NCBI RefSeq assembly: GCF_000512735.1
Contig: NZ_CP007028.1
Location: forward strand, 1,054,001-1,118,000
DNA: 64,000 nucleotides
Source of the DNA: Thermocrinis ruber
Lineage (GTDB): Bacteria; Aquificota; Aquificia; Aquificales; Aquificaceae
Direction of reading: 5' to 3'
Positions 1 to 64,000 of the stretch are shown here, one piece after another. Position numbers and translations under genes: made by a program. Each line of letters begins with the position of its first letter. Position 1 is the stretch's first letter. The notes below the pieces were generated by a model. That model saw only the letters and a list, made by a program, of their open reading frames with translations. It had not been told where the DNA came from and made no database searches.

Positions 1-146
1 CCCCTTGCTATAGGCTCCGCGTAGGAGCTTACCCTTGCCTGCCTCTGATACCTTAGATACTGTGGTATTGCCAAGGATGCCAAGATGGCTATGATGGCTA
101 TAACTACAAGCAACTCAATTAGGGTGAAACCCTTCTGTTGCCTCAT
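1..146 (-). CDS. Type IV pilin / pseudopilin, N-terminal part (runs off the window)
   Basis: Only the first 48 codons are in the window. Reading the minus strand from the ATG ending at 146 gives a classic class III signal: a short basic leader MRQQKG, then FTLIELLVVIAIIAILA. The G/F prepilin peptidase site is followed by Glu at position 5 of the mature protein and a long hydrophobic helix, then IPQYLRYQRQAR. GGAGGT lies about 6 bases before the ATG. The family forms type IV pili or type II secretion pseudopili after cleavage and methylation by PilD. The C-terminal part is needed to tell PilA from GspG/H. Its leader contains an unusual dyad (172-198). Confidence 0.9.
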   Translation of the reverse strand, partial: MRQQKGFTLIELLVVIAIIAILASLAIPQYLRYQRQARVSSYAEPIAR

Positions 147-155
147 GGCTAAACC

Positions 156-285
156 TCCCATAGAGTTTTTTCCCTCCCGGGACCGGTCCCATAGAGGGTT
201 AGGTTTAATTTTATTCCAGACAAAACAAAAATCAAAGCTTCACAGATGCTTCACAAAAACTCCCTATATTATATTCTCTATGGGA
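156..285. repeat. Three copies of TCCCATAGAG in a divergent intergenic region
   Basis: TCCCATAGAG occurs at 156-165 and 187-196, and in inverted form (CTCTATGGGA) at 276-285. The last copy overlaps the start codon of the gene at 280, and the first lies just upstream of the pilin ribosome site. All three copies are exact 10-mers within 130 bp between divergent genes, so a shared regulator site is possible; no known regulator is recognised. Confidence 0.5.
172..198. promoter_or_regulatory. Nested dyad in the pilin leader
   Basis: A perfect 12-bp palindrome, GGGACCGGTCCC, lies at 179-190. Outer arms CCCTC (172-176) and GAGGG (194-198) extend it. No T-run follows the hairpin in either transcription direction, so it does not look like a terminator. 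In the pilin transcript (minus strand) it would form a strong 5' UTR hairpin; as DNA it could be an operator. Confidence 0.45.
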
Positions 286-570
286 GACATTACCAAGGCG
301 GGCTCAAACAGAGGAGACCTTGAGAGGGAGCTGGAAGATATTCTCCGCTTTGCTAAAATGACCTATCAGAGATATGTTTTAACCATAGAGGACTACACGC
401 GGGAAGAGTTGGAGGGCGATTTGAAGGAATACACACTACAGCTTGAAAACTTTGTTGCCCCTCTTCTGGAAAGGGCTGAAGAAGAGGGGTTAGAGGATAT
501 TGCCGAAGAGATAGAGGGCTATTACAAAAGGCTTATTGATGCAATAAAGCAAAGGCTTTTGGAGATATGA
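280..570 (+). CDS. Small acidic helical protein of unknown function
   Basis: Starting at the ATG at 280 this codes for 96 residues. A longer open frame upstream runs antisense through the pilin gene and is not credible. The protein is mostly charged helix (ELEDILRFAKMTYQRY, EEGLEDIAEEIEGYYKRL) with no membrane segment or Cys motif. TATATT at 265-270 ends nine bases before the ATG, so the transcript may be leaderless. Its stop overlaps the rlmB start (ATGA), which implies translational coupling. No family is recognised; it is probably a conserved Aquificales hypothetical protein. Confidence 0.7.
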   Translation: MGDITKAGSNRGDLERELEDILRFAKMTYQRYVLTIEDYTREELEGDLKEYTLQLENFVAPLLERAEEEGLEDIAEEIEGYYKRLIDAIKQRLLEI

Positions 571-1292
571 TCGTTTATGGTAAAAATCCCATTTTAGAAG
601 CCCTCAGGGCAAACAGACCCATTGAAAAGGTTTTGGTAGCCCATGACGGACATCCTCCCCATCAGGTGGTAAAGCTCTGCAAAGAAAAGGGAATAAAGAT
701 CCAAAGGGTGCCAAGGCAGAAAATTGAAGAGCTCGCTGGCACAAAAAAGACGCAGGGAATTGTTGCCATTATCAGCCCTGTACCCTTGGTTCCTCCAGAG
801 GAACTTTTTAAAAAAGCCTTTGAGAAGAACAGTTTCTTTCTGGTTTTGGATCACATAACGGACCCACAGAACGCGGGAAATCTCATAAGGACCTGCGAGG
901 TTTTCGGTGGGGTTGGAGTGCTTTTGCCCAAAGACCGGAGCTTTCCCATAAATCAAACGGCGGTAAAGGCAAGCTCCGGTGCGGTTTTTCACCTTACCTT
1001 TAGCAGGGTGCCAAGCCTAAGGAGGGCTCTGGAAGAGTTTCAAAGAATGGGTGGCTCTGTGGTGGTTGTAGAAAGAGGAGGAGAGGACATAAGGAGGGTG
1101 CGATTTCCTATGCCCTGTGCCTTGGTGCTTGGTTCAGAGGGAGAGGGCGTCTCCAAAAGCGTCCTTGAGAGGGCAGACCTGGTGGTCTCCATTCCCATGG
1201 TGGGCAAACTCAACTCCTTGAACGTGTCCTCCGCTGGTGCCATTGCCATGTGGGAGGTCTTTAAGGCTTGCGGACTGAATAGAGAAGATTAA
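567..1292 (+). CDS. rlmB: 23S rRNA 2'-O-methyltransferase, TrmH/SpoU family (RlmB type)
   Basis: The 241-residue protein has a short N-terminal substrate-binding domain (IVYGKNPILEALRANRPIEK) and a C-terminal SPOUT knot domain. Family motifs are visible: DPQNAGNLIRTCEVFG (motif 1), ALVLGSEGEGVS (motif 2) and IPMVGKLNSLNVSSAGAIAM (motif 3). RlmB methylates the 2'-OH of G2251 in the 23S peptidyl-transferase loop using S-adenosylmethionine, and the length is normal for that family. A tRNA-acting TrmH paralogue cannot be fully excluded. The start overlaps the preceding gene by 4 nt. Confidence 0.9.
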   Translation: MIVYGKNPILEALRANRPIEKVLVAHDGHPPHQVVKLCKEKGIKIQRVPRQKIEELAGTKKTQGIVAIISPVPLVPPEELFKKAFEKNSFFLVLDHITDPQNAGNLIRTCEVFGGVGVLLPKDRSFPINQTAVKASSGAVFHLTFSRVPSLRRALEEFQRMGGSVVVVERGGEDIRRVRFPMPCALVLGSEGEGVSKSVLERADLVVSIPMVGKLNSLNVSSAGAIAMWEVFKACGLNRED

Positions 1293-1303
1293 CTTAATTT
1301 CTT

Positions 1304-2272
1304 ATGCTTACCTTTGAAATTGCCAAAGAGGAGACCCTAAGCCCTAAGGATATAAAGGAACTTCAGGAAGAAATAAGGTCCTTAGCAAGGCAAAAGAACG
1401 CAGTGATCCTTGCCCATTACTACCAAAGACCGGAGGTGCAGGACATTGCGGACTTTGTGGGAGATTCCTTAGAGCTTTCCAGAAAGGCAAGCCAAACGGA
1501 TGCAGACATTATCCTTTTCTGCGGAGTTAGGTTTATGTGCGAAACCGCAAAGATCCTGAACCCCACAAAGAAGGTACTACACCCAAACCCAGAATCAGGC
1601 TGTCCTATGGCGGACATGATAAGACCCGAGCAGGTTTTAAAGCTAAAGGAACAGCATCCCGACGGCGAGGTGGTAGCTTACGTGAATACCTCTGCGGATG
1701 TAAAGGCGGTGTCCGACGTGTGCGTCACATCAGCCAATGCGATAAAAGTTGTCCAAAAGTTGCAGAGCAAAAAGATCATATTCATCCCAGACCAAGCCTT
1801 GGGCAATTGGGTAAAAAAACATGTGCCCGATAAGGAGTTTGTTATATGGCAGGGTTTTTGTCCTCCACACTTTGAATTTACCGCTAAAGAGTTGGAAAGG
1901 CTAAAGCAACAGTTCCCAGATGCTAAAGTGGCGGTACATCCCGAGTGCCACCCCAAAGTCATTGAAATGGCAGACTTTGTGGGCTCCACCTCCCAGATCA
2001 TAAACTACGCCACCACCTGCGATTCAGACAGGGTTATTGTCATCACGGAGGTAGGTTTAAAGCATACCCTTATTAAGAAAAACCCTAACAAGGAGTATAT
2101 ATTCCCCCAATCTATGAACTACTGCGGAACTGTGTATTGTTGCACCATGAAGGCTATAACACTGCCCTTGGTTTACAAAACCCTAAAGGAGGAAATAAAC
2201 GAAGTAGTACTGGACGAGGAAATAATAGCCAAGGCAAGAAGACCCTTAGAGAGGATGCTTGAGCTGTCTTAA
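1304..2272 (+). CDS. nadA: Quinolinate synthase A
   Basis: This enzyme condenses iminoaspartate with dihydroxyacetone phosphate to make quinolinate for NAD, using a [4Fe-4S] cluster. At 322 residues it has the usual length for the shorter NadA type. The three conserved cluster Cys are visible in SGCPMADM, WQGFCPPH and near the C-terminus in CCTMKAI. The N-terminal AHYYQRPEVQDIADFVGDS motif is also diagnostic. It follows rlmB by 11 nt and has no clear ribosome site. Confidence 0.96.
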   Translation: MLTFEIAKEETLSPKDIKELQEEIRSLARQKNAVILAHYYQRPEVQDIADFVGDSLELSRKASQTDADIILFCGVRFMCETAKILNPTKKVLHPNPESGCPMADMIRPEQVLKLKEQHPDGEVVAYVNTSADVKAVSDVCVTSANAIKVVQKLQSKKIIFIPDQALGNWVKKHVPDKEFVIWQGFCPPHFEFTAKELERLKQQFPDAKVAVHPECHPKVIEMADFVGSTSQIINYATTCDSDRVIVITEVGLKHTLIKKNPNKEYIFPQSMNYCGTVYCCTMKAITLPLVYKTLKEEINEVVLDEEIIAKARRPLERMLELS

Positions 2273-2275
2273 GCT

Positions 2276-2281
2276 TATAAT
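2276..2281 (+). promoter_or_regulatory. -10 box for glmU (leaderless type)
   Basis: TATAAT ends six bases before the glmU ATG, so transcription should start at or next to the A of the start codon. No convincing -35 is visible. Confidence 0.55.
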
Positions 2282-2287
2282 TTTTCC

Positions 2288-3676
2288 ATGCGAGCTTTGA
2301 TCCTTGCGGCGGGGTTGGGGAGTAGGTTCAAAAGCCAGAAGGCAAAAGTTCTGCACACCATCCTTGGCAAGCCCATGCTCTGGTATGTGCTACGCACCTT
2401 GAGGGAGTTGAACTTTCGGGAAATCGGCGTGGTGGTTGGTCATCAGGCGGAGGAGGTAAAAAAGGTCTTTGAGGGAGAGGAGGGCATCTTTTTCTTTCAT
2501 CAAGGAAACCCAAAGGGTGGTACCGCGGATGCAGTGCTCTCTGCCCTGGACTTTTGGAGGGATTACCAAGATTACCTTTTGGTGATAAACGGCGACAGCC
2601 CTTTGGTGAAAGTTCAAACCATAAAGAACATGCAAAGATACATACACTTGGTGGAGGAATATGAGAACATAAAATTAAGTGCCTTGCTACTGTCGGGCTT
2701 TCTTCCGGATCCAACGGGCTATGGCAGGGTTGTAAAGGACCAGGGCGGGAATGTGATAAAAATAGTGGAGGAAAAAGATGCTACCATTGAAGAAAAGCAG
2801 ATCAGGGAGATAAACGGCGGTGTGTATTTCTTTTACTGTCCTCATCTTTTGGATGTGATCTTTTCCATACAGCCCAGCCCAAAGAGTGGAGAGTTATACC
2901 TAACAGAGGCAATAGCCTTAATGCACAAAAAAGGTTATGTAGTTAGGAGCTTTATGGCGGAGGATCAGGCGGAGGTCATGGGTGTCAACAACCGATGGGA
3001 GCTTGCCATTGCAGAAAACGTGATAAGATTGAGGATTTTAGAAAGGCTTGCAGTAGAAGGCAACACCATCCATCAGCCAGAAACCGTATGGATAGAGCCC
3101 TCCGTGGTGCTTGAGGGGGAGGTGGAAATAGAGCCGGGCGTAGCCCTAAGAGGAAACACAAAAATAGGCAAAGGGGTGCGTATAGGTAGGGGAAGCGTCA
3201 TAGAAAACTCAGTGGTGGAAGAGGGCGCAATCATAGAGCCCTACAGCATTATTAGAGATTCTCACATCAAGAGCGGTGCCATCGTAGGACCCTTTGCCCA
3301 TATCAGAAATCACTCCGTGATAGGGGAGGGCTCCCACATAGGAAACTTTGTGGAGGTTAAAGCCTCCGAGATTGGTAGCCATGTAAATGCTAAGCATTTG
3401 GCATACATAGGTGATGCCCAAATAGGCGATCGCACCAACATAGGGGCGGGAGTGGTCTTTGCCAACTACGACGGAAAGCAAAAGCACCGGAGTAAGGTAG
3501 GTCAGAATGCCTTCATAGGTAGCAACTCCCTCATAATTGCACCCATCACCCTCGGCAACTACTCCTACATTGCGGGAGGTTCGGTCATCAACAAGAACAT
3601 AGAAGAGGGAGACTTGGCTATTGCAAGGGCAAGGCTTAGGATATTGAAGGGTAAGGGTAAAGAAAAGCTTTTGTAA
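2288..3676 (+). CDS. glmU: Bifunctional UDP-GlcNAc pyrophosphorylase / GlcN-1-P acetyltransferase
   Basis: GlmU makes UDP-GlcNAc, the precursor of peptidoglycan and lipid A, and of the amino sugars likely used by the Pel operon. The N-terminal half is a nucleotidyltransferase with LILAAGLGSRFKSQKAKVLH, where Gly-rich loop and Lys are conserved. The C-terminal half is a left-handed beta-helix of hexapeptide repeats (IGKGVRIGRGSVIENSVV and following), with the acetyltransferase active-site region near GAGVVFANYDGKQKHRS. The 462 residues match the family. Transcription probably starts at the ATG itself. Confidence 0.97.
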   Translation: MRALILAAGLGSRFKSQKAKVLHTILGKPMLWYVLRTLRELNFREIGVVVGHQAEEVKKVFEGEEGIFFFHQGNPKGGTADAVLSALDFWRDYQDYLLVINGDSPLVKVQTIKNMQRYIHLVEEYENIKLSALLLSGFLPDPTGYGRVVKDQGGNVIKIVEEKDATIEEKQIREINGGVYFFYCPHLLDVIFSIQPSPKSGELYLTEAIALMHKKGYVVRSFMAEDQAEVMGVNNRWELAIAENVIRLRILERLAVEGNTIHQPETVWIEPSVVLEGEVEIEPGVALRGNTKIGKGVRIGRGSVIENSVVEEGAIIEPYSIIRDSHIKSGAIVGPFAHIRNHSVIGEGSHIGNFVEVKASEIGSHVNAKHLAYIGDAQIGDRTNIGAGVVFANYDGKQKHRSKVGQNAFIGSNSLIIAPITLGNYSYIAGGSVINKNIEEGDLAIARARLRILKGKGKEKLL

Positions 3677-3678
3677 TG

Positions 3679-3752
3679 TGAGCCGGGAGGGATTTGAACC
3701 CTCGACCCACGGATTAAAAGTCCGTTGCTCTACCAGGCTGAGCTACCGGCTC
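3679..3752 (-). tRNA. tRNA-Lys (anticodon UUU)
   Basis: The minus strand folds as a complete cloverleaf. The acceptor stem is GAGCCGG with CCGGCTC, the anticodon stem is CGGAC/GTCCG around loop CTTTTAA (anticodon TTT), and the T-arm contains GGTTCGAATCC. The discriminator base is A and CCA is not encoded. It converges on glmU, leaving only two bases after that gene's stop codon. Confidence 0.96.
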
Positions 3753-3763
3753 TGGGATTATTC

Positions 3764-3771
3764 ATTATAAT
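3764..3771. promoter_or_regulatory. Palindromic -10 box shared by tRNA-Lys and the aldolase gene
   Basis: ATTATAAT is its own reverse complement, so TATAAT reads on both strands (3766-3771 plus, 3769-3764 minus). Seven bases separate it from the aldolase ATG on the right, and about eleven from the tRNA 5' end on the left. One element can therefore serve two divergent promoters. Confidence 0.6.
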
Positions 3772-3778
3772 ACAAAAA

Positions 3779-4318
3779 ATGCTGTATTACAAGCTAAAAA
3801 TTATCAAAGCAGGACAACTTTTGTACAAAGAAGGGCTTGTAGATGCAAGGGCGGGAAACATTTCCATAAGGTTGGATGGGAGGGTTTTAATAACCAGAAC
3901 GGGTAGGTATGTGGGAGAACTCTCTTTGGAGGACATAATAGAACTGCCCCTGTACGGCAAAAGCGTCCTTGAGAATAGGGCATCCTCTGAGTGGGTGGTG
4001 CACAGAGAAATATACCTGCAAACTTCCCACAGGGCGGTGGTCCATGCCCATCCACCAAAGGCGGTAATCCTTTCCATGTCTTTGGATCGCATAGAACCCA
4101 TTGATTCGGAGGGAAAAGCCCTGTTAGGTAGCGTAAAAGTACTGCCCGATTATCCTTCGGGTAGCCTTGAACTTGCCCGTGCGGTCTCAGAAGAACTAAA
4201 AAATTCAAAACTTGTGGTGGTAAGGGGACACGGCGTCTTTTCCGTAGGCAACGATCCCTTGGAGGGCTACAGTCTTATTTCTGTTTTGGAAAGGTCCTGC
4301 CAGATTTTGCTAAGTTAA
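3779..4318 (+). CDS. Class II aldolase/adducin family protein (fuculose-phosphate aldolase-like)
   Basis: The 179-residue protein starts at the ATG at 3779, seven bases after a TATAAT; the longer open frame begins inside the tRNA gene and is rejected. Family landmarks are the ARAGNISIR motif, the catalytic-acid region ASSEWVVHREIY, and zinc ligands in VVHAHPP and RGHGVF. Such enzymes cleave sugar or deoxysugar 1-phosphates to dihydroxyacetone phosphate and an aldehyde. Possible roles are fuculose-1-P or 5-deoxyribulose-1-P cleavage; sequence alone does not decide. It overlaps the convergent DUF29 gene by 9 nt. Confidence 0.85.
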   Translation: MLYYKLKIIKAGQLLYKEGLVDARAGNISIRLDGRVLITRTGRYVGELSLEDIIELPLYGKSVLENRASSEWVVHREIYLQTSHRAVVHAHPPKAVILSMSLDRIEPIDSEGKALLGSVKVLPDYPSGSLELARAVSEELKNSKLVVVRGHGVFSVGNDPLEGYSLISVLERSCQILLS

Positions 4319-4828
4319 TCCCACCCAAGGTTTATATTTCATCACCTGTTCAAAGGTGTATGGGTACTCTTTAGGAAAGTCATTTTTTGTGGGCATTTTA
4401 CCCTTAAAGTATGTTTCTATAAATCTTTTGCTTTTTGGTTCTTCAAGCCAGTCTATGAGATCAAGAACCGCCATCTCCCAAGCTTTTTGTAGTACTTCTT
4501 TTTCTTGGGCTCGCTTTCTTAAAGAAGGGCTATCTTCAAAAATTCTTCTTAACTCCCTCCTTGCTGAATTGATGCTCTGAACCCAGTTATTTCCCATGTA
4601 GGGGATATACCTAAAGTTTTCCCACTTGTAAAGATGTTCCATAATTCGTGCCATCTGGCTGATTACAGTGCTAAACAGGCTTTTTCCCATATCCTCCAAC
4701 TCCTCTTGCAAATGTTCCCAGTCTAAAAGCTCGTACTCTTTGCTTTTCAAAAGTTTGAGATTCTCCAGCAACCAAAGGTAGAAATCTTTTTCGTAAAGCT
4801 CTTTTAAGCTTTTGGCCTTTAGTTCCAT
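4310..4828 (-). CDS. DUF29 family protein
   Basis: The 172-residue protein matches the DUF29 pattern seen mostly in Cyanobacteria and Aquificales: an N-terminal YEKDFYLWLLENLKLL stretch, then the signature LDWEHLQEELEDMGKS and SQMARIMEHLYKWE. The rest is largely helical, with SWxx-type aromatic residues and a C-terminal PKEYPYTFEQVM. No catalytic residues or function are known for the family. Members are often multicopy in these genomes. It converges on the aldolase gene with a 9-nt overlap. Confidence 0.8.
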   Translation of the reverse strand: MELKAKSLKELYEKDFYLWLLENLKLLKSKEYELLDWEHLQEELEDMGKSLFSTVISQMARIMEHLYKWENFRYIPYMGNNWVQSINSARRELRRIFEDSPSLRKRAQEKEVLQKAWEMAVLDLIDWLEEPKSKRFIETYFKGKMPTKNDFPKEYPYTFEQVMKYKPWVGLT

Positions 4829-4885
4829 GAGCTTTAAATATAAGCCAAACTTCAGGGATATTTGCCCTTCATTACGAGGAAGCTG

Positions 4886-4894
4886 TAATATATT
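4886..4894 (+). promoter_or_regulatory. -10-like box for coaE
   Basis: TAATATATT lies immediately upstream of the coaE ATG (4898), which would give a leaderless or nearly leaderless transcript. Confidence 0.4.
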
Positions 4895-4897
4895 CTA

Positions 4898-5503
4898 ATG
4901 CTCAAGATAGCCCTAACTGGCAACATAGGTTCTGGAAAATCCACGGTGGCGGAGTTTTTCAAGGAGTGCGGTTTTTATGTCTTTGATGCAGACCGAATAA
5001 TAAAGGGATTTTATGAAGAGAGGGGAAAGGTGTACGAAGAGGTTCTGAAAGCCTTTGGGAATGAAATATTAGACCAAGGGGGAAACATAAACACAAAAAA
5101 GCTTGCGGACATTGTGTTTGCAGACAGAGAAAAGCTATTGCTTTTGGAAAGGATCACCCACTCTGCCCTTTATGAGCGATTGGAGGAGGAGTTTAAAAAA
5201 CTTCCCGAGCACGCTATAGCAGTGGTGGAGGCATCCTTGGTTCTGGAGAAAAAAACACAAGGCAGGTACGACTTTGTGGTTTTGGTTTATGCACCCTATG
5301 AGATTTGCAAACAGAGGGTCCTCGCCAAAGGTATGTCTTTGGAGGACTTTGAGAGAAGGTGGCAAAAGCAACTTCCACCTGAAGAGAAGCTAAAAAAAGC
5401 CCACTATGTGATAGACAACAGCCAAAGCCTTGAAAGGACAAGGGAGAGGGTCCGTGAGTTGTGTAAAGTCTTTAGGAACCTTGTCCTTTTTCAGAAAGGG
5501 TGA
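4898..5503 (+). CDS. coaE: Dephospho-CoA kinase
   Basis: CoaE phosphorylates the 3'-OH of dephospho-CoA in the last step of coenzyme A synthesis. The P-loop GNIGSGKSTV is at residues 8-17, followed by the CoaE-type DADRI motif and the lid region ERRWQKQLPPEEK. The 201 residues match the family. The 3' end overlaps the convergent ttuA gene by 32 nt. Confidence 0.95.
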   Translation: MLKIALTGNIGSGKSTVAEFFKECGFYVFDADRIIKGFYEERGKVYEEVLKAFGNEILDQGGNINTKKLADIVFADREKLLLLERITHSALYERLEEEFKKLPEHAIAVVEASLVLEKKTQGRYDFVVLVYAPYEICKQRVLAKGMSLEDFERRWQKQLPPEEKLKKAHYVIDNSQSLERTRERVRELCKVFRNLVLFQKG

Positions 5504-6386
5504 GCCTTTGTTTTAGCCTACAAACAGTGCATACGTCCCCAGAGGTGGGCTCACCACAAATGGAGCATGGCTTTAGCTCAAGTTTTTCTTCCCGCCTGAG
5601 AAGGGGCTGAACCTTTCTCAAAAACTCTAAGTAGAACCTAAGCTTGGTGCCGGGGCTCCTTTCCTCTATCTGAGAGAGCAAAAGCTTATACTCAATTGAA
5701 GAGGCACCCACCGAGTAGGGACATTCTTCCTCCACAAAGTCTATACCGGAAAGAAGGGCATACAGGGCACTTTCCTTCTCTGTAATAAGGCACAGTGGTT
5801 TTACCTTTTTCACAAAGCCGTTGCCCTCCTTTAAAACTGGATACTGCCTCCGCAGGTAGCCTAAGTTCCAAGAGAGGACGTTTCCCATGAGGGTGGCGCT
5901 CTCATCGTCCAAGTTGTGCCCTGTGGCGATCACCGAAAAACCAAGCTCTTTGGCGCTCTTGTTCATGTAATACCTTTTGAGATTTCCACACACAGAACAG
6001 GCAGGCCTTTTCTCTATCTCTTTTAGGGTTGGTATATCTTCCACCAAATCCTTGAGCCTTATTACATGCAGGGTCCTTCCTAAGCCCTGGGCAAACTTTT
6101 TAGCTTTTTCCTCCGATAGTTTGGAATACTCTCCTATGCCCAAGTTTATGTAGAGCCCATCCGCTTGGTAGCCGAGCTTATGGAGGGCATGCCAGAGGGA
6201 AAGGCTGTCCTTCCCACCAGATACCGCCACTAAAACCCTATCCTCTTTTGAAAACATTCTAAACTCTCTTATTGTCCTTTCCACCCTCCTTTCGAACCAC
6301 TCAATGTAATGCTCTTTGCACAGGGCAATCCTATGGTGGGGCAAATAAACAACCGCCTTTTGGGAACACTTAGCACACCTTTTCAT
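5472..6386 (-). CDS. ttuA: tRNA 2-thiolation enzyme, TtuA/TtcA family
   Basis: This 304-residue PP-loop ATPase has the SGGKDSLSLWHAL nucleotide motif. It carries zinc-binding Cys pairs at both ends (CAKCSQKAV near the N-terminus, CSICGEPTSGDVCTVC near the C-terminus) and a central ACSVCGNLKRYYM plus EEECPYS, the Cys set that holds a [4Fe-4S] cluster in TtuA. TtuA makes 2-thio-ribothymidine at tRNA position 54, which stabilises tRNA at high temperature, taking sulfur from the thiocarboxylated carrier TtuB. The adjacent gene encodes such a carrier. TtcA (C32 thiolation) is the alternative, but the double zinc fingers favour TtuA. Confidence 0.88.
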   Translation of the reverse strand: MKRCAKCSQKAVVYLPHHRIALCKEHYIEWFERRVERTIREFRMFSKEDRVLVAVSGGKDSLSLWHALHKLGYQADGLYINLGIGEYSKLSEEKAKKFAQGLGRTLHVIRLKDLVEDIPTLKEIEKRPACSVCGNLKRYYMNKSAKELGFSVIATGHNLDDESATLMGNVLSWNLGYLRRQYPVLKEGNGFVKKVKPLCLITEKESALYALLSGIDFVEEECPYSVGASSIEYKLLLSQIEERSPGTKLRFYLEFLRKVQPLLRREEKLELKPCSICGEPTSGDVCTVCRLKQRLTLSEKGQGS

Positions 6387-6404
6387 AAGTTTTTAATCTT
6401 AAAC

Positions 6405-6608
6405 CTACCCTCCCGAAATGGCATTTATCACCCGCACTTGGTCTCCCTCCTTTATGTAAAAGTCCTCCTCCACCACCTCTCCATTGACCACCACAAAGGC
6501 ATACTCCCTTGAAAGGTTCATAGCCTTTAAAAGGTCTTTTGCCTTTACCTTGTCCCCTTCAAACTCCAACTCTAACTCCTTTCCTCTGTACTGAACCCTC
6601 AGTTTCAT
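6405..6608 (-). CDS. ttuB: Ubiquitin-like sulfur carrier (TtuB/ThiS/MoaD fold)
   Basis: The 67-residue protein starts at the ATG ending at 6608; upstream extension would cross a regulatory dyad. It has a beta-grasp pattern and ends in the diagnostic Gly-Gly (VINAISGG), which is adenylated and converted to a thiocarboxylate. It sits 18 nt upstream of ttuA on the same strand, so the pair is best read as a tRNA thiolation operon. Such carriers can also feed thiamine or molybdopterin synthesis. The gene's upstream region is shared with the divergent sigma-54 enhancer. Confidence 0.85.
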   Translation of the reverse strand: MKLRVQYRGKELELEFEGDKVKAKDLLKAMNLSREYAFVVVNGEVVEEDFYIKEGDQVRVINAISGG

Positions 6609-6633
6609 AATGAATATTTTTACCCAAAAGACT

Positions 6634-6660
6634 GTTGCATCATATGTTGCAACATGCAAC
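6634..6660. promoter_or_regulatory. Putative enhancer (UAS) with overlapping dyads
   Basis: This site holds a perfect 12-bp palindrome ATGTTGCAACAT (6644-6655) and an overlapping inverted pair GTTGCAT (6634-6640) / ATGCAAC (6654-6660). It lies about 65-90 bp upstream of the -24 element, the usual distance for a bacterial enhancer-binding protein. A further direct repeat GTACCCTTTT occurs at 6674-6683 and 6715-6724. The likely ligand is the activator encoded at 7911. Confidence 0.6.
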
Positions 6661-6723
6661 GCAATCTAAAAGAGTACCCTTTTAAAAGCCTTGAAAATAA
6701 AGCCTTTTAAAACTGTACCCTTT

Positions 6724-6739
6724 TGGCATCATTTTTGCA
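6724..6739 (+). promoter_or_regulatory. Sigma-54 (-24/-12) promoter
   Basis: TGGCAT-N5-TTGCA, with GG (6725-6726) and GC (6737-6738) exactly one helical turn plus two apart as in RpoN promoters (consensus TGGCAC-N5-TTGCW). It lies about 40 bp before the first DUF2173 gene. Confidence 0.85.
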
Positions 6740-6777
6740 CGTATATTAAGTGAAAAACCTTTAAGGAGGTGTAAGCC

Positions 6778-7119
6778 ATGGCAACACTAAGCAAGCTCAA
6801 AGAGCTTATGTCCATACCCGGCGCTGTTGCAGCTGGGGAATTTGCAGATGATGGTAGGCTGATTGCCTACTACGGCAACATTGATGAGAAGTCTGCCGAG
6901 GTTGCAGCCATGATGTGCGCTGCCAACAAGCTCATGTTCAACATGCAGGCAAAGGGCTGGAGTGCATACACCGGTCAAGGGGGCTTTTACCCTGTATACG
7001 GCTTTGCGGTAGCCGGTGGAAAATACGCCGCCTGCATAATGGGCAATGTGGGTGTTTTTGTGGAGCTTGATAAGGCAGACTTTGACAAAACCTTTGAAGT
7101 ACTGTCCAAATACTTATAA
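6778..7119 (+). CDS. DUF2173 family protein, first copy
   Basis: The 113-residue protein is small, globular and lacks membrane segments. Typical features are GAVAAGEFADDGRLIAYYGN near the start, the MMCAAN motif, and a C-terminal GNVGVFVELD strand. The overall pattern resembles Roadblock/LC7-like folds, but no function is established for the family. The ribosome site AAGGAGGTG is near-perfect, suggesting strong expression. It is the first gene behind the sigma-54 promoter and is followed 15 nt later by a paralogue. Confidence 0.85.
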   Translation: MATLSKLKELMSIPGAVAAGEFADDGRLIAYYGNIDEKSAEVAAMMCAANKLMFNMQAKGWSAYTGQGGFYPVYGFAVAGGKYAACIMGNVGVFVELDKADFDKTFEVLSKYL

Positions 7120-7134
7120 AAGGAGGTGAGAGCC

Positions 7135-7470
7135 ATGGCAGACTTGGACAAACTCATGAGCGTAAAGGGCGTTTGGGCTGCGGGAGAGTTTTCTCCCGAT
7201 GGTAAGCTAATTGCCTACAAGGGCAACATATCCGAAGAGCACGCAGCTATGGCTGCGATGATGTGCGCCGCCAACACACTGATGGCAGAGATGCAAACGC
7301 AGGGCTGGACCGCCCTCTCTGGTCAAGAATGGACACCTCTGATAGGCTGGGCTGTGGCAGGTCCCAAGTATTCGGTTTGCGTGATAGGCAATGTGGGCGT
7401 CTTTGTTAACAACGACGAAGTGTCCTTTAACGAAGTCTTTAAGGTTTTAAGGGAAGTGGCAGGTAAGTAA
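7135..7470 (+). CDS. DUF2173 family protein, second copy
   Basis: This 111-residue paralogue of the preceding gene shares the KLMSV-GV-AAGEF opening, the AAMMCAAN motif and the GNVGVFV ending, so the two arose by tandem duplication. The ATG at 7135 is chosen because AAGGAGGTG sits just upstream with the same spacing as in the first copy; a GTG at 7126 overlaps that site. A hairpin terminator follows 9 bases after the stop. The two proteins could form a heteromer (inference). Confidence 0.85.
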   Translation: MADLDKLMSVKGVWAAGEFSPDGKLIAYKGNISEEHAAMAAMMCAANTLMAEMQTQGWTALSGQEWTPLIGWAVAGPKYSVCVIGNVGVFVNNDEVSFNEVFKVLREVAGK

Positions 7471-7478
7471 AGCCGTAC

Positions 7479-7501
7479 GGGGGCACGCCCGCCCCCTTTT
7501 T
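7479..7501 (+). terminator. Rho-independent terminator inside the sigma-54 operon
   Basis: GGGGGC (7479-7484) pairs with GCCCCC (7491-7496) around a six-base loop and is followed by five T (7497-7501). It lies between the DUF2173 genes and the SCP2-like gene, so it should make the two upstream genes much more abundant than the activator. Confidence 0.8.
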
Positions 7502-7514
7502 AAAGGAGGAGAAA

Positions 7515-7904
7515 ATGCACAAGTTCCTTTCGGAAGATTGGATAAAGGCTTACAAAGAGGAATGGAACAAAAATCAAAAGCTCAAAGAGGAGCTGAAGGA
7601 CTTTTCCGCCAGCATAAAGTATTACATAGAGGGAAAAGAAGGAGACGCAGTCCATCTTATAGTGAAAAACGGGGAGGCTGTTGAGGCAGGAAAGGCGGAC
7701 TCAATGGATTACGACTTTGAACTCTGGGCAAGCTTGGATAACTGGAAAAGGCTCGCCACGGGAGATATGGGACCAAAGGCTGCTCTGCTAACCAAAAGGC
7801 TAAAGTTCAAGGGCTCCATGATCACCGCCATGAAGTATATGTCCGCCTTTGAGGAGAGTTTAAAGATGATGGGTAACATTCCCACCGACTGGGACATAAA
7901 ATAA
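7515..7904 (+). CDS. SCP2 sterol-transfer-like domain protein
   Basis: The 129-residue protein is a single-domain SCP2-like fold, with alternating strands (IKYYIEGKEGDAVHLIVKNGE), the YDFELWASLDNWKRLATGDMGPKAAL stretch split by a typical helix, and the RLKFKGSMITAMKYM ending that is common in bacterial SCP2 proteins. These domains bind lipids or other hydrophobic ligands in the cytoplasm. It has a good GGAGG site, lies after the internal terminator, and is 6 nt upstream of the activator gene. The ligand is unknown; a link to the activator's PAS domains is possible. Confidence 0.75.
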   Translation: MHKFLSEDWIKAYKEEWNKNQKLKEELKDFSASIKYYIEGKEGDAVHLIVKNGEAVEAGKADSMDYDFELWASLDNWKRLATGDMGPKAALLTKRLKFKGSMITAMKYMSAFEESLKMMGNIPTDWDIK

Positions 7905-7910
7905 AACCTG

Positions 7911-9464
7911 ATGGACTTTGAGGTCTTTGAAAACTTTTTTGAGGGGGTCCTTGTCATAGACCAAAAGTTAAGGGTTGTTTATGCAAACCCGTCTGCCAAA
8001 GAGATTTTAGGGGACAAGTTAAAAATAGGGGAAGGGTGCAGGGGGCTCTTTTCTATCTGCGAAAGCTGTCCTGCAAAGTTTGTAAAGGAGGAGGGAGAGG
8101 GTGTTCAGGTTTATGATGTGGAGACTGCCTCTGGCAGGCATGTGTGCTGGAGCATGAGCTTCGTAAAGAATGCCTACTTTGTGGAAACCTTCAGGGATGT
8201 TAGCAATGTGGTCCATTGCATAGTGGAGGCAGAAAGGCAAAGGGCACACAAGGAAGCCATACTCAACTCCATAGTGGAAGCAATACTCGTGGTGGATAAA
8301 GAGGGCTATGTGCTGGAGCACAACAGAATAGCCCATAGGATGCTATGTAGGCAAGAGGAAGAGAGCTTGGTAGGTAAGAACATAAAGGAGCTTATAGAAC
8401 TCTCCTTGGAGGAGCTACCGCCGGAGGGTGAAAGGGCGGATGTTTATGTGGAAACACCCTGCGGAAAGCAGAAGGCTTCTGTGTTGGTGTCCCCCATGAG
8501 CTCCGGCTTTGGGTATGTGGTATCTTTGCATCCCATTCAGGAGGTGCTGAGCTGTACCATCGGGGAAGAAAACGCTATTGTTTTCAAAAGCAAGGCTATG
8601 CAAAAGGTCCTTGAGCTTGCCCAAAGCGTAGCTGAGTACGATACCAACGTGTTAATAGAGGGAGAGACGGGAACGGGTAAAAACCTTCTGGCTAAATACA
8701 TACATTACCTTTCTCCCAGAAGGGACAAACCCTTTGTGAAGATCAACTGCAGTGCAATACCGGAGGGGCTCTTAGAGGCAGAACTTTTTGGCTACGTGAA
8801 GGGCGCATTCACCGGTGCCATAAAGGACAAACCCGGAAAGGTAGAAATGGCAGAGGGAGGAACGCTACTTTTGGATGAAATAGGAGACATGCCCCTGAGC
8901 CTTCAGGCAAAGATCTTGCATTTAGTTCAAGACAAGGAGTTTGAGAGACTCGGAGATACCAAATTTCGCAAAGCCAACGTCCGGATCATAGCCAGCACCA
9001 ACAAAAACCTATGGGAACTGGTTCAAAGGGGCAAATTTAGGGAAGACCTATACTACAGGTTGAGTGTGATAAAAATAACCATTCCACCCCTGAGGGATAG
9101 AAGGGAGGACATTCCCATATTGGTGGAACACTTTCTTCAGAAGTTCTCCAAAAAATACAACAGAAGGATAAAGGGTATCTCCCCCGAGGCAATGAAAATG
9201 CTACTTTCTTATCCCTTTTACGGAAATATAAGGGAGCTGGAGAACATAATAGAGAGGGCGGTTATTACAGCAAAGGGTTCTATGATAAAGGTTGAGAACC
9301 TTCAGTTGGACCACCAGGGTAAGGAAGAAGAGGAAAAGGAGAGGATCAAAAGGGTTTTAGAGCAAGTGGGAGGAAACAAGAGCTTGGCGGCGAAAGTGCT
9401 TGGCATACACCGAACCACTCTCTGGCGTAAGATTAGGGAGTACGGTTTGGAAAATTTGGTATAA
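7911..9464 (+). CDS. Sigma-54-dependent transcriptional activator (PAS-PAS-AAA-HTH)
   Basis: The 517-residue protein starts with two PAS-like domains (about 1-100 and 112-210); the first has a Cys cluster, GCRGLFSICESCPAKF, and may sense redox state or a ligand. The AAA+ domain (about 225-455) carries Walker A GETGTGK (251-257), the sigma-54 contact loop GAFTGA (298-303) and Walker B LLLDEIGD. A Fis-type HTH ends the protein (NKSLAAKVLGIHRTTLWRKI). No receiver domain is present, so it is not a classic response regulator. As the last gene of the operon behind the -24/-12 promoter it probably activates its own operon. Confidence 0.92.
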   Translation: MDFEVFENFFEGVLVIDQKLRVVYANPSAKEILGDKLKIGEGCRGLFSICESCPAKFVKEEGEGVQVYDVETASGRHVCWSMSFVKNAYFVETFRDVSNVVHCIVEAERQRAHKEAILNSIVEAILVVDKEGYVLEHNRIAHRMLCRQEEESLVGKNIKELIELSLEELPPEGERADVYVETPCGKQKASVLVSPMSSGFGYVVSLHPIQEVLSCTIGEENAIVFKSKAMQKVLELAQSVAEYDTNVLIEGETGTGKNLLAKYIHYLSPRRDKPFVKINCSAIPEGLLEAELFGYVKGAFTGAIKDKPGKVEMAEGGTLLLDEIGDMPLSLQAKILHLVQDKEFERLGDTKFRKANVRIIASTNKNLWELVQRGKFREDLYYRLSVIKITIPPLRDRREDIPILVEHFLQKFSKKYNRRIKGISPEAMKMLLSYPFYGNIRELENIIERAVITAKGSMIKVENLQLDHQGKEEEEKERIKRVLEQVGGNKSLAAKVLGIHRTTLWRKIREYGLENLV

Positions 9465-9465
9465 T
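9460..9465 (+). promoter_or_regulatory. -10 box for tRNA-Asn
   Basis: TATAAT overlaps the stop codon of the activator gene and lies 11 bases before the tRNA 5' end. Confidence 0.55.
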
Positions 9466-9476
9466 TTTATACTGCA

Positions 9477-9549
9477 TCCGGGGTAGCTCAACGGGCAGAG
9501 CGGGTGGCTGTTAACCACCAGGTTGGGGGTTCGAGTCCCTCCCCCGGAG
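9477..9549 (+). tRNA. tRNA-Asn (anticodon GUU)
   Basis: A full cloverleaf: acceptor TCCGGGG/CCCCGGA, D-arm GTAGCTCAACGGGCAGAGC, anticodon stem GGTGG/CCACC with loop CTGTTAA (anticodon GTT), T-arm with GGTTCGAGTCC, discriminator G. CCA is not encoded. The minC start lies 12 bases downstream, so tRNA and minCDE may share one transcript. Confidence 0.96.
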
Positions 9550-9561
9550 CATTGAAAAAAA

Positions 9562-10125
9562 ATGATTGAGATAAAGGGCATAACTCTGCCAGTGCTATTG
9601 ATCAGGATCTCCGAGGGGGCTGAGGAATCTGTAGTTTTTGAACAGTTAGAAAAATTACTCAACTCTAAACTCTCTGAGGGTGCCTACTTCTTAGTGGAGG
9701 GGAACTCCCCCTTGGTAAAGAAAGTTGAAGAGTTTTTAACAAAGAAGAACGTAAGGAACATTAAGAAGCTTGAAAAGGCTTTAGAAAAGAGGGCTCCGGA
9801 GCCAAGGCTCTTGGTTATAGAAAAGCATCTCAGGTCGGGGCAAAGGATAGAGCACAATGGGGATGTGTTAGTGCTTGGGAATGTGAATAAGGACGCACAA
9901 GTCGTGGCCACGGGAAACATAATAGTTATGGGTACTCTCAGAGGCATTGCTATAGCTGGAGCTCTCGGAGATGAAAGCGCGGTGGTGGTAGCCTTACGGA
10001 TGGAACCCCAGCAGATAAGAATAGGTAGAAAGATCGCCATATCTAACGAGGAAGAGAGGATATCTCCCGGTTATCCTGAGATTGCGAGAGTGGAAAATGG
10101 TGCTATAATTCTTGAAAGGGTATAA
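9562..10125 (+). CDS. minC: Septum-site inhibitor MinC
   Basis: MinC inhibits FtsZ polymerisation away from mid-cell. The 187-residue protein has a short N-terminal domain and the C-terminal beta-helix that binds MinD (VLVLGNVNKDAQVVATGNII, GTLRGIAIAGALGDESA, the latter including the conserved RG.A.AG pattern). It lacks an obvious ribosome site and begins just after the tRNA, so its mRNA 5' end may be made by tRNA 3' processing. minD follows after 2 nt. Confidence 0.92.
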   Translation: MIEIKGITLPVLLIRISEGAEESVVFEQLEKLLNSKLSEGAYFLVEGNSPLVKKVEEFLTKKNVRNIKKLEKALEKRAPEPRLLVIEKHLRSGQRIEHNGDVLVLGNVNKDAQVVATGNIIVMGTLRGIAIAGALGDESAVVVALRMEPQQIRIGRKIAISNEEERISPGYPEIARVENGAIILERV

Positions 10126-10127
10126 AG

Positions 10128-10919
10128 ATGACAAAGGTTTTTGTGGTTACATCGGGCAAAGGCGGTGTAGGAAAGACAACCATAACCGCCAACCTCTCAG
10201 TAGCCCTTGCAAAAATGGAAAAGAAGGTCCTATGCATTGATGCAGACATAGGACTTAGAAACCTTGACATGATCCTGGGCTTGGAAAACAGGATTGTCTA
10301 TGATGTGCTGGATGTCCTTGAGGGAAGGGTAGATTTTCAAAAGGCTTTGGTCAAGGACAAAAGGGGTTTTAGCCTGTGGCTTTTGCCCGCCAACCAAACC
10401 AAAAACAAGGACGCTGTAGACCCAGAAAAGTGGCTAAAGCTCGTTGAGGATATAAAAAGTTTAGGGCAGTACGATTACATATTCATAGACTCTCCCGCTG
10501 GAATAGAGAGGGGCTTTCAGATCGCATCTTCCCCCGCGGACAGTGCCTTGGTGGTGGTAAATCCTGAAGTATCCTCTGTAAGAGATGCGGATAGGATCAT
10601 AGGACTGTTGGAAAACATGGGAAAGACCGACTACAAGCTGATAATAAACCGGATAAGATGGGACGCAGTGGAAAAGGGTCAAATGCTTTCTGTGGAGGAT
10701 ATAGTGGAAATCCTAAGGGCACCTCTCTTAGGTGTTGTGCCTGAAGAACCAAAGCTTGTGGATTTTACCAACAGAGGAGAACCTATTGTTTTGGAAGACT
10801 ATCCTGCGTCAAGGGCACTCATGGATATAGCAAGGAGAATAGCGGGAGAAGATGTCCCCATGGTATATCATGGACAGAAGAAGGGACTACTTGAAAGGCT
10901 GTTTGGGAGATGGCAATGA
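10128..10919 (+). CDS. minD: Septum-site ATPase MinD
   Basis: The deviant Walker A motif GKGGVGKTT at residues 10-18, the switch region DADIGLRNLDMILG and the DSPAGIERGF Walker B are all MinD signatures. The C-terminus GLLERLFGR is amphipathic and serves as the membrane-targeting helix. MinD recruits MinC to the membrane and its ATPase is stimulated by MinE. The 263 residues are typical, and the gene overlaps minE by 10 nt. Confidence 0.96.
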   Translation: MTKVFVVTSGKGGVGKTTITANLSVALAKMEKKVLCIDADIGLRNLDMILGLENRIVYDVLDVLEGRVDFQKALVKDKRGFSLWLLPANQTKNKDAVDPEKWLKLVEDIKSLGQYDYIFIDSPAGIERGFQIASSPADSALVVVNPEVSSVRDADRIIGLLENMGKTDYKLIINRIRWDAVEKGQMLSVEDIVEILRAPLLGVVPEEPKLVDFTNRGEPIVLEDYPASRALMDIARRIAGEDVPMVYHGQKKGLLERLFGRWQ

Positions 10920-11158
10920 TCTTGGACTTTTTATTTGGACGCAGTAATAGCAAAGATGAGGCAAAGAGGAGGCTTACCCTCGTGCTTGCCTACGAAAGGA
11001 AAGGACTACCACCCAATTTTGTAGAAAGGCTTAGGGATGACCTGGTGTGTGTTTTCTCCAAATATTCCCAGTTTGATGTTAATAAGATTGAAGTAGATAT
11101 AAAAAAAGAAAGGGAGGGCTTTGAAGAGCTCTGGATCAGCATACCCTTCAAGCAATGA
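10910..11158 (+). CDS. minE: MinE topological specificity factor
   Basis: The 82-residue protein has the MinE pattern: an N-terminal membrane/anti-MinCD segment (LDFLFGRSNSKDEAKRRLTL) and a C-terminal dimerisation domain (RDDLVCVFSKYSQFD). MinE triggers MinD ATP hydrolysis and drives pole-to-pole oscillation. Its place after minCD confirms the call. The stop overlaps the start of the HAD gene by 4 nt. Confidence 0.93.
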   Translation: MAMILDFLFGRSNSKDEAKRRLTLVLAYERKGLPPNFVERLRDDLVCVFSKYSQFDVNKIEVDIKKEREGFEELWISIPFKQ

Positions 11159-11952
11159 AGGGGAAGATTTTTTTGATAGATCTTGACGGCGTCTTGGTAG
11201 GGGACAAAAAGCTTAACCCTATAAAGGGGGCAAAGGAGTTCCTTGAAGTATTAAGGTCTAAAGGTATCCCCTTTAGGGTAGTATCCAACAACTCCACAAG
11301 GCCACCCTCTGAAATCGTGAAGATTTTAAGGGAAAAGGGCTTAGAGTTGGAAGAGGAACGCTTTGTGAGCCCCCTTAAAGTTCTGCCAAAGTATCTGAGG
11401 TCCCTGAGCATCAAAAGGGTCTTACTGATAGGTATGGAACCAGTAAAGAGGTATCTTATGGAAGAGGGCATTGAAGTGGTTGAAGACCATCAGGTTCAAG
11501 GAGTCGTGGTAGCCCAGGACAGGAGCCTTGATTTTCATAAGCTAAGGCTGGCTGTCTCTGCGGTCTTTTTGGCATCCGCCAAGATCATTCCGGTGAACTT
11601 GAGCAGGATCGTAAAGGACGATGATGGGCTTTACTTCCCCGGTGCGGGCAGTGTGGCATTAATGCTAAAACATGCCACCAACTACCCGGATGAACTTCCA
11701 AACCTCGGAAAACCTTCAAAGGAGTTTATAGACTATGCCTTGGATGGGCTTGAGGGAGAGGAAGTTTATCTCATAAGCGATGACATATACACAGACCTCT
11801 TGGGTGCCAAAGCGTTAGGTATAAAGACCATCTTTATGACCACGGGCAAATATACAAGGGATGAGTTAAAAAGGGCGAACTTTGAGCCAGACCTTACCTT
11901 TGATAGCCTTGAGGAGTTGATGGAACATTTTGGGTTAAAATCTCCCTTTTAA
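11155..11952 (+). CDS. HAD superfamily phosphatase, NagD-like (class IIA)
   Basis: All four HAD motifs are visible in the 265 residues: FLIDLDGVL (I), VVSNNSTRPP (II), a Lys in LGKPSKEFIDYAL (III) and YLISDDIYTDLLGA (IV). The capped IIA layout is like NagD, 4-nitrophenylphosphatase or phosphoglycolate phosphatase. The substrate is not decided by sequence. It overlaps minE by 4 nt and carB by 1 nt, so it belongs to the minCDE transcript. Confidence 0.9.
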   Translation: MKGKIFLIDLDGVLVGDKKLNPIKGAKEFLEVLRSKGIPFRVVSNNSTRPPSEIVKILREKGLELEEERFVSPLKVLPKYLRSLSIKRVLLIGMEPVKRYLMEEGIEVVEDHQVQGVVVAQDRSLDFHKLRLAVSAVFLASAKIIPVNLSRIVKDDDGLYFPGAGSVALMLKHATNYPDELPNLGKPSKEFIDYALDGLEGEEVYLISDDIYTDLLGAKALGIKTIFMTTGKYTRDELKRANFEPDLTFDSLEELMEHFGLKSPF

Positions 11953-13553
11953 TGAAAGTTCTCATCCTTGGCAGTGGTCCAAACCGAATAGGTCAGGGCA
12001 TAGAGTTTGACTATGCCTGCGTTCAAGCCATATTTGCCCTAAGGGAAGAGGGTGTTCAAACGGTTATGGTAAATTGCAACCCGGAGACCGTCTCCACCGA
12101 CTACGATACCGCAGACAGGCTGTATTTTGAGCCCATCGTCCTGGAAAATGTCCTTGAGATAATAAGGAGGGAAAAGCCTGACGGACTTCTGATCCAGTTT
12201 GGGGGACAAACACCCTTAAAGCTTTCCATACCTTTGAGGAACTTAAAAGTTCCCATCTTGGGCACAGACCCAGAGAGCATAGACATAGCAGAAGACAGGG
12301 AAAAGTTCAGGGATCTAATAAACCAACTGGGGTTAAAACAGCCAGAGAGCCTGACTGCAAGAACTAAAGAAGAAGCCCTGAGGCGTGCAAAGGATCTGGG
12401 CTACCCACTACTTGTGCGACCTTCCTATGTGCTCGGAGGCAGGGCCATGAGGATCGTCTATGAAGAGGGGGAGCTAGTTGAGTATTTGCAAGAGGCGGTG
12501 GAGGTTAGCTACCAAAGACCCATCCTTTTGGACAGGTATCTCTCCGACAGCGTGGAGGTGGATGTGGATGCCATCGGGGATGGTGAAGACTTTTTGATAG
12601 GTGCGGTTATGGAGCACATAGAGGAGGCTGGTGTCCATTCGGGAGATAGCGCCGCGTCTATTCCTCCCTACACCCTTGGAAAGGATACGGTGGAGGAGAT
12701 AAAGAGGCAAACCAGACTAATAGCTAAAGCCCTGAAGGTAAAGGGGCTCATCAACCTCCAGTTTGCGGTAAAGGATGGAGAAGTGTATGTGTTGGAGGTT
12801 AATCCGAGGGCTTCTCGCACTGTGCCCTTTGTTAGCAAGAGTATAGGCTATTCTTTGGCAAAGCTTGCTGCCAAGGTGTGCGTGGGAAGAAAACTAAGGG
12901 AACTTGTGCCCGAGGTATTTGAAAGGCTTGAAAAAGGCGATGTCCATTACTGCAGTGATTTCCTGCCAAAGGATTGGAATTACTACACCGTTAAGGAAGT
13001 GGTTTTTCCATGGAACAGATTTCCTGAGGTGGACCCCCTTTTGGGTCCGGAGATGAAGAGCACGGGAGAGGTGATGGGCATAGACAAAAAGTTTGGTCTT
13101 GCCTATTACAAAGCCCAGCTTGCAGCTGGTAGTAGGTTGCCCACAGAGGGCAGAGTTTTCATAAGCGTGGCAGACAGAGACAAGCCCAAAGTGTTTGAGC
13201 TGGCAAAGGGGTTTTTGGACCTTGGTTTTGAGGTACTTGCAACCGCAGGAACCTACAGATTTTTAAAGGAAAGGGGGTTGAATGTTAAGCAGGTTTTAAA
13301 GGTCTCCGAGGGAAGACCAAACATAGTGGATATGATCAAAAACGGAGAGGTACAGGCAGTTATAAACACACCCACCGGCAGAAGGGCGAGGTCTGATGCC
13401 TACCACATCCGCAGGGCGACAGTCCAGCAGGGCATTCCCTACACCACCACCGTAAGAGGAGGCTATGCCATGCTAGAGGCAATAAGGTGCTATTTAGAAC
13501 ACAACAAAAGCCTTGAGGTCTATTCCCTGCAGGAGGTTTTTGGTGAAGCATAG
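11952..13553 (+). CDS. carB: Carbamoyl-phosphate synthase large subunit, C-terminal half (split CarB)
   Basis: The 533 residues align with the second half of the usual ~1070-residue CarB. The protein opens at the second ATP-grasp unit (GSGPNRIGQGIEFDY, PETVSTDYDTADRLYFEP, RPSYVLGGRAMRIVYE) and ends in the methylglyoxal-synthase-like allosteric domain (FISVADRDKPKV through GRRARSDAYHIRRATVQQG). This half phosphorylates carbamate to carbamoyl phosphate for pyrimidines and arginine. The amination half must be encoded elsewhere, as known for Aquifex and Methanocaldococcus. The start is supported by the natural domain boundary and the 1-nt overlap with the HAD gene. Confidence 0.95.
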   Translation: MKVLILGSGPNRIGQGIEFDYACVQAIFALREEGVQTVMVNCNPETVSTDYDTADRLYFEPIVLENVLEIIRREKPDGLLIQFGGQTPLKLSIPLRNLKVPILGTDPESIDIAEDREKFRDLINQLGLKQPESLTARTKEEALRRAKDLGYPLLVRPSYVLGGRAMRIVYEEGELVEYLQEAVEVSYQRPILLDRYLSDSVEVDVDAIGDGEDFLIGAVMEHIEEAGVHSGDSAASIPPYTLGKDTVEEIKRQTRLIAKALKVKGLINLQFAVKDGEVYVLEVNPRASRTVPFVSKSIGYSLAKLAAKVCVGRKLRELVPEVFERLEKGDVHYCSDFLPKDWNYYTVKEVVFPWNRFPEVDPLLGPEMKSTGEVMGIDKKFGLAYYKAQLAAGSRLPTEGRVFISVADRDKPKVFELAKGFLDLGFEVLATAGTYRFLKERGLNVKQVLKVSEGRPNIVDMIKNGEVQAVINTPTGRRARSDAYHIRRATVQQGIPYTTTVRGGYAMLEAIRCYLEHNKSLEVYSLQEVFGEA

Positions 13554-14856
13554 GTATAAACCCTACTCCTATGAGCGTCCCAAAAGACCCCTTTTCTTAA
13601 AACTCATAAGAAGGCTCGCAGTCCTTTCTCTGTTATTTTTGAGCTTCTATGCCCTCCTTATTTCCATTGGTGGAAGACATCAGTTGGAGGGACTGGAGTC
13701 TTTAAAGTTCATCCCAGCGGAGGGGGAGTATAACCTGAAGGTTAAAGAAGGCAAAATAAAATCCGCCAAGCTGTATGTAGAGCAGGAGGGAAAAAGCTAC
13801 AAAGTTTTTGAGGGGAATTTCCCAGATGGGACAGACTCTTTGAAGATGAGCATAAACGCCAAAGCCTTGGGAATAAAGGAGGGAGATGCCAAGGTCAAAC
13901 TATGGGTAAGCGCGGGCTTCCTTAGAGAAAGGGAATACACCATTGACGCAAAGGTAGACCTAACACCACCTTCTCTTGAAATTCTTTCCTATCCTACAAG
14001 CCTAAGGGAAGGTTCCGTGGGCGTTTTGAGGGTAAAAAGCGATGGCGTGGAGGTATCTTTGGAATGGGATGGTAAAAAGGTTTTAATGACCCCAGTTTCT
14101 CCGGAGGGTTATGTTGCCCTTTTCCCAGCTCCTCTAGATGCGGAGAGCATAGACCTACGTATAACTGCCAAAGACCAGGCGGGCAACTCAGCCCAAAGAA
14201 CTTTAAGGATAGCCATCAAAAGGGCAAACTTTAAAAAGGAAAGGATAGACCTAACCGATGACTTTATAAACTCTGTGATCTATCCCCTCTTGGGAGAACA
14301 AGCCAAAGGGTTAGACCCTGTCTCCGCCTTTAAGATGGTAAACGAAGAGTGGAGAAAAAGGGATGTAAATAAGCTCTCTGAGATAACTCAAAAGAGCGAG
14401 CCTGTAAAACTTTGGAAGGGTGCCTTTTTACAGCTACCAAACAGCAAGGTGATTTCAACTTATGGCATTGATAGATTATATTATTACAAGGGACAGCAGG
14501 TTAGCCAAAGCAGGCATATGGGTTACGATTTTGCCTCGGTAGAAAGGGCACCCGTTCCCGCTTCCAACGATGGGGTAGTTGTCTTTGTGGGCACATTGGG
14601 TATATACGGCAACGTGGTTTTGATAGACCACGGGCTTGGGCTCTTTAGCCTTTATGGGCACCTTTCAGAGATTTCAGTCAAGGAAGGACAGTATGTAAAG
14701 AAGGGAGACATTATAGGAAGGACGGGCAGGACTGGGCTTGCCTTGGGGGACCATCTTCACTTTGGCATCGTAGTGCACGGGCAAGAGGTGGACCCTATTT
14801 ACTGGCTTGATCCCAAATGGCTCAAAACTAACATAGACACTGCCTTTGAAAAATGA
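13543..14856 (+). CDS. Membrane-anchored M23 (LytM) metallopeptidase
   Basis: A GTG start at 13543 is preferred because AGGAGG lies six bases upstream. One N-terminal membrane helix (about residues 18-40) anchors a ~230-residue extracytoplasmic region to a C-terminal LytM domain. The zinc ligands are visible: HMGYDF (H...D) and GDHLHFG (HxH). Such enzymes cut peptidoglycan cross-links or, if inactive, activate amidases; this one keeps all metal ligands. It overlaps carB by 11 nt and shares a transcript with minCDE, so a division-linked role is a reasonable inference. Confidence 0.9.
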   Translation: MKHRYKPYSYERPKRPLFLKLIRRLAVLSLLFLSFYALLISIGGRHQLEGLESLKFIPAEGEYNLKVKEGKIKSAKLYVEQEGKSYKVFEGNFPDGTDSLKMSINAKALGIKEGDAKVKLWVSAGFLREREYTIDAKVDLTPPSLEILSYPTSLREGSVGVLRVKSDGVEVSLEWDGKKVLMTPVSPEGYVALFPAPLDAESIDLRITAKDQAGNSAQRTLRIAIKRANFKKERIDLTDDFINSVIYPLLGEQAKGLDPVSAFKMVNEEWRKRDVNKLSEITQKSEPVKLWKGAFLQLPNSKVISTYGIDRLYYYKGQQVSQSRHMGYDFASVERAPVPASNDGVVVFVGTLGIYGNVVLIDHGLGLFSLYGHLSEISVKEGQYVKKGDIIGRTGRTGLALGDHLHFGIVVHGQEVDPIYWLDPKWLKTNIDTAFEK

Positions 14857-15497
14857 TAAGGAAACTTAGAAGGGAACTTGTTATACTTCTTCTGCCCTTT
14901 ATATCCTTACTTCTCAGACTGTGGGCAAGGACCATAAGGTGGCAGAACAGGTATGACTTTGATAAGGACAAAGGGAAAATATACGCCCTCTGGCACGGAT
15001 ACGCTTTAGCCTTGGCTTTTTTTGGATTAGACAGGGGTATAGTGGCTTTGGTTAGCCGGTTCAGGGACGGAGACATAGCGGACGGTCTTCTAAAGAGGTT
15101 TGGCTTTGAAACCGTCAGGGGTTCTACGGAGGAAGGAAGGGAGGAAAAGGGAGGAAGGTCTGCCCTTTTAAAGCTCATGGAACTTTTGAGAGAAGGCAAA
15201 AACGTAGCCATAACGGTAGATGGTCCCAAAGGACCCCCCTTTAAGGCAAAGGATGGAGTGATTTTCTTAGCCCAAAAGACCGGTGCGGTGATAATCCCCG
15301 CCTGTGTAAAGTTTGAAAAGTTCTTCCGCCTCAACACCTGGGACAGACTTGTAATTCCCTATCCCTTCACAAAAGCCCAACTTTTAGTGGGCAAAGAGAT
15401 CATAGTAAGCCCAGAAGACGCTGTAGAAGATAAAAGGAGGGAGTTAGAGGCGGAGCTATTGAGGTTAGAAAGAATATCCTCTGGCAAGCCTGGATAA
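14853..15497 (+). CDS. DUF374 lysophospholipid acyltransferase-like protein
   Basis: The 214-residue protein has an N-terminal hydrophobic helix and the DUF374 pattern: ALWHGYALALAF (the H of the acyltransferase HxxxxD-like motif), FRDGDIADGLLKRFGF, and the AITVDGPKGPP motif typical of lipid A-type acyltransferases. It probably acylates a lipid intermediate at the inner membrane. It overlaps the M23 gene by 4 nt. Its last 139 nt are also covered on the other strand by the TlpA-like gene. Confidence 0.88.
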   Translation: MIRKLRRELVILLLPFISLLLRLWARTIRWQNRYDFDKDKGKIYALWHGYALALAFFGLDRGIVALVSRFRDGDIADGLLKRFGFETVRGSTEEGREEKGGRSALLKLMELLREGKNVAITVDGPKGPPFKAKDGVIFLAQKTGAVIIPACVKFEKFFRLNTWDRLVIPYPFTKAQLLVGKEIIVSPEDAVEDKRRELEAELLRLERISSGKPG

Positions 15498-15898
15498 GCC
15501 TTTATGAACCTACCCTTTTCGTCAAAAAGATAGGTGGAGGGAAGAAAGACGATCCGGTAGTAATCGTTGAACTTCACCTCTGGGTCAAGAACGGTAATAA
15601 ATTTAGGGCTTATGCCTATATCTCTGTAAGACTTGACCACATCCTCCCGCACCATGGCCACCGCATAAGATATGATGTAAAGGTCATTTCTCTTTTCTAA
15701 GAGCTCGTTGAGAAGTTTTAACTGCTCCGAGTGTCCCACACAGGTTCTACTCCACACGTAGAGAACAATCTTCTTTCCCTTAAACTGACTTAGGGATACC
15801 TCACTCCCGTCTAAGGTCTCAAGGGAGAGGGGGGGGATAACCTCCCTTTGGGCACAAGAAACAAAAAGCAAGGTCAAAAAAAGTCCAAGTAGCCTCAA
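15359..15898 (-). CDS. TlpA/redoxin-like lipoprotein with a CxxH active site
   Basis: A lipobox (LLFVSCAQ) near residue 15 indicates a lipid-anchored periplasmic protein. The thioredoxin-fold core includes LSLETLDGSEVSLSQFKGKK and FLPSTYLFDEKGRFIKAY. Where family members have WCxxC, this protein has SRTCVGHSE: the first Cys stays and the resolving Cys is His. It may act as a one-Cys redoxin or bind metal. About 33 C-terminal, Ser-rich residues are read antisense to the acyltransferase gene and look like a non-conserved run-on tail. It overlaps the thrC stop by 4 nt and is its operon partner. Confidence 0.8.
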   Translation of the reverse strand: MRLLGLFLTLLFVSCAQREVIPPLSLETLDGSEVSLSQFKGKKIVLYVWSRTCVGHSEQLKLLNELLEKRNDLYIISYAVAMVREDVVKSYRDIGISPKFITVLDPEVKFNDYYRIVFLPSTYLFDEKGRFIKAYPGLPEDILSNLNSSASNSLLLSSTASSGLTMISLPTKSWAFVKG

Positions 15899-17124
15899 AC
15901 CCTAACCAAAATCTTCTCTTTGAAGTCCGAAAGGGTCGGCTTGATCCTTATTGTTTCCTTTACATGCCCTTCCAAGACCTCCAAGGTTTTGTAGCCATTG
16001 CCAGTGATGTATGCTACCACCACCTCATCCTCTTTGAAGGCACCCCTTTCTGCCAACTTTTTGAGGACTGCGATAGTAGTTCCTCCTGCGGTTTCGGTAA
16101 AGATACCCTCCGTTTCCGCCAGCAATTTAATGCCCTCTATGATCTCCTCGTCTGTGGCAGTTTCCCAATCTCCTCTGCTTTCTTTGGTAACTTGAAGGGC
16201 ATAGATGCCGTCCGCTGGGTTGCCTATGGCTATGGACTTAGCTATGGTGTTGGGTTTCACAGGCTTTATGTAGTCCCTGCCTTCCCTCCAAGCTTGGGCT
16301 ATAGGGCTACAACCCTCCGCCTGGGCACCATACACTCTGGTGTTCATTTCATCTATTAGACCCACGAGCTTTAACTCCTTCAGTCCTTTCCATATCTTTG
16401 TTATCAAAGAGCCTGAGGCAGCGGGAGCTACCACCGCATCCGGTGCCCTCCAACCCAGCTGTTCTACCACCTCAAAGGCAAGGGTCTTGGAACCCTCCGC
16501 ATAGTATGGTCTTATGTTTATGTTGACAAAAGCCCAGTATAGCTCGTTGGCGATCTCAGAACACAGCCTATTCACATCGTCGTAGGTGCCCTCCACCGCC
16601 ACCACCGTGGGAGAGAAAACCAAGCTACCATAGATCTTTTGAGACTCAAGGTTTGCGGGTATGAACACAAAACAGTTCAGTCCAGCTTGGGCACAATGCG
16701 CCGCCACCGAGTTGGCAAGGTTGCCCGTAGAGGCACACGCCGCAGTGTCAAAGCCGAACTCCACCGCCTTTGAAAGGGCAACGGAGACCACCCTGTCTTT
16801 GAAGGAAAGGGTAGGATGGTTTACCGAGTCATCCTTTATGTAGAGGTTCTTAAGACCGAGGACTTTACCTAAATTTTCAGCCTTCTTCAGAGGTGTGTAT
16901 CCGGCGGTAAGTCCTACCTTTGGCTCCTCCACGGGCAAAATATCTATGTATCTCCAAAGACTCTTTGGTCCTCTTTCTATCTTCTCCCTGGAGATATTCT
17001 TCTTTATCTCCTCGTAATCATAGACCACCTCCAAGGGCCCAAAGCAAAACTCACACACATGGATAGGTTCAGCAGGATACTCCTTTCCACACTCTCTGCA
17101 CCTTAAACCCTTCACCTTTGCCAT
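15895..17124 (-). CDS. thrC: Threonine synthase
   Basis: This PLP enzyme converts O-phosphohomoserine to threonine. The 409-residue protein begins with a zinc-ribbon-like CRECGKEYPAEPIHVCEFC, as in many archaeal and thermophile ThrC proteins. The PLP lysine lies in HPTLSFKDRVVSVAL, and the ACASTGNLANSVAAH and AAASGSLITK loops bind the phosphate. A TATAAT ends eight bases before the ATG, implying a leaderless mRNA. Confidence 0.95.
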   Translation of the reverse strand: MAKVKGLRCRECGKEYPAEPIHVCEFCFGPLEVVYDYEEIKKNISREKIERGPKSLWRYIDILPVEEPKVGLTAGYTPLKKAENLGKVLGLKNLYIKDDSVNHPTLSFKDRVVSVALSKAVEFGFDTAACASTGNLANSVAAHCAQAGLNCFVFIPANLESQKIYGSLVFSPTVVAVEGTYDDVNRLCSEIANELYWAFVNINIRPYYAEGSKTLAFEVVEQLGWRAPDAVVAPAASGSLITKIWKGLKELKLVGLIDEMNTRVYGAQAEGCSPIAQAWREGRDYIKPVKPNTIAKSIAIGNPADGIYALQVTKESRGDWETATDEEIIEGIKLLAETEGIFTETAGGTTIAVLKKLAERGAFKEDEVVVAYITGNGYKTLEVLEGHVKETIRIKPTLSDFKEKILVRV

Positions 17125-17132
17125 GGGATAAA

Positions 17133-17138
17133 ATTATA
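17133..17138 (-). promoter_or_regulatory. -10 box for thrC (leaderless type)
   Basis: TATAAT on the minus strand, eight bases before the thrC start codon. Confidence 0.55.
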
Positions 17139-17994
17139 ACTTCTTTTCCGTTCTGTAGGGCACGGGTATATACTGAACAGAAGGCACCTGAGCACCCATG
17201 GGCTGAGGGTAAAGCTCCATCAGTTGGTAAACCTCTTCTGGCACTTCGGTGGATACATTCAAGCCAAGCTCCCTCAGCTTATCAACCCCCAGGGGAAAAT
17301 CGTGGGTGTATTTGCCAGTGGCCAGCTCTTGGGCTATAGCCTTAGCCTTTTCCTCCTCCATACCATTTTCCATCAAAAGCCAAACCACATAATTAACCAT
17401 CTGATCTATTGCCTTTTGGGCTACGTCTGCCATTATCAAGGTATGGTCTTCTATGTCTTTTAGCTCCTTTTTCTCCAAAACCTTCAGTATGGACGCAGCA
17501 GGTATGCCCTGCAGTTGTGGGTCCACGGGACCGAGCACCGCGTTGGGGTCCATTATGATTTCGTCTGCTGCAAGGGCTATTAAAGTGCCACCAGACATGG
17601 CATAATGGGGGATTATTACCCTCACGGGACCTTTGTGTCTGACGAGGGCGTTGGCAATCTGGGTAGCTGCAAGGGCTAACCCCCCGGGCGTGTGAATGAT
17701 AAGGTCTATGGGCATATCCGGTGGCGTAAGCCTTATAGCCCTTAGAACTTGCTCTGAGTCCTCAATGTTTATGTATCTTATGAAAGGTATTCCAAAAAAG
17801 CCTACGCTCTCTTGACGGTGTATGAGTGTTATCACCCTGCTTTTTCTCTTCTCCTCAAGGGTGGAGATGAGGGCTTCCCTTGCCTTGTTAAGGCTGTACC
17901 TGCGTAGTGCGGGCATCAAGAAGAGGAAAAAGAATATGAACCAAAAAATGAGACTCAGAAGACTGTATATGGGGTTAATTACGCTTGGCTCCAT
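17134..17994 (-). CDS. SDH-type (ClpP-fold) membrane serine protease, DUF114 family
   Basis: The 286-residue protein has one N-terminal membrane helix (about 8-30) and a crotonase/ClpP-like fold. Family signs are DLIIHTPGGLALAATQIANAL, PHYAMSGGTLIALAADEIIM (the nucleophile Ser in MSGG) and LGPVDPQLQG. These proteases are proposed to use a Ser-Lys dyad in membrane protein quality control. Its 3' end is 9 nt from the thrC start. TAAGAT lies six to seven bases before its own ATG. Confidence 0.88.
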   Translation of the reverse strand: MEPSVINPIYSLLSLIFWFIFFFLFLMPALRRYSLNKAREALISTLEEKRKSRVITLIHRQESVGFFGIPFIRYINIEDSEQVLRAIRLTPPDMPIDLIIHTPGGLALAATQIANALVRHKGPVRVIIPHYAMSGGTLIALAADEIIMDPNAVLGPVDPQLQGIPAASILKVLEKKELKDIEDHTLIMADVAQKAIDQMVNYVVWLLMENGMEEEKAKAIAQELATGKYTHDFPLGVDKLRELGLNVSTEVPEEVYQLMELYPQPMGAQVPSVQYIPVPYRTEKKL

Positions 17995-18003
17995 ACTGTA
18001 ATC

Positions 18004-18031
18004 TTAACACATAACATCCCTGGAGTATAAT
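18004..18031 (+). promoter_or_regulatory. Promoter of the pel operon
   Basis: TTAACA (18004-18009) and TATAAT (18026-18031) are 16 bp apart, a good sigma-70 promoter. The leader to the pelB ATG is about 45 nt. A second TATAAC at 18066-18071 lies close to the start codon. Confidence 0.6.
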
Positions 18032-18083
18032 GTGTTTGTTAATATTTTGGTAAAGCATAACAAAGTATAACAGAGAGGATGGG

Positions 18084-20867
18084 ATGAATACTTATAAGCT
18101 TGCAGGAAAGATAGTGCAAGGTAAGTTAATTATTGTGCTTTCCCTTTTGCCATCAGCGATCCTTTTTGCCAAAGAAAAAAGCCCAAAAGATAAGCTTGTT
18201 GAACAAAGTTTTATAAACCAAAACCCAACTTACCAAAGAGGCACTTCATACAAAATAGAGGAAAAATACTACCAGCTTTTAGTTCAGAGCTTTTTGGGTG
18301 CCAACGACCTACAAAGCGCCCTAAGGGTGCTGGAGGATGCGGTCAGAAGATTTCCACAAAATCCCAAGTGGTGGGAGCTATATGGACAGGCGCTAATTTG
18401 GAACAACATGGGAGCCAAGGCGGGGGAAGTTTTTTACGAAGGTTATAAGAACACAAAAAATAAAGAACTTGCTCAAAAAGCCTTCGAAATCTCCCTAGCC
18501 TTTAACAGGATAGATATTGCCAAGGAGCTTATGGAGGTAGTTTCTGTTCCTCCCGATGTAAAGGTCTATATCTACGACCAATTGGGAGATGTTGAAGGGC
18601 TTTTAAAGTTTTTATACACGCTAAAAACCAAAGACATGCTTTTAATGAGAGCGGAAATACTCAGTGCGTTAGGAAGAAAAAAAGAGGCAGAAGAAACTCT
18701 TTACGAGTATATAAAACTATACGGGAAGGATGAAAAAAGCGTGCTACTTTTGGCAAACATCTATTATTCGGACAGGAAGTTTGAACAAGCCTTAAAGGTT
18801 TTAAAGGACTTTTTGCCAAGTGCCAAAGAGGATAATGTGGAATTTTACAGGACCCTCAGCGACCTTGCCTGGATGCTCCAAGATTACGACGCCACAGCTT
18901 TGGCTTCCGAAAAGTTAATTAGCTTTTCCAAGGGTGAGGCGACGGATTACATCAGACTATCCGAAATATACTTTAGAAAGGGTTCAAAAAGGGCAGTTTC
19001 CCTCGCCCTGGAGGGCTACAAAAAGTTTGAGGACATGATACTTTTGAAAACTGCCCTTTACTATTCTTACGCTTTGGGATTATACGATCAAACCGTTGCC
19101 ATCTTTAAAGACCACAGAGACAAGCTACAAGATGACGTAAATACCGTGTTTCCCTATCTGCTTGCTCTACAACAGCTTGGTAAAAGGGAAGAAGCCCTTG
19201 AAGAGTTAGAAAAGATTTTGGCAAAGGCTAAAGCTCCCGAGCTTGTCTCCTTCTACATCTACTCCTTGGTGGAAGTCCAACGGGTGGAAAAGCTAAAAAG
19301 CGCCCTAAAGGAATACGAAGCATACACAAGGAATCCTTCGGTAGCCCAAGCCTATGCGGTAGCATACATATTTTTACAACAGGGTCAAACTGCCCTAAGA
19401 TATTACAAACTATCCGGTTCCAAGGACCCATTACTCTACGCAGACATTATTAACGTGATGGGTATGGAGGAGGAAGCCAAAGCTATAAAGCTAAAAGCAT
19501 ACAGAGAGCTAACAAGTGATGGATTACCTCTGGATGACCTTGAAAAATTGAGGATATACCTCTCCTTGGCTATGGAATTTGAAAATCCGGAGGTCTTTGA
19601 AAGAAAACTCCAGAGGGCGAAGGGGGTTCTTTCGGACGCAGTTTGGAAAGATATATATTTTGTTTATCTCTTTTCAAAGGAGCAAAGGGAGAGGGCAATT
19701 CTAAAGCAAAGGTTATACAAGTATCCACTAAAGCCTTGGATGTGGCTAAATTTGGCCCTCTGGCAGGACGATAGGTATTTGGTGCTACAACTCTTAGAAA
19801 GTAAGTTAGAAGCCCTTCCCATAAGGGACAGGGTGGAGGCCTTAAGGCGAGTAGGTCAGCCAAGGAGAGCCTTGGAGCTTGCCTTTAAGGGTCTGGAGGA
19901 AAACCCGTATGACTACCAACTTTACAAACAGTTCAGAGACTTGGCGGTGCAAGAATCAAACAAAGTAAGCTTGGAAGTATCCCACCAAAGGAGAGACGCT
20001 TACGGACAGTTTGTTGAAAGACTGGAGGTAGAAACTAAATTGGGAGACACCAATTACTCCGTTGGGTTTAGGTCTTCCACCTTTCAACCCACATATAAAG
20101 ATGATCAAGTCATAAGACAAAAGGTAGGGGGTTATCAAGCGGAGCTTTACTTACGTAGGCGGTTTGATAGGGGATACATTGGCTTTGGAATAGGACAATT
20201 GGAAAGGCTCAGGTCGGTGACGAATTTCCGTGTCTTTGGAGAGTCCTACCTATTTAGCGGGCTATCGGCGGGCTTTGAGGTCGGATACAGACAGCCCAGC
20301 ACAGAGAGCCTTTACCTTGAGCTTGGCGGTTTAAAAAACTACGCTAAGCTTAGCCTAACATTTACTCCTTACAGTAGGCTTAGCTTTTACTCCAGCTTAG
20401 AGTTAAGTGAGTTTTATTCACAGGATATAAAAAGGTTGGGAACGGGCTTTTATACGTACAATGAAGCCCAATATAAGCTAAGGTTTGGCTATCCTGACTA
20501 TACACTAAGGGCATTCTTTAGCTATGGCAATTACAGGGAAAAAGCAGGTAGCAAGGGAGTTATAGATCAGCTCTCTCCTTTTACCATTTTTAGGGTGCTA
20601 CCAGAGAACTACTTCTCCCTCGGGCTGGGATTTTCCTTTGGCTTTGAACACAAATACTCGTACACACGCTTTTGGAGACCTTTCTTTGATGCAAGCTTAG
20701 CATACAATTCCCTTGGCGGTTTGGGTATATCCACAGAAGTAGGTATAGGTGGTGCGGTTTTTGGAAACGACAATTTATCCTTTGGACTATCCTTCAGTAA
20801 GAATACGGGTGGTATAAAGGAAACTGTAATAGGTCCCTATCTTATCTACAGATACTACTTTAGGTAA
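18084..20867 (+). CDS. pelB: PelB-like outer-membrane exporter (TPR superhelix plus beta-barrel)
   Basis: The 927-residue protein has an N-terminal hydrophobic signal segment (IIVLSLLPSAILFA). About 550 residues of helical TPR-like repeats follow (for example LRVLEDAVRRFPQNPKWWEL and EQALKVLKDFLPSAKE). The C-terminal ~280 residues are rich in alternating aromatic and polar strands, ending YLIYRYYFR, as in an outer-membrane barrel. PelB exports the Pel polysaccharide, and its repeats bind the periplasmic modifying enzyme PelA. It is about 270 residues shorter than the Pseudomonas protein. It leads the operon. Confidence 0.88.
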   Translation: MNTYKLAGKIVQGKLIIVLSLLPSAILFAKEKSPKDKLVEQSFINQNPTYQRGTSYKIEEKYYQLLVQSFLGANDLQSALRVLEDAVRRFPQNPKWWELYGQALIWNNMGAKAGEVFYEGYKNTKNKELAQKAFEISLAFNRIDIAKELMEVVSVPPDVKVYIYDQLGDVEGLLKFLYTLKTKDMLLMRAEILSALGRKKEAEETLYEYIKLYGKDEKSVLLLANIYYSDRKFEQALKVLKDFLPSAKEDNVEFYRTLSDLAWMLQDYDATALASEKLISFSKGEATDYIRLSEIYFRKGSKRAVSLALEGYKKFEDMILLKTALYYSYALGLYDQTVAIFKDHRDKLQDDVNTVFPYLLALQQLGKREEALEELEKILAKAKAPELVSFYIYSLVEVQRVEKLKSALKEYEAYTRNPSVAQAYAVAYIFLQQGQTALRYYKLSGSKDPLLYADIINVMGMEEEAKAIKLKAYRELTSDGLPLDDLEKLRIYLSLAMEFENPEVFERKLQRAKGVLSDAVWKDIYFVYLFSKEQRERAILKQRLYKYPLKPWMWLNLALWQDDRYLVLQLLESKLEALPIRDRVEALRRVGQPRRALELAFKGLEENPYDYQLYKQFRDLAVQESNKVSLEVSHQRRDAYGQFVERLEVETKLGDTNYSVGFRSSTFQPTYKDDQVIRQKVGGYQAELYLRRRFDRGYIGFGIGQLERLRSVTNFRVFGESYLFSGLSAGFEVGYRQPSTESLYLELGGLKNYAKLSLTFTPYSRLSFYSSLELSEFYSQDIKRLGTGFYTYNEAQYKLRFGYPDYTLRAFFSYGNYREKAGSKGVIDQLSPFTIFRVLPENYFSLGLGFSFGFEHKYSYTRFWRPFFDASLAYNSLGGLGISTEVGIGGAVFGNDNLSFGLSFSKNTGGIKETVIGPYLIYRYYFR

Positions 20868-20917
20868 TGTTTAGTGGTAGAGTTATGTGTTATATTTTAT
20901 TAAAGGGAGTGGGTGGG

Positions 20918-20998
20918 ATGAAAAAAAGCTTTTATTTGTTTATGTGCACCTTTACCTGTTGCAGTCTAACGCAGACATTTCGCCATAGAAGGAGGTGA
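20918..20998 (+). CDS. Possible 26-residue leader peptide between pelB and pelC
   Basis: A small open frame starts at an ATG preceded by GGGAGTGGGTGGG. Its peptide has a basic, hydrophobic opening (MKKSFYLFMCTFTCC) and ends in HRRR. Its stop codon lies inside the AAGGAGGTG ribosome site of pelC, so translating it could affect pelC initiation. TATATT at 20890-20895 could be an internal promoter. Whether it is translated is unknown. Confidence 0.35.
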   Translation: MKKSFYLFMCTFTCCSLTQTFRHRRR

Positions 20999-21001
20999 AA
21001 A

Positions 21002-21487
21002 ATGGGAAGGGTATATTTTGCAGTCTTAGTTCTCTTCCTGATTGTAGGCTGTGCGAGGGTTGTGAACCAAACACCTACTCTCCCTATAAAGGGAGAATCT
21101 TATGTGGTACTACCCTTTGAAAACTACACAGAGACACCCTACGCAGGCTACAGAGTGGCATCCATTTTAGAGGGAGTGCTTGCAAGCAAGGGCTACAACC
21201 TGATCCCAAGAGTTTGGTCCATAAATGAAAGGGAACTTGCAGTAGAAGAGATTGAAAAGCTAAAGGAAAGTGCAGTAAAGAACGGAGCAAGATACATAGT
21301 GCATGGTTCTGTCAATGAGTTCAGATACAAAACTGGCTTGGATGGCGAACCAGCGGTAAGTATAACCATCTTTGTCTATGATGCAAAAGAAAACAAAGTT
21401 GTTAAAAACGTTACAGTATCCGGTAGTGGTTGGGTGCATGAGTCCTTGGGTACACTCACCCAAAAGCTTTTAAACCGGGCTTTCTGA
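21002..21487 (+). CDS. pelC: PelC outer-membrane lipoprotein
   Basis: The 161-residue protein has a lipoprotein signal with lipobox LIVGCAR, then the PelC core YVVLPFENYTETPYAGYRV, ILEGVLASKGYNL and ARYIVHGSVNEFRY. PelC forms a dodecameric periplasmic ring under PelB that guides the positively charged polymer to the exit channel. Length and position between pelB and pelD match the known system. It has a strong AAGGAGGTG site. Confidence 0.9.
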   Translation: MGRVYFAVLVLFLIVGCARVVNQTPTLPIKGESYVVLPFENYTETPYAGYRVASILEGVLASKGYNLIPRVWSINERELAVEEIEKLKESAVKNGARYIVHGSVNEFRYKTGLDGEPAVSITIFVYDAKENKVVKNVTVSGSGWVHESLGTLTQKLLNRAF

Positions 21488-22662
21488 TGCGTGCTTTTAG
21501 ACTTGGTGAAAGAATAACGATTGAAAAGGTAATATTCGTAGAAATTTTCCTATTAACCACTCTTTTGTTAGTTTTGGGTTGGTATTTCAACCGAGAAGAC
21601 CCACTCTTTATAAAAAGTAGATACGACTTAATAAACCTTTTAGTGGTTGCCCTTTCCCTTTACTACGGGTATTCTGGTGCTATTGTGCTAATATTTCTGC
21701 TTTCTGTGGGATACTTTTTCTTTTACCAGCCGTTTCCTTTAAACGATCTTCTGCAGAACCTCCTTTTTGCCCTTTTGTCTTCTGAGTTTAGATACATATG
21801 GGATAAAAAAATAAAGCTTGCACTTGCAGATAAAACCTATGCGGAACAGATGGCGGAACTTTATAGGAGGGAGCTCTTTAGCCTAAAGTTTGAATACGAC
21901 CTGCTGGAAAAACAGTTTGTGCTTTCTCCCTACAGCGTAAGGAATATTTTGGAAAGGTTTAAAGTTCCCTCTTCAAAGGCTTTCATGGAGCTGATATCGG
22001 ACTTCTTTGGCATTGTATCCGCAGAGCTTTACAAGTACGAAGATGGAAAGCTCATTTCTTTAGAAAAGTTGGGTGGCGGTGTGAAGGTAGATAAAGAAGA
22101 CCCTTTGATACAGGAAGCCTTGGAGCTGAACACATCCTTTTATATTCCACCTAAAGACATACTGAGAAAGGCTATTAGCAAAGAGGTTAACTTTATAGCC
22201 CTTGTGGTGGCAGAGTCTTACGCGGGCAAGTTTTTACTCGCAATAAAAGACATGGACTTCTTAAACATAAACGAGGAAGTGCTAACCTACATGACAATTC
22301 TTTTGGAATATTACGGAGACAGTATAGCCTTTGAGGCTTCAGGTTTTTACTGCACAAAGTTTTGCGATAGGGAGTTTGAACTGCAAGCTTACAGGATGCA
22401 ATCGCTAAAAGAACGCTTCGGAATAGACTCCTTTGTGGTTGTTTTTGAATATCCTCCCGAAAGAAGGGAAGAAGTGGTTAAGCTGAGAAGCATGGTTAAA
22501 GGTTTAGATAGAGTTTGCATAAATGAAAACAAAGTTTTTGTCCTTTTACCCATAACACCTAAGGAAGGAGTGGAAAGGTTCATAGAGAGGATAAGTAAAA
22601 ACATGGACTTTTTGAAGGTAAAAGAGATAAAACCTATTGGGGAGTTCTGCAATGTTGGGTGA
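21487..22662 (+). CDS. pelD: PelD, membrane regulator with GAF and degenerate GGDEF domains
   Basis: In the 391-residue protein four N-terminal membrane helices (about residues 15-105) precede a coiled segment, a GAF domain and a C-terminal degenerate GGDEF domain ending in the FVLLP strand. PelD normally binds cyclic di-GMP at an RxxD I-site and activates the PelF synthase post-translationally. Here the GGDEF site reads NENKV and no ungapped RxxD precedes it; the nearest is KGLD, one position off. Ligand binding may therefore differ. The protein is shorter than the Pseudomonas one and starts in a TGATG overlap with pelC. Confidence 0.85.
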   Translation: MRAFRLGERITIEKVIFVEIFLLTTLLLVLGWYFNREDPLFIKSRYDLINLLVVALSLYYGYSGAIVLIFLLSVGYFFFYQPFPLNDLLQNLLFALLSSEFRYIWDKKIKLALADKTYAEQMAELYRRELFSLKFEYDLLEKQFVLSPYSVRNILERFKVPSSKAFMELISDFFGIVSAELYKYEDGKLISLEKLGGGVKVDKEDPLIQEALELNTSFYIPPKDILRKAISKEVNFIALVVAESYAGKFLLAIKDMDFLNINEEVLTYMTILLEYYGDSIAFEASGFYCTKFCDREFELQAYRMQSLKERFGIDSFVVVFEYPPERREEVVKLRSMVKGLDRVCINENKVFVLLPITPKEGVERFIERISKNMDFLKVKEIKPIGEFCNVG

Positions 22663-23617
22663 ATATATAAGATCACTACTTGTGATATTGTTAGAAACAA
22701 CGGGATTGTATACACTGATGAAATATCCAACTGTATTTGGATTCATAACCTATCTCTTTTCTCACTTTATTGCGTCACTCTTGCTTGCCACAATGGTGGC
22801 GGGGATTTTAAAAATTTTTTATAAATACCCTTACAGACATGCTTTAATCCTTAGCTTTTCTATCTTTTTCTTCCTCGGACCTTTTGCAGTTCTGTTTGGT
22901 GTGATAGTTTTTATCTACACAAAAATTTCAAAGGCACCTCTTCCTATAAAGGAAGTCAATTACGAGTTAGTTTTCAGTGCTAGGATTCTTTCGGAGAAAA
23001 GAAGGCTGGGTGAAGGAAGCTTAAGGTTTGCAAAGGTGAAAGACCTAGAAAGGGTGGTATATTTCACCAAGTTCTACCACCCTCTGACGGTAAGATTTTT
23101 TAAGGAACTTCTCTTTTCTGATAACGACGAACTAAGACTGCTTGCCAACAGTTATCTAAAAAACGCTGAAAAATACCTTCAGGAGCTAATATACGAATTA
23201 GAGAGAATTCTGGAAAGCCAAGATCTAGGGAAAGATGTTAAATTTTTTGTGTGCAGGGCACTGGCATTTCTAAATTGGGATGTTTATTATCTAGGCTTTA
23301 TGGAAGAACAAATAGCAAAAAAGTACTTGGATAATGCTAAAGAGTACGTCATAAAAGCTCTAGAAATCAAAGAGGATCCTAGCCTTTATATGTTAATGGG
23401 AAGAATGGAGCTGATTTCAGGAGTTTATCGAAAAGCGTATGAACATTTCAAGAGGGCTTTGGATTTGGGTATGGAACCCGTCAAGGTATTACCTTACCTG
23501 TTGGAAGCTCTTTACAAGCTCCGTGATTTTAAAGAGTTAAAACAGGTTTCAGAAAAATACAGAGGAACTTACTCAGTTAATCCCAAAAGAATGGCTCTGA
23601 TCTCCGCATGGGTATGA
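22652..23617 (+). CDS. pelE: PelE, membrane protein with TPR-like domain
   Basis: The ATG at 22652 is chosen because GGGGAG lies seven bases upstream; an earlier TTG is possible. The 321-residue protein has two or three N-terminal membrane helices (about 25-95) and a C-terminal helical-repeat region (AKKYLDNAKEYVIKALEIKE, VYRKAYEHFKRALDLG). PelE scaffolds PelD, PelF and PelG in the inner-membrane synthase complex. Sequence is poorly conserved in this family, so the call rests on architecture and on its place between pelD and pelF. Confidence 0.85.
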   Translation: MLGEYIRSLLVILLETTGLYTLMKYPTVFGFITYLFSHFIASLLLATMVAGILKIFYKYPYRHALILSFSIFFFLGPFAVLFGVIVFIYTKISKAPLPIKEVNYELVFSARILSEKRRLGEGSLRFAKVKDLERVVYFTKFYHPLTVRFFKELLFSDNDELRLLANSYLKNAEKYLQELIYELERILESQDLGKDVKFFVCRALAFLNWDVYYLGFMEEQIAKKYLDNAKEYVIKALEIKEDPSLYMLMGRMELISGVYRKAYEHFKRALDLGMEPVKVLPYLLEALYKLRDFKELKQVSEKYRGTYSVNPKRMALISAWV

Positions 23618-25113
23618 AGCTTGTAGATAAACAAACCCATATAGATGTGCTCTTTATAGCGGAGGGAACCTATCCCTTTATAAAGGGCGGAGTATCTACT
23701 TGGATCCATCAGATAATCACTGGTATGAGGGACCTAAACTTTGGAGTGCTGTTCCTTGGCTCAAGACCCGAGGATTACAAAGGCATTGGCTACGAGCTTC
23801 CGGACAACTTGGTCTATCTTGAAGCTGTGTATTTGTTTTCGGAGGAGGAAAATGTTCAAACAGAAAAAGCCGAAAGGGAGAGCGAAAGGGTAAGACTTCT
23901 GAGGATATTTCTCGATGACAGAGCCTTTGAAGAGCATTGGCAGGAGGTTGTTAGCTTTTCTTACTTTAATGAAGTCTCTTACGAGGACTTTTTGTATAGC
24001 AAAAACTCTTGGGAGCTTATAGAGGAACTCTACGAAGAGTTGGAAATTGATGTACCCTTTGTGGATTACTTTTGGACTATGAGAAACCTTTTTGCACCTC
24101 TCTTCGTAGTAGCAAAACTTGGAATGACACTGGAAAAAAAAGAAATAGGCTTAATTCATAGTCCATCAACGGGTTATGCGGGCTTTTTGGGAAGTTTGAT
24201 GAGTAGAGAGTACAAAATACCTTTTATAGTTACTGAACATGGGATCTACACAAAGGAAAGAAAGATAGACATTCTAAACGCAAAGTGGATAGGAGTTCAA
24301 TACAGGTACCTATCCAAGAAATACGACATAGACACCCTCAGAAAGCTTTGGATAAAGATGTTCGTAAATCTTGGGAAAATTTCTTATTACACCGCTATGG
24401 AAGTTTTTTCTCTGTTTGAAGATGCAAGAAAACAGCAGATAGGCTGGGGCTGTCCGTCTGAAAAGACAAGGGTTATACCAAACGGCGTGGATGTGGATAG
24501 ACTTTCAAAGCTCTTAGAAAAAAGACCGAAGGAAATTCCGAAGGTGGTTTCCCTGATAGGAAGGGTTGTGGCCATAAAGGATATAAAAACCTTTATAAAG
24601 GCTATGAGTTTGCTGTGCCAACAGCTACCCGAGGCGGAGGGTTGGGTGGTAGGTCCCGAGGACGAGGAGCCCGAGTACACCCAAGAGTGCAAAGAGCTTG
24701 CAAAAATACTTGGAGTTGAAAATAGGGTAAAATTCCTAGGCTTTCAAAAGATAGATGATATTCTGCCCAAAACGGGGGTATTTACACTGACCTCCATAAG
24801 CGAGGGCATGCCCATGACGGTTTTGGAAGCTATGGCAAGCGGTGTACCCTGTGTTACCACCGACGTGGGTTCCTGCAGGCAACTTATCTACGGAGGGCTA
24901 AATCAAGAAGACGTAGAAATAGGTAAGGCGGGAGAAGTGGTTCCTGTGGGTGATGCAATAGGGCTTGCAAAAGCATACTACGAGCTTTTGACTAATGAAG
25001 AAATTTGGAAGAGCTGTCAAAGGGCTGGGCTTGAGAGGGTCCAAAGGTTTTACCGCTTTGACAAATTTATAGAAAACTACAGAAGTGTGTATAGAAAATA
25101 TTTAGGAAAATAG
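23608..25113 (+). CDS. pelF: PelF glycosyltransferase (GT4 family)
   Basis: PelF is the cytosolic synthase that polymerises UDP-linked N-acetylhexosamines into Pel. The 501-residue protein opens with the PelF signature IAEGTYPFIKGGVSTWIHQI. Its C-terminal GT-B half has PNGVDVDRLS, ISEGMPMTVLEAMASGVPCV with the EX7E-type acidic pair, and TTDVGSCRQLI. Length matches the family. The start at 23608 or the ATG six bases later (ATGA with the pelE stop) are both possible. Confidence 0.94.
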   Translation: MGMKLVDKQTHIDVLFIAEGTYPFIKGGVSTWIHQIITGMRDLNFGVLFLGSRPEDYKGIGYELPDNLVYLEAVYLFSEEENVQTEKAERESERVRLLRIFLDDRAFEEHWQEVVSFSYFNEVSYEDFLYSKNSWELIEELYEELEIDVPFVDYFWTMRNLFAPLFVVAKLGMTLEKKEIGLIHSPSTGYAGFLGSLMSREYKIPFIVTEHGIYTKERKIDILNAKWIGVQYRYLSKKYDIDTLRKLWIKMFVNLGKISYYTAMEVFSLFEDARKQQIGWGCPSEKTRVIPNGVDVDRLSKLLEKRPKEIPKVVSLIGRVVAIKDIKTFIKAMSLLCQQLPEAEGWVVGPEDEEPEYTQECKELAKILGVENRVKFLGFQKIDDILPKTGVFTLTSISEGMPMTVLEAMASGVPCVTTDVGSCRQLIYGGLNQEDVEIGKAGEVVPVGDAIGLAKAYYELLTNEEIWKSCQRAGLERVQRFYRFDKFIENYRSVYRKYLGK

Positions 25114-25115
25114 CC

Positions 25116-26489
25116 ATGGCGGGTATTTCTTTAGAGTTAAGAAGGCTTTACAGAGAGGGAAAGCTAGGAAGGGTCCTTTTGGCGGTGGGCTACTCTGCAG
25201 TTCTGGGAACAGGCAATTGGCTCTTTGCCATACTCAGCATCTTTGTATCCGCTTACATAGCGGAAAAGCTTTGGGGAGTGAGCGAAACCTTAATCAAATA
25301 CCAGGTATACATCACATACTGCGTTTCCATAAGCCTGATTCTTTCGGGCTTTTTCCAGCTTTCCTTTACAAGGTATATATCCGACAGGCTCTTTGAAAAG
25401 GAGTTTGAAAGGGTTCTTCCAAACACCCACGGGGTGGCAATACTGACCGCAATCTACAGCTTCTTTATAGCCCTTCTGCTGTCTTTTTTCTTCTTTAAAG
25501 GATATCCATACTATTATCATGTGCTATTCAGCTTTACCGTTGCTACCCTTTCCGTTATTTGGGTGGTGAACGCTTTACTCACCGGATTGAAGAGCTACAG
25601 GCACATATTCGCATCCTTTGTTATCTCGTACTCAATAGCAGCGCTTGCGGTAATTTCTCTATCAAATTTTGGATTAGTATGGCTTATGCTTAGCTTTTAT
25701 CTTAGTCAGACCTTACTGCTGTTTTTAATACTTTTCAGAGTTGCAAGGGACTATAGGTCTTCAAAACTTTTGGAGTTTGATTTTTTGAGAAAGGATAGGC
25801 TTTACAAAAGCTTGATGCTAACCGGATTTTTCGCTAACTTAGGTATTTGGATAGACAAATACGTGTTTTGGTACAGTCCAATGACGGGGACCCACGTGCT
25901 GGGGAACATGAAGGCGTCCGTCATTTACGATGTGCCCTTTACCCTGGCTCTTATTTCAATAGTACCCGGTTTTGCGGTGGCTTTTCTGAAGATTGAGCTG
26001 GAGTTTTTTGATAACTACGACGCGTACTACAAGGCGGTCAGAACTTGGGGAAGGTTGGATGACCTTTACAGGCTCGCAAACAAGATGATAGAAAGCGTCC
26101 GCTCAGCCTTTTTTGAAACTCTGAGATTTCAAGCCCTTACCGCCATACTACTTATCTTCATTCACGAGTATATATTTATATTTCTCAAACTGCCCACCGC
26201 CTACATTCCACTGTTTGAGATATTTCTCGTTGCCAAAGTATTCCTGATGGGATACATAGTTATTTATGCCCTTCTTTCTTACTTTGACCTAAGGAGGGAA
26301 CTGGTTAAAATGACTTTTACTTTTGCCTTGCTAAACTTTGTCTTTACACTCCTAACCCAATTTCTCGGGGCGTACTTTTACGGTTATGGCTATATGTTTG
26401 CCTTAATGTTTTCCATGATATTGGGTATGGAATACCTAAGGAGGTTCTTGAATGATGTTCATTATAGGACTTTTGCTCTTCGTGAGTAG
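25116..26489 (+). CDS. pelG: PelG inner-membrane transporter
   Basis: This 457-residue polytopic protein has about twelve hydrophobic helices and belongs to the MOP flippase group. It opens with the GNWLFAILSIFVSAYIAE stretch, and the RPxxxxxx-like loop GIWIDKYVFWYSPMTGT is typical of PelG. With PelD, PelE and PelF it forms the synthase that moves the growing polymer across the inner membrane. It follows pelF by 2 nt and overlaps pelA by 38 nt. Confidence 0.92.
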   Translation: MAGISLELRRLYREGKLGRVLLAVGYSAVLGTGNWLFAILSIFVSAYIAEKLWGVSETLIKYQVYITYCVSISLILSGFFQLSFTRYISDRLFEKEFERVLPNTHGVAILTAIYSFFIALLLSFFFFKGYPYYYHVLFSFTVATLSVIWVVNALLTGLKSYRHIFASFVISYSIAALAVISLSNFGLVWLMLSFYLSQTLLLFLILFRVARDYRSSKLLEFDFLRKDRLYKSLMLTGFFANLGIWIDKYVFWYSPMTGTHVLGNMKASVIYDVPFTLALISIVPGFAVAFLKIELEFFDNYDAYYKAVRTWGRLDDLYRLANKMIESVRSAFFETLRFQALTAILLIFIHEYIFIFLKLPTAYIPLFEIFLVAKVFLMGYIVIYALLSYFDLRRELVKMTFTFALLNFVFTLLTQFLGAYFYGYGYMFALMFSMILGMEYLRRFLNDVHYRTFALRE

Positions 26490-29148
26490 TTTGTTGGCGC
26501 AGGAACTAAAATGTGTGCTACTTTACTATCATCACAAACCTTTGCCCGATGATGTGCTCTATGCTTACGATTGGGTCGTGCTGGATGCGGACAACCCTTA
26601 TATGGAGGTTTTGAAGGAGAAGAGCTTTTATCAAAAAAAGAGGGCAAAACTCATAGGTTACATGAGCGTAGGAGAGATAGAAACCTACAGGGACTATTAC
26701 AAAGACCTTAAAAAGTATTCCATCGGAAGAAATCCCATGTGGAAGTCTTTGGTGGCAGATGTGAGGAACAAAGAGTACAGAAAGTTCCTTTTGGAGGTGG
26801 TGGCTAAAAGGATTGCGGACAGAGGCTTTGATGGGTTCCTTTTGGACACTTTAGATTCATACCAGCTTTCCGCCAGAAAGGAAGAGTGGAAAGACTTTCA
26901 GGACGCCCTTGTGGATTTTGTAAAGGAGCTAAGAAAAAGGTATTCCAACAAACTGATAGTTTTAAACAGAGGCTTTGAGTTTATAGATAGAGTTAAAGAA
27001 GACATAAATGGCGTTTTGGTGGAGAGTCTTTTTAGTGGGCTTGATGCAAAAAAAAGATACAGGGCAATTTCTGAGGAGGAAAAAAAATGGCTATTGGACC
27101 AGCTAAGCAGGATAAAGTCCTATGGCATTCCCGTGATAGTGGTGGATTACGCAGACCCGAGGGACAAAAAGAAGGCAAAGGAGCTTGTTGGAAAGATCGC
27201 GGAGCTTGGGTTTATTCCATACGTGGCAGACAGGGAGCTTTCAAGGGTCGGATACTCTCTCTGTTCTTTAATTCCAAGAAAGGTTGCCATTCTCTATAGT
27301 TCAAAGGAAAATCCGGTAGCCCAGTATGAACCCACTCACAGGCTCACATCTATGGTGCTTGAATACTTGGGTTTTGTGCCCGAGATGTTTGACATAGAAG
27401 AGGAGTTGCCCGAAATTTACCCAGAGCTCGGCTATGCGGGCGTAATGGTGGGTTTTTTAGGAAAGCTTGACGAAAAATTAACTGATTGGTTGATAAAGGC
27501 AAAGGAAGAGGGTTTAAAGCTGTTCTTTTTGAACTCGCTGCCCTACAATGAAAAATTTTATAGAGCCTTTGGTATAAGGGTAGAAAGGAACAGAGAGAGG
27601 TCTATAAACCCTTTTAGGCTGATAAGACCGAAGGAAAACGGGGGCTTTGAGGCGCCAATAAAGGTATCCTACACGGATACTCTGTTAATTGCAGAAAAAG
27701 GAACACCCATGGTTGAGGTGGAAAACTCCCTCGGACAAAAACACCATCCTTTTGCCCTCTTTGATTGGGGAGGATACGCAGTTAATGAATCCCTCTTGAA
27801 CTCAGAGGAACTGTGGAGCTTTGACCCTTTTGAGGTGTTCAAAAAGGTCTTTGGGACCACCCTTTTGATCCCTGACCTTACCACCCAAAACGGTGGAAGA
27901 ATACTTACCGCCCACATAGATGGAGATGCCTTCTTTGGAGACGCAGAATTTGACCCTTCCAAGACCCTGGGAGAGGTAATAAGGGAAGAAATAATAAAAA
28001 GGTATCCTATTCCGCATACCGTTTCCATAGTAGTGGGAGAGGTCTCCAAGGATGGACTGTATCCGGATAGGTCAGAGAGGTTAATAAACGTAACAAAGAG
28101 CATATTCTCAATTGAGTGGGTTGAACCCGCAAGCCACAGCTTTTCCCATCCCTATGACTGGCAACCCAAATACAGAAAAAGGGAGCTACCTTACGGCTAC
28201 AACCTTCCAATAAAAGGCTATAACCTCAACTGGGACAGTGAAATAAGAGGCTCGGTAGAATGGATCAACAGAGAGGTTTTGAAGGACCTTGGAAAAAAAG
28301 TTAGAGTTTTCCTCTGGACGGGCGAATGCAACCCAAACAGAGAACAGCTAAGACAAACCTACCAGCTTGGCCTTTTCAACGTCAATGGAGGACTGACCAC
28401 AATAACCCAGCAGGAGCCCTTCCTGAAGAACATAGGTCCCTCCGGTGTCAATTACGGACCCTACTTTCAGGTCTATGCTCCCGTGCAGAACGAAAACATA
28501 TACACAAACCTTTGGACGGGTCCCTTCTGGGGCTTTTTAAATGTTATACAGACCTTTGAGCTCACAGAAAACCCAAGAAGGTTAAAGCCTATTTCTATTT
28601 ATTATCACTTTTATTCAGGGCAAAAGTTGGCTTCTTTGAACGCTTTGAAAAGGGTTTACGAATGGGCTCTATCAAAGGAAGTAAGTCCCATGTTCTTGTC
28701 CGAGTATAGCAGGTGGGTTTTGGACTTCAGACAGACCGCCATAATGAGATGGGAAGAAGGCTTTAGAGTAAAAAACGCGGGCGGATTGAGGACCCTGAGG
28801 TACCCAAAGGAATGGGGCTATCCGGACGCAGAGAAGGGCAAGGGAGTGGTGGGCTACAGGGAAGGGAAGGATGGCTACAACTATCTCTTTCTGGATGGTT
28901 CGGGAGACTACTATTTGGTCTTTTCCTCCCAAAAGCCAAAGTTTGCACTTTTATACTCAAACGGCTATGTAGAAAGCTTTGAAAGAAAAGGAAAAGAGTA
29001 TAGGCTAAGGCTAAGCTCCTACCTACCTTTGGAGGTTCGTTTGGAAACCTCTTGCAAAGTGTTCATAAACGGAAAAGCCTACAACCCTGGGGTTGTTGAG
29101 TTCAAAGGAGGAAAACATGCGGACATCAAAGCGGTATGCACTGATTAA
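26452..29148 (+). CDS. pelA: PelA, periplasmic GH114 hydrolase / CE18 deacetylase
   Basis: After a signal peptide (about 1-16), the 898 residues contain an N-terminal GH114 alpha-1,4-galactosaminidase-like domain with catalytic candidates Asp in GFDGFLLDTLD and Glu in GVLVESLFSG. A middle Rossmann-like region follows. The polysaccharide deacetylase domain has its metal motif at LTAHIDGDAF and HSFSHPYDW. PelA deacetylates Pel to make it cationic and can cut it. In Pseudomonas pelA leads the operon; here it follows pelG. Confidence 0.92.
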   Translation: MMFIIGLLLFVSSLLAQELKCVLLYYHHKPLPDDVLYAYDWVVLDADNPYMEVLKEKSFYQKKRAKLIGYMSVGEIETYRDYYKDLKKYSIGRNPMWKSLVADVRNKEYRKFLLEVVAKRIADRGFDGFLLDTLDSYQLSARKEEWKDFQDALVDFVKELRKRYSNKLIVLNRGFEFIDRVKEDINGVLVESLFSGLDAKKRYRAISEEEKKWLLDQLSRIKSYGIPVIVVDYADPRDKKKAKELVGKIAELGFIPYVADRELSRVGYSLCSLIPRKVAILYSSKENPVAQYEPTHRLTSMVLEYLGFVPEMFDIEEELPEIYPELGYAGVMVGFLGKLDEKLTDWLIKAKEEGLKLFFLNSLPYNEKFYRAFGIRVERNRERSINPFRLIRPKENGGFEAPIKVSYTDTLLIAEKGTPMVEVENSLGQKHHPFALFDWGGYAVNESLLNSEELWSFDPFEVFKKVFGTTLLIPDLTTQNGGRILTAHIDGDAFFGDAEFDPSKTLGEVIREEIIKRYPIPHTVSIVVGEVSKDGLYPDRSERLINVTKSIFSIEWVEPASHSFSHPYDWQPKYRKRELPYGYNLPIKGYNLNWDSEIRGSVEWINREVLKDLGKKVRVFLWTGECNPNREQLRQTYQLGLFNVNGGLTTITQQEPFLKNIGPSGVNYGPYFQVYAPVQNENIYTNLWTGPFWGFLNVIQTFELTENPRRLKPISIYYHFYSGQKLASLNALKRVYEWALSKEVSPMFLSEYSRWVLDFRQTAIMRWEEGFRVKNAGGLRTLRYPKEWGYPDAEKGKGVVGYREGKDGYNYLFLDGSGDYYLVFSSQKPKFALLYSNGYVESFERKGKEYRLRLSSYLPLEVRLETSCKVFINGKAYNPGVVEFKGGKHADIKAVCTD

Positions 29149-30154
29149 AGCCTTTTCAATAGAGGATTACCTGGGAATAATTCTGACCGCACTGCTGGTG
29201 GCGATCCTTCTTTTTCCAAAAGGCAAGTTAGAAAGATATCTGCCCGAGTCTGTGGAGATAAACATAGACTTAGCTCTTGCCTACTACAGAGCCCTTTTGA
29301 GAACAAACCTTTCAGTGGATATATACGACGCCCTGGTCAAGTCCTACATTAGAGTAGGTAGGACTAAAGACGCTATAGAAGTAGTTTCAGAAATGGAAAG
29401 AAAATATCCCAATGACCCAGATATATTGTTTTTGAAGTATCAACTGCTAAAGGCAGAGTATTTCTCCGTCAAAGACGAAGGACAAAAGAAAAGGATAAAA
29501 AACGAGATAGAAAAGCTCTTGAGTCTTTACATAAAACTAAAAATGGACACAAGCTCTTTAGAAAAAGCCTTCAAGGAAGCGGAGAGTATGGACATTCCCG
29601 AGATTGCATACAGAACTTCCGCTGTATTGGCGGAAAGAACGGGAAACCTTTTTTGGATTGAGAAAGCCTTTTACTACTCAATAGCCTTCAAGGACTATGC
29701 CACGGCTTCAAGGTTTGCGGATGTGTTGGTGGAAAAGAAGGGTAAAGCTTTCGTAAAAGACGCCATCAACCTTGCACTGCTTTCGGGAAATCTACAAAAG
29801 GCTTTTGACTATGCAAGAGCCTACTATCAGGAACTTCCACCAGCAGAAAGGCAAAGTCTGATAAAAAGGCTCATAGAAGTAGGGCTTACCACAGAAAACT
29901 ATCTTCCCTTCAGGGAATACATGAAAAAAAGCTTTCCTTTGACACCCGAGGAAAGGCTATACTTGGAAAAGGAGGTTATGAAGCGCGCCCTTTGGGCAAA
30001 GGATTATGAGACTTTGAAAAGGCTGATCCTCGAAAACCTGCATTTGAGCAAAAGCCTTGAATACAGGACCTTCCTTTTGGAGCTTGCTTTGGGAACAGGA
30101 GACCCTTACTTTGCCCGAGATGTAGCCAAGAGGCTTCATTTTGGTGATAATTAA
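29117..30154 (+). CDS. Membrane-anchored helical-repeat (TPR-like) protein at the end of the pel operon
   Basis: The ATG at 29117 is preferred because AGGAGG sits just upstream; it overlaps pelA by 32 nt. The 345-residue protein has one N-terminal membrane helix (about 20-38: LGIILTALLVAILLF) followed entirely by TPR-like helix pairs (DALVKSYIRVGRTKDAIEVV, LALLSGNLQKAFDYARAYY). It is not one of the seven canonical Pel proteins. It could be a detached inner-membrane-anchored portion of PelB, since pelB here lacks about that much sequence, or a PelE-like scaffold. Confidence 0.8.
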   Translation: MRTSKRYALIKAFSIEDYLGIILTALLVAILLFPKGKLERYLPESVEINIDLALAYYRALLRTNLSVDIYDALVKSYIRVGRTKDAIEVVSEMERKYPNDPDILFLKYQLLKAEYFSVKDEGQKKRIKNEIEKLLSLYIKLKMDTSSLEKAFKEAESMDIPEIAYRTSAVLAERTGNLFWIEKAFYYSIAFKDYATASRFADVLVEKKGKAFVKDAINLALLSGNLQKAFDYARAYYQELPPAERQSLIKRLIEVGLTTENYLPFREYMKKSFPLTPEERLYLEKEVMKRALWAKDYETLKRLILENLHLSKSLEYRTFLLELALGTGDPYFARDVAKRLHFGDN

Positions 30155-30169
30155 GCTAACCCGCTGTTT

Positions 30170-30175
30170 TATAAT
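30170..30175 (+). promoter_or_regulatory. -10 box for leuS alpha (leaderless type)
   Basis: TATAAT, eight bases before the leuS ATG. Confidence 0.55.
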
Positions 30176-30183
30176 TTTAGCCT

Positions 30184-31992
30184 ATGGAAAAAAGCTACAA
30201 TCCAAGGGATATAGAACAGAAGTGGCAAAGGCACTGGGAGGAGCTTGGAGTTTTTAAGGTGGAGGAGGGAGAGAATAAGGTCTATGTGCTTGAGATGTTT
30301 CCATACCCATCGGGGCGCATTCACATGGGTCATGTTAGAAATTACACCATTGGAGATGCTCTGGCGCGCTTTTTGAGGATGAAGGGAAAAAGAGTTTTGC
30401 ATCCTATGGGATGGGACGCCTTCGGTTTGCCCGCGGAAAACGCAGCGCTAAAACATGGAGTGCATCCCGCCCAATGGACCAAGGAAAACATAAATTACAT
30501 GAAACAGCAACTCAAAAGTATGGGCTTTTCCTACGATTGGGACAGGGAGATTGCTACCTGCGACCCAGAGTATTACAAGTGGAACCAGTGGATCTTTTTA
30601 AAGCTCTACGAAAAGGGCTTGGTTTATAGAAAGGATGCGGAGGTTAATTGGTGCCCTAACGATGAGACGGTCCTTGCAAACGAGCAGGTTATAGAGGGCA
30701 AGTGTTGGCGTTGTGGAACACCCGTGGTAAGGAGAAACGTGCCCTCCTGGTACATAAAGATCACCGATTATGCAGAGAGACTTTTGGAAGACTTAAAGCT
30801 CTTGGAAGGTAAGTGGCCCGAAAGGGTGATCCTCCAGCAAAGAAACTGGATAGGTAGGTCCGAAGGGGCGGTAATAAAGTTCTATGTGGACGAATTACCC
30901 ATAGAAGTCTTTACCACTAGACCGGACACGGTTTTTGGTGCCACCTTTTTGGTGCTAGCACCCGAGCATCCACTAACTTTGACCCTTGCCAAGAGGGGAG
31001 GTAGGCTGAAAGAAGTGGAAGAGTTTGTCAACAAAATGAAGCACATGTCCTCAAGGGAGAGGGGGACCCAAGAGGAAAAGGAGGGCGTATTTCTTGGAGT
31101 GTATGCGAAAAACCCTACCAACGGTGAGCTGATTCCCGTATGGACCGCCAACTATGTGCTCTATGAGTATGGCACTGGGGCGATCATGTGCGTGCCCGCC
31201 CACGACCAAAGGGACTACGAGTTTGCCCAAAAGTACAACCTTCCCATAAAGGTGGTAGTCAAACCCAAAGACTCAGACCCGCCAGAGGGCAAAACCTACA
31301 TAGATCCTGGCATCCTCATAAACTCCGGACCCTTTGACGGAATGGACTCAGAGAGGGCAAAAAGGGAAATAACCCAGTGGCTAAAGGAGAAAGGTTTGGC
31401 GGACTTCAAAATCACATACAGGCTGAGAGATTGGAACATATCCCGCCAAAGATACTGGGGTACACCCATTCCCATAATTTACTGTCCAAGCTGTGGTACT
31501 GTGCCAGTACCGGAGGATCAACTCCCTGTTTTACTGCCAGAAAAGGTGGAGATCACAGGACATGGAAATCCTTTAGAGAAGGTGGAGGATTGGGTAAATA
31601 CCACCTGTCCCAAGTGCGGAGGTCCCGCCAAAAGAGAAACGGACACCATGGACACCTTCTTTGATTCTTCTTGGTATTTCCTCCGCTACTGCGACCCAAA
31701 GAACGACAATCTACCCTTTGACCCCAAGAAGGTGGAAAGCTGGATGCCGGTGGATTACTACATAGGCGGTATAGAGCATGCGGTCTTGCACCTTCTGTAT
31801 GCCCGGTTCTTCCAAAAGTTTCTCTTTGACCTTGGGCTTGTGAAGGATCCAGAGCCCTTTGAAAGGCTCATCACCCAAGGTATGGTGCTAAAAAGGTGGG
31901 TGAGCATTGAAAAGTTTTTGGAGTATTTGGGACTGAGTTTGGAGGACTGTGTGGAGCTTTTGAGGGCTAAGATCTCTGAGCTTACTTCTTGA
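30184..31992 (+). CDS. leuS: Leucyl-tRNA synthetase, alpha subunit (split LeuRS)
   Basis: The 602 residues contain the class I catalytic start with the HIGH-type motif in [15 protein letters not shown], two zinc-knuckle pairs (CWRCGTP; CPSCGT/CPKCGG) and the CP1 editing domain with [12 protein letters not shown]. The protein ends shortly after [12 protein letters not shown], before the KMSKS loop and anticodon-binding domain. This is the same break as in the Aquifex alpha-beta enzyme, whose beta subunit supplies the rest. The beta gene is not in this window. It is intact, not a frameshifted gene, since no KMSKS sequence follows. Confidence 0.95.
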
Positions 31993-32009
31993 TAATTATC
32001 ATTGTTATC
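31991..32009. promoter_or_regulatory. Fur-box-like element before iscU
   Basis: GATAATTATCATTGTTATC matches the classic 19-bp Fur consensus (GATAATGATAATCATTATC) at 15 positions. It overlaps a possible -35 (TTGTTA, 32002-32007) paired at 16 bp with a -10-like TAAAAT (32024-32029). It starts at the leuS stop codon. Confidence 0.55.
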
Positions 32010-32059
32010 TTTTGTTTTTCCCCTAAAATAAAATCCATCAAAGTAAGGAGGTGTAAGCC

Positions 32060-32521
32060 ATGTTTGAATACAGCGAAAAAGTATTAGATCACTTTTTGAA
32101 CCCAAGGAATGTGGGTGTTTTGGAGGATGCCAACGGCATTGGGCAGTGTGGAAACCCTGCCTGCGGAGATGCTATGCTATTTACCATAAAGGTAAACCCC
32201 GAGACAGACGTTATAGAGGATGTGAGGTTTAAAACCTTCGGCTGTGGCTCTGCCATAGCGGTTTCTTCTCAGCTTACAGAGATGGTCAAAGGCAAGACCA
32301 TAGACTACGCCCTCAACCTAACCTACAAGGACATCTTTGAAGAGCTGGGCGGACTTCCCCCTCAAAAGATCCACTGCACCAACTTGGGCTTGGAAACTCT
32401 GCATGTGGCCATCAAGGATTACCTTATAAAGCAGGGTAGGCTTGAAGAGGCAGAAAAGATTCCCGACTGCTACGAAGAGCAAGAAGAGGAAAAGACCGAG
32501 TTTGAGTTCCTATCTCTATGA
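32060..32521 (+). CDS. iscU: Fe-S cluster scaffold protein IscU/NifU-type
   Basis: The 153-residue scaffold has the three conserved Cys in GNPACGDAM, KTFGCGSAIA and KIHCTNLG, with the cluster-tuning Asp after the first. It opens with the standard YSEKVLDHFLNPRNVG. A ~20-residue acidic tail extends beyond the usual IscU end, as known in the Aquifex protein. IscU assembles [2Fe-2S]/[4Fe-4S] clusters on sulfur from a cysteine desulfurase not seen here. AAGGAGGTG precedes the ATG, and a Fur-like box lies upstream. Confidence 0.95.
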   Translation: MFEYSEKVLDHFLNPRNVGVLEDANGIGQCGNPACGDAMLFTIKVNPETDVIEDVRFKTFGCGSAIAVSSQLTEMVKGKTIDYALNLTYKDIFEELGGLPPQKIHCTNLGLETLHVAIKDYLIKQGRLEEAEKIPDCYEEQEEEKTEFEFLSL

Positions 32522-33564
32522 GCCAGATAAAGGCATTGGCACTGCTTTCGGGTGGATTAGATAGCACACTGGCAATAAAGTTAGTGCAGGAGCAGGGTAT
32601 TTTTGTCCATGCCCTGCACTTTTATACAGGCTTTTGTATAACTGAGCATAAGAGAAGGCTGGGAATAAAAAAAGAGGACGGTTCCCAGTATGTGAACCCA
32701 GCCCTAAAGGCTGCGGCGCAGTTGGGTGTGCCTGTAGAGATTGTAGATATCTCCGAAGAATACTTTAATGTACTGCTGAACCCAAAGTACGGCTACGGTA
32801 AAAACGTAAATCCGTGCATAGACTGCCGGATAATGATGCTGAGAAAGGCGAAGGAAATAATGGATAGGGAGGGCTATCACTTTGTGATCACTGGGGAGGT
32901 GGTGGGTCAAAGACCCATGAGCCAGAGGCTACCCATACTAAAGCTTATAGAAAAAGAGGCGGGCTTGGAAGGCTATGTCCTTAGACCTTTATCCGCTAAG
33001 CTACTTCCACCAACGGTGCCTGAAAAGATGGGTTGGGTAGACCGGGAAAAACTACTAGACATAAAGGGAAGGGGCAGGAAGGTGCAAATAAGCCTTGCAA
33101 AAAAGTATGGCCTAGACTACGAACAGCCCGCTGGAGGGTGTTGCTACCTGACGGATCCCAACTATGCCTTAAAGTTTAAAGAGACCTTGGAGAGGGAAGG
33201 CTCCATAACAAGGGAAGACCTTGTCCTTTTATCTGTGGGAAGGCACCTAAGACTTCCCTCCGGCGTCAAGCTTGTGGTGGCAAGGAACGAGGGAGAGGTT
33301 AATTTTCTGAGTGGTTTTAAAAACCGTTATGGCTATGCCCACAGAAAGGACCAACAGGGCACCCTTGTTATAATTAAAGGAGTACCAAAGGAGGAGGAAT
33401 ACCCCCTAATAGCAGGCGTGGTTTGCAGGTACTCAAAGAGGGAACCCGCAGAGGTGATAATAAAGGTAAAAGACGAGGAAATGGTGATACTAGGGGAGCC
33501 TTTGGAGGATGAGATCCTAGAAAGCTTTAAAATACTTAAAGGAGCGTCCCATGGAGTTGGATAA
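32518..33564 (+). CDS. PP-loop ATPase, tRNA thiolation enzyme-like (MnmA/ThiI-related)
   Basis: The 348-residue protein has a PP-loop (LLSGGLDSTLAIKL), a CxxC in NPCIDCRIMMLRKA and an AGGCCYLTD motif resembling the catalytic Cys region of 2-thiouridine synthases. The C-terminal ~120 residues form a separate basic domain. Often annotated as tRNA thiouridylate methyltransferase, it is more likely a sulfur-inserting enzyme. Its place between iscU and tusA in overlapping genes supports a sulfur-relay role. The modified base is unknown. Confidence 0.8.
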   Translation: MSQIKALALLSGGLDSTLAIKLVQEQGIFVHALHFYTGFCITEHKRRLGIKKEDGSQYVNPALKAAAQLGVPVEIVDISEEYFNVLLNPKYGYGKNVNPCIDCRIMMLRKAKEIMDREGYHFVITGEVVGQRPMSQRLPILKLIEKEAGLEGYVLRPLSAKLLPPTVPEKMGWVDREKLLDIKGRGRKVQISLAKKYGLDYEQPAGGCCYLTDPNYALKFKETLEREGSITREDLVLLSVGRHLRLPSGVKLVVARNEGEVNFLSGFKNRYGYAHRKDQQGTLVIIKGVPKEEEYPLIAGVVCRYSKREPAEVIIKVKDEEMVILGEPLEDEILESFKILKGASHGVG

Positions 33565-33802
33565 GATAAAGCCCGACGTAGTTCATGATGTAGTGGGGAC
33601 CTTTTGCCCTGTGCCCGTAGCAGAGACCTCTAAAATGATCAAACAGATGCAAATAGGGCAGATTTTAGAGTTGATAGCGGATGACCCGGGCGTGGTGGAG
33701 GACATTCCCGCCTGGTGCAAGGCTACGGGGCAAGAGTTCTTGGGCATGTACGAAGAAGACGGCGAGTTTCATCTCTTTATCAGAAAAGTAAAAGAACTAT
33801 GA
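33551..33802 (+). CDS. tusA: TusA-family sulfur carrier
   Basis: The 83-residue protein has the family signature GTFCPVPVAETSKMI, in which the first Cys carries a persulfide. The rest follows the two-layer TusA fold (GQILELIADDPGVVEDIPAW). TusA proteins pass sulfur to tRNA thiolases or sulfur-oxidation enzymes. The gene overlaps the PP-loop gene by 14 nt, so that enzyme is the likely partner. Confidence 0.92.
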   Translation: MELDKIKPDVVHDVVGTFCPVPVAETSKMIKQMQIGQILELIADDPGVVEDIPAWCKATGQEFLGMYEEDGEFHLFIRKVKEL

Positions 33803-34056
33803 GGGAGAGGATCACCTTAGACATAAACCTCAAAGAACTTTTGGAGAAATACCCGGAGACTAAGGAAATACTGTGGGATTATGGACTTGGCAAGTTGGAA
33901 GAGGAAGACCTTCTTGACATAGTGGCAGACAAGCTAACCCTTAAGGGCTTCTTTAGGTTGATGGAGTTGGATGAGGAAGATCAGGGAAAACTCTGGATGG
34001 AAATCCAAAATTTAATTAGAGAGTTGGAGGATTCATCATGGAAAGAGAAAAACTAA
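33799..34056 (+). CDS. DUF1858-like small protein
   Basis: Starting at the ATG of the ATGA overlap with tusA, this codes for 85 residues. ITLDINLKELLEKYPETKEILWDYG matches the opening of DUF1858 domains, which occur in putative redox or sulfur-linked proteins. No Cys pair follows here, unlike the redox-disulfide members. The rest is helical and acidic. Function unknown; it is bracketed by tusA and nfu. Confidence 0.72.
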   Translation: MRERITLDINLKELLEKYPETKEILWDYGLGKLEEEDLLDIVADKLTLKGFFRLMELDEEDQGKLWMEIQNLIRELEDSSWKEKN

Positions 34057-34289
34057 AAGAAGTTGAACTGGTCCTTGAAAAAATCAGACCAGCCCTTAAG
34101 GAACATCACGGAAACCTAAAGGTTGTGGACATCAAAGAGGGTGAGGTGTATCTACAGTTTGAGGGTGGATGCACCGACTGTCCCATAGTGGACGTTAGCG
34201 TAAAGGAAGTGGTGGACATTGCCCTCAAGGGCAATCTAGACTGGGTAAAGAAGGTGGAAATCTCCGTTCCCAAGCACAATCTTTTATGA
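34038..34289 (+). CDS. nfu: NifU C-terminal domain (Nfu) Fe-S carrier
   Basis: The 83-residue protein is a stand-alone Nfu domain with the GGCTDCPIVDVS motif whose two Cys bridge a [4Fe-4S] cluster between monomers. Nfu proteins deliver clusters to target enzymes. It overlaps the DUF1858-like gene by 19 nt and aroE by 4 nt, closing the Fe-S part of the cluster begun by iscU. Confidence 0.93.
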   Translation: MEREKLKEVELVLEKIRPALKEHHGNLKVVDIKEGEVYLQFEGGCTDCPIVDVSVKEVVDIALKGNLDWVKKVEISVPKHNLL

Positions 34290-35104
34290 AAATCTCCGGA
34301 AAGACCGCCCTCTACGGCGTCGTCGGATATCCCATAAGCCACTCCCTTTCTCCTGTCTTTCAAAACAGAGTCTTTGAGCATTTGGGCTTAAACGCGGTGT
34401 ATGTTCCCTTTGAGGTAAAACCCGAGGACCTAAAGACTGCCCTTGAAGGGCTAAAGGCACTGGGAATAAAAGGTGTGAATGTTACTATCCCACACAAGGA
34501 GAAGGTCCTTGAGCTCGTTGATTACGCAGACGAGCATGCCAAAAATATTGGGGCGGTAAATACGGTCAAGTTTGGAGAGAGAACAGAAGGCTACAACACT
34601 GACTGGGTTGGCTTTTTAAAAAGCCTTAAAGAAATTCTTCCCGAGTTAAAGGGTAAAAAGGTTTTAGTTTTGGGGGCTGGTGGTTCTGCCAGGGCGGTGC
34701 TCTATGCCCTAAAGCAAGAGGGAGCGCAGGTCTTTTTGTGGAACAGAACAAAAGAAAAGGCTAAACTGCTCTCCCAAAGCTTTGGGGTGGATGTGGTGGA
34801 ATCTCCAGAGGAGGTTGTGCCAGAGGCAGACCTAATAGTAAACACCACTTCGGTGGGCTTGACGGAAGACTATATGCTCTTTGATTACTCCCTCATAAGA
34901 GAGGGGCAGGTGGTCTTTGAACTGCTTTACAACAGGCAAACCCTTCTAAAGGAGTGGGCGGAAAAAAGGGGAGCTATATACTCAGACGGCTTGAAGATGC
35001 TCGTATATCAGGGATTGGAGAGCTTTAGGTTATGGACTGGCTGTGAGCCAAGCCCGAAAGTTGCCCTTCAAGCTCTTTCTGAGCATCTAAAACTAACTCT
35101 TTGA
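34286..35104 (+). CDS. aroE: Shikimate dehydrogenase
   Basis: AroE reduces 3-dehydroshikimate to shikimate with NADPH. The 272 residues include the substrate site GYPISHSLSPVFQN, catalytic Lys in VTIPHKEKV, the nucleotide loop VLGAGGSARAV and the NADP-binding basic residues in WNRTKEKA. The YQGLESFRLWTG motif ends the protein. It overlaps nfu by 4 nt and the convergent hemH by 80 nt. Confidence 0.96.
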   Translation: MKISGKTALYGVVGYPISHSLSPVFQNRVFEHLGLNAVYVPFEVKPEDLKTALEGLKALGIKGVNVTIPHKEKVLELVDYADEHAKNIGAVNTVKFGERTEGYNTDWVGFLKSLKEILPELKGKKVLVLGAGGSARAVLYALKQEGAQVFLWNRTKEKAKLLSQSFGVDVVESPEEVVPEADLIVNTTSVGLTEDYMLFDYSLIREGQVVFELLYNRQTLLKEWAEKRGAIYSDGLKMLVYQGLESFRLWTGCEPSPKVALQALSEHLKLTL

Positions 35105-36011
35105 GGAGGGCTATGTAGGTGGGATGATCCTGCAAAGTGGGAATCCTCACATACTCTTCTACTCCTAACTCTTTAGCAAGGTTGCCATACTGATGGTCAA
35201 GTTCGTAAAGGGTTTCCGAGTGCTCGCAGGTAAAGGAAACGGGCACCACAACGATCCTTTTATGGCCGGCTTTTACAACCTTCTCCAAGAGCTCCTCTGT
35301 TTGTGGCTCCAGCCACTTGACAGGTCCCACTTTGCTCTGATAACCCAGGGCATACTTAACTCCGGGAAAATGCTCCATTATTAGCCTTACCGTTTCTTCC
35401 GTTTGATCCTTGTAGGGGTCTCCCCTCTCTATTACCTTTACCGGCAGGCTGTGGGCACTGAAGAGGAAAAAGTATTTTTCGGGTTCTTTTACCCTCTCTT
35501 TGATCCTCTCCACCATTGCCCTTATGTAAAGGGGATGGTTGTGATAAGAGTGGATTTTTACGAAGGGGAGGTTCAAGCCAAGCCTTTTATATACCCTTTC
35601 AAATTCGTTAAAGGAAGAGCCGGTGGTGGTTTTGCTGTATTGGGGATACATAGGAAGAAGCACAAAAGCCCTTGCTCCTTCTTCTATAGATTCCTTTACT
35701 GCAGTTTCTATAAATGGCTTCCAATATCTCATGGCAGGCTTTACAATGAAATTCTCGGGCAGAATTTTTTGCAGGGCTTTTGCTTGGGCTTCTGTCTGTT
35801 CCCGCTGAGGAGATTTCCCTCCCATCAACTCGTAGTAGTGCCTCGTCTTTTTTGCCCTAAAGAAGGATATAAAGAAGGCTACAGGTTTTTGGATGGGTCT
35901 TGGTATTTCTACGATGTCGTGGTCCGAAAATAGATTGTATAAGAAGGGTCTGATGGCGTCTAAGGAGTCTGGTCCTCCCATGTTTAAAAGCAGAACCGCA
36001 ATTTTCTCCAT
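35025..36011 (-). CDS. hemH: Ferrochelatase
   Basis: HemH inserts Fe2+ into protoporphyrin (or coproporphyrin) in heme synthesis. The 328-residue protein shows LLLNMGGPDSLDAIRPFL, the LLPMYPQYSKTTTGSS substrate loop with the conserved YPQ, the catalytic His in FSAHSLPVKV, and SFTCEHSETLYELD with the conserved Glu. Its last 27 codons lie antisense to the end of aroE. It follows hisA by 4 nt. Confidence 0.95.
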   Translation of the reverse strand: MEKIAVLLLNMGGPDSLDAIRPFLYNLFSDHDIVEIPRPIQKPVAFFISFFRAKKTRHYYELMGGKSPQREQTEAQAKALQKILPENFIVKPAMRYWKPFIETAVKESIEEGARAFVLLPMYPQYSKTTTGSSFNEFERVYKRLGLNLPFVKIHSYHNHPLYIRAMVERIKERVKEPEKYFFLFSAHSLPVKVIERGDPYKDQTEETVRLIMEHFPGVKYALGYQSKVGPVKWLEPQTEELLEKVVKAGHKRIVVVPVSFTCEHSETLYELDHQYGNLAKELGVEEYVRIPTLQDHPTYIALLKELVLDAQKELEGQLSGLAHSQSIT

Positions 36012-36015
36012 AGCT

Positions 36016-36720
36016 TTATTTTAGTTCTCTCAAGTCTATTTTGCCCTCGTAGATTGCCTTTCCAACCACCACTCCTTCCACCAAACCGTAAAGTTTTTTC
36101 AGATCCTCCAGGCTTGCCACCCCACCGCTGGCGAGGAGTGGTTTTTTTGAAACCCTTTTGAACTCCTCGTAGGGCTTTGGGTCCACACCCTCCAGGGTAC
36201 CATCCCTTTCCACCACCGTATAAAGATAGCCCCATATGGGCTTTTGGTCCCACACCTTAGCCAAATCCTGAGGTGTATAGGAACTCTCCTCCTTCCATCC
36301 GCCCACGGAAACCTTCCCTCCCTTGCTATCCACCGAGAGTATCAACCTGCCGGGAAAGGCTGTTAGCATCTCTTCAAAAAGCTGGGGGTTCTTGAGGGCT
36401 ACCGTGCCAACTACAAAAAGGTTTATACCTTCTTCGTCAAGGATTTTCAGGGTTTCCATAGACCTTATTCCACCACCCACCTGAATGGTTCCAGAAAAAA
36501 CTTTTCTTATGTTCCTTATTGCCTGTAGGTTCCTTGGCACACCCCCAAGGGCACCGTCCAAATCCACAACGTGGAGCCGAGAAAAACCGAGCTCTTCAAA
36601 AAACCTTGCCACCTCCTCTGGCTTTTCTGAATAGACCTTTGCATGGTCCTCTTGTCCTCTGTATAGCCTTACCAAGCGCCCTTCCTTTAGGTCAATGGCT
36701 GGGATCAAAAAGTCCTTCAA
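36016..36720 (-). CDS. hisA: HisA phosphoribosylformimino-AICAR-P isomerase
   Basis: This TIM-barrel enzyme catalyses the fourth step of histidine synthesis. The 234 residues have the catalytic Asp in PAIDLKEGRLVRL and the phosphate-binding repeats VGGGIRS and ASGGVASLEDL that define the HisA/HisF fold. LVRLYRG and the central YTVVERDGTLEG motif favour HisA. It overlaps the GGDEF-EAL gene by 4 nt, an odd operon partner. Confidence 0.94.
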   Translation of the reverse strand: MKDFLIPAIDLKEGRLVRLYRGQEDHAKVYSEKPEEVARFFEELGFSRLHVVDLDGALGGVPRNLQAIRNIRKVFSGTIQVGGGIRSMETLKILDEEGINLFVVGTVALKNPQLFEEMLTAFPGRLILSVDSKGGKVSVGGWKEESSYTPQDLAKVWDQKPIWGYLYTVVERDGTLEGVDPKPYEEFKRVSKKPLLASGGVASLEDLKKLYGLVEGVVVGKAIYEGKIDLRELK

Positions 36721-37952
36721 GCCAACACCTCGGGTTTGCCTATGTAAAAGCCCTGAGCATAATCCGCTCCAAGTTTTTTGGCAAGCTCAAGGTCTTCTGC
36801 TTTTTCCACATGCTCCATAGCCACCACGTAACCCAATCTCTTTAAACCCTTTACTATCCACCTAAGCATGTTTCTCTCCTCCTTTAAAAAGAACCCATCT
36901 ATTTTTACAATATCGGGCTTTGTTTTTAACAACCTTTCAACGGATGAATTCTCAACGCCAAAATCATCCACCGCCACCTTGAAACCCAAAGCCCTTATGT
37001 TACTGACCACCTCTACTAATTCCTCAGTGGTAGCTGTGATTTTACTCTCGGGAATCTCTATCACCACATCCTCTGCAGGAATGCCAGCTTTTGTAAGCTC
37101 TTTTTTAAAGTCCTCAAGCTTTGCCTTACCCTTTGCCAAGTAATGGACAAAATAAGAAGGCATGTTAAAGAATAGCTTCTCACTAACCTTCCCTGCAAAC
37201 CAAGCATTTATAGCTTTATCAAAGATTATTTCTTCAAAAACCGTTAAGAGGGAAAGTTCGTAAATCTTGTCTATAAAAGCCATAGCAGGAATGTAACCAC
37301 CTTGATCTTCTATACGCATTAAAACCTCGTAACCTTCTATAGAATCCTTCTTAAGGTTAAGAATTGGTTGAAAGGCAGGCACCACCCTATCTTCCTCAAT
37401 GGCAGAGATGAGATCCCATACAGTTATTTCCTTTGTCTTTTGTGTTCTAAAGCTTTCAAATGTTATTATCGGCTTATTTTTACCCTTTGCCTTTGCAGTT
37501 TGTTCCTCCAAAAAGTTTAAAAGTTCTTCCGGCAATTCTCCATCCTCTGGATAGCTACATAAAGTAATGGTTGCACTTACAGAACACCCCTCCACTTGTA
37601 TATCCGCAAGCCTTTTTGCAAGCCTCTCCGAAACTACCTTTGCTCCCTCCTTGTCCGTTTCCAGAAGTATTATGAGAAAACTCCCACTTTTATACTTCCC
37701 TGCTATATCACTCTTTCTTATGCTGTTGCCTATTGTATCCGCCACAAGCAAAAGCACCCTATTACCCACAAAGTAGCCCTTTTCTCTGTTTATCTGCCGT
37801 AGATTGTCAATATCAACGAGTATAAGGGAAAACTCTCTACCTTTTCTTTCGTGAAAGTAGAAGACTTTTTTTAAGATATCTTTCAGACACTGGGTATTTG
37901 GAATAAAGGTCTCTTTGTATAAGTCAAGCAATGTCAAATATTTACGGGTCAT
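36717..37952 (-). CDS. Degenerate GGDEF plus EAL domain protein (likely c-di-GMP phosphodiesterase)
   Basis: The 411-residue cytoplasmic protein has an N-terminal GGDEF-fold domain whose active site reads KSGSF, so it should not synthesise c-di-GMP. An inhibitory-site RxxD (RKSD) is kept at the correct five-residue spacing, so it may bind nucleotide. The EAL domain keeps the hydrolytic residues: EVL, the N in NMPSYF, Glu in EIPES, VDDFG, the Lys in KID, ExVE and QGFYIGKP. It probably degrades c-di-GMP, the activator of Pel secretion. The mRNA looks leaderless. Confidence 0.9.
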   Translation of the reverse strand: MTRKYLTLLDLYKETFIPNTQCLKDILKKVFYFHERKGREFSLILVDIDNLRQINREKGYFVGNRVLLLVADTIGNSIRKSDIAGKYKSGSFLIILLETDKEGAKVVSERLAKRLADIQVEGCSVSATITLCSYPEDGELPEELLNFLEEQTAKAKGKNKPIITFESFRTQKTKEITVWDLISAIEEDRVVPAFQPILNLKKDSIEGYEVLMRIEDQGGYIPAMAFIDKIYELSLLTVFEEIIFDKAINAWFAGKVSEKLFFNMPSYFVHYLAKGKAKLEDFKKELTKAGIPAEDVVIEIPESKITATTEELVEVVSNIRALGFKVAVDDFGVENSSVERLLKTKPDIVKIDGFFLKEERNMLRWIVKGLKRLGYVVAMEHVEKAEDLELAKKLGADYAQGFYIGKPEVLA

Positions 37953-37960
37953 GCAAATAA

Positions 37961-37980
37961 ATTATAAGACAGGTTATAAT
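37961..37980. promoter_or_regulatory. Divergent -10 boxes for the EAL and radical SAM genes
   Basis: The minus-strand TATAAT (37966-37961) is eight bases before the EAL start codon. The plus-strand TATAAT (37975-37980) is 21 bases before the radical SAM ATG, leaving room for its GGAGGTG ribosome site (37991-37997). Confidence 0.6.
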
Positions 37981-38001
37981 TACTTCCTTAGGAGGTGAAA
38001 G

Positions 38002-39117
38002 ATGCACAGGAGCCTTTTGGAAAGCCTCACCGTTCAAAGAGAGAGCCCAGAATACCTTCAGATAAGCATGGCTGCGGCCATGACCTTAGGGCTTGTGCCC
38101 GGGCAGTTTTACAGAAACACTAAGCTCAGTTGCATAAACACCCTTTTGACCTATCCTTCTGGATGTCATGCTACATGTGCCTACTGTGGGCTTCAAAAGG
38201 CAAGGGAAGTGGAGTATTCAAAGAAGAACTTCATAAGGGTTGAGTGGCCTACAGTTGCCTTGGATGAGATCATAGACAGGGCAGAAAAGGTAGGACATGT
38301 GGAGAGGCTCTGTATAGCCCAGATAACCCACCCGAGGGCTATAAGGGACACCAAAGAGGTATTAGAAAGGGTTTTAAGGAGGCTTGGAGATAAGATATTT
38401 GTCTCTTTACTCATAAACGCCACGGGAACTACCTATCAGGATATACTGGATTATAAAAAGTTGGGTGCAGACACCGTTACCGTTGCCATAGACTGTGCGA
38501 CGCCAGAGATCTTTGAAAGGTTGAGGGGCAAACCCATGAACAGCCCTCACAAATGGGAAACCTTCTGGAAGGTCTTAGAGTGGGCTTGTGATGTTATGGG
38601 TGATGGCTATGCAGGATGCCATCTGGTGGTGGGCTTGGGAGAAACAGAACAGGAGATGATAGAGACCATACAAAAGGTCAGGGATTTGGGAGCAAGGACG
38701 CACCTTTTCTCCTTCTGGCCAGAGGAAGGTTCTATGATGGAGAAGGAAAAGCCCTGCCCTGCACCTCAATATAGAAGGGTTCAGTTTGCAAGGTATTTAA
38801 TAGACAACCAAATAGCCCGATACGAGGATATGAAGTTCAACGAAAATGGTCAGGTTATAGACTTTGGCATTGACAAAGACACCTTTGAGGAACTCTTTTG
38901 GAGCGGAAGACCCTTCATGACTTCCGGCTGTAGAGGAAAGACCACAGAGGTTGCCTGCAACAGACCCTTCGGAGACAGCTCCCCTACGGATATAAGGAGC
39001 TATCCCTTCAAGCCAGAAAAAAGAGATCTGGAGCGTATCAGAAAACAGCTCTTTGACTACGAGATGACCACCAACTATCCGGATATACTTAATCCTAGCG
39101 TCTTTAGGTACCAATGA
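38002..39117 (+). CDS. Radical SAM enzyme of unclear substrate (lipoyl/biotin synthase-like)
   Basis: The 371-residue protein has the radical SAM Cys motif in SGCHATCAYCGL (CxxxCxxC) and a complete TIM-barrel-like core with VTVAIDCATPEIFERLRG and HLVVGLGETEQEM. Several further Cys occur near the C-terminus (SGCRGKTTEVACNR), possibly for an auxiliary cluster or substrate. The pattern recalls the LipS1/LipS2-type lipoyl synthases and biotin synthases, but this is a tentative match. It is the first gene of a run with FUN14 and ubiX. Confidence 0.82.
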   Translation: MHRSLLESLTVQRESPEYLQISMAAAMTLGLVPGQFYRNTKLSCINTLLTYPSGCHATCAYCGLQKAREVEYSKKNFIRVEWPTVALDEIIDRAEKVGHVERLCIAQITHPRAIRDTKEVLERVLRRLGDKIFVSLLINATGTTYQDILDYKKLGADTVTVAIDCATPEIFERLRGKPMNSPHKWETFWKVLEWACDVMGDGYAGCHLVVGLGETEQEMIETIQKVRDLGARTHLFSFWPEEGSMMEKEKPCPAPQYRRVQFARYLIDNQIARYEDMKFNENGQVIDFGIDKDTFEELFWSGRPFMTSGCRGKTTEVACNRPFGDSSPTDIRSYPFKPEKRDLERIRKQLFDYEMTTNYPDILNPSVFRYQ

Positions 39118-39407
39118 ACTGGGAAAACTTGCTCACAGACTTGGGTTATGCAGGCTTTGCGGGCTTTGTGGTAGGTTTTGCGGTAAAAAAACTCATAAAC
39201 CTATTTCTCATGTTCGTCGGGCTATATCTTCTCTCCCTCTTTTGGCTTCAGAGCAAAGGAATAATTGAAATAAATTGGGAACAGTTCTGGGTGCTCTTTA
39301 AATCCCTCTTTCAGGGTGTTGACACCTTTGTAAAGGGTGCCCTAAAAACCGTGGCCTTTTCGTCAGCCTTTGTGGGTGGGTTTTTCTTGGGCTTTAAGGC
39401 GGGCTAA
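39114..39407 (+). CDS. FUN14 domain membrane protein
   Basis: The 97-residue protein matches the FUN14 pattern: a Gly-rich amphipathic start (LGYAGFAGFVVGFAVKKLI), a hydrophobic helix (LFLMFVGLYLLSLFWL), and a Gly-rich C-terminal helix SAFVGGFFLGFKAG. Bacterial members are small inner-membrane proteins of unknown function. The start overlaps the radical SAM stop by 4 nt. Confidence 0.82.
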   Translation: MNWENLLTDLGYAGFAGFVVGFAVKKLINLFLMFVGLYLLSLFWLQSKGIIEINWEQFWVLFKSLFQGVDTFVKGALKTVAFSSAFVGGFFLGFKAG

Positions 39408-39410
39408 GGG

Positions 39411-39980
39411 TTGGAAAGTATAGTCCTTTGCATCACCGGTGCCAGCGGGAGCATATACGGGCTCAGGCTTTTGGAGGTTCTGTACGAAAAGGGCTTTCAA
39501 ATAGACCTCATAGTATCCAGTGCGGGTGCTTTGGTGCTAAAGGAAGAGCTTGAGCTCTCCGTTAAGGACATCCAAGAGAAGTTTCCAAAGGTAAGGTTCA
39601 TTTCTGAAAAAGCTATAGGAGACAGAATAGCCAGCGGTTCTAGACTCATCAAATATAAAGGTGTGGTGGTGGCACCCTGTTCTATGAGCACTCTTTCCTG
39701 CGTTGCTAACGGTATAAATCAAAACCTTATCCACCGGGTCTGCGAAACAGCCCTCAAGGAGAGGGTGCCCCTTGTTCTGCTCGTAAGGGAGGCTCCCTAC
39801 TCGGTCATCCACATAGAGAACATGCTACGGGTAGCAAGGGCGGGTGGCATAATCATCCCCGCAAGCCCTGCCTTCTATCATAAACCCAAAAGCGTGCAGG
39901 AAATGGTGGATTTTGTAGTAGGTAAGATATTGGATGTTCTAAGGATAGAACACGAGCTTTTCAGGAGGTGGAAAGGTTAA
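39411..39980 (+). CDS. ubiX: Flavin prenyltransferase UbiX
   Basis: A TTG start at 39411 gives a 189-residue protein opening with the UbiX signature ITGASGSIYGLRLL. Other markers are VVAPCSMSTLSCVANG and LVLLVREAPYSVIHIENML. UbiX makes prenylated FMN, the cofactor of UbiD-family decarboxylases, which fits a role in quinone synthesis together with the futalosine pathway gene at 50959. It lies 3 nt after the FUN14 gene. Confidence 0.95.
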   Translation: MESIVLCITGASGSIYGLRLLEVLYEKGFQIDLIVSSAGALVLKEELELSVKDIQEKFPKVRFISEKAIGDRIASGSRLIKYKGVVVAPCSMSTLSCVANGINQNLIHRVCETALKERVPLVLLVREAPYSVIHIENMLRVARAGGIIIPASPAFYHKPKSVQEMVDFVVGKILDVLRIEHELFRRWKG

Positions 39981-40001
39981 AATAAAGGCGGGAGGGCTCC
40001 T

Positions 40002-40901
40002 ATGGCGGAGATATTTTTTGTAGGACTTGGGAGGATGGGAAAGGGTTTAGGGAAGCGCTTAGCCCAAAGAGGGCATAAGGTGGGAGGCTACGACCCAAAG
40101 GAAGAAAACCGCAAGATTGCAAGCCAGTACTTTTTGACCTTTGACAGCCTTTTCAAGGTAAAGGACTTCTTTGAAGGCAGGAGGGTAGTTTGGATTATGG
40201 TTCCCCACTCTGCGGTGGATGATGTTTTAAGACAGCTTGAAGACCTTTTGGAAGAGGGAGACATAGTCATAGATGGTGGGAACTCTTACTACAAAGAATC
40301 CCAAAGGAGATATAATAGCCTTAAGGCTAAGGGAATACACTTTTTGGATGTGGGAGTGAGCGGTGGCGTTTATGGAGAGGAGCTTGGATACTGCCTGATG
40401 GTAGGAGGAGACAAGCCAGCCTTTGACTTTGTGGATCCAATCCTGAAGGATCTTTCCTACCAAGGAGAGGGTTATGCCTATTTGGGCAGGTCTGGTGCGG
40501 GACACTTTGCCAAGATGGTGCATAACGGCATAGAGTATGCTATGATGCAAGCCATAGGCGAGGGCTTTGAACTGTTGAAGGAGAGTGGATTTGACTACGA
40601 CCTAAAGGAGGTGGCACGCATCTACAATACGGGCAGTGTGATAAGGTCTTGGCTTATGGAGCTAACCCAAAAGTCCTTTGAGGAATTTGGCACGCTGGAG
40701 GATATAAAGCCCTATGTGGAGGACACGGGCGAAGGAAGATGGGCCACCTTATCAGCAGTTGAGTTGGGAGTGCCGATGCCCGTTATAGCCCTTTCCCTTT
40801 TTATGCGTTTTAGGTCAAGGCAAGAAAACTCCTTCAGAGACAGGCTCTTGGCGGTGCTTAGGTATCAGTTTGGAAGGCATGATATAAAGAAAAATGAGTA
40901 A
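40002..40901 (+). CDS. gnd: 6-phosphogluconate dehydrogenase, short type
   Basis: The 299-residue protein is of the short, probably NAD-preferring GndA type rather than the ~470-residue classic enzyme. It has the Rossmann loop FVGLGRMGKGLGKRL with Asp after the second strand (GYDP), which disfavours NADP. The substrate motifs are IDGGNSYYKES, DVGVSGGVYG and the catalytic Lys in HFAKMVHNGIEY. It decarboxylates 6-phosphogluconate to ribulose-5-phosphate. The next two genes supply the other two oxidative pentose phosphate steps. Confidence 0.94.
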   Translation: MAEIFFVGLGRMGKGLGKRLAQRGHKVGGYDPKEENRKIASQYFLTFDSLFKVKDFFEGRRVVWIMVPHSAVDDVLRQLEDLLEEGDIVIDGGNSYYKESQRRYNSLKAKGIHFLDVGVSGGVYGEELGYCLMVGGDKPAFDFVDPILKDLSYQGEGYAYLGRSGAGHFAKMVHNGIEYAMMQAIGEGFELLKESGFDYDLKEVARIYNTGSVIRSWLMELTQKSFEEFGTLEDIKPYVEDTGEGRWATLSAVELGVPMPVIALSLFMRFRSRQENSFRDRLLAVLRYQFGRHDIKKNE

Positions 40902-42219
40902 GCCCAAAGCCCTTTTTATATTTGGTGGCACGGGAGACTTAGCAAGAAAAAAGCTATTTCCTGCCCTGGCAAGGATCATAAAGCGTAGGAATGACTTAAA
41001 GGCGGTCTATTCCATAGCCCGTTCCAAAAGGGAGGATTGGGAGGGCATTGCTTGTAATTTGGACGCAGGCTTTACCAAACTATGCCATTTTATACCTCTT
41101 GATGTGGTCAATTGGGAAGATTACAAAAAACTCAGTAAAGAACTACAGAAGCTAAAGGACTATGAGTTGATCTTTTACCTTTCCCTCCCTCCCTTTCTTT
41201 ACGAGGATACCATACTCAACCTTGGAAGGCTCCTCAGAAACTTTTCAAACGCGAGAAAGGTGGTGGTGGAAAAGCCCTTTGGCTTTGACTTGCAATCTGC
41301 TAGAAAGCTAAACAGCCTTCTCTATAGGTTTTTTGTGGAGGAGGAAATATACCGAATAGACCACTTTTTGGGAAAGGACACGGTGCAGAACATATTTTCC
41401 CTGAGGTTTTCCAATATAATCTTTGAAGGTGTATGGAACAGAAACTTTATAGACCATATGCAGATCGTAGCTTTGGAAGATGTGGATGCAGACAACCGCA
41501 TAGAATTTTACGACAAGGTGGGAGCCATAAGGGACATGCTCCAGAATCACCTTTTGCAGATGCTCGCCTTTACCACCATGGAACCACCCTGTGCCATGGC
41601 TCCCCAGTTCATAAGGGACGAAAAGGTCAAGCTGTTGAGAAGTTTAAGCTTTTTTGATTTTATGAAAGGACAGTATGAAGGATACCCAAAGGAGGGCTCA
41701 AGGACCGAAACCTTAGTGGTAGCAAAGGGATACATTGAAAACCTAAGATGGCAGGGCGTTCCCTTTTACTTCATGACTGGAAAAGCCCTTGGCAGAAAGC
41801 TAACCCAAATAACTATAGTCTTTAGGGAGATACCCAAGAGTTTTGTCTCCCTTTTGGACTGTATGCCAAAGCAGAACAGAATAGTTTTTCAGGTGGCACC
41901 CAAAAACCTCCTCAGCATATCCTTTGAGCTAAAACCACCCACCGGTCGCTTTATAGCCTGCCCCATAGAAACCACCATGAAGTATGACCTAGAAGAAGCC
42001 CTCGGACAGACCCTACCGGAGGCTTACGAGACCCTCCTGGAGGACATCCTTGACTCAGACCAGAGCCTTTTCATAAGAGCGGACGAGATAGAAGTAATGT
42101 GGGAAAAGGTGGAACCTCTAATTTCTTCCGAAGATAACCCACGAGTTTATCCCCGCGGCAAACTGCCAGACTTTGCCATAGAGTTTATACAGAGGGACGG
42201 AAGAAGTTGGTTCCTTTGA
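40894..42219 (+). CDS. zwf: Glucose-6-phosphate 1-dehydrogenase
   Basis: The 441-residue enzyme has the nucleotide motif FGGTGDLARKKLFPAL, the EKPFGFDLQSARKL motif and the substrate site RIDHFLGKDTVQN. The last differs from the usual GKE by an Asp. The catalytic His is in MLQNHLLQMLAF. It oxidises glucose-6-phosphate to 6-phosphogluconolactone. It overlaps gnd by 8 nt. Confidence 0.95.
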   Translation: MSKPKALFIFGGTGDLARKKLFPALARIIKRRNDLKAVYSIARSKREDWEGIACNLDAGFTKLCHFIPLDVVNWEDYKKLSKELQKLKDYELIFYLSLPPFLYEDTILNLGRLLRNFSNARKVVVEKPFGFDLQSARKLNSLLYRFFVEEEIYRIDHFLGKDTVQNIFSLRFSNIIFEGVWNRNFIDHMQIVALEDVDADNRIEFYDKVGAIRDMLQNHLLQMLAFTTMEPPCAMAPQFIRDEKVKLLRSLSFFDFMKGQYEGYPKEGSRTETLVVAKGYIENLRWQGVPFYFMTGKALGRKLTQITIVFREIPKSFVSLLDCMPKQNRIVFQVAPKNLLSISFELKPPTGRFIACPIETTMKYDLEEALGQTLPEAYETLLEDILDSDQSLFIRADEIEVMWEKVEPLISSEDNPRVYPRGKLPDFAIEFIQRDGRSWFL

Positions 42220-42818
42220 TGGAGGAAAAGCTTTTAAGGTTATTTGTTAGACTGATAAAAATCTTTTTGAAGAATAAAGAACATGTGCATATTGCCCTTG
42301 CGGGCGGAAAAACACCTATGCCCTTTTACAGGATGCTTTCCCTTGAATGCCTCCCTTGGGAAAGGCTTTACTTTTATTTAACGGACGAAAGGTTTGTCCC
42401 CCTAAATTCTCCCCAAAGCAACTACAAAAACATTCGGGAAAACCTCGGAGCTAAGGCAAAGATAATCTATGTGAATACAGAACTACCTTTAAAGGACGCA
42501 TGCGTAGATTACTCCCAAAAACTTCCTCAGAGCTTGGATGTGTGTTTGCTTGGAGTGGGAGAGGACGGACACACCGCATCCCTCTTTCCCAACTCTCCAT
42601 GCTTTGCTATAACTCCAAAGGTTTGTACCTCCGTTGCCCCCGATGGCACCCAAAGAGTTTCCCTGAGTTACCAATACCTAAACTCCTCCTGCGTAGTGAT
42701 CTTTGCCCTAAAGGGCGAAGAAAAAAGAAAGGTTTATGAAAAACTCCTCAAGGGTGAAGACATTCCCGCAAGCAAGGTAAAGGGAAAAAGGAAAACCTTT
42801 ATAATATATTCAACCTGA
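42219..42818 (+). CDS. pgl: 6-phosphogluconolactonase
   Basis: The ATG at 42219 overlaps the zwf stop (TGATG) and gives 199 residues. Family motifs are HIALAGGKTPMPFYRML, FYLTDERFVPLNSPQSNYKNIRE split in the usual way, and the catalytic GVGEDGHTASLFP. It hydrolyses the lactone made by Zwf. The gene completes an all-in-one oxidative pentose phosphate cassette. Confidence 0.94.
   Translation: MEEKLLRLFVRLIKIFLKNKEHVHIALAGGKTPMPFYRMLSLECLPWERLYFYLTDERFVPLNSPQSNYKNIRENLGAKAKIIYVNTELPLKDACVDYSQKLPQSLDVCLLGVGEDGHTASLFPNSPCFAITPKVCTSVAPDGTQRVSLSYQYLNSSCVVIFALKGEEKRKVYEKLLKGEDIPASKVKGKRKTFIIYST
42800..42805 (+). promoter_or_regulatory. -10-like TATAAT before the UMF1-like transporter
   Basis: TATAAT inside the end of pgl ends nine bases before the in-frame CTG at 42815, the same geometry as at leaderless genes in this window. 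Confidence 0.35.
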
Positions 42819-43924
42819 GAAGAGTTCTCTCCTTTGCCCTCTATGATACAGGAGAAACCATCCTTGGTGCAATCGTCTTTTCTACCTTTTATCCACTGTA
42901 CATTACCAAGCATATAGACCCCAAGCTTTACTCTACCCTCTATGGCTTTGCCTTTTTTCTCTCCTTTCTAATGGCGGTCCCCCTTGCAAAGCTCGCAGAC
43001 AGCAGAGCATACCGCAAGCGGTTTTTTGTTCTATTTACCCTTTTGACCTCAGTCCTTGGCATCCTTCTTAGCTTTAACCTCCACATGCCCGCTTTGAACC
43101 TTTTTCTCTATCTTTTGATGGCGGTCTTTCACCAGCAGGCTATGGTCTTTTACAATTCACTGCTTGGTGGTTTTGAAAGCAAGGGAACTACCTCTGGCGT
43201 GGGCGTTGCCTTTGGATACCTTGGCTCTGCCCTTAGCCTTCTCCTTCTAGCAGAATTTTTCAAGGTACCGGAGGTCTTTTACCAAACCGCCCTAATTTTT
43301 CTCTTCCTCTCACTGCCAGCCATCTTTTCCTTGCCAAACCCACCCCAAAAAACCACCATAAGCCTAAGAAAAGAGCTAGAGGACAGGAGGTTTTTGCTTT
43401 TAGTCCTTGCCATTCTTAGCCTGACTGAAGTGGCAAATACGTTGATTGCTATGATGGGCATATACTTAAAGCATGCCTATGGTTTGGAGGATCGGGAAAT
43501 ATACAAAGTGATTGGGCTTTCTGCCTTGGGTGGTGTCTTTGGAGGACTGCTCTTTGGCAAACTGACGGACAAACTAAAGGCAAGGCGTTTATTTCCCCTG
43601 GGCTTTGTTCTTTGGTCTTTGTTTTTGATTGTTTTATATTTAACACCAAGGGAACTGCTACTATTTGTAGGCTTTTTGGGTGGTCTTTCCCTCTCTCACC
43701 TTTGGACTACCTCAAGGGTTCTACTTTTGGAGCTTTTTCCCTTGGAAACTGTATCCCTTCGGATGTCCTTTCTTTCTTTGAGCGAGCGTATAGCATCCAC
43801 CACCGGGCTTTGGGTTTGGAGCCTTTTTATGCTCCTGACGGGCAACGACTACAAGTTTTCCGCCCTTTTGATGGTTGTCTTTCCTGTGGTTGGGATATTC
43901 TTTTATTTGTTCTCAAGGAGATAG
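42815..43924 (+). CDS. MFS transporter, UMF1/Atg22-like, with no standard start for its first helix
   Basis: From the first ATG (42971) the protein would be 317 residues and lack the first helix. The frame is open upstream without stops and codes for LSFALYDTGETILGAIVF, the conserved UMF1 first-helix motif, so the true protein must begin earlier. No in-frame ATG, GTG or TTG exists there; CTG at 42815 (after TATAAT) and ATA at 42806 are the candidates. The full protein is about 369 residues with some eleven membrane helices. The substrate is unknown. A sequencing frameshift is the alternative. Confidence 0.8.
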   Translation: MRRVLSFALYDTGETILGAIVFSTFYPLYITKHIDPKLYSTLYGFAFFLSFLMAVPLAKLADSRAYRKRFFVLFTLLTSVLGILLSFNLHMPALNLFLYLLMAVFHQQAMVFYNSLLGGFESKGTTSGVGVAFGYLGSALSLLLLAEFFKVPEVFYQTALIFLFLSLPAIFSLPNPPQKTTISLRKELEDRRFLLLVLAILSLTEVANTLIAMMGIYLKHAYGLEDREIYKVIGLSALGGVFGGLLFGKLTDKLKARRLFPLGFVLWSLFLIVLYLTPRELLLFVGFLGGLSLSHLWTTSRVLLLELFPLETVSLRMSFLSLSERIASTTGLWVWSLFMLLTGNDYKFSALLMVVFPVVGIFFYLFSRR

Positions 43925-44223
43925 CATTCCCACCTTGGCGGGTTAAGACTGACGCTACAGCCAAGGGAAGAGAGGTCATAGACCTTAAAGTGCTTGGGTT
44001 GATCGGGTGTATGCACAAAAATAAAGGTAGTAGTCTGTGGAATGTGTTTGTTGCTCTCTTTCCAGCCCTTTATTAGCAAAAAGATCTCCCTCAGTTTTTC
44101 CCTTGCCTGCTCTAAATCTAACTCCGTTTGTGTGGAGTTTTCCACAAACACCCACCTTCCCTCTGGCATTCCTGCCAAAAGCTCCAAAGCCCGGTCTTCC
44201 GATGGAATACCATAAAAACGCAT
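43903..44223 (-). CDS. Hypothetical protein, 106 residues
   Basis: A minus-strand frame fills the gap between the transporter and the RNase P-like gene. The protein is soluble-looking (RFYGIPSEDRALELLAGMPE, LDLEQAREKLREIFLLIKG) with no known motif. A TAAAAT box (44235-44230) six bases before the ATG fits the leaderless pattern of this genome. The 3' end overlaps the transporter by 22 nt. I see no family. Confidence 0.6.
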   Translation of the reverse strand: MRFYGIPSEDRALELLAGMPEGRWVFVENSTQTELDLEQAREKLREIFLLIKGWKESNKHIPQTTTFIFVHTPDQPKHFKVYDLSSLGCSVSLNPPRWECYLLENK

Positions 44224-44270
44224 GCTTTTATTTTAAACCCTCGCCTCATAGATTTTTCCATAGGTTCAGG

Positions 44271-44276
44271 TATAAT
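44271..44276 (+). promoter_or_regulatory. -10 box for the RNase P-like gene
   Basis: TATAAT, eleven bases before the ATG; predicts a leader of only a few bases. Confidence 0.55.
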
Positions 44277-44287
44277 TTTAATCAGAC

Positions 44288-44869
44288 ATGGAAATCTTCG
44301 TGCTTGATACAAGCGTATTTACAAACCCGGATGTGTATTCCCAGTTTGAAAAGGATCAGCTGGGTGCCATAGAGAACTTTCTCTCTTTGGCTTATCACTC
44401 AAAGGCTCAGTTTTATATGCCCCTTTCGGTTTATGAAGAATTCAACAATATGGTCTCCCTTGGAGAGCTAAAGCCCAAGTTTGAGTTGGTGGTGCGAATA
44501 CGTTCCCCAAGGAGATATAACCTTATGATCCCAGCGGAGTTTTTGTATGAATTCATAGAAGAAGTCAGATACAGAATAAACAAGGGCTTGAGGGTGGCAG
44601 AAGAGCACACAAGGGAGGCGGGAAGGCTAACAGAAACCGAAACGGGTAGAGTAATAACCAAACTCAGGGAAAAATACAGAGAAGCCCTAAGGGTTGGCAT
44701 AATAGACAGCAAGGAGGATGCGGATGTTTTACTGCTTGCTTACGAGCTGGATGCCATCCTGATAACGGGAGATGAGGGACTGCATCGGTGGGCAGACCGG
44801 GTGGGCATAAAGCTTATAGATCCAAAGAGTTTTAGATACATATTGGAAAGCTTGGCGGGCATTAGGTGA
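44288..44869 (+). CDS. Protein-only RNase P of the Aquifex type (HARP, PIN domain)
   Basis: The 193-residue PIN-like protein carries the acidic metal-binding residues of the family: D7 (FVLDTSVF), D140 and D144 ([10 protein letters not shown]) and D162 (ITGDEGLHR). The spacing matches that of the catalytic Asp of Aquifex RNase P (Aq_880). A helical spike domain with many Arg/Lys ([19 protein letters not shown]) lies between. HARP enzymes remove tRNA 5' leaders without an RNA subunit. Older annotation calls the family UPF0278 or RNA ligase partner. Confidence 0.93.
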
Positions 44870-44941
44870 TAACCATCATATTGCATCCTATGAAAGGGTT
44901 ATTATTTTTACTTTTAACTAAAACCTTTAAGGAGGTAAGTC

Positions 44942-45286
44942 ATGCAAAACGTAACTTACAACTTTTTTGCCACCGAAAGGGCTGTTCAGGAAGTAACACG
45001 CATAGCAAAGGAAAACAACATAGAGGAGCCCATCCTCAGGATAAGGGTTGTTCCCGGCGGATGCTCTGGCTTTCAGTATGCCATGGGCTTTGACGACACC
45101 ATAGAAGAAACAGACTTCGTCTTTGAATACCCCGGGCTTAAAATAGCCATAGACCAATTCTCCATGCCCTATGTAAATAACGCAGAGCTGGACTATGTTA
45201 TGGACTTTATGGGTGGTGGATTCACCATCAGGAACCCCAACGTGACCGGCTCCTGCGGTTGCGGAAATAGCTTCTCCTGCGGATAA
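44942..45286 (+). CDS. iscA: A-type Fe-S carrier protein (IscA/ErpA)
   Basis: The 114-residue protein has the three conserved A-type Cys: one in VVPGGCSGFQYAM and two in TGSCGCGNSF. It binds and transfers Fe-S clusters, complementing IscU and Nfu elsewhere in the window. AAGGAGGT lies just before the ATG. The 72-bp upstream gap begins with GATAACCATCAT, similar to part of the Fur-like element before iscU. Confidence 0.95.
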   Translation: MQNVTYNFFATERAVQEVTRIAKENNIEEPILRIRVVPGGCSGFQYAMGFDDTIEETDFVFEYPGLKIAIDQFSMPYVNNAELDYVMDFMGGGFTIRNPNVTGSCGCGNSFSCG

Positions 45287-45288
45287 AA

Positions 45289-45678
45289 CTATCTCTCCCC
45301 CCTTTGGGGGGCTTCCTGAATTATAACTTCAATCTTTTCCGGTTCCACCTTATCCACCAATACCAAGAATTTATAAGGGTTCCTCACATCCACCTTTAAC
45401 AAGTACCTTCCGGTTTTTAAACCTCTAACATCCACAAAGGGCTGTAGGTTTTCCAAGGCACTCTCTGAAACAAGCCTTTCCACAAAGCTAACTTTCATCC
45501 TGACCTTTTTTCTTGATAGCTTGTAGACATAGTTGTCTTGGACGTTTTTAAGCTCTATTTCTCTTTCCACAGATAGGCTTGCCCTCGTTCCAAAATTTAC
45601 CGCAGACCACAGTAAAAAGCCCACAATAAGGGATACTACCTTGTATTGAATATCTTCAAAGAGTAGTTTCCTCAGCAT
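45289..45678 (-). CDS. YbbR-like domain protein
   Basis: The 129-residue protein has one N-terminal membrane helix (YKVVSLIVGFLLWSAVNF) and a single extracytoplasmic YbbR-type domain (VEREIELKNVQDNYVYKLSR, VRMKVSFVERLV). YbbR/CdaR proteins usually have several repeats and modulate a membrane c-di-AMP cyclase. Here there is one repeat and the neighbour is aroA, whose end it overlaps by 7 nt. The function remains open. Confidence 0.75.
   Translation of the reverse strand: MLRKLLFEDIQYKVVSLIVGFLLWSAVNFGTRASLSVEREIELKNVQDNYVYKLSRKKVRMKVSFVERLVSESALENLQPFVDVRGLKTGRYLLKVDVRNPYKFLVLVDKVEPEKIEVIIQEAPQRGER
45297..45311. terminator. Hairpin between convergent iscA and ybbR-like genes
   Basis: CCCCCC (45297-45302) and GGGGGG (45306-45311) enclose a TTT loop. 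No T-tract follows on either strand, so termination strength is uncertain. It overlaps the last codons of the YbbR-like gene. Confidence 0.35.
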
Positions 45679-46964
45679 GTTAGCCTTTCTAAGTCTTGGA
45701 AGAAGTTAGGGTATGAAACCGCCACGCACTCTGGCTCGTCTATTTGGGTTTCTCCCTCCGCGGTAAGCCCAGCGATGGTGAAGCTCATGGCTATTCTGTG
45801 GTCTCCGTAGGTTTTTATGAGGGCACCTCGTAAGGGAGTTCCTCCCTCAATAGAAAAGCCGTCTTCGTACTCCTCTACCTTAGCACCCATCCTTCTTAAG
45901 TTCTCCACGATTGCCTTTATACGGTCGCTCTCTTTTACCCTAAGCTCTCCCGCTCCCCTGACGGTAGAAACACCCTGTGCATGGGCCATAACTATCGCAA
46001 GTATTGGGATTTCGTCAATAAGGCTCGGCACTTCCTCAGGATGAACATCCACTGCCTTTAGTCCTCCCGAGTACTTGACATACACATCTGCAACGGGCTC
46101 GCCGGATATTTCCCTCAGGTTTTCGTATTGCACATGGGCACCCATCTCTCTTAGCTTTCTAAAAAAGCCATCTCTTGTAGGATTTACAAGGACATCTTTA
46201 AGGAGAATCTCGCTACCTTCCAAGAGGACTGCACCCGCAGTGAAAAAGGCAGCGGAAGATGGGTCTGCAGGGCAAAGGATCTCCGTAGCCTTCAAGGTCT
46301 GCCCTCCCTCCAGCTTTACAACCCTGCCATCCTTTCCATCGTAAGAGATGAGCTTTACACCCATTGCAGAAAGTAGCCTTTCAGTGTGGTCCCGAGAGAG
46401 GTAGGGTTCATACACCTCTGTAATACCCTCTGCCCTTAGCCCAGCCAAAAGTACGCAGGATTTTACCTGGGCAGATGCCTTTTTGTTAAAGAGGGATATG
46501 CCTTTTAGTGCTCCGCCCCTTATGGCAATGGGTAGCTTGTCTCCCCCTTCTCTGCCATCCAAGTGGGCACGCATCCTTCTTAGAGGTTCCACCACCCTGA
46601 GCATAGGTCTTCTTCTCAGGCTTTGGTCTCCCGTGAGGACCGCAAAAAACCTCTGAGTAGCCAGGACGCCGAGCATGAGCCGGGCTGTAGTGCCCGAGTT
46701 TTTTGCATCAAGGACCCTTTGAGGTTCCGAAAGCTCAAAGTTTGAACCCTTTATTCTCAAGGTGCCATTTTTGTACCGGACTTTAACACCCAAAGCCCTT
46801 ATTATGTTAAGGGTTGCTAAGGTGTCTTTGGACCACAGCCACTCCTGAACGTAGCTTTCTCCCTCTGCCAAAGCTGGCAATATAACCGCCCTGTGGGAGA
46901 TGGATTTGTCGGAGGGAACCCTTAGCTCACCCTTTAGGCACCGAACTTTCCTTACGCTTTTCAC
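45672..46964 (-). CDS. aroA: EPSP synthase (3-phosphoshikimate 1-carboxyvinyltransferase)
   Basis: AroA joins shikimate-3-phosphate and phosphoenolpyruvate in aromatic amino acid synthesis. The 430-residue protein starts at a GTG. Family motifs include VPSDKSISHRAVILPALAEG, LDAKNSGTTARLMLGVLA (the class-defining glyphosate-site region) and RVKESDRIKAIVENLRRMG, with GDHRIAMSF near the end. TTGACC-17-GATAAT lies upstream, and GATAAT ends seven bases before the GTG. Confidence 0.96.
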   Translation of the reverse strand: MKSVRKVRCLKGELRVPSDKSISHRAVILPALAEGESYVQEWLWSKDTLATLNIIRALGVKVRYKNGTLRIKGSNFELSEPQRVLDAKNSGTTARLMLGVLATQRFFAVLTGDQSLRRRPMLRVVEPLRRMRAHLDGREGGDKLPIAIRGGALKGISLFNKKASAQVKSCVLLAGLRAEGITEVYEPYLSRDHTERLLSAMGVKLISYDGKDGRVVKLEGGQTLKATEILCPADPSSAAFFTAGAVLLEGSEILLKDVLVNPTRDGFFRKLREMGAHVQYENLREISGEPVADVYVKYSGGLKAVDVHPEEVPSLIDEIPILAIVMAHAQGVSTVRGAGELRVKESDRIKAIVENLRRMGAKVEEYEDGFSIEGGTPLRGALIKTYGDHRIAMSFTIAGLTAEGETQIDEPECVAVSYPNFFQDLERLTC

Positions 46965-46971
46965 TTAAAAG

Positions 46972-47000
46972 ATTATCTTACATCCTTTGTTATAGGTCAA
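46972..47000 (-). promoter_or_regulatory. Promoter of aroA (leaderless, GTG start)
   Basis: On the minus strand TTGACC (47000-46995) and GATAAT (46977-46972) are 17 bp apart. The GTG start follows the -10 by seven bases, so transcription should begin at the start codon. Confidence 0.65.
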
Positions 47001-47010
47001 GAGGAAAGTC

Positions 47011-47994
47011 TTAAATCACTCTAAACTCCCTAAAGCAAAGGTGGGCGGTGTAGTGCTTTTTTATGCGGATAAATAACTCACTGTCCATCCTTTGGGCATG
47101 CCTTTGTAAAAGTTTTAGCCCCAAGCCCATGCCTCCTTTAGCATTTTCCACAAAGTCATTTCTCACGCTGAAGAGCACCCAGTCCTTGCCCACAGAGACC
47201 CTCAGATGTATAAAGTTCTTTGAATACTTTATGGCGTTGCTGAGGAGGTTATAAAGCACATCCTCCAGAATTCGTTCGTCCGTATGCAGGTAAAGATCTT
47301 TCCTTTTTATGAAGATAAGCTTTTTTTCCTTTATCTCCTCCTCAAAGAGGCTGAGCACATTCTCCAGAACATTCCAAAAATCCACCCAAACCTTAACAGG
47401 CTTTAGCTCCTCCTCCGATAGTCTGAGGATTAAGCTAACGTCCTTCTCAAGCCTCTTTATACTTCTTTGCATCCTACCCAAGGCTTGAGGAGAGTTGTTT
47501 TTTTGCAAAAGGCTAAGGTTTGTCTTTTGAACTGCCAGAAAGTTCCCAAGCTTGTGGCTTACGGACTTTATTAAATACATGCCAAACTCCCTGCCTTCTT
47601 CTACATTTTTCCAAAGTCTGTCCAAAGCCAACTGATAGACCAAAATCAAGGAAAGGATCAGCAAAAACTGAAAAAAGAATAATCTCTTTAGGCTCGGCTT
47701 TATGCTCTCCGTTAAATACTCTTCCCTTACAGCCACATAGACATTTTTAGAAGGGTCGGAAGGGTCCCTAAAGGAAAAGGAAAAGCCCGTTGGAATTTGC
47801 TCCGAGACAAGGAAGTTTTCATCCCCTCTGTGGGTTTTGCTTATGGTGTAAAGAAGATAGTGGGAGTATGCCCTAAAGTAGATGCTTTCCTCTACTACCC
47901 TTTTTAGTTCAAAGAACATGAGAATGTTCAAGGTTATAAATCCGACTGTAATCAGGGAAAGAAAAATCAGCATAAGCTTTAGCCTTTCACCCAA
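47011..47994 (-). CDS. Sensor histidine kinase
   Basis: The 327-residue protein has two membrane helices (about 9-29 and 107-125) enclosing a ~75-residue sensor region. A dimerisation region follows with the phospho-His in KSVSHKLGNFLAV. The ATPase domain has an N-box (DVLYNLLSNAIKYSK) and G-box (KGGMGLGLKLLQRHA). No HAMP or PAS domain is obvious. It overlaps its response regulator by 8 nt and ends the mqnD-moaA-radA run. The stimulus is unknown; phosphate is one option given the nearby phoD operon. Confidence 0.9.
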   Translation of the reverse strand: MGERLKLMLIFLSLITVGFITLNILMFFELKRVVEESIYFRAYSHYLLYTISKTHRGDENFLVSEQIPTGFSFSFRDPSDPSKNVYVAVREEYLTESIKPSLKRLFFFQFLLILSLILVYQLALDRLWKNVEEGREFGMYLIKSVSHKLGNFLAVQKTNLSLLQKNNSPQALGRMQRSIKRLEKDVSLILRLSEEELKPVKVWVDFWNVLENVLSLFEEEIKEKKLIFIKRKDLYLHTDERILEDVLYNLLSNAIKYSKNFIHLRVSVGKDWVLFSVRNDFVENAKGGMGLGLKLLQRHAQRMDSELFIRIKKHYTAHLCFREFRVI

Positions 47995-48631
47995 CCCGGT
48001 ATCCCCTTCCCTTCATGGTCTTTATAAATCCTTCTGGTAGCAACTTTCTAAGGTTCTTTATGTGTGCCCTCACTACATCTTCCCCCACCGGTTCGTCACC
48101 CCACACATAGTTAAGGATTTCTTCGTGGGAGACAAAGCGCCCCCTGTTTTCTACCAAAAACTTCAAAATAAGCCAGTCCTTTTTGCTCAAAGGAATTGGC
48201 TTTCCTTTCACCTTTACCATCTCTTTGCTAAAGCAGACCTCCACTTCGTCAATAACCACCACATCCTGCGGGTTTTTCCTTCTGTATAGGGCTTTTAGCC
48301 TCAAGGTTAGCTCCTCCATCTCAAAGGGCTTTGTTAGATAGTCATCCGCCCCAAGCTCAAAACAGGTGCGTTTGTCTTCAAGCCTCTGCTTGGCGGTAAG
48401 AACAAGGATGGGAGTTTCTTTGTCCTTTTCTCTGATAGCCTTTATAAGCTCCTCACCCCCTATGTGCGGCATCATCAGGTCAAGGACGATCACATCGTAG
48501 CGGGATACCTCCAAGAGGTCCATAACCTCCCTTGGGTCATACACCCAATCTGTAATAAATCCCTCCGACTGCAGGTACTCTGTTAGGCTCTCCCCCAAAA
48601 GCCGGTCATCCTCCACCAAAAGCACCTTCAT
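47987..48631 (-). CDS. OmpR/PhoB-family response regulator
   Basis: The 214-residue protein has a receiver domain with the acidic pair in LLVEDDRLL, the phospho-Asp in DVIVLDLMMPHIGG and Lys in YLTKPFEM. A C-terminal winged helix (LSKKDWLILKFLVENRGRFVS split by the usual loop, DVVRAHIKNLRKLL) completes the OmpR type. It is co-transcribed with the kinase and overlaps radA by 4 nt. It is a candidate to bind the direct repeat at 57322-57338. Confidence 0.93.
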   Translation of the reverse strand: MKVLLVEDDRLLGESLTEYLQSEGFITDWVYDPREVMDLLEVSRYDVIVLDLMMPHIGGEELIKAIREKDKETPILVLTAKQRLEDKRTCFELGADDYLTKPFEMEELTLRLKALYRRKNPQDVVVIDEVEVCFSKEMVKVKGKPIPLSKKDWLILKFLVENRGRFVSHEEILNYVWGDEPVGEDVVRAHIKNLRKLLPEGFIKTMKGRGYRVG

Positions 48632-49959
48632 AGCAAAAGCTCAAGGGCTTCTTTTATGTGGGAAACTGCGTATATTTCCATATCATCCATCTCAAGGATG
48701 TTGCCCTTTGGAACCATTGCCCTTTTAAAGCCAAAGCGTTTGCCCTCTTTTAGTCTCATCTCTGGAAAATGCACCGCCCTGACCTCTCCACCCAAGCCCA
48801 GCTCTCCAAAGACCACCACATCCCCCAGCTCCTTTCCTTTCACAGAGGATGCTATGGCTAAGGCTACCGCCAGGTCCCCCGCAGGTTCCACGATCTGCAT
48901 ACCCCCCACCACGTTCACAAAGACATCTTTATCCCTTGTGAATATTTTAGCCTCCTTCTCAAGGACCGCAAGGATAAGGGCAAGGCGGTTTATGTCATAG
49001 CCCTGGGTCCTTCTCTGAGGTGTTGTGTACAGGGCGTCTATGACTAAGGCTTGCACCTCCAAAAGCACTGGCTTGTTGCCCTCCGTGTGAGGAAATACCA
49101 CACTGCCCGGGCTTGCCCTTCTCTCTTGCAAAAATAGGGCTGATGGCTCGGGCACCTCCTCCAATCCCCTTTCCGTCATCTTAAAAACCACCACCTCCCC
49201 ACTTGCACCAAAGCGATTCTTAACCACCTTTAAAACTCGGTAAAAGCTGAACCTTTCTCCTTCAAAATAAAGGACTGTATCCACCAGATGTTCCAGAACC
49301 TTTGGACCTGCAATGCTTCCCTCCTTGGTGATCTGTCCTACTATGAACACTGGGATGTCCCTTCTTTTGCAGAACTCTGCCAGCTTGTACGCACACTCCC
49401 TAACCTGTGCCACTGAACCGGGTGCAGATTCCAACTGGGAAGAATGGATGGTCTGTATGGAATCCACTACCAAAAGGCTTGGCTTTAGTTCTTGGATGGT
49501 TTCCAAAATATACTCAAGCTCAGTCTCGGGCAAAAGGTAGAGGTTTTCCCCTTCCACTTTTAGCCTTTTTGCCCTCGTTCCTATCTGACTGCCTGACTCT
49601 TCCCCTGATACATACAGAACCTTTCCGTAAGCCTTTGAGTACTTTTCCGCCAACTGCAAAAGCAGGGTAGATTTTCCTATGCCCGGCTCCCCTGCGATCA
49701 GTAAAACCTGTCCCTTTACAAGCCCTCCGCCCAAGGCTAAGTCCATCTGTTCAAAGCCAGTAGATAGCCTTTTTAAGTCCTCCTCCACCCACATGGGTAA
49801 GGGCTTGTAGACCATGGCAGGACCAAGGGTCTTGGTGGCAACCCTTTCCCTCTCTTCCACCATACTGTTCCAAGCACCGCAAGAAGGACACCTTCCAAAC
49901 CACTTGGTGGAAGAGTATCCGCACTCCTGACAGACAAAGAATGTTTTTTCTTTTTTCAT
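48628..49959 (-). CDS. radA: DNA repair protein RadA/Sms
   Basis: RadA is a RecA-like ATPase that promotes branch migration in recombination. The 443 residues have the N-terminal zinc finger (CQECGYSSTKWFGRCPSCG), Walker A GEPGIGKSTL, the RadA-specific KNRFG motif (VVKNRFGASGEV) and a Lon-like C-terminal domain (NVVGGMQIVEPAGDLAVA). It overlaps moaA and the response regulator by 4 nt each. Confidence 0.96.
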   Translation of the reverse strand: MKKEKTFFVCQECGYSSTKWFGRCPSCGAWNSMVEERERVATKTLGPAMVYKPLPMWVEEDLKRLSTGFEQMDLALGGGLVKGQVLLIAGEPGIGKSTLLLQLAEKYSKAYGKVLYVSGEESGSQIGTRAKRLKVEGENLYLLPETELEYILETIQELKPSLLVVDSIQTIHSSQLESAPGSVAQVRECAYKLAEFCKRRDIPVFIVGQITKEGSIAGPKVLEHLVDTVLYFEGERFSFYRVLKVVKNRFGASGEVVVFKMTERGLEEVPEPSALFLQERRASPGSVVFPHTEGNKPVLLEVQALVIDALYTTPQRRTQGYDINRLALILAVLEKEAKIFTRDKDVFVNVVGGMQIVEPAGDLAVALAIASSVKGKELGDVVVFGELGLGGEVRAVHFPEMRLKEGKRFGFKRAMVPKGNILEMDDMEIYAVSHIKEALELLL

Positions 49960-50948
49960 CCCCCCAGCTTAAACATCTCCACTTTTTTGGGCTTTATGCC
50001 CTTTTTCAAAAGCTCAAGCCTTTCCTCTGAATACCTGTCCTTTCTTTTTTCCCAAAGGGCCACTATAAAATCCCTTATTTCCTCGTCCTTTGCACCGCCC
50101 CTTAGAAGGCTTTTCAGGTCATAGCCGTCGCTTGCAAAAAGGCACGTGAAAAGCTTGCCATCTGCGGTTAGCCTTAAACGGTTGCACTCCCCACAGAAGG
50201 GCTGTGTTACAGACGCTATTATCCCAAACTTGTAGCCATCCTCCAGCATAAACCTCTCCGCAGTTTCTCCCCTCCTTTGCCTTCCGATGGGTTTTACTCT
50301 GTACCTTTGGGAGATGGCGTTGATAATCTCTTTAGCAGAAAAGACCCGTTCAAGGGACCATCCGTTTAAAGTTCCCACATCCATAAACTCTATAAACCTA
50401 ACCTCCACCCCCAAGGGTCTGAAAAACTCTATAAAGTCTAAAATTTCATCGTCGTTTATATCCCTCACCACGCATACATTAACCTTGACCGAAAGCCCAA
50501 GCTCCAAGCTCCTGTGTATGCCCTCCAAAATCTGACCCACTTTAACATCCCTTCCCACAAGCTTAGAAAGGGTCTGGTCCCTCAAAGAAGGAAGGCTCAC
50601 AGTTACTCTCTTTAATCCTGCCGAAGCTAAATCTTGGACCTTGTCCTTTAGCAAAAAGCCGTTGGTGGTAAGGGCTATGTCCTCTACCTCTTGGCTTATG
50701 AGGGCTACTAAGTTTTCCAAGTGCCTTCTGAGAAGTGGCTCTCCGCCTGTAAGCCTTACCTTTTTAACTCCAAGCCCTTTGACTATACGCACCACCCTTG
50801 CGATCTCTTCAAAGCTCAGAATCTCTTCCCTTTTGAAAAACTCATAGTTTTCCCCCTCCGGCATACAAAACTGACATCTGAAGTTGCACCGGTCTGTTAC
50901 CGATACTCGCAGGTCCTTTAGCTCTCTTCCAAGTTGGTCTATGGGCAT
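49956..50948 (-). CDS. moaA: GTP 3',8-cyclase MoaA (molybdenum cofactor)
   Basis: MoaA is the radical SAM enzyme that starts molybdopterin synthesis from GTP. The 330-residue protein has the N-terminal cluster motif in SVTDRCNFRCQFCMP and the C-terminal cluster Cys in FCGECNRLRL and GKLFTCLF. The usual C-terminal double-Gly is present (FKLGG), needed for GTP positioning. It starts 10 nt after mqnD. Confidence 0.96.
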   Translation of the reverse strand: MPIDQLGRELKDLRVSVTDRCNFRCQFCMPEGENYEFFKREEILSFEEIARVVRIVKGLGVKKVRLTGGEPLLRRHLENLVALISQEVEDIALTTNGFLLKDKVQDLASAGLKRVTVSLPSLRDQTLSKLVGRDVKVGQILEGIHRSLELGLSVKVNVCVVRDINDDEILDFIEFFRPLGVEVRFIEFMDVGTLNGWSLERVFSAKEIINAISQRYRVKPIGRQRRGETAERFMLEDGYKFGIIASVTQPFCGECNRLRLTADGKLFTCLFASDGYDLKSLLRGGAKDEEIRDFIVALWEKRKDRYSEERLELLKKGIKPKKVEMFKLGG

Positions 50949-50958
50949 AGTTTAAAAT

Positions 50959-51795
50959 TTAAACCTCATCGGAAAATATCACCTCTGGTGGAGGGACCTT
51001 TATAATCCCCCTTTGGTAGCCAAGGCTCAAAAGTAGCCTCACCGCCCTTCTGCCATCCTCTCCGTAATCTATTGTCCTTTCATTCACATACATGCTCACA
51101 AATTTTTTTGTTTTTTCTGTGTCTTCTTTTATGTCCCTTGCATACTCCCTTGCGTATTTTAGGGCTTCCTCCGGGTGGGACAAGGCGTACTCTACGCTCT
51201 TTCTCATAAGCCTTTCTATCTTTTGGATGATTTCCTTTCCCAAGTCCTTCCTAACCACATTTCCACCCAAGGGCAAAGGCAAACCAAAGCTTTCCTTCCA
51301 CCACTCACCCAAATCAACCACCTTATTTAGTCCCTTATCTTTGTAGCTCAGTTGTCCTTCGTGGATTACCAAGCCTGCCTTTACCTCCCCCGAAAGCACC
51401 GCATCAAGCACTTTGTCAAAGGGCATAACCACCGGCTCAAAGTCCGGCTCGTAAAGCTTTAAAACCAAGTAGGCGGTGGTCAACTTCCCCGGCACCGCGA
51501 CCTTTTCTCCCTTCAAGCTCTTTAACTCTTCCCTTGCCACAACCAAGGGACCGTAGCCATCTCCTACACTGCCACCGCTTGGAAGCACCAAGTATTTGTC
51601 CGCTATGTATGGGTACGCATGAAAAGACACCGCAGAAACTTCGTAGGTTCCCTCCAGGGCACGTTGATTGAGGGTTTCAATATCCGCCAAAACGTGCTCT
51701 ATCTCTAAACCTTCCGTGTCTATGACCCCTGCAGTGAGAGGATAAAACATAAAGGCATCGTCTGAATCTGGGCTGTGGGCAATTCTAATACGCAC
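50959..51795 (-). CDS. mqnD: 1,4-dihydroxy-6-naphthoate synthase (futalosine menaquinone pathway)
   Basis: The 278-residue protein is a periplasmic-binding-protein fold enzyme that converts cyclic dehypoxanthinyl futalosine to 1,4-dihydroxy-6-naphthoate. MqnD rather than MqnA is indicated by AHSPDSDDAFMFY, SVGDGYGPLVVA, the catalytic His in VIHEGQLSY, and LPLPLGGNVVRKDL. The start is GTG, seven bases after a TATAAT. MoaA follows in the same operon. Confidence 0.9.
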   Translation of the reverse strand: MRIRIAHSPDSDDAFMFYPLTAGVIDTEGLEIEHVLADIETLNQRALEGTYEVSAVSFHAYPYIADKYLVLPSGGSVGDGYGPLVVAREELKSLKGEKVAVPGKLTTAYLVLKLYEPDFEPVVMPFDKVLDAVLSGEVKAGLVIHEGQLSYKDKGLNKVVDLGEWWKESFGLPLPLGGNVVRKDLGKEIIQKIERLMRKSVEYALSHPEEALKYAREYARDIKEDTEKTKKFVSMYVNERTIDYGEDGRRAVRLLLSLGYQRGIIKVPPPEVIFSDEV

Positions 51796-51802
51796 AGGAA
51801 AA

Positions 51803-51808
51803 ATTATA
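51803..51808 (-). promoter_or_regulatory. -10 box for mqnD (leaderless, GTG start)
   Basis: TATAAT on the minus strand, seven bases before the GTG start codon; it lies in the 18-nt gap after phoD, separating that operon from mqnD. Confidence 0.55.
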
Positions 51809-51813
51809 ATCCC

Positions 51814-53385
51814 TTACAGCAAAGTTATCGGCTTTCCTCTTTCATAAACTGCCCTAACTGCCCTTACTTTTTCCGCATCCTTCCTGTACTTATCCACGAA
51901 GAACATCTCTCCTACAGCCCTATCCCTTGTAAGCGTAAGGACCGAGTAGCCCCAGATTTTATGTTCTATATATTTAGTCCAAGGGTTTTGGTTCTTTTCC
52001 GCCTGGGCAAACTCCACGTGGTTTGACACGCCGTAATCTCTCCACCAGGTGGTCTCTGCGGCACTTATGGAGGAAAGGGCTGGCGTCATAAACTCCATCC
52101 CAAGAACCTTTTGATAGTCTCCTTCAAACTTGTCTGGAACCTCTGCCACTAGCCCCGCATGCCTGTCTCCCGTTATGATAACCAGATTGTTTATAGCCTT
52201 TGACCCTAAAAACCTGAGGATCTCCTCCCTCTCTCCTGCGTAGCCATCCCAAGCATCCAAGGAACCAAAGAGTCCGTTGACCCTACCCTGAACAAACTGA
52301 ACCTCGTTTGCCCAAACTTTCCAGTTGTAGCCTTTTTCCTCCAGCTTTCTGAACAACCAAGTTTTTTGTTCCTTTCCCAGCATAGAGGTTTTTCTCTGTT
52401 CGGGACAGCCTGGGTGTGCAAATCTCTTTTCACAAGGTTGAGGCGTCCTGTAGGACCTCTCGTCGGTGCATATCAAGTGAAGAAGGTCTCCCACCTTAAA
52501 GTCCCTGTATATGGTTATCCACTTTAATGGATCCCTTGAATCTAGGTCTACCTTTACCTTGGCGGGTGTGTAGGCAAGCCATGCCTGTATGGCTATCCTC
52601 CTTAGTGCCAAGCTCTGGGCTTTTTTCCTGTAAAAGGGATGTCTGGGCAATAGGTAGTAGCCTCCCTCGTAGTCATAGGAGTAATCGTTGGCGTACTCGT
52701 GGTCATCCCAGATGTATATGAAAGGATGCATGGCACGGGCAAGCTGATAGTCCTTGTCAGAAAGATAGGTTCTGTATAGGTACAGGTAGTCTTCCAAGGT
52801 GAGGGCTATTCTTCCACCGGAGGGAAGGTTCAGATCCCTTCCGGGCACCCTAGGCGGTCCGTAGATCTTCTCGTAAATTTGGTCTCCCAAATGCACCACA
52901 AAACCTACGTCCTCTTGGGAAATGTGCCTAAAGGCGGAGTAGTAGCCATCCGCATAGTTTTGGCAGGTGATAAAAGCAAACCTAAACTCCTCCGGGCTTC
53001 CTGCAGGCAGTGTTTTGAACCTTCCCGTTAGAGATGGAACATCTGCATACACAAAGCGGTAGTAGTAGGTGCCACCTGGCTTTAATCCATCTATGGTAAG
53101 CTTTACTGTGTAGTCCCTTGAGGGGTTTATTCTGTCTGCAGGTATGCGAACTTGGACCACCTCCGAAAAGTCAGGCTTTGTGGATATCTCAAGCACCAGG
53201 TCCCTTTTCATACTTTCGTGCACCTTTGGCTCAATTCTTGTCCATAACACTACGCTGTCCTGGGTAGGGTCTCCGCTTGCGACGCCCTGAGGAAAGACTT
53301 CGGGTGTGTCACTGGCAAAGGCTTCCAAGTTTCTGGTAAGTAAGCACAGCAGAGGCACGCTTATGAACTCTCTTCTTGTAAGCAT
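51814..53385 (-). CDS. phoD: PhoD-type alkaline phosphatase/phosphodiesterase
   Basis: The 523-residue protein begins with a twin-arginine signal (TRREFISVPLLCLL), as usual for PhoD, which is exported folded. The core has VASGDPTQDSVVLWTRIEP, the metal-binding FAFITCQNYADGY (Cys ligand region), VVHLGDQIYE, IWDDHEYANDYS and ITGDRHAGLVAEV. PhoD releases phosphate from phosphodiesters such as teichoic acids, nucleic acids or phospholipids using Ca and Fe. It is 4 nt after tonB, the last gene of a TonB uptake operon. Confidence 0.95.
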   Translation of the reverse strand: MLTRREFISVPLLCLLTRNLEAFASDTPEVFPQGVASGDPTQDSVVLWTRIEPKVHESMKRDLVLEISTKPDFSEVVQVRIPADRINPSRDYTVKLTIDGLKPGGTYYYRFVYADVPSLTGRFKTLPAGSPEEFRFAFITCQNYADGYYSAFRHISQEDVGFVVHLGDQIYEKIYGPPRVPGRDLNLPSGGRIALTLEDYLYLYRTYLSDKDYQLARAMHPFIYIWDDHEYANDYSYDYEGGYYLLPRHPFYRKKAQSLALRRIAIQAWLAYTPAKVKVDLDSRDPLKWITIYRDFKVGDLLHLICTDERSYRTPQPCEKRFAHPGCPEQRKTSMLGKEQKTWLFRKLEEKGYNWKVWANEVQFVQGRVNGLFGSLDAWDGYAGEREEILRFLGSKAINNLVIITGDRHAGLVAEVPDKFEGDYQKVLGMEFMTPALSSISAAETTWWRDYGVSNHVEFAQAEKNQNPWTKYIEHKIWGYSVLTLTRDRAVGEMFFVDKYRKDAEKVRAVRAVYERGKPITLL

Positions 53386-53389
53386 GCCT

Positions 53390-54226
53390 TTACCTCCTCA
53401 GTTGGTACTCCACCTCCACCCTCAGGTTGACAGGCTTTCCATCTGGGGGAGGGGGAAACTTTAGACTCCTTATGAGCCTGAGGGTTTCGTTGTCTATGGA
53501 GGAGCTTCCGCTGGAGCTTGCAAGCCTCACATTGACGGGGTTTCCAGATTCATCTATGGTAAAGCTAACCACCACTGTTCCCTCCTCTCCCCTTCTCTTT
53601 GCCTCCTCTGGATAGCGTTTTTTGGACTCTATTATACCCTTCACCAGGGCAAAGTATCTACTCAGTTGGTCTGCAGGAGGGGACAAGGTGGGCTTTTTTT
53701 CTTGAACCTGCGGTGGGTTTTCCACCCTTTCGCGAGTAGCTACCTCCTGTCTTTGAACCTCTCCACTGCGAGGAGCTTCCTGTTGCGCGCGAGCCTCTCC
53801 ACCGATTATTCTCTTCTCCTCCCTAGGAGTTTCTCTTGTGCCTGCCTCCTGAGTGGCAAGAGGTTTAACTTCCTGCGCCACTGGGCTCTCTTGAACTGGA
53901 GTCTGTCTCGTTGTCTCTTCTTTTAATTTTTCTTCCTGCGCTTTCGGTGGCTGTTGTGGGAGTTTTTCTTGAGTTTTTCTTTCTATCCTTTCCCTTTTTT
54001 GTTCCCGCTGGGCTTGTCTTTCAACCTTTCGTTGCTCAGGTGGGCTTTGAGGCTTTTGCTCCAAAATGGGAAGGCTTATCACCTCCACCACCTGCTGGGG
54101 AGTTTCTGGCAAAGAGTAGAGGGTGAGCCTTGAGAAAAGAAGTGCTACCGCCACAGCTGAAAAGGAAGAGAAAACAAATGAACTGATAATAGTATATAAC
54201 CTCTCCCTTTTCAGCCCTGCGTTCAT
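53390..54226 (-). CDS. tonB: TonB energy-transducing protein
   Basis: The 278-residue protein has an N-terminal membrane helix (about 12-35, with the S..H-type face replaced by SFSAVAVALLFS) and a long Pro/Glu/Gln/Lys/Arg-rich spacer (about 50-185). The C-terminal TonB domain has RRGEEGTVVVSFTIDESGNP and IRSLKFPPPPDGKP. TonB carries proton-motive energy from ExbBD to outer-membrane receptors. It overlaps exbD by 4 nt. Confidence 0.92.
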   Translation of the reverse strand: MNAGLKRERLYTIISSFVFSSFSAVAVALLFSRLTLYSLPETPQQVVEVISLPILEQKPQSPPEQRKVERQAQREQKRERIERKTQEKLPQQPPKAQEEKLKEETTRQTPVQESPVAQEVKPLATQEAGTRETPREEKRIIGGEARAQQEAPRSGEVQRQEVATRERVENPPQVQEKKPTLSPPADQLSRYFALVKGIIESKKRYPEEAKRRGEEGTVVVSFTIDESGNPVNVRLASSSGSSSIDNETLRLIRSLKFPPPPDGKPVNLRVEVEYQLRR

Positions 54227-54645
54227 TTTTTCTCACCCGCTATGGCGATTCTGGAGATTCCCTCCTCCTTTAATACATCTATTACATTCATAAGGTGCTG
54301 AGCCTTTGAATCTCTGTCTGCCACTATAACCACCATCAGTTGATCCTTTTGGGTTATACCCTTTAGGTAGGACCTTAGGGCTTGAATGCCCCTTCCTACA
54401 TTCTCGGTTTCTATGTCTCCGTCTTTGCCTATGTAAACCTTAAGGGGCTCTTTCACTTGGATAGTCTCAAGGGTGGAGGAGGTAGGAAGCTTTAGGTTTT
54501 GAAAGAGCATGGGAAAGACGTTCAAAGTGTAAAGAATAAAGAAGGTTAGCAAAAAGAGCATTATGTCTATCATTGGGATTATTTGTATCTCTTCCTTTTC
54601 TTGCTCTGGTTCCTCAAGCATTGACAAAAGTCTTTGTCTCTTCAT
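54223..54645 (-). CDS. exbD: ExbD/TolR-family biopolymer transport protein
   Basis: The 140-residue protein has one N-terminal membrane helix with the essential Asp in IIPMIDIMLFLLTFFI, then a periplasmic domain (YIGKDGDIETENVG, VVIVADRDSKAQHLMNVID). It forms the proton channel with ExbB and drives TonB. It overlaps exbB by 32 nt. Confidence 0.92.
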   Translation of the reverse strand: MKRQRLLSMLEEPEQEKEEIQIIPMIDIMLFLLTFFILYTLNVFPMLFQNLKLPTSSTLETIQVKEPLKVYIGKDGDIETENVGRGIQALRSYLKGITQKDQLMVVIVADRDSKAQHLMNVIDVLKEEGISRIAIAGEKK

Positions 54646-55063
54646 ACTCTTCCTCCAAAAGTTTGATCTTTAGCTCTTCTTTTATCTGGTGATGCTTTGA
54701 GATGAAGAACTTATACCACAGATAAAACCAAAGGGACATGGCTATACCCACCGCGGTAGCCACCAACGCCAAGCCTATGGCACTGCTTATCTCACCAGCA
54801 CCCGCCACTCCCTTCCTTCCCAATTCCACAAAAGCAATTATTAAGCCTATTACCGTCCCCAAAAGCCCCAGGAGGGGGGAGGTGGTGGCAGAAAAGTCCA
54901 AAAACCAAAGACCCTTTTTAAAGTCTAAGAGCCAACGCACTAAATCCATAGGTTCTGTGTTTGGCTTTCTTCTTAGGCTCAACAGCTTCAAAAACACTAT
55001 GTAGTTTCCGTAGAAAAAGACAAGGAACATCAGTATAAAGACCGCTATCTTTACCGTCTGCAT
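54614..55063 (-). CDS. exbB: ExbB/TolQ/MotA-family proton channel protein
   Basis: The 149-residue protein is a short form of the family: one N-terminal helix (VKIAVFILMFLVFFYGNYIV), then the conserved core TTSPLLGLLGTVIGLIIAF and IGLALVATAVGIAMSLW with the channel Thr residues. It lacks the longer N-terminal extension of enterobacterial ExbB. It follows the receptor gene by 2 nt. Confidence 0.92.
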   Translation of the reverse strand: MQTVKIAVFILMFLVFFYGNYIVFLKLLSLRRKPNTEPMDLVRWLLDFKKGLWFLDFSATTSPLLGLLGTVIGLIIAFVELGRKGVAGAGEISSAIGLALVATAVGIAMSLWFYLWYKFFISKHHQIKEELKIKLLEEEYEETKTFVNA

Positions 55064-55065
55064 GG

Positions 55066-57285
55066 TTAGAACCTCCCCCTGAGTCCTACGGAGATTGTAA
55101 AGGGTGCTCCTGCATAGTAGGTTCCCCTCTCGGTTCCGGGAGATATCCTTCCCACGTACTTCTTATCCGTTAAATTCACCACATCCACGAGTAAGTCTAT
55201 GCCCTTGTATATCCTCCTCTGCACGTTGAGATTTACCAGAGTATACGGAGATACCCTTTCCGTGTTGATAAAGTTTCCGTACCTTGAACCAACATACTGA
55301 ACGCTTGGACTTATTCTAAATCCCAATAGTTCAAACCTACCACCAAGCTTTATCATGCGCTCGGGAGTGTCGGGCACTGTTTTATCCTTTATGTTATACC
55401 TTGTATTCCCATCGTAAAAACTCTCATCCTTAAACTTGGCTTCGTTGTAGGAGAAGGATGTATAAATGCTTACTTTCCTTACGGGCACAATACCCAGTTC
55501 CAACTCCGCCCCATAAGCATCCACCTTTCCTGCGTTCCTAAGGTATATGAGGGTTGGGTCATTGGGGTCCGCAATGCGTATAAGCCTGTTTTTGTATTTC
55601 ACATAGTAAACAGAAGGTGCTATGTAGAACTTATCAAAGTCAAACCTTAAGCCCAAGTCATAGTTGTCCGCCTCTTCTGGCTTTAGCTGGTCCGCCACAA
55701 ACTGTGCAGAGACGCCTGAGGGTATCGTGCCTAAAAAGTTTTGGGGCACCCTAAAGTTCTTTGCATAGGCAAAATAACCGTAGGCAAAGTTTGTAAATTG
55801 GTAGCCAACTCCAAAGCTGGGAAGTGTTTTTCTGTAGGTCTTTTCGTAGGTTCTATCTGGATCCAGAGTTAGCCCCGGATGCTTATAAATGCCGTCTTCT
55901 GGGTAATAAGGGAGTGTAGTTGGAGTTTGGTAGCTTTTAAAGTCTCTCTTTACGCTTGCAAATCTCACTCCGAGGTTGATGTCCATTTTATCCAAAAGTC
56001 CCTTGGACTCAAGGAATAAATAAGGTGTATTTGTTATGGTCTTTGTGCGTTGGATGTATCCATAATAAGAGTCATTATCATTCAAGGTGAAGGTGCCGTC
56101 CGGATAGACGTCGACTCTGCGGTGTGGTTGCCACTGCTTTAGGTCCGCATACTCATACCAGTATCCCAAAAATAGTCTTGAGTCCTTTGGCAGTTCAAAC
56201 TTCAATTCTGCTATAACACCAGGTCTGTCCGTGTAGTTGAAGGATTCTCTAAAGTATACTCTTGCTGGTGGTGGAGTGGTTCTTCTTATGGCACTCGTTC
56301 CCGAACCCCTACCTATCCACATGTAGGGCTTTAAGCTTAGCTTTACACTGCTTGTTATGTCCAGCTCTATGTTAGCCCTAAGCTGTTGGTTGGTGTAGGG
56401 GTTTTTGTGGAATTCGTAGTATAATCTGTTATGATTTTGGTTAGTTGCTCCTGTATTTGGATAGAGCAGTCTATCATTATAGTCTCCCCTTCTGAACATT
56501 GTGCTAAGTTCACTATAGGTAAACCCTCTGTAAAAGTAGTTCAGCTGGACGTTCTTGTCGTAGTAAAACTCCCAAAAGAGCCTGCCAACTTTGTGGGATA
56601 TGCCCACTGTGTAGTGGTCTCTGTATTCGGGGTGTTTGCCTGGACCCTTCCATTTGTCCGCCTCCGTGTGAGAGTAAGATACAAACAGCTTGGGAAGGTT
56701 TCTGTTTCCTAAAAGGTATCCCGTATCAAGTCTTATAAAGTGCCTCTTAAAGTTAAAGGAACCGTACTTTTCGCTGAGAGTGATCCCAAACTTGTTGGCG
56801 GGAGGTCTTGTTCTGACCCTTATGGCACCTCCTATCTCTACGTAGAAGGGGTTTCTCTTGCTCACCACACCTCTTTCTACGGTGATGCTCTCTAAATTTT
56901 CCACGTCTGCGTACTCATGAGGATAAAGCCTGAAGTTTCCAGAGTCGTTTAGGGGCATGTCGTCAATGGTTACTCCGATTTGAGTATCGTCAAAGCCTCT
57001 CAGTCTTATGGTTCCACCGCCAAGACCGTAGGCATCATCCGTCTGGATGTTCAAGGAGGGCGTGAGCTCTATGGCTTTGAAGATATTTACACTTCCCGCA
57101 CCAGATCTGACTTTTAGCTCTTCCTCCTTTACAGTGGTCTCCGTCTTTGGAGTTCTTCTTTTAACTTCCACCGGCAGGATGGCTTCCTTTCCACCCTCTT
57201 CTTCTACTCTAACTTTTATTAGTGTCTCTTGAGAAAAAGCCAAACTACCAAACAGTGCAGAAAGTAGAATAGCAGTCCTTTTCAT
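55066..57285 (-). CDS. TonB-dependent outer-membrane receptor
   Basis: A signal peptide (about 1-18, MKRTAILLSALFGSLAFS) precedes the 739-residue receptor. The plug domain contains TIRLRGFDDTQIGVTIDDMP and ESITVERGV; the barrel ends with the typical aromatic residue (SVGLRGRF). The VNLTDKKYVGRISPG stretch near the end is standard. The substrate is not evident from sequence, but joint transcription with phoD and a Pho-like box suggest a phosphorus compound or a PhoD metal cofactor such as iron. It has an AAGGAGG site. Confidence 0.93.
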   Translation of the reverse strand: MKRTAILLSALFGSLAFSQETLIKVRVEEEGGKEAILPVEVKRRTPKTETTVKEEELKVRSGAGSVNIFKAIELTPSLNIQTDDAYGLGGGTIRLRGFDDTQIGVTIDDMPLNDSGNFRLYPHEYADVENLESITVERGVVSKRNPFYVEIGGAIRVRTRPPANKFGITLSEKYGSFNFKRHFIRLDTGYLLGNRNLPKLFVSYSHTEADKWKGPGKHPEYRDHYTVGISHKVGRLFWEFYYDKNVQLNYFYRGFTYSELSTMFRRGDYNDRLLYPNTGATNQNHNRLYYEFHKNPYTNQQLRANIELDITSSVKLSLKPYMWIGRGSGTSAIRRTTPPPARVYFRESFNYTDRPGVIAELKFELPKDSRLFLGYWYEYADLKQWQPHRRVDVYPDGTFTLNDNDSYYGYIQRTKTITNTPYLFLESKGLLDKMDINLGVRFASVKRDFKSYQTPTTLPYYPEDGIYKHPGLTLDPDRTYEKTYRKTLPSFGVGYQFTNFAYGYFAYAKNFRVPQNFLGTIPSGVSAQFVADQLKPEEADNYDLGLRFDFDKFYIAPSVYYVKYKNRLIRIADPNDPTLIYLRNAGKVDAYGAELELGIVPVRKVSIYTSFSYNEAKFKDESFYDGNTRYNIKDKTVPDTPERMIKLGGRFELLGFRISPSVQYVGSRYGNFINTERVSPYTLVNLNVQRRIYKGIDLLVDVVNLTDKKYVGRISPGTERGTYYAGAPFTISVGLRGRF

Positions 57286-57306
57286 GCTGAACCTCCTTGG
57301 GAATGC

Positions 57307-57338
57307 AGTTTAGCAGGGAATTGTTAAGTTTCTGTTAA
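57307..57338 (-). promoter_or_regulatory. Pho-box-like direct repeat and -10 of the TonB/phoD operon
   Basis: On the minus strand TTAACA occurs at 57338-57333 and again at 57327-57322, separated by exactly five bases (11-bp period). This is the PhoP-box layout described in Bacillus and the spacing of PhoB boxes. Nine bases further is TAAACT (57312-57307), a plausible -10, followed by AAGGAGG and the receptor ATG. Confidence 0.55.
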
Positions 57339-57405
57339 GCTGACTGTCCGCTAGCATCCTCAAAAACTTCTCTGGGAAGGGCTTAAATATATTCCATGAT
57401 ACCCT

Positions 57406-57774
57406 ATGGTTCGTTGGTTTTGTCCTTACTGTTGGAATGAGGTAGATGAGAGGGACGAAGTTTGTCCTCATTGCGGTGCGGACCTCAAGGGCTTTAGTTC
57501 CTTAGATTACGACCAAAAACTAATTCTTGCCCTTGATTGTCCTATAACGCAGAGCAGAATGTTCGTTATTGAGGTGCTCGGCAGGAGAAAAACGCAAGGG
57601 GCGGTGCCTAAGCTCTGCAGAATGCTCTTTGAAGACAGGGACACCTTTGAGCTTATTGAAATTGCAAAAGCCCTTTTGAACATAGGAACCGCAGACGCCC
57701 TTGAGTGTCTGCAGAGGAGAATGAAAACCGAGGACAACTTGATACTTAAAAGGTTCTTAGAAGTGCTCCTTTAA
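57406..57774 (+). CDS. Zinc-ribbon plus HEAT-repeat-like small protein
   Basis: The 122-residue protein starts with a zinc ribbon (FCPYCWNEVDERDEVCPHCG, two CxxC pairs) joined to two or three HEAT-like helix pairs (IEVLGRRKTQGAVPKLCRML, LIEIAKALLNIGTADALECL). Such proteins are usually scaffolds; no specific role is known. It lies between the divergent TonB operon and bioA. Confidence 0.75.
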   Translation: MVRWFCPYCWNEVDERDEVCPHCGADLKGFSSLDYDQKLILALDCPITQSRMFVIEVLGRRKTQGAVPKLCRMLFEDRDTFELIEIAKALLNIGTADALECLQRRMKTEDNLILKRFLEVLL

Positions 57775-57791
57775 TGTAAAATTCTTTTCTT

Positions 57792-59135
57792 ATGAATTGG
57801 CGCATTTTGGAACAGTGGGATAAGGAATACTTCTGGCATCCCTTCACCCAAATGAAGGTCTACAGGGAGGAAGAAAACCTGATCTTTGAGAGGGGAGAGG
57901 GTGTTTATCTTTACGATGTAAAGGGCAGAAAGTTTATAGATGCCATCTCTTCCCTTTGGTGCAACGTGCATGGACACAATCATCCAAAGCTAAACCAAGC
58001 CCTAATAGACCAGCTTAAAAAGGTTGCCCACACCACCACACTGGGCAGTTCCAACGTGCCCGCTATTCTGTTAGCCAAAAGGTTGGTGGAGATATCTCCT
58101 AAATGCCTAACCAAGGTTTTTTACTCCGAAGACGGTGCAGAGGCGGTGGAAATTGCCATAAAGATTGCCTACCAGTATTGGAGAAACAAGGGAGAAAAGA
58201 GAAAGATCTTTATCACCCTCTCTGAGGCTTATCACGGAGACACCCTCGGTGCGGTCAGCTTGGGTGGGATTGACCTCTTCCATGGCACCTACAAAGACAT
58301 ACTCTTTGAAACCATAAAACTGCCCTCTCCTTACATCTTCTGCAAAAAGAACTACGGAGGGCTATCTGAAGAGTGCAAGAATGCCCTTTTGGAAATCTTG
58401 GAGGAAATCCTAAAAAGCAGGGACGATATAGTGGCGGTTAGCTTGGAGGCTGGCATCCAGGGTGCAGCGGGTATGTTGCCCTTTCCGAAGGGCTTCCTTA
58501 GAGGCGTTAGGGAACTGACTAAAAAGTATGGGGTTTTAATGATCGTGGATGAGGTTGCCACAGGCTTTGGAAGGACGGGAACTATGTTTTACTGCGAGCA
58601 GGAGGATGTATGCCCAGACTTTATGTGCTTGGGGAAGGGCTTAACGGGTGGCTATCTTCCTTTGGCGGCAACCTTGACCACCGAGGAGGTCTTCAATGCA
58701 TTCCTTGGTGAGTTTGGAGAGATGAAACACTTTTACCATGGGCATACCTACACGGGCAACAACTTGGCATGTGCGGTAGCCTTGGCAAACCTTGAGGTCT
58801 TTGAGGAGGAGAAAACCTTAGAAAAGCTCCAGCCAAAGATTGAATACCTGAGCCAAAGACTAAAGGAGTTTTGGGAGTTGGACTTCGTAGGGGATGTCCG
58901 ACAGCTAGGCTTTATGGCAGGCATAGAACTGGTAAAGGACAAGGAAAAGGGAATACCCTTTCCCTATGGAGAAAGGACGGGCTTTAAGGTAGCTTACAAA
59001 TGCAGAGAAAAAGGCGTGTTCCTCAGACCATTAGGGGATGTGATGGTTTTGATGATGCCTTTGGTGGTGGAAAGGGAACATATAGACCAAGTGGTGGATG
59101 CCTTAAAATGGGCAATTGAAAGCTTGAAAACATGA
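57792..59135 (+). CDS. bioA: Adenosylmethionine-8-amino-7-oxononanoate aminotransferase
   Basis: BioA is the PLP aminotransferase of biotin synthesis. The 447-residue protein has WHPFTQMKVYREE near the start (BioA-specific), YSEDGAEAVEIAIKIAYQYW, the DEVATGFGRTGTMFYC stretch with PLP-binding Asp, and the PLP Lys in GKGLTGGYLPLAATL. No other bio genes are nearby. TAAAAT lies nine bases before the ATG. Confidence 0.95.
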   Translation: MNWRILEQWDKEYFWHPFTQMKVYREEENLIFERGEGVYLYDVKGRKFIDAISSLWCNVHGHNHPKLNQALIDQLKKVAHTTTLGSSNVPAILLAKRLVEISPKCLTKVFYSEDGAEAVEIAIKIAYQYWRNKGEKRKIFITLSEAYHGDTLGAVSLGGIDLFHGTYKDILFETIKLPSPYIFCKKNYGGLSEECKNALLEILEEILKSRDDIVAVSLEAGIQGAAGMLPFPKGFLRGVRELTKKYGVLMIVDEVATGFGRTGTMFYCEQEDVCPDFMCLGKGLTGGYLPLAATLTTEEVFNAFLGEFGEMKHFYHGHTYTGNNLACAVALANLEVFEEEKTLEKLQPKIEYLSQRLKEFWELDFVGDVRQLGFMAGIELVKDKEKGIPFPYGERTGFKVAYKCREKGVFLRPLGDVMVLMMPLVVEREHIDQVVDALKWAIESLKT

Positions 59136-60403
59136 AACCACTCCTTATAAAAGGAAGCCGGCTAATAGACCCAAGCCAAGATCTGGACACAGTGGGAGAT
59201 CTATTAATAGAGGATGGAAAGATAAAGGCGGTGGGCAACAACTTAAACTTTCCTTATGCGGAAATAATAGACGGGAGGGGTCTGATCCTCTGTCCATCCT
59301 TCGTGGATGTGCATGTGCATCTTAGGGACCCAGGACAAACTTACAAGGAGGACATAGAAAGCGGTAGTAAGTGTGCGGTAGCGGGGGGATTTACTACGGT
59401 GGTGTGTATGCCCAACACACAGCCAGCCATAGATAGCCCGGAGGTTGCCCAGTATGTAATACAAAGGGCAAGGGAGGTGGGGTTATGCGAAGTCCTGCCC
59501 GCCGGCGCCTTAACCAAGGGAAGGCAGGGAAAAGAACTGACGGACTTTTTTGCCCTAAAGAACGCAGGCTGTGTGGCACTGACCGATGACGGCTCTCCCC
59601 TGATGGACTCAAGGCTCATGGAAAAAGCCCTGAGGTTGGCAAGACAGCTTGGGCTTTTTGTGATGAACCACTGCGAGGACGATGGCTTGGCAAGAGGGCA
59701 CATAAATGAAGGGTATGTTAGCTCTTTGCTCGGCATTGCCCACAGAAGTCCAAGCGCTGAGGATGTTTTGGTAGCAAGGGACTGTATCCTTTCCTATCAT
59801 ACCAAAGGAAGAATACACATCCAACACCTCTCTTCCAAGCTTTCTGTAGAGATAATAAGGTTCTTTAAGGAAAAATCCGCACCCATATCCTGCGAAGTCA
59901 ACCCCTACCATCTGTTCTTTGAGGAGGATGAGCTTTTAAAAAGCGGTGCCAACGCCAAGGTTAATCCACCTTTGAGAAGGGAGGAAGATATACAGGCCCT
60001 TTTGGAGGGCATAAAGGACCGCACTATAGATTGCATAGCCACAGACCACGCACCACACGCCAAAAAGGAAAAGGGTCTGTTGGAAAGCGCTATGCCTGGT
60101 ATGATTGGTTTGCAGACTGCATTACCTATGGCTTTAGAGTTGGTAAGAAGGGGGATCATAGACCTAAAAAGAATGGTGGAACTGCTTTCCATAAACCCTG
60201 CTAAGCTGTTGGGAGTGGAAAGAGGCATAAAGGTAGGTGCCCTTGCTAACCTGGTGCTTTTTAATCCGGACCAAGAATGGGTCCTCAACGAGGAAACGAA
60301 CCTCTCCAAATCCCAGAACACACCCCTCTGGGGAAAAACCCTCAAAGGGCGGGTAGTTATGACCATTAAGGATGGTAAAATAGTCTATAAAAGTGGTGCG
60401 TAA
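59132..60403 (+). CDS. pyrC: Dihydroorotase (class I)
   Basis: PyrC closes carbamoyl aspartate to dihydroorotate in pyrimidine synthesis. The 423-residue protein has the metal motif DVHVHLRDPGQTYKEDI, MNHCEDDGLARG, and the catalytic ATDHAPHAKKEK. In Aquifex the enzyme is active only in complex with aspartate transcarbamoylase (PyrB), which is not in this window. It overlaps bioA by 4 nt. Confidence 0.96.
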   Translation: MKPLLIKGSRLIDPSQDLDTVGDLLIEDGKIKAVGNNLNFPYAEIIDGRGLILCPSFVDVHVHLRDPGQTYKEDIESGSKCAVAGGFTTVVCMPNTQPAIDSPEVAQYVIQRAREVGLCEVLPAGALTKGRQGKELTDFFALKNAGCVALTDDGSPLMDSRLMEKALRLARQLGLFVMNHCEDDGLARGHINEGYVSSLLGIAHRSPSAEDVLVARDCILSYHTKGRIHIQHLSSKLSVEIIRFFKEKSAPISCEVNPYHLFFEEDELLKSGANAKVNPPLRREEDIQALLEGIKDRTIDCIATDHAPHAKKEKGLLESAMPGMIGLQTALPMALELVRRGIIDLKRMVELLSINPAKLLGVERGIKVGALANLVLFNPDQEWVLNEETNLSKSQNTPLWGKTLKGRVVMTIKDGKIVYKSGA

Positions 60404-62615
60404 AATTGGATTAATTCTGGCTATCTTTTTTGGTGTTCCCTTTCTTGTGCTTTTCGTCATCCTGTTAGCCTTATACAACGGCTTACCTTCACCTAAGGCA
60501 TTAAAAGACTGGAAACCCCCAGAGGCAACGGTCATATACGACTACAAAGGAAGACCCTTTGGAGACATAGCCCTCCAGAGGAGGTACTATGTTACTCTTG
60601 ATAAAATACCTGCCCACACAAGGTACGCCTTTATAGCCGCAGAAGACAAAAACTTTTACAAACACTTTGGCGTAGACCCCATTGCCATCATCAGGGCACT
60701 CATTATAAACATTCACAGCAAAGACATAAAACAGGGCGCTTCCACCATTACCCAACAGTTGGCAAGAAACCTCTTTTTAACGCCAGAAAGAAGTCTAACA
60801 AGGAAGATAAAGGAAGCCCTCTTGGCGATAAAAATAGAGAGGGAGTTTTCAAAGGACAAAATTTTGGAACTTTACCTTAATTACATATACCTTGGACATG
60901 GAGCCTACGGGGTAGAAGCAGCATCCCGCATATACTTTGGCAAATCGGTAAAGGATTTAACGGTGGATGAGTCCGCGGTATTGGCGAGCCTGCCAAAGGC
61001 ACCCACAAAGTATAACCCCTTTAGAAACCCAGAGAGGATCTTAGAAAGGCGCAACTATGTGCTCTTGAGAATGTTGGAGGACGGCTACATAAGCCAAGAG
61101 GAGTACGAAATCTACTCAAAGAAACCACTAAAGCTAAGGCTTGAGAATAGATATTACGGCATGGATTACTTCTTGGATTATGTAAAGGATTACGTAGTGG
61201 AAAAATACGGCGAGACCATTCTGGCAGGGGGCTATGCTATATACACCACCATAGATAAGGACCTTCAGGAGCATGCAAGACAGGTGTTAGAAAAGGGTAT
61301 ATACCGGGTGGCAAAGGCAAACGGCATACCAGCCCTCCCTGCAGATTACTCCACTGCGGAAAAACTCTACAGAGAGCAGAAGGTGGATATAAAACCGGGC
61401 AAGGTGCTCATAGGAAAGATAAAGGACGTGCAGGGTAATGAGTATGTGGTGGAAATAGGGGACAAAGAGTTTAAAGCAGAAAAGGGTGAGCTTCCCTTTG
61501 AAAAGGGAGACTATGTTTTTGTTAGGTTTTATCAGGTAAAAAAAGAGCTAAGGTGGGAAGTTCTGCCGGACCTTCAAGGTGCCTTGGTAGCTTTGGATGC
61601 AAAGACGGGTGCCATAAGGGCAATGGTTGGGGGATATTCTTACATGAGGAGCCCTTACAATAGGACGGTGTATGCCAAAAGGCAACCGGGCTCTGCCATA
61701 AAACCGATTATATATCTCTCCGCCCTCATGAAGGGCTACACACAGGCCAGTTTAATAGACGCTACACCCAGAAGTTTCTACGACCCATCCACAGGCAAAG
61801 AATGGACGCCAAGGAACTACGAGGGAGCTGAGTATGGATACGTGTCCTTGAGAACTGCTTTAGCTAAAAGTATAAACACCGCCACTGTAAATCTGTTAGC
61901 AGACATAGGCTTTGATTTGCCAATACAGGTGGGAAAAAGTTTGGGATTGGAGCTAAAACCTTACTACTCTATGGCTCTTGGTAGCATAGAAACAACACCT
62001 CTACAGCTAACCTCCGCCTACCAAGCCTTTGCAAACCTCGGTGTATGGTGTAAGCCTTACTTTATAGTCAAGATAGTCTCTTCGGACGGGCGGGTTTTGG
62101 AGGAGAATAGCCCCCAATGCGAACAAGTTTTGCCAACACAAGAAACAAGAGTGCTTGTTGATATGCTTAGGGCTGTAGTTTTGGAGGGAACCGCAGTGTC
62201 CGCCTCCTCCATAGACAGGTTTGTGGCGGGAAAAACGGGCACAACCAACGATTACATGGATGCGTGGTTTGTAGGATTTACTCCTGAGATAGTCGCTGGT
62301 GTTTGGGTGGGCTTTGATTTAAAAAGAAGCATGGGCAAAGGTATGGCTGGTGCCCGGGTAGCCCTGCCCATTTGGATTGATTTTATGTCTGTGGCCGCAT
62401 ACATGTTTCCAAAGGAGGACTTCCCAGTGCCAGAGGGTGTTGTCTTTGTAAATTGTCCCACTCCAATGGCTTTCATAGCTGGCACAGAGGGAATATGTTC
62501 TCAAAAGCAGGAACAACAAGAACAGGAAAAACCCAAGGACGAGCTTGAAGGCATAGTGGAACCCAAGTTTTTACCAGAACAACAAGAACAACCAAAGATA
62601 AAGGAGGTACCCTAA
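60393..62615 (+). CDS. Class A penicillin-binding protein (PBP1a type)
   Basis: The 740-residue bifunctional enzyme polymerises and cross-links peptidoglycan. After a short basic tail and membrane helix (about 5-27) comes the GT51 transglycosylase domain (AAEDKNFYKHFG with the catalytic Glu, QGASTITQQLARNLFL). The transpeptidase domain follows, with Ser in KRQPGSAIKP, SINTA and KTGTTND. A ~60-residue Gln/Glu/Lys/Pro-rich tail ends the protein. The start is GTG at 60393 (a second GTG follows), overlapping pyrC by 11 nt. Confidence 0.94.
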   Translation: MVRKIGLILAIFFGVPFLVLFVILLALYNGLPSPKALKDWKPPEATVIYDYKGRPFGDIALQRRYYVTLDKIPAHTRYAFIAAEDKNFYKHFGVDPIAIIRALIINIHSKDIKQGASTITQQLARNLFLTPERSLTRKIKEALLAIKIEREFSKDKILELYLNYIYLGHGAYGVEAASRIYFGKSVKDLTVDESAVLASLPKAPTKYNPFRNPERILERRNYVLLRMLEDGYISQEEYEIYSKKPLKLRLENRYYGMDYFLDYVKDYVVEKYGETILAGGYAIYTTIDKDLQEHARQVLEKGIYRVAKANGIPALPADYSTAEKLYREQKVDIKPGKVLIGKIKDVQGNEYVVEIGDKEFKAEKGELPFEKGDYVFVRFYQVKKELRWEVLPDLQGALVALDAKTGAIRAMVGGYSYMRSPYNRTVYAKRQPGSAIKPIIYLSALMKGYTQASLIDATPRSFYDPSTGKEWTPRNYEGAEYGYVSLRTALAKSINTATVNLLADIGFDLPIQVGKSLGLELKPYYSMALGSIETTPLQLTSAYQAFANLGVWCKPYFIVKIVSSDGRVLEENSPQCEQVLPTQETRVLVDMLRAVVLEGTAVSASSIDRFVAGKTGTTNDYMDAWFVGFTPEIVAGVWVGFDLKRSMGKGMAGARVALPIWIDFMSVAAYMFPKEDFPVPEGVVFVNCPTPMAFIAGTEGICSQKQEQQEQEKPKDELEGIVEPKFLPEQQEQPKIKEVP

Positions 62616-63136
62616 TGGCTATTATAAAACCTTACAAGGGCATATTTCCCAAAATTCATCCATCCGTTTATATGTCCGAGAATGTGGTGGTAGTGGGAGA
62701 TGTGGAAATAGGTGAAGACTCAAGCCTGTGGTTTGGCACTGTAGTTAGGGGAGATGTAAATTACATTCGTATAGGAAAGGGGACAAACATCCAAGACAAC
62801 TCGGTGATCCATGTTACTCACGATACCCATCCCACCATTATAGGAGACTACACAACGGTGGGACACAGGGTTATATTGCACGGATGCAAAGTGGGAAACT
62901 ATGTGTTGATAGGTATGGGGGCGGTGGTTATGGACGGCGTGGAAATAGAGGACTACGTCCTGGTGGGTGCTGGTGCCTTGTTGACCCCTAACAAAAAATT
63001 TCCCTCCGGTGTTTTGGTGGCCGGCTTTCCTGCTAAGGTGGTAAGAGACCTAAAACCCGAAGAGATAGAATACATAAAACAGTCTGCCCAAAACTACATA
63101 GCATACAAAAATAGCTACCTAAATGAGTCTGAGTGA
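62615..63136 (+). CDS. Gamma carbonic anhydrase-like hexapeptide protein (YrdA/PaaY type)
   Basis: The 173-residue left-handed beta-helix protein keeps the three metal His of gamma carbonic anhydrases: two in IHVTHDTHPTIIGDY and VGHRVILHGC. The C-terminal helix includes PAKVVRDLKPEE. Many relatives are active or inactive carbonic anhydrases, others accessory proteins. In a CO2-fixing organism a CO2/bicarbonate role is plausible. AAGGAGG precedes the ATG, which overlaps the stop of the PBP gene by one base. Confidence 0.88.
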   Translation: MAIIKPYKGIFPKIHPSVYMSENVVVVGDVEIGEDSSLWFGTVVRGDVNYIRIGKGTNIQDNSVIHVTHDTHPTIIGDYTTVGHRVILHGCKVGNYVLIGMGAVVMDGVEIEDYVLVGAGALLTPNKKFPSGVLVAGFPAKVVRDLKPEEIEYIKQSAQNYIAYKNSYLNESE

Positions 63137-63494
63137 GCTTTTAGACAGGCTCAGAGAGCTTTCAAAGACAGCGGTGGTAGTGGTGGAGGGTAAAAGGGAC
63201 AAGGAAGCCCTAAAAAAGCTTGGAATAGAAAACGTGATCACCATTGCGGGCAAAAGGCTAACAGACCTGGCGGATATACTTGAAGGTACTCCGCAGGTCA
63301 TCCCCCTTTTTGACCTGGATGAGCACGGAGAGAGAATCCATAAAAAGGTAGTGGCAATTTTGTCCTCTCAGGGTTATATTTTGATAGATGAGTTTAGGGA
63401 AAAGCTCAAAGAGTACGGAGTAGTGTACGTGGAGGATTTGTATGAGAAAGTTAGAGGTGCTAAAAAACCTGCTGGTTCAGGACAGGCTGATTAA
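63123..63494 (+). CDS. Small Toprim-domain protein
   Basis: The 123-residue protein is a single Toprim domain with VVVVEGKRDKEALKKLG (catalytic Glu) and IPLFDLDEHGERIHKK (the DxD metal pair). Relatives include RNase M5-like nucleases and the small archaeal/bacterial Toprim proteins of unknown target. Standing next to an RNase III gene, an RNA-processing role is a reasonable guess. It overlaps the previous gene by 14 nt and the next by 53 nt. Confidence 0.82.
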   Translation: MSLSELLDRLRELSKTAVVVVEGKRDKEALKKLGIENVITIAGKRLTDLADILEGTPQVIPLFDLDEHGERIHKKVVAILSSQGYILIDEFREKLKEYGVVYVEDLYEKVRGAKKPAGSGQAD

Positions 63495-63939
63495 GTTTAA
63501 CTTGGACCTTTTGGAGGGGCTTCTCAGAGAAATAAGGGCAGACATAGAGGAGATAAAGATCCTTGTGGAATCCTGCCTTGAGGGAGAAGAAAAGGAAAGC
63601 CTATTAAGAACTTTGGCAGACTTTGAGGCTAACTTTAAAAGTCTGATAGTCCAAGCTTTGGACTACATATACGACCTTTACGAGATTTTCAACTTTGACA
63701 TCACCTTTCTTTCAAACATACCCGAAGAGCTGGGCAGAGAAATAGAGAGATTGGACGCAGTAAACAGTATAAACAAAAACTTAGAGACCCTTGCCAAAGC
63801 ATTAGAAGATATAGTAAGCCTGGCAGACCGGGATGAGAAAATAAAAGTTATACTCACACCCCTTCTGGTTTACAGAGAGGTTTTGGAACATGGTATGGCC
63901 TTTAATCAAAAGTTGGCAGGGGGAGCTTACGTATTCTGA
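63442..63939 (+). CDS. Helical protein of unknown function
   Basis: The 165-residue protein is almost all helix (IKFNLDLLEGLLREIRADIEE split, SLLRTLADFEANFKSLIVQA, NKNLETLAKALEDIVSLADR) and probably forms a coiled coil. There are no membrane segments or motifs. It begins inside the Toprim gene in another frame (53-nt overlap), suggesting coupled translation, and its end overlaps the convergent RNase III gene by 13 nt. No family is recognised. Confidence 0.65.
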   Translation: MRKLEVLKNLLVQDRLIKFNLDLLEGLLREIRADIEEIKILVESCLEGEEKESLLRTLADFEANFKSLIVQALDYIYDLYEIFNFDITFLSNIPEELGREIERLDAVNSINKNLETLAKALEDIVSLADRDEKIKVILTPLLVYREVLEHGMAFNQKLAGGAYVF

Positions 63940-64000
63940 AGCATTTCATAGACCTTTTTAGCAGCCTCTTGTTGGGCTTCTTTTTTGTTCCTTCCCCTTC
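63927..64000 (-). CDS. rnc: Ribonuclease III, C-terminal end (runs off the window)
   Basis: Only the last 24 codons are present. The minus strand reads GRNKKEAQQEAAKKVYEMLQ followed by NT and a stop. This is the end of a double-stranded-RNA-binding domain (the conserved KKxAxxxAAxxxL helix) and fits RNase III. The catalytic part lies beyond the window. Confidence 0.8.
   Translation of the reverse strand, partial: RGRNKKEAQQEAAKKVYEMLQNT

Follow-up and report, generated by a model that had tools for sequence, protein, structure and literature searches.

MglB is a GAP-like regulator of the small GTPase MglA. It shares the Roadblock/LC7 fold with Ragulator p14/MP1, a Streptomyces roadblock protein (3kye) and the Asgard roadblocks, and a roadblock protein is also found in the Streptomyces conservons, which, according to the available part of PMC4316618, combine it with a small GTPase, a histidine kinase and an unknown protein. 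A separately filed family, DUF2173 (PF09941), includes a gene of the Sulfolobaceae and tandem triplets of proteobacteria. Among sigma-54 activators, FisR, which has regulatory, AAA+ and DNA-binding domains, is reported to control the sqr/pdo genes, and cysteines of its regulatory domain are said to matter in Cupriavidus, whereas an Acinetobacter FisR lacks those cysteines (PMC7315123, available sections). FisR provides a precedent for sigma-54 control of sulfide-oxidation genes (PMC7315123, available sections), and NreB, a PAS-domain kinase reported to sense H2S, is a precedent for a PAS sensor (PMC9918477, in the part available).

In the window, that is, the whole 64,000-nucleotide stretch of Thermocrinis ruber DNA that was analysed, a Pfam profile search and the list of open reading frames identified an operon of four genes in the order D1, D2, SCP2 and activator (Table 1). 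D1 and D2 are members of DUF2173 with scores far above the family cut-off. The original prediction of two DUF2173 proteins and an SCP2-like protein was therefore upheld, as all three exceeded their Pfam cut-offs, and its statement that the operon contains no metabolic enzyme held for the conserved core by Pfam in the Aquificota loci compared. The open reading frame list placed the start of D2 at GTG 7126; we preferred the ATG at 7135 because the GTG falls within the Shine-Dalgarno sequence. D1, D2 and the SCP2 protein matched no NCBIfam family at E 0.1, and for the activator no curated cut-off was reached among the 25 of 48 matches listed. An Rfam search of positions 5500-10500 found nothing except the tRNA.

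Table 1. Features of the T. ruber operon (positions in the window).
Feature	Position	Strand	Basis
Putative enhancer (UAS), overlapping dyads of GTTGC/GCAAC half-sites	6633-6664	.	Repeats and conservation
Sigma-54 -24/-12 promoter TGGCATCATTTTTGCA (GG 6725-6726, GC 6737-6738)	6724-6739	+	Exact consensus match
Shine-Dalgarno of D1, AAGGAGGTG	6763-6771	+	Sequence
D1, DUF2173 protein, 113 aa	6778-7119	+	Pfam PF09941, 134.2 bits (cut-off 26.1)
Shine-Dalgarno of D2, AAGGAGGTG	7120-7128	+	Sequence
D2, DUF2173 protein, 111 aa, predicted Roadblock/LC7 fold	7135-7470	+	Pfam PF09941, 141.3 bits (cut-off 26.1)
Terminator-like hairpin GGGGGC-acgccc-GCCCCC plus TTTTT, between D2 and SCP2 (stem-loop 7479-7496)	7479-7501	+	Sequence
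SCP2-family protein, 129 aa	7515-7904	+	Pfam PF02036, 62.7 bits (cut-off 21.3), E 4e-17
Sigma-54 activator, PAS-PAS-AAA+(GAFTGA)-Fis HTH, 517 aa, without receiver	7911-9464	+	Pfam
PAS-A Cys motif, C43-x6-C50-x2-C53-x25-C79	8037-8147	+	Alignment of activators

Conservation of this gene order in related genomes had been set beforehand as a test that could refute the prediction, and the four genes were collinear in 38 of the 43 Aquificota loci examined. These loci were drawn from the 47 Aquificota genomes in which short DUF2173 genes occur, four of which (G073, G074, G078 and G088) were left out of the locus comparisons. The flanking genes varied between loci. In one locus (L137, genome G072) the promoter, the enhancer and three genes were present and the activator was absent from the surrounding 12 kb, and in two others (L058 and L138) a cytochrome c gene sits between D2 and SCP2. 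Outside the Aquificota, a Campylobacteria genome (L215) has the D1-D2-SCP2 core with no activator within 12 kb, and the only plasmid relatives were on two Methylocystis plasmids, where the surrounding genes gave no useful clue. The proteobacterial DUF2173 triplets differ, as no homologue of SCP2 or of the activator could be recognised in the stretch examined at any of the 13 loci inspected. The operon is a real one-component sigma-54 module that extends beyond the T. ruber genome; many Aquificales carry it and it is apparently undescribed. Searches of the open-licence literature found no description of the operon, which agrees with the earlier remark that the gene set has no known assigned function and may be an undescribed system, and likewise found no paper linking roadblock proteins to sulfur oxidation and nothing relevant on SCP2 with roadblock proteins or Aquificae.

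The sequence TGGCATCATTTTTGCA is the sole exact match in the window to the sigma-54 promoter pattern (GG-N10-GC, TGGCAY-N5-TTGCW). However, five matches with at most one mismatch were found in the window versus 4.1 expected, which is the chance level, so that a single site proves little. We therefore dropped the consensus match in the window as proof of a promoter and relied on conservation. Of the 42 homologous upstream regions, 40 had a sigma-54 box 5' of D1, versus a mean of 1.2 and a maximum of 5 in 200 shuffled sets, usually about 50-55 bp upstream of the start codon. Excluded from the 42 regions were L126 and L133, whose D1 scores were <90, and L150 and L045, which come from other phyla. 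The second copies in L138 and L139 lack the box and were likewise excluded. Across 39 anchored loci the box letters were 97% conserved, compared to 42% in the preceding 110 bp. In 6 of the 42 loci (L066, L143 and L145-L148) the best promoter site lacked the -12 GC or was not a true box, and in some loci (e.g., L049, L056 and L136) the distances were off because the start codon had been chosen too far downstream.

Upstream of the promoter is the dyad TGTTGCATCAT/ATGTTGCAACA at 6633-6654, overlapped by a palindrome that reaches 6664, with half-sites at -144, -132, -129 and -122 relative to the D1 start. Each of the 42 upstream regions contained at least three GTTGC/GCAAC half-sites (shuffles: mean 0.9, maximum 4). 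The promoter, the upstream dyad and the strong Shine-Dalgarno sites before both DUF2173 genes had all been predicted from the T. ruber DNA, and each was found; in relatives, the dyad belongs to an enhancer composed of these half-sites. The activator gene has no clear Shine-Dalgarno sequence. Of 40 loci, 24 had a hairpin similar to that after D2 (shuffles: mean 2.4, maximum 8), which probably attenuates the SCP2 and activator genes. The strength of the ribosome sites, taken with the hairpin, suggests high expression of the DUF2173 genes, and the module probably makes the roadblock pair in excess.

A single rpoN gene and five strong matches to sigma-54 activators are present in the genome. A search of 41 genomes for the enhancer pattern with at most one mismatch identified 14 places in 13 genomes, of which ten were at the operon, one was at a decayed remnant (G020) and three were elsewhere; the reversed control pattern gave four places in the same search. 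Since 11 of the 14 copies belong to an intact or decayed operon, the main target of the activator is probably the operon that encodes it, as judged from a pattern that recovers 10 of the 19 operons in this set and misses the variant enhancer of T. ruber itself. This distribution, and the lack of an enzyme in the core, fit the earlier description of a self-contained module. We claim no further regulon targets, given three places elsewhere versus four for the control. The half-sites were present where the activator is, namely in the Aquificota loci, at the second locus L133 and in a genome of one proteobacterial class (G200) in which the activator adjoins the core. They were absent from the 300 bp preceding two Campylobacteria loci, L215, noted above for its lack of a nearby activator, and L045, which ends at a contig edge.

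The activator has the features of a sigma-54 enhancer-binding protein (PF00158, 234 bits; HTH_8, 56 bits; GAFTGA in the translation). It had been predicted to lack a receiver and to have a Cys-rich PAS domain, and indeed Pfam matched PAS in two places and gave no receiver match, while the four PAS-A cysteines were invariant in all 37 activators containing the region (38 were aligned). The model of PAS-A (pLDDT 93.5) has a PAS fold with a best Z of 12.4; the fold search matched many PAS domains and indicated no cofactor, and a PDB sequence search found nothing useful. The activator frame of G200 has no PAS domains, and the Cys sensor is therefore not universal. The sensor differs from FisR in being a C-x6-C-x2-C-x25-C PAS domain, and the operon contains no sqr or pdo gene. 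FisR-type control of such genes was not found either, with the enhancer pattern occurring outside the operon only at the control rate. The module probably responds to sulfur or redox state.

We are confident that D2 has a Roadblock/LC7 fold, based on its AF2 model (pLDDT 97.7), which matched 3kye_C with a VIA Z of 16.1 (rmsd 1.8 over 104 residues) and p14 with a Z of ~14. From its homology to D2, we infer a roadblock-like fold for D1. A PDB sequence search with D2 found nothing useful, and neither DUF2173 protein reached the Pfam Robl_LC7 cut-off (12.9 and 17.6 versus 23 bits), which is why they are filed here as roadblock-fold proteins and not as Robl_LC7 members. Both genes are under purifying selection (dN/dS 0.03-0.06; D1 about 0.04) and the Aquificota D1 proteins form one group in the tree (85/89). 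D1 and D2 belong to distinct lineages that have been retained as a pair.

The D2 model also matched MglB (Z ~13.3), which raises the question of whether D1 and D2 are GAP-like regulators of an MglA-type GTPase encoded elsewhere, with the operon tuning a process driven by a GTPase, such as polarity or motility. Elsewhere than in the operon, the genome encodes three small GTPases of the Arf/Ras family (L212-L214, 36-42 bits to Arf against a cut-off of 22.3; their labelling as MglA-like is our own reading), the best Arf-family match being a 200-aa frame (E 8e-11), and MglA groups have been reported in Aquificae (PMC4316618, available part). Nevertheless, we consider this explanation unlikely. No GTPase adjoins the pair among the four conserved genes, unlike in the MglA/MglB module, and the operon has neither the GTPase nor the kinase of a conservon; its distinguishing feature is a paralogue pair encoded with SCP2 and a sigma-54 activator. 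In addition, G015 and G022, both complete and operon-bearing, gave frames of 855-867 aa (E 8e-7 and 2.6e-6) as their best Arf-family matches (best matches only), although these genomes may also encode a divergent small GTPase. An operon-free genome (G003) also has such GTPases.

DUF2173 relatives are common in some sulfur-oxidising microbes, and the operon may therefore contribute to the handling or sensing of sulfur in these cells, for which the evidence is mixed. In one proteobacterial class SoxB was found in 31 of 33 genomes with DUF2173 versus 80 of 241 without (Fisher p 9e-12; the genomes are not independent). Two Aquificota family lists compiled by hand gave 30/33 versus 20/31 (f1, p 0.015) and 8/14 versus 18/27 (f3, p 0.73), and support from the Aquificota is weak because the link there is mostly between-family structure; G022, a complete genome, carries the operon and gave no match to SoxB. 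According to the available part of PMC11323534, expression of a DUF2173 gene increased 99-fold and 32-fold in two Sulfolobaceae on elemental sulfur. In S. tokodaii the increase was only 2.3-fold and not significant. Unlike D1 and D2, the protein of the Sulfolobaceae is said to have several transmembrane domains. The strong induction in two archaea and the SoxB association in the proteobacterial class argue against the signal being oxygen, NO, a metal or general redox state, perceived via an Fe-S or Zn site of the four PAS-A cysteines, with lifestyle alone accounting for the link to sulfur oxidisers. This alternative is possible, if doubtful, as it is consistent with the invariance of the cysteines, the cytochrome c gene within two loci and the missing SoxB association in family f3.

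Returning to a sulfur or redox response, we propose a self-regulated operon in which the Cys-rich PAS domain of the activator would detect a redox or sulfur signal. Motif conservation and co-occurrence suggest that the activator binds the GTTGC/GCAAC repeats, which precede the -24 box, and drives opening of the sigma-54 promoter. The resulting polycistron would yield much D1 and D2, and less SCP2 and activator because the hairpin follows D2 and the ribosome site of the activator appears weak. D1 and D2 most likely pair as a heterodimeric scaffold and may work with the SCP2 protein, which would bind a hydrophobic molecule, for example a lipid, a quinone or a sulfur species. Based on the association in one class and one published transcriptome, the three proteins may act during sulfur oxidation or sulfur stress. 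We judge the chances of this proposal as a whole to be evenly balanced. A more specific form is distinctly unlikely, namely that a GTPase-free, Ragulator-like D1/D2 heterodimer acts with an SCP2 carrier to sense, dock or hold zero-valent sulfur, as polysulfide or S8, in the cytoplasm of sulfur-oxidising cells and that both are induced by their own four-cysteine PAS activator.

DUF2173 becomes a roadblock-fold family with a conservation-footprinted promoter and enhancer and a fixed set of partners, and its function is therefore directly testable. If the sulfur link is true, the operon would represent a sensing or handling module of sulfur oxidisers distinct from the Sox, Hdr and Sqr enzymes already known, and its roadblock proteins would act without a dedicated small GTPase. 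The partner protein also admits a role in membrane-lipid or quinone homeostasis, in which SCP2 would carry the lipid or quinone and D1/D2 would place it at the membrane. We regard this as improbable, as no lipid or quinone gene was present among the ten neighbouring proteins annotated, a minority of the neighbours, and the ligands of SCP2 folds are not predictable from sequence. In its favor are the SCP2 family match above the Pfam cut-off and weak PDB matches of the protein to a fatty-acid-binding protein, SCP2 proteins and sterol carriers.

In our view, D1 and D2 (two DUF2173, PF09941, paralogues), an SCP2-family gene and an activator gene together make up a real one-component sigma-54 module that is conserved and includes a roadblock-fold pair. 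Of the 43 Aquificota loci examined, counted at one locus per genome, 38 carried D1-D2-SCP2-activator in that order on a single strand, and a few of these collinear loci had broken reading frames; the five exceptions were L125, L126, L137, L143 and L145. Because the flanking genes vary among genera, the conserved order is not mere synteny. No receiver domain match was found in the activator with Pfam, and no description of the four-gene module was found in the open-licence literature searched (DUF2173, roadblock, SCP2, Aquificales).

Genes of the operon and their domain assignments
Feature	Position	Strand	Source
D1, DUF2173	6778-7119	+	Pfam
D2, DUF2173	7135-7470	+	Pfam
SCP2-family protein	7515-7904	+	Pfam
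Activator, PAS-PAS-AAA+-Fis	7911-9464	+	Pfam

The source genome is a single contig of 1.52 Mb with one RpoN match, five strong sigma-54 activator matches and three weak ones. D2 was 92-94% identical to D2 proteins of MAGs called Thermocrinis and Hydrogenobacter. Estimates of dN/dS were 0.03-0.06 for D1 and D2 (references L050 and L134, operon loci of relatives) and 0.08 for SCP2 (reference L050). A tRNA-Asn gene (9477-9550) lies directly 3' of the activator, and a tRNA-Lys gene is at 3678-3752 on the minus strand. Genes for a TtuA-like 2-thiouridine synthetase and a ThiS-like protein (5472-6608, minus strand) are divergent from the operon; among the loci drawn, these neighbors adjoined it only in the same genus.

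The distribution of the operon was patchy, with a DUF2173 match in 56 of 136 Aquificota genomes, 47 of which had short DUF2173 genes by our own count of matches with E <1e-20. Operon decay was found in several genomes, and therefore the operon seems to be useful but dispensable.

The sigma-54 box occupies 6724-6739, its end lying 38 bp upstream of the start codon of D1. At a threshold score of at least 14/16, such a box was identified in 40 of 42 D1 upstream regions, compared to a mean of 1.2 over 200 shuffled sets, none of which gave more than 5, and in 39 anchored loci its letters were 97% conserved versus 42% over the preceding 110 bp. Among the 42 loci, 6 had a best site that was without the -12 GC or was not a true box. 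A 25-nt imperfect inverted repeat (84%) at 6668-6724, between enhancer and promoter, had no conserved columns in the comparison of upstream regions.

Upstream of the promoter, the window has GTTGC/GCAAC repeats at 6633-6664. At least three such half-sites were present in all 42 D1 upstream regions (shuffles: mean 0.9, maximum 4), and the near-complete dyad TTGCAACNNNGTTGCAA in 28 of the 42 (shuffles: mean 0.07, maximum 2). The commonest GCAAC spacing, 11 bp, was present in 26 of 44 upstream regions. When up to one mismatch was allowed, the dyad occurred 14 times in 41 genomes: ten occurrences were at the operon, one was at an operon remnant in genome G020, and the other three are matched by a reversed control pattern, which occurred 4 times. 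The pattern recovered 10 of the 19 operons in this set, the window's own enhancer being a variant that it missed.

This enhancer appears, from comparison of the loci, to belong to the activator. In the G020 remnant, D1, D2, SCP2 and the PAS part of the activator have been lost, and a perfect dyad (L168, G020:C30:1798-1814) stands directly before what is left of the activator, which is decayed and frameshifted. In G200, from the proteobacterial class searched, the activator comes first (activator-D1-D2-SCP2). The DNA there is GC-rich and carries the same half-sites together with a sigma-54-like box; the PAS part is missing from the activator frame, and the frame of SCP2 is interrupted. Two Campylobacteria loci had neither a strong sigma-54 box nor the half-sites in 300 bp upstream: L215 has D1-D2-SCP2 with no activator within 12 kb, and L045 meets a contig edge after D2. 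Experiments aside, these observations provide the strongest evidence that the GTTGC/GCAAC repeats are read by the activator. The exception is L137, which has promoter, enhancer and three genes with no activator within the 12 kb fetched. Frames resembling cytochrome oxidase subunits lie just downstream of D1-D2-SCP2 in L215 (5875-8170, G508), on the opposite strand.

The AlphaFold2 model of D2 (66-sequence alignment; pLDDT 97.7, pTM 0.89) was confident, and its best PDB match was Streptomyces 3kye (Z 16.1, rmsd 1.8, 104 residues), with further best matches to Asgard roadblocks, Ragulator p14 and MglB, all Roadblock/LC7. On this model we are confident in predicting a Roadblock/LC7 fold for D2. 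In the profile search neither D1 nor D2 attained the Pfam Robl_LC7 cut-off, and identity of D2 to the Roadblock/LC7 structures among the rows listed was 8-21%; therefore, we refer to a roadblock fold in D2 rather than to Robl_LC7 membership.

In the tree, the Aquificota D1 proteins formed one group (support 85/89) and the D2 proteins formed no clean group. The two genes of a Campylobacterales locus fell one as D1-like and one as D2-like, and D1 was placed, on weak support (89/57), next to the middle one of the three genes in proteobacterial triplets. Retention of the two genes as a pair suggests that D1 and D2 may form a heterodimer. Tandem DUF2173 triplets were seen in the proteobacterial loci L047, L048, L151-L159, L162 and L163, several of them beside genes that, from their sequences, we take to be leucyl aminopeptidase-like and YjgP/LptF-type permease-like. 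DUF2173-like matches also occurred in frames of 213-231 aa in G097 (L164), G034, G098, G099, G102, G103, G105 and G108-G110. In L164, the only one of these that was examined, two DUF2173 halves seem to be fused: the C-terminal half is DUF2173, the N-terminal half only weakly so (hhalign E 8e-4, probability 25%).

The conserved operon core contains no enzyme. A GTPase partner for the roadblock-fold pair is possible, as the window's genome encodes three small Arf/Ras-family GTPases. Two complete operon-bearing genomes had no strong small-GTPase match among the matches listed. We favor a putative roadblock heterodimer that would serve as a scaffold, with SCP2 carrying a hydrophobic ligand. The proposed regulation of the module is well supported by comparative evidence, and we infer its signal and function.

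As to the signal, PAS-A, the first PAS domain of the activator, was modeled with a PAS fold (best Z 12.4), and its residues C43, C50, C53 and C79 were invariant in all 37 activators spanning the region (38 aligned). In the proteobacterial class searched, DUF2173 was identified in 33 of 274 genomes and SoxB, above its cut-off, in 111; SoxB was present in 31/33 genomes with DUF2173 versus 80/241 without (Fisher p 9e-12, the genomes not being independent). The Aquificota values were 38/47 with short DUF2173 genes versus 38/89 without (p 2e-5), and within families the link was weak or absent (30/33 versus 20/31, p 0.015; 8/14 versus 18/27, p 0.73). Only 2 of 200 genomes of the Campylobacteria-type class had DUF2173. 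The one paper found to mention DUF2173 (PMC11323534) reports higher expression of such a gene on elemental sulfur: 99-fold in A. brierleyi, 32-fold in S. ohwakuensis and, without significance, 2.3-fold in S. tokodaii. The sulfur-induced archaeal protein is described there as multi-transmembrane, whereas D1 and D2 are unlikely to be so. Two further papers show that such sensors exist: one (PMC7315123) describes the sigma-54 activator FisR, which controls genes for sulfide oxidation, and the other (PMC9918477) reports H2S sensing by a PAS kinase. That the operon responds to sulfur or redox state is our favored, although unproven, reading.

D2 and SCP2 are separated in the window by a hairpin that has a T run, and a similar one was found in 24 of 40 loci, the window included (40 shuffled sets: mean 2.4, maximum 8). 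The same gap holds a cytochrome c gene in some genomes of one genus (L058:8049-8339, with the same cluster in L138), and the gap in L141 is similar to those of L058 and L138.

Several loci had individual changes. In L145 (G111), SCP2 is internally shortened to ~45 aa, the activator C-terminus is partly deleted and the -12 GC is altered; the D1 and D2 frames are still open. The activator of L053 (G009) is one frame save for a single stop just 5' of the GAFTGA motif, which may represent a pseudogene, a sequencing error or recoding. L126 (G049) has one short chimeric frame, apparently D1 and D2 merged. A second, divergent D1-D2-SCP2 triplet lies immediately upstream of the main one at L138:6466-7584 and L139:3084-4182, with no sigma-54 box of its own in the upstream regions checked. 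L133 (G066:C16) is a second divergent locus; it has D1-like and D2-like genes preceded by half-sites, and its activator frame is longer. At L056:12555-14084 a second related sigma-54 activator lies downstream, one gene past the operon's own.

Follow-up and report, generated by a model that had tools for sequence, protein, structure and literature searches.

The canonical operon for the biofilm polysaccharide Pel, pelABCDEFG, is known from Pseudomonas aeruginosa and from plasmids of Caballeronia, Pseudoalteromonas and Azonexus. The Thermocrinis locus described here resembles it in its seven protein families, in the catalytic residues of PelA and in being a single cluster on one strand. Where the canonical operon encodes one long PelB, Thermocrinis has two pelB genes, here called pelBN and pelBC for the amino- and carboxy-terminal parts of the protein. 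The gene order is A-B-C-D-E-F-G in three annotated proteobacterial loci but BC-C-D-E-F-G-A-BN in Thermocrinis, and the I-site of PelD reads RxxD in the canonical operon but KxxD in Thermocrinis. The order A-B-C-D-E-F-G, which is typical of a Gram-negative Pel operon without being strictly required of one, is not the order found in the window, that is, in the whole stretch of 64,000 nucleotides that was analysed. The Gram-positive pelDEADAFG operons are not known to have the outer-membrane export proteins PelB and PelC, both of which are encoded in Thermocrinis. The likeness to pelDEADAFG, as described for Bacillus cereus (PMC7112168, PMC13254593), lies in PelD, PelE, PelF, PelG and the deacetylase modules.

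Other Aquificota pel operons contain the same eight genes and the same split pelB. In these, pelBC lies behind pelBN at the operon end and PelD carries RxxD, whereas in Thermocrinis pelBC comes first and PelD carries KxxD. Rearranged pel operons with pelB fission and locus gain have been reported from "aquatic thermophilic species" (Bundalovic-Torma et al. 2020, PMC7112194, Fig 5(iii)); as presented in that part of the article, they share with Thermocrinis the pelB fission and the rearrangement. The BC-first order may already be among those operons, for which the same part of the text names no species. The Thermocrinis operon is a variant of a known system, and the additions made here are the gene order across the phylum, the place at which PelB is split, and the position of pelBC and the PelD lysine that are found in Thermocrinis only.

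The eight genes occupy positions 18084-30154 of the window on the + strand (Table 1), with gaps that are small or absent except behind the first gene. They are best read as a complete Pel operon, pelBC-C-D-E-F-G-A-pelBN, in which PelB is made as two proteins and pelBC has moved to the front in the Thermocrinis lineage (probability about 0.85). PelA to PelG are each matched by sequence or profile and are single-copy in the closed 1.52-Mb Thermocrinis genome. A sequence-only reading had described a complete seven-gene operon in the order B-C-D-E-F-G-A. Pfam/NCBIfam, structure and profile matches bear out all seven families, head to tail in that order at 18084-29148; what that reading overlooked is an eighth gene, pelBN, within the same interval. 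It had also placed the DNA in an Aquificales-type thermophile, which agrees with Thermocrinis, since the PelF query returned matches of 94-95% to Thermocrinis metagenome-assembled genomes (MAGs). A single-protein query of genome contigs found no matches beyond further MAGs of Thermocrinis and a distant glycosyltransferase from Lentisphaeria.

Table 1. Features of the pel operon (positions within the window).
Feature	Position	Strand	Evidence
Promoter-like site TTAACA-16-TATAAT, upstream of first gene	18004..18031	+	11/12 consensus matches
pelBC (pelB-C): signal peptide, TPRs, C-terminal outer-membrane beta-barrel	18084..20867	+	PF24604 1.7e-48
Spacer pelBC/pelC, 134 bp	20868..21001	+	
pelC: outer-membrane lipoprotein	21002..21487	+	PDB 9h80 PelC 4e-20; hhalign prob 100
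pelD: TM + GAF + degenerate GGDEF, predicted c-di-GMP receptor	21487..22662	+	PelD-structure profile 5.6e-21
pelE: membrane + TPR protein	22652..23617	+	hhalign to canonical PelE prob 100, 4.7e-43
pelF: GT4 synthase	23608..25113	+	NF038011 1e-173, 579 bits
pelG: inner-membrane transporter	25116..26489	+	PF16933 2.2e-111
pelA: GH + CE21 deacetylase	26452..29148	+	PDB 9cgy 3.7e-136; motif alignment
pelBN (pelB-N, 'H'): N-terminal TM helix, LFPKGKLE motif, TPRs	29117..30154	+	PelB profile match

The family assignments were examined in a profile-profile matrix in which Aquificota family profiles were compared with profiles of annotated proteobacterial PelA-G. Each of PelA-G matched its own counterpart with a probability of 100 and all others with 20 or less. 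PelF exceeds the cut-off of 100 bits of its NF038011 equivalog model several-fold, and PelG scores 373 bits against a Pfam cut-off of 29. PelD falls under the cut-off of PF16963 (6.5e-5); its match to PelD structures was obtained with a profile built from 21 Aquificota sequences, and an AlphaFold model of PelD calculated without an alignment was poor (pLDDT = 48.8) and was left out of the analysis. PelE has neither a Pfam family of its own nor any other family model. In addition to a GH114 domain detected by Pfam/NCBIfam (4.2e-21), PelA matches PDB entry 9cgy over its full length.

The PelA residues compared are those shown to be important in P. aeruginosa and P. thermotolerans. The motifs DTLD, ESL, HIDGD, SHSFSHP, NEN and YYH are all kept in the alignment, so that the D/E of the glycoside hydrolase and the H/D/D, H/H, E and H of the deacetylase are present, and the earlier statement that both catalytic sites are intact holds. 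The reading frame of pelE opens at a TTG at 22637 with an ATG at 22652, and that of pelBN opens at a TTG at 29093. The promoter-like site is the top-scoring one in the region; such sites are not enriched overall, with 21 found against 19.1 expected. Searches for Rfam elements at the operon, for flanking repeats or tandem arrays as a sign of a mobile element, and for PelG relatives in viral contigs found none. In one Thermocrinis MAG (locus L080, 6485-8041), PelD reads as 519 aa instead of the usual ~390.

PelB may be considered in terms of a transmembrane segment, TPRs and a porin. All of these parts are present in the window, distributed over two genes instead of one. In hhalign comparisons with full-length PelB, the pelBN profile covers residues 9-283 (prob 98.8) and pelBC covers residues 333-1267 (prob 100). 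The corresponding family profiles match P. aeruginosa PelB at residues 54-247 (1e-17) and 284-743 (5.4e-51), the barrel being matched besides by PF24604, and the assignment of the two genes to the two ends of PelB was reproduced with other alignments. The protein encoded by pelBC is without the amino terminal membrane anchor part, and the transmembrane and FPK start of PelBN aligns with the start of PelB. By alignment, the two genes thus encode collinear, non-overlapping parts of one PelB. Since TPR regions match one another easily, the assignment of pelBN rests on its transmembrane/LFPKGKLE start, on collinearity, on a match that is exclusive to PelB among the Pel proteins, and on adjacency of the two genes in relatives.

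The promiscuity of TPR proteins also raises the question of whether the Aquificota operon might have acquired the gene of an unrelated TPR protein as its eighth member, the front gene then being a naturally shorter PelB. In keeping with this, the top PDB match of the pelBN profile is a consensus TPR, and the relevant part of PMC7112194 mentions "locus gain" alongside fission in aquatic thermophiles. The best match of pelBN to a natural protein is nevertheless PelB itself, no other Pel protein is matched beyond a probability of ~30, the start of the gene aligns with that of PelB, and relatives have pelBN between pelA and the remainder of pelB, usually with a 4-bp overlap, which is the place expected for the amino terminal part of pelB. 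Gain of an unrelated gene is consequently held to be quite unlikely. A two-gene PelB may reflect a split of pelB in the Aquificota or a fusion elsewhere. A naturally split PelB shows where the protein tolerates a cut and which TPRs must remain with the porin, which is of help when heat-stable proteins are to be assembled into PelA-PelB and PelB-PelC complexes.

The gene-cluster comparison across Aquificota that the sequence-only reading had suggested was carried out. The pelG gene is present in 49 of 136 Aquificota genomes and in 20 of 30 genera. Up to 20 kb was taken around 48 pelG matches and annotated with iterated profiles, yielding ~43 loci outside Thermocrinis; outside the phylum, the comparison was made through plasmid-borne pel loci only. 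The order C-D-E-F-G-A-BN-BC is found in 24 complete non-Thermocrinis loci, and pelBC lies directly behind pelBN in all 32 non-Thermocrinis loci bearing on this point, mostly with a 4-bp overlap. Those long enough to judge have the order (C-D-)E-F-G-A-BN-BC, with the exception of a few genomes of one Aquificaceae genus (loci L068, L069 and L060), where pelC/pelD or pelF is inverted nearby or elsewhere; these inversions imply that break-up of the pel operon is under way in at least two lineages. Compared with the proteobacterial order, the A-B block as a whole is found behind pelG throughout the Aquificota.

Among the Aquificota loci compared, pelBC stands at the operon front in Thermocrinis only. 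Three of the five Thermocrinis loci, including the window, have both the front and the end visible and read BC-C-D-E-F-G-A-BN followed by leuS; the remaining two are incomplete because of contig ends or a gap but agree with the BC-first order. Trees of F+G+A, BC and BN, which were quick calculations with three or four proteobacterial loci as the outgroup, each place Thermocrinis as one clade inside the Aquificota, near other Aquificaceae genera. From this nesting it follows that the BC-first order is derived and that pelBC is native. As read from gene order and these trees, pelBC went from the operon end to the front in the Thermocrinis lineage. The earlier proposal that pelA had moved to the end of a canonical seven-gene operon is correct as to how the seven genes it names are arranged in comparison with Pseudomonas. 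As an account of the rearrangement, it is very improbable, because the eighth gene belongs to pelB and because the position of pelA is constant across the phylum whereas that of pelBC is the one that varies in Thermocrinis.

The route by which pelBC reached the front may be considered further. Since the orders ABCDEFG, CDEFGA-BN-BC and BC-CDEFGA-BN are all rotations of one circle, the Thermocrinis order could have arisen by rotation of the cluster, either through a tandem duplication with loss of the outer copies or through a circular intermediate that was opened between the pelB halves and re-inserted. The non-coding spacer at the BC/C junction, 134 bp in the window and 55-176 bp in other Thermocrinis, would fit such an event and is possibly a scar of rearrangement. 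Moving one gene from the end to the front is, however, also a one-step rotation, so the order alone cannot discriminate; the spacer is single-copy in the genome, and a search for duplicated fragments found none. Cluster rotation is possible but on the unlikely side, and relocation of pelBC as a single gene is preferred. Within the spacer there is a small, remnant-like reading frame (MKKSFYLFM..., 20918-20998) that is also present in a second Thermocrinis genome; in two further ones it has been lost by shortening.

A search for a clean empty site found none. Genome G052 shows synteny over leuS-iscU and the gene that follows but has a different gene upstream of leuS; an SDH-type protease lies ~15 kb away in another arrangement. 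In the window, the product of leuS (30184-31992, + strand) is a partial leucyl-tRNA synthetase of 602 aa, similar to the two-subunit enzyme of Aquifex. Within genus g2 (G001, G002 and G005), even this part of leuS gives two adjacent matches.

The window encodes PelF, PelG, PelC and the PelB porin, and the CE21 and GH residues are kept. From homology of the synthase, transporter, deacetylase and export proteins, the best prediction is therefore a GalNAc polymer of the Pel type that is partly de-N-acetylated and exported, much like the cationic aminosugar polymer proposed earlier. PelF would build an alpha-1,4-GalNAc chain from UDP-GalNAc, for which a GalE that scores above its curated cut-off is a possible source. 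PelD, PelE and PelG would form an inner-membrane complex that delivers the chain to the periplasm under the control of PelD, and PelA would deacetylate and trim it before it exits via the PelB barrel seated in a ring of PelC. PelBN would provide the inner-membrane anchor and the first TPRs, and PelBC the later TPRs and the porin, by position probably including the TPRs that bind PelA. The Aquificota-wide order amounts to the canonical A-B block placed behind pelG with pelB in two parts; the transfer of pelBC from the end to the front in Thermocrinis came later.

The regulation of this putative system may have changed as well. In P. aeruginosa PelD, R367, D370 and R402 are required for c-di-GMP binding, and R367A abolishes it. 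The I-site is KGLD in all five Thermocrinis PelD proteins and RxxD in all 32 from other Aquificota; the equivalents of D370 and R402 are kept in Thermocrinis and that of R367 is a lysine. This substitution may alter c-di-GMP control and provides a natural variant for probing the requirements of RxxD. That c-di-GMP signalling exists in the host follows from its genome, which encodes GGDEF and EAL proteins (seven GGDEF matches, six with an intact GGDEF/GGEEF, and five EAL matches). A candidate c-di-GMP phosphodiesterase or receptor is the GGDEF-EAL protein encoded ~6.5 kb beyond the operon end (36717-37952, - strand), whose GGDEF half is degenerate and whose EAL half looks complete.

Tentatively, a two-part exporter encoded at opposite ends of the operon, together with a PelD that has drifted at its c-di-GMP site, could mean a different kind of control over Pel output at high temperature; this joint interpretation is rather doubtful, as is the form such control might take within it, namely a weaker dependence on c-di-GMP or another ligand. 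The lysine in all five proteins could also belong to an operon that is decaying or unregulated in Thermocrinis, and two nearly complete genomes of the genus are without pelG. Against decay, the five Thermocrinis genomes have open, conserved reading frames as far as the contigs extend, one pelA being interrupted by an assembly gap only, and the catalytic residues are kept along with the aspartate and the second arginine of the c-di-GMP site. Decay is regarded as improbable, and a maintained operon is the preferred reading.

The sequence-only reading had further suggested that a Pel polymer could underlie the growth of streamers. T. albus was obtained from whitish streamers and is filamentous under flow (PMC3035279), and a closed genome of the same genus that matches T. 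albus in length (1,500,577 bp) has neither pelG nor the PelB barrel. Pel is thus not generally required for streamers in Thermocrinis, which weakens the suggestion as a general rule and implies that dependence on Pel is not a general property of hot-spring streamers. In those Thermocrinis species that are pel-positive, a role for Pel in streamers is possible.
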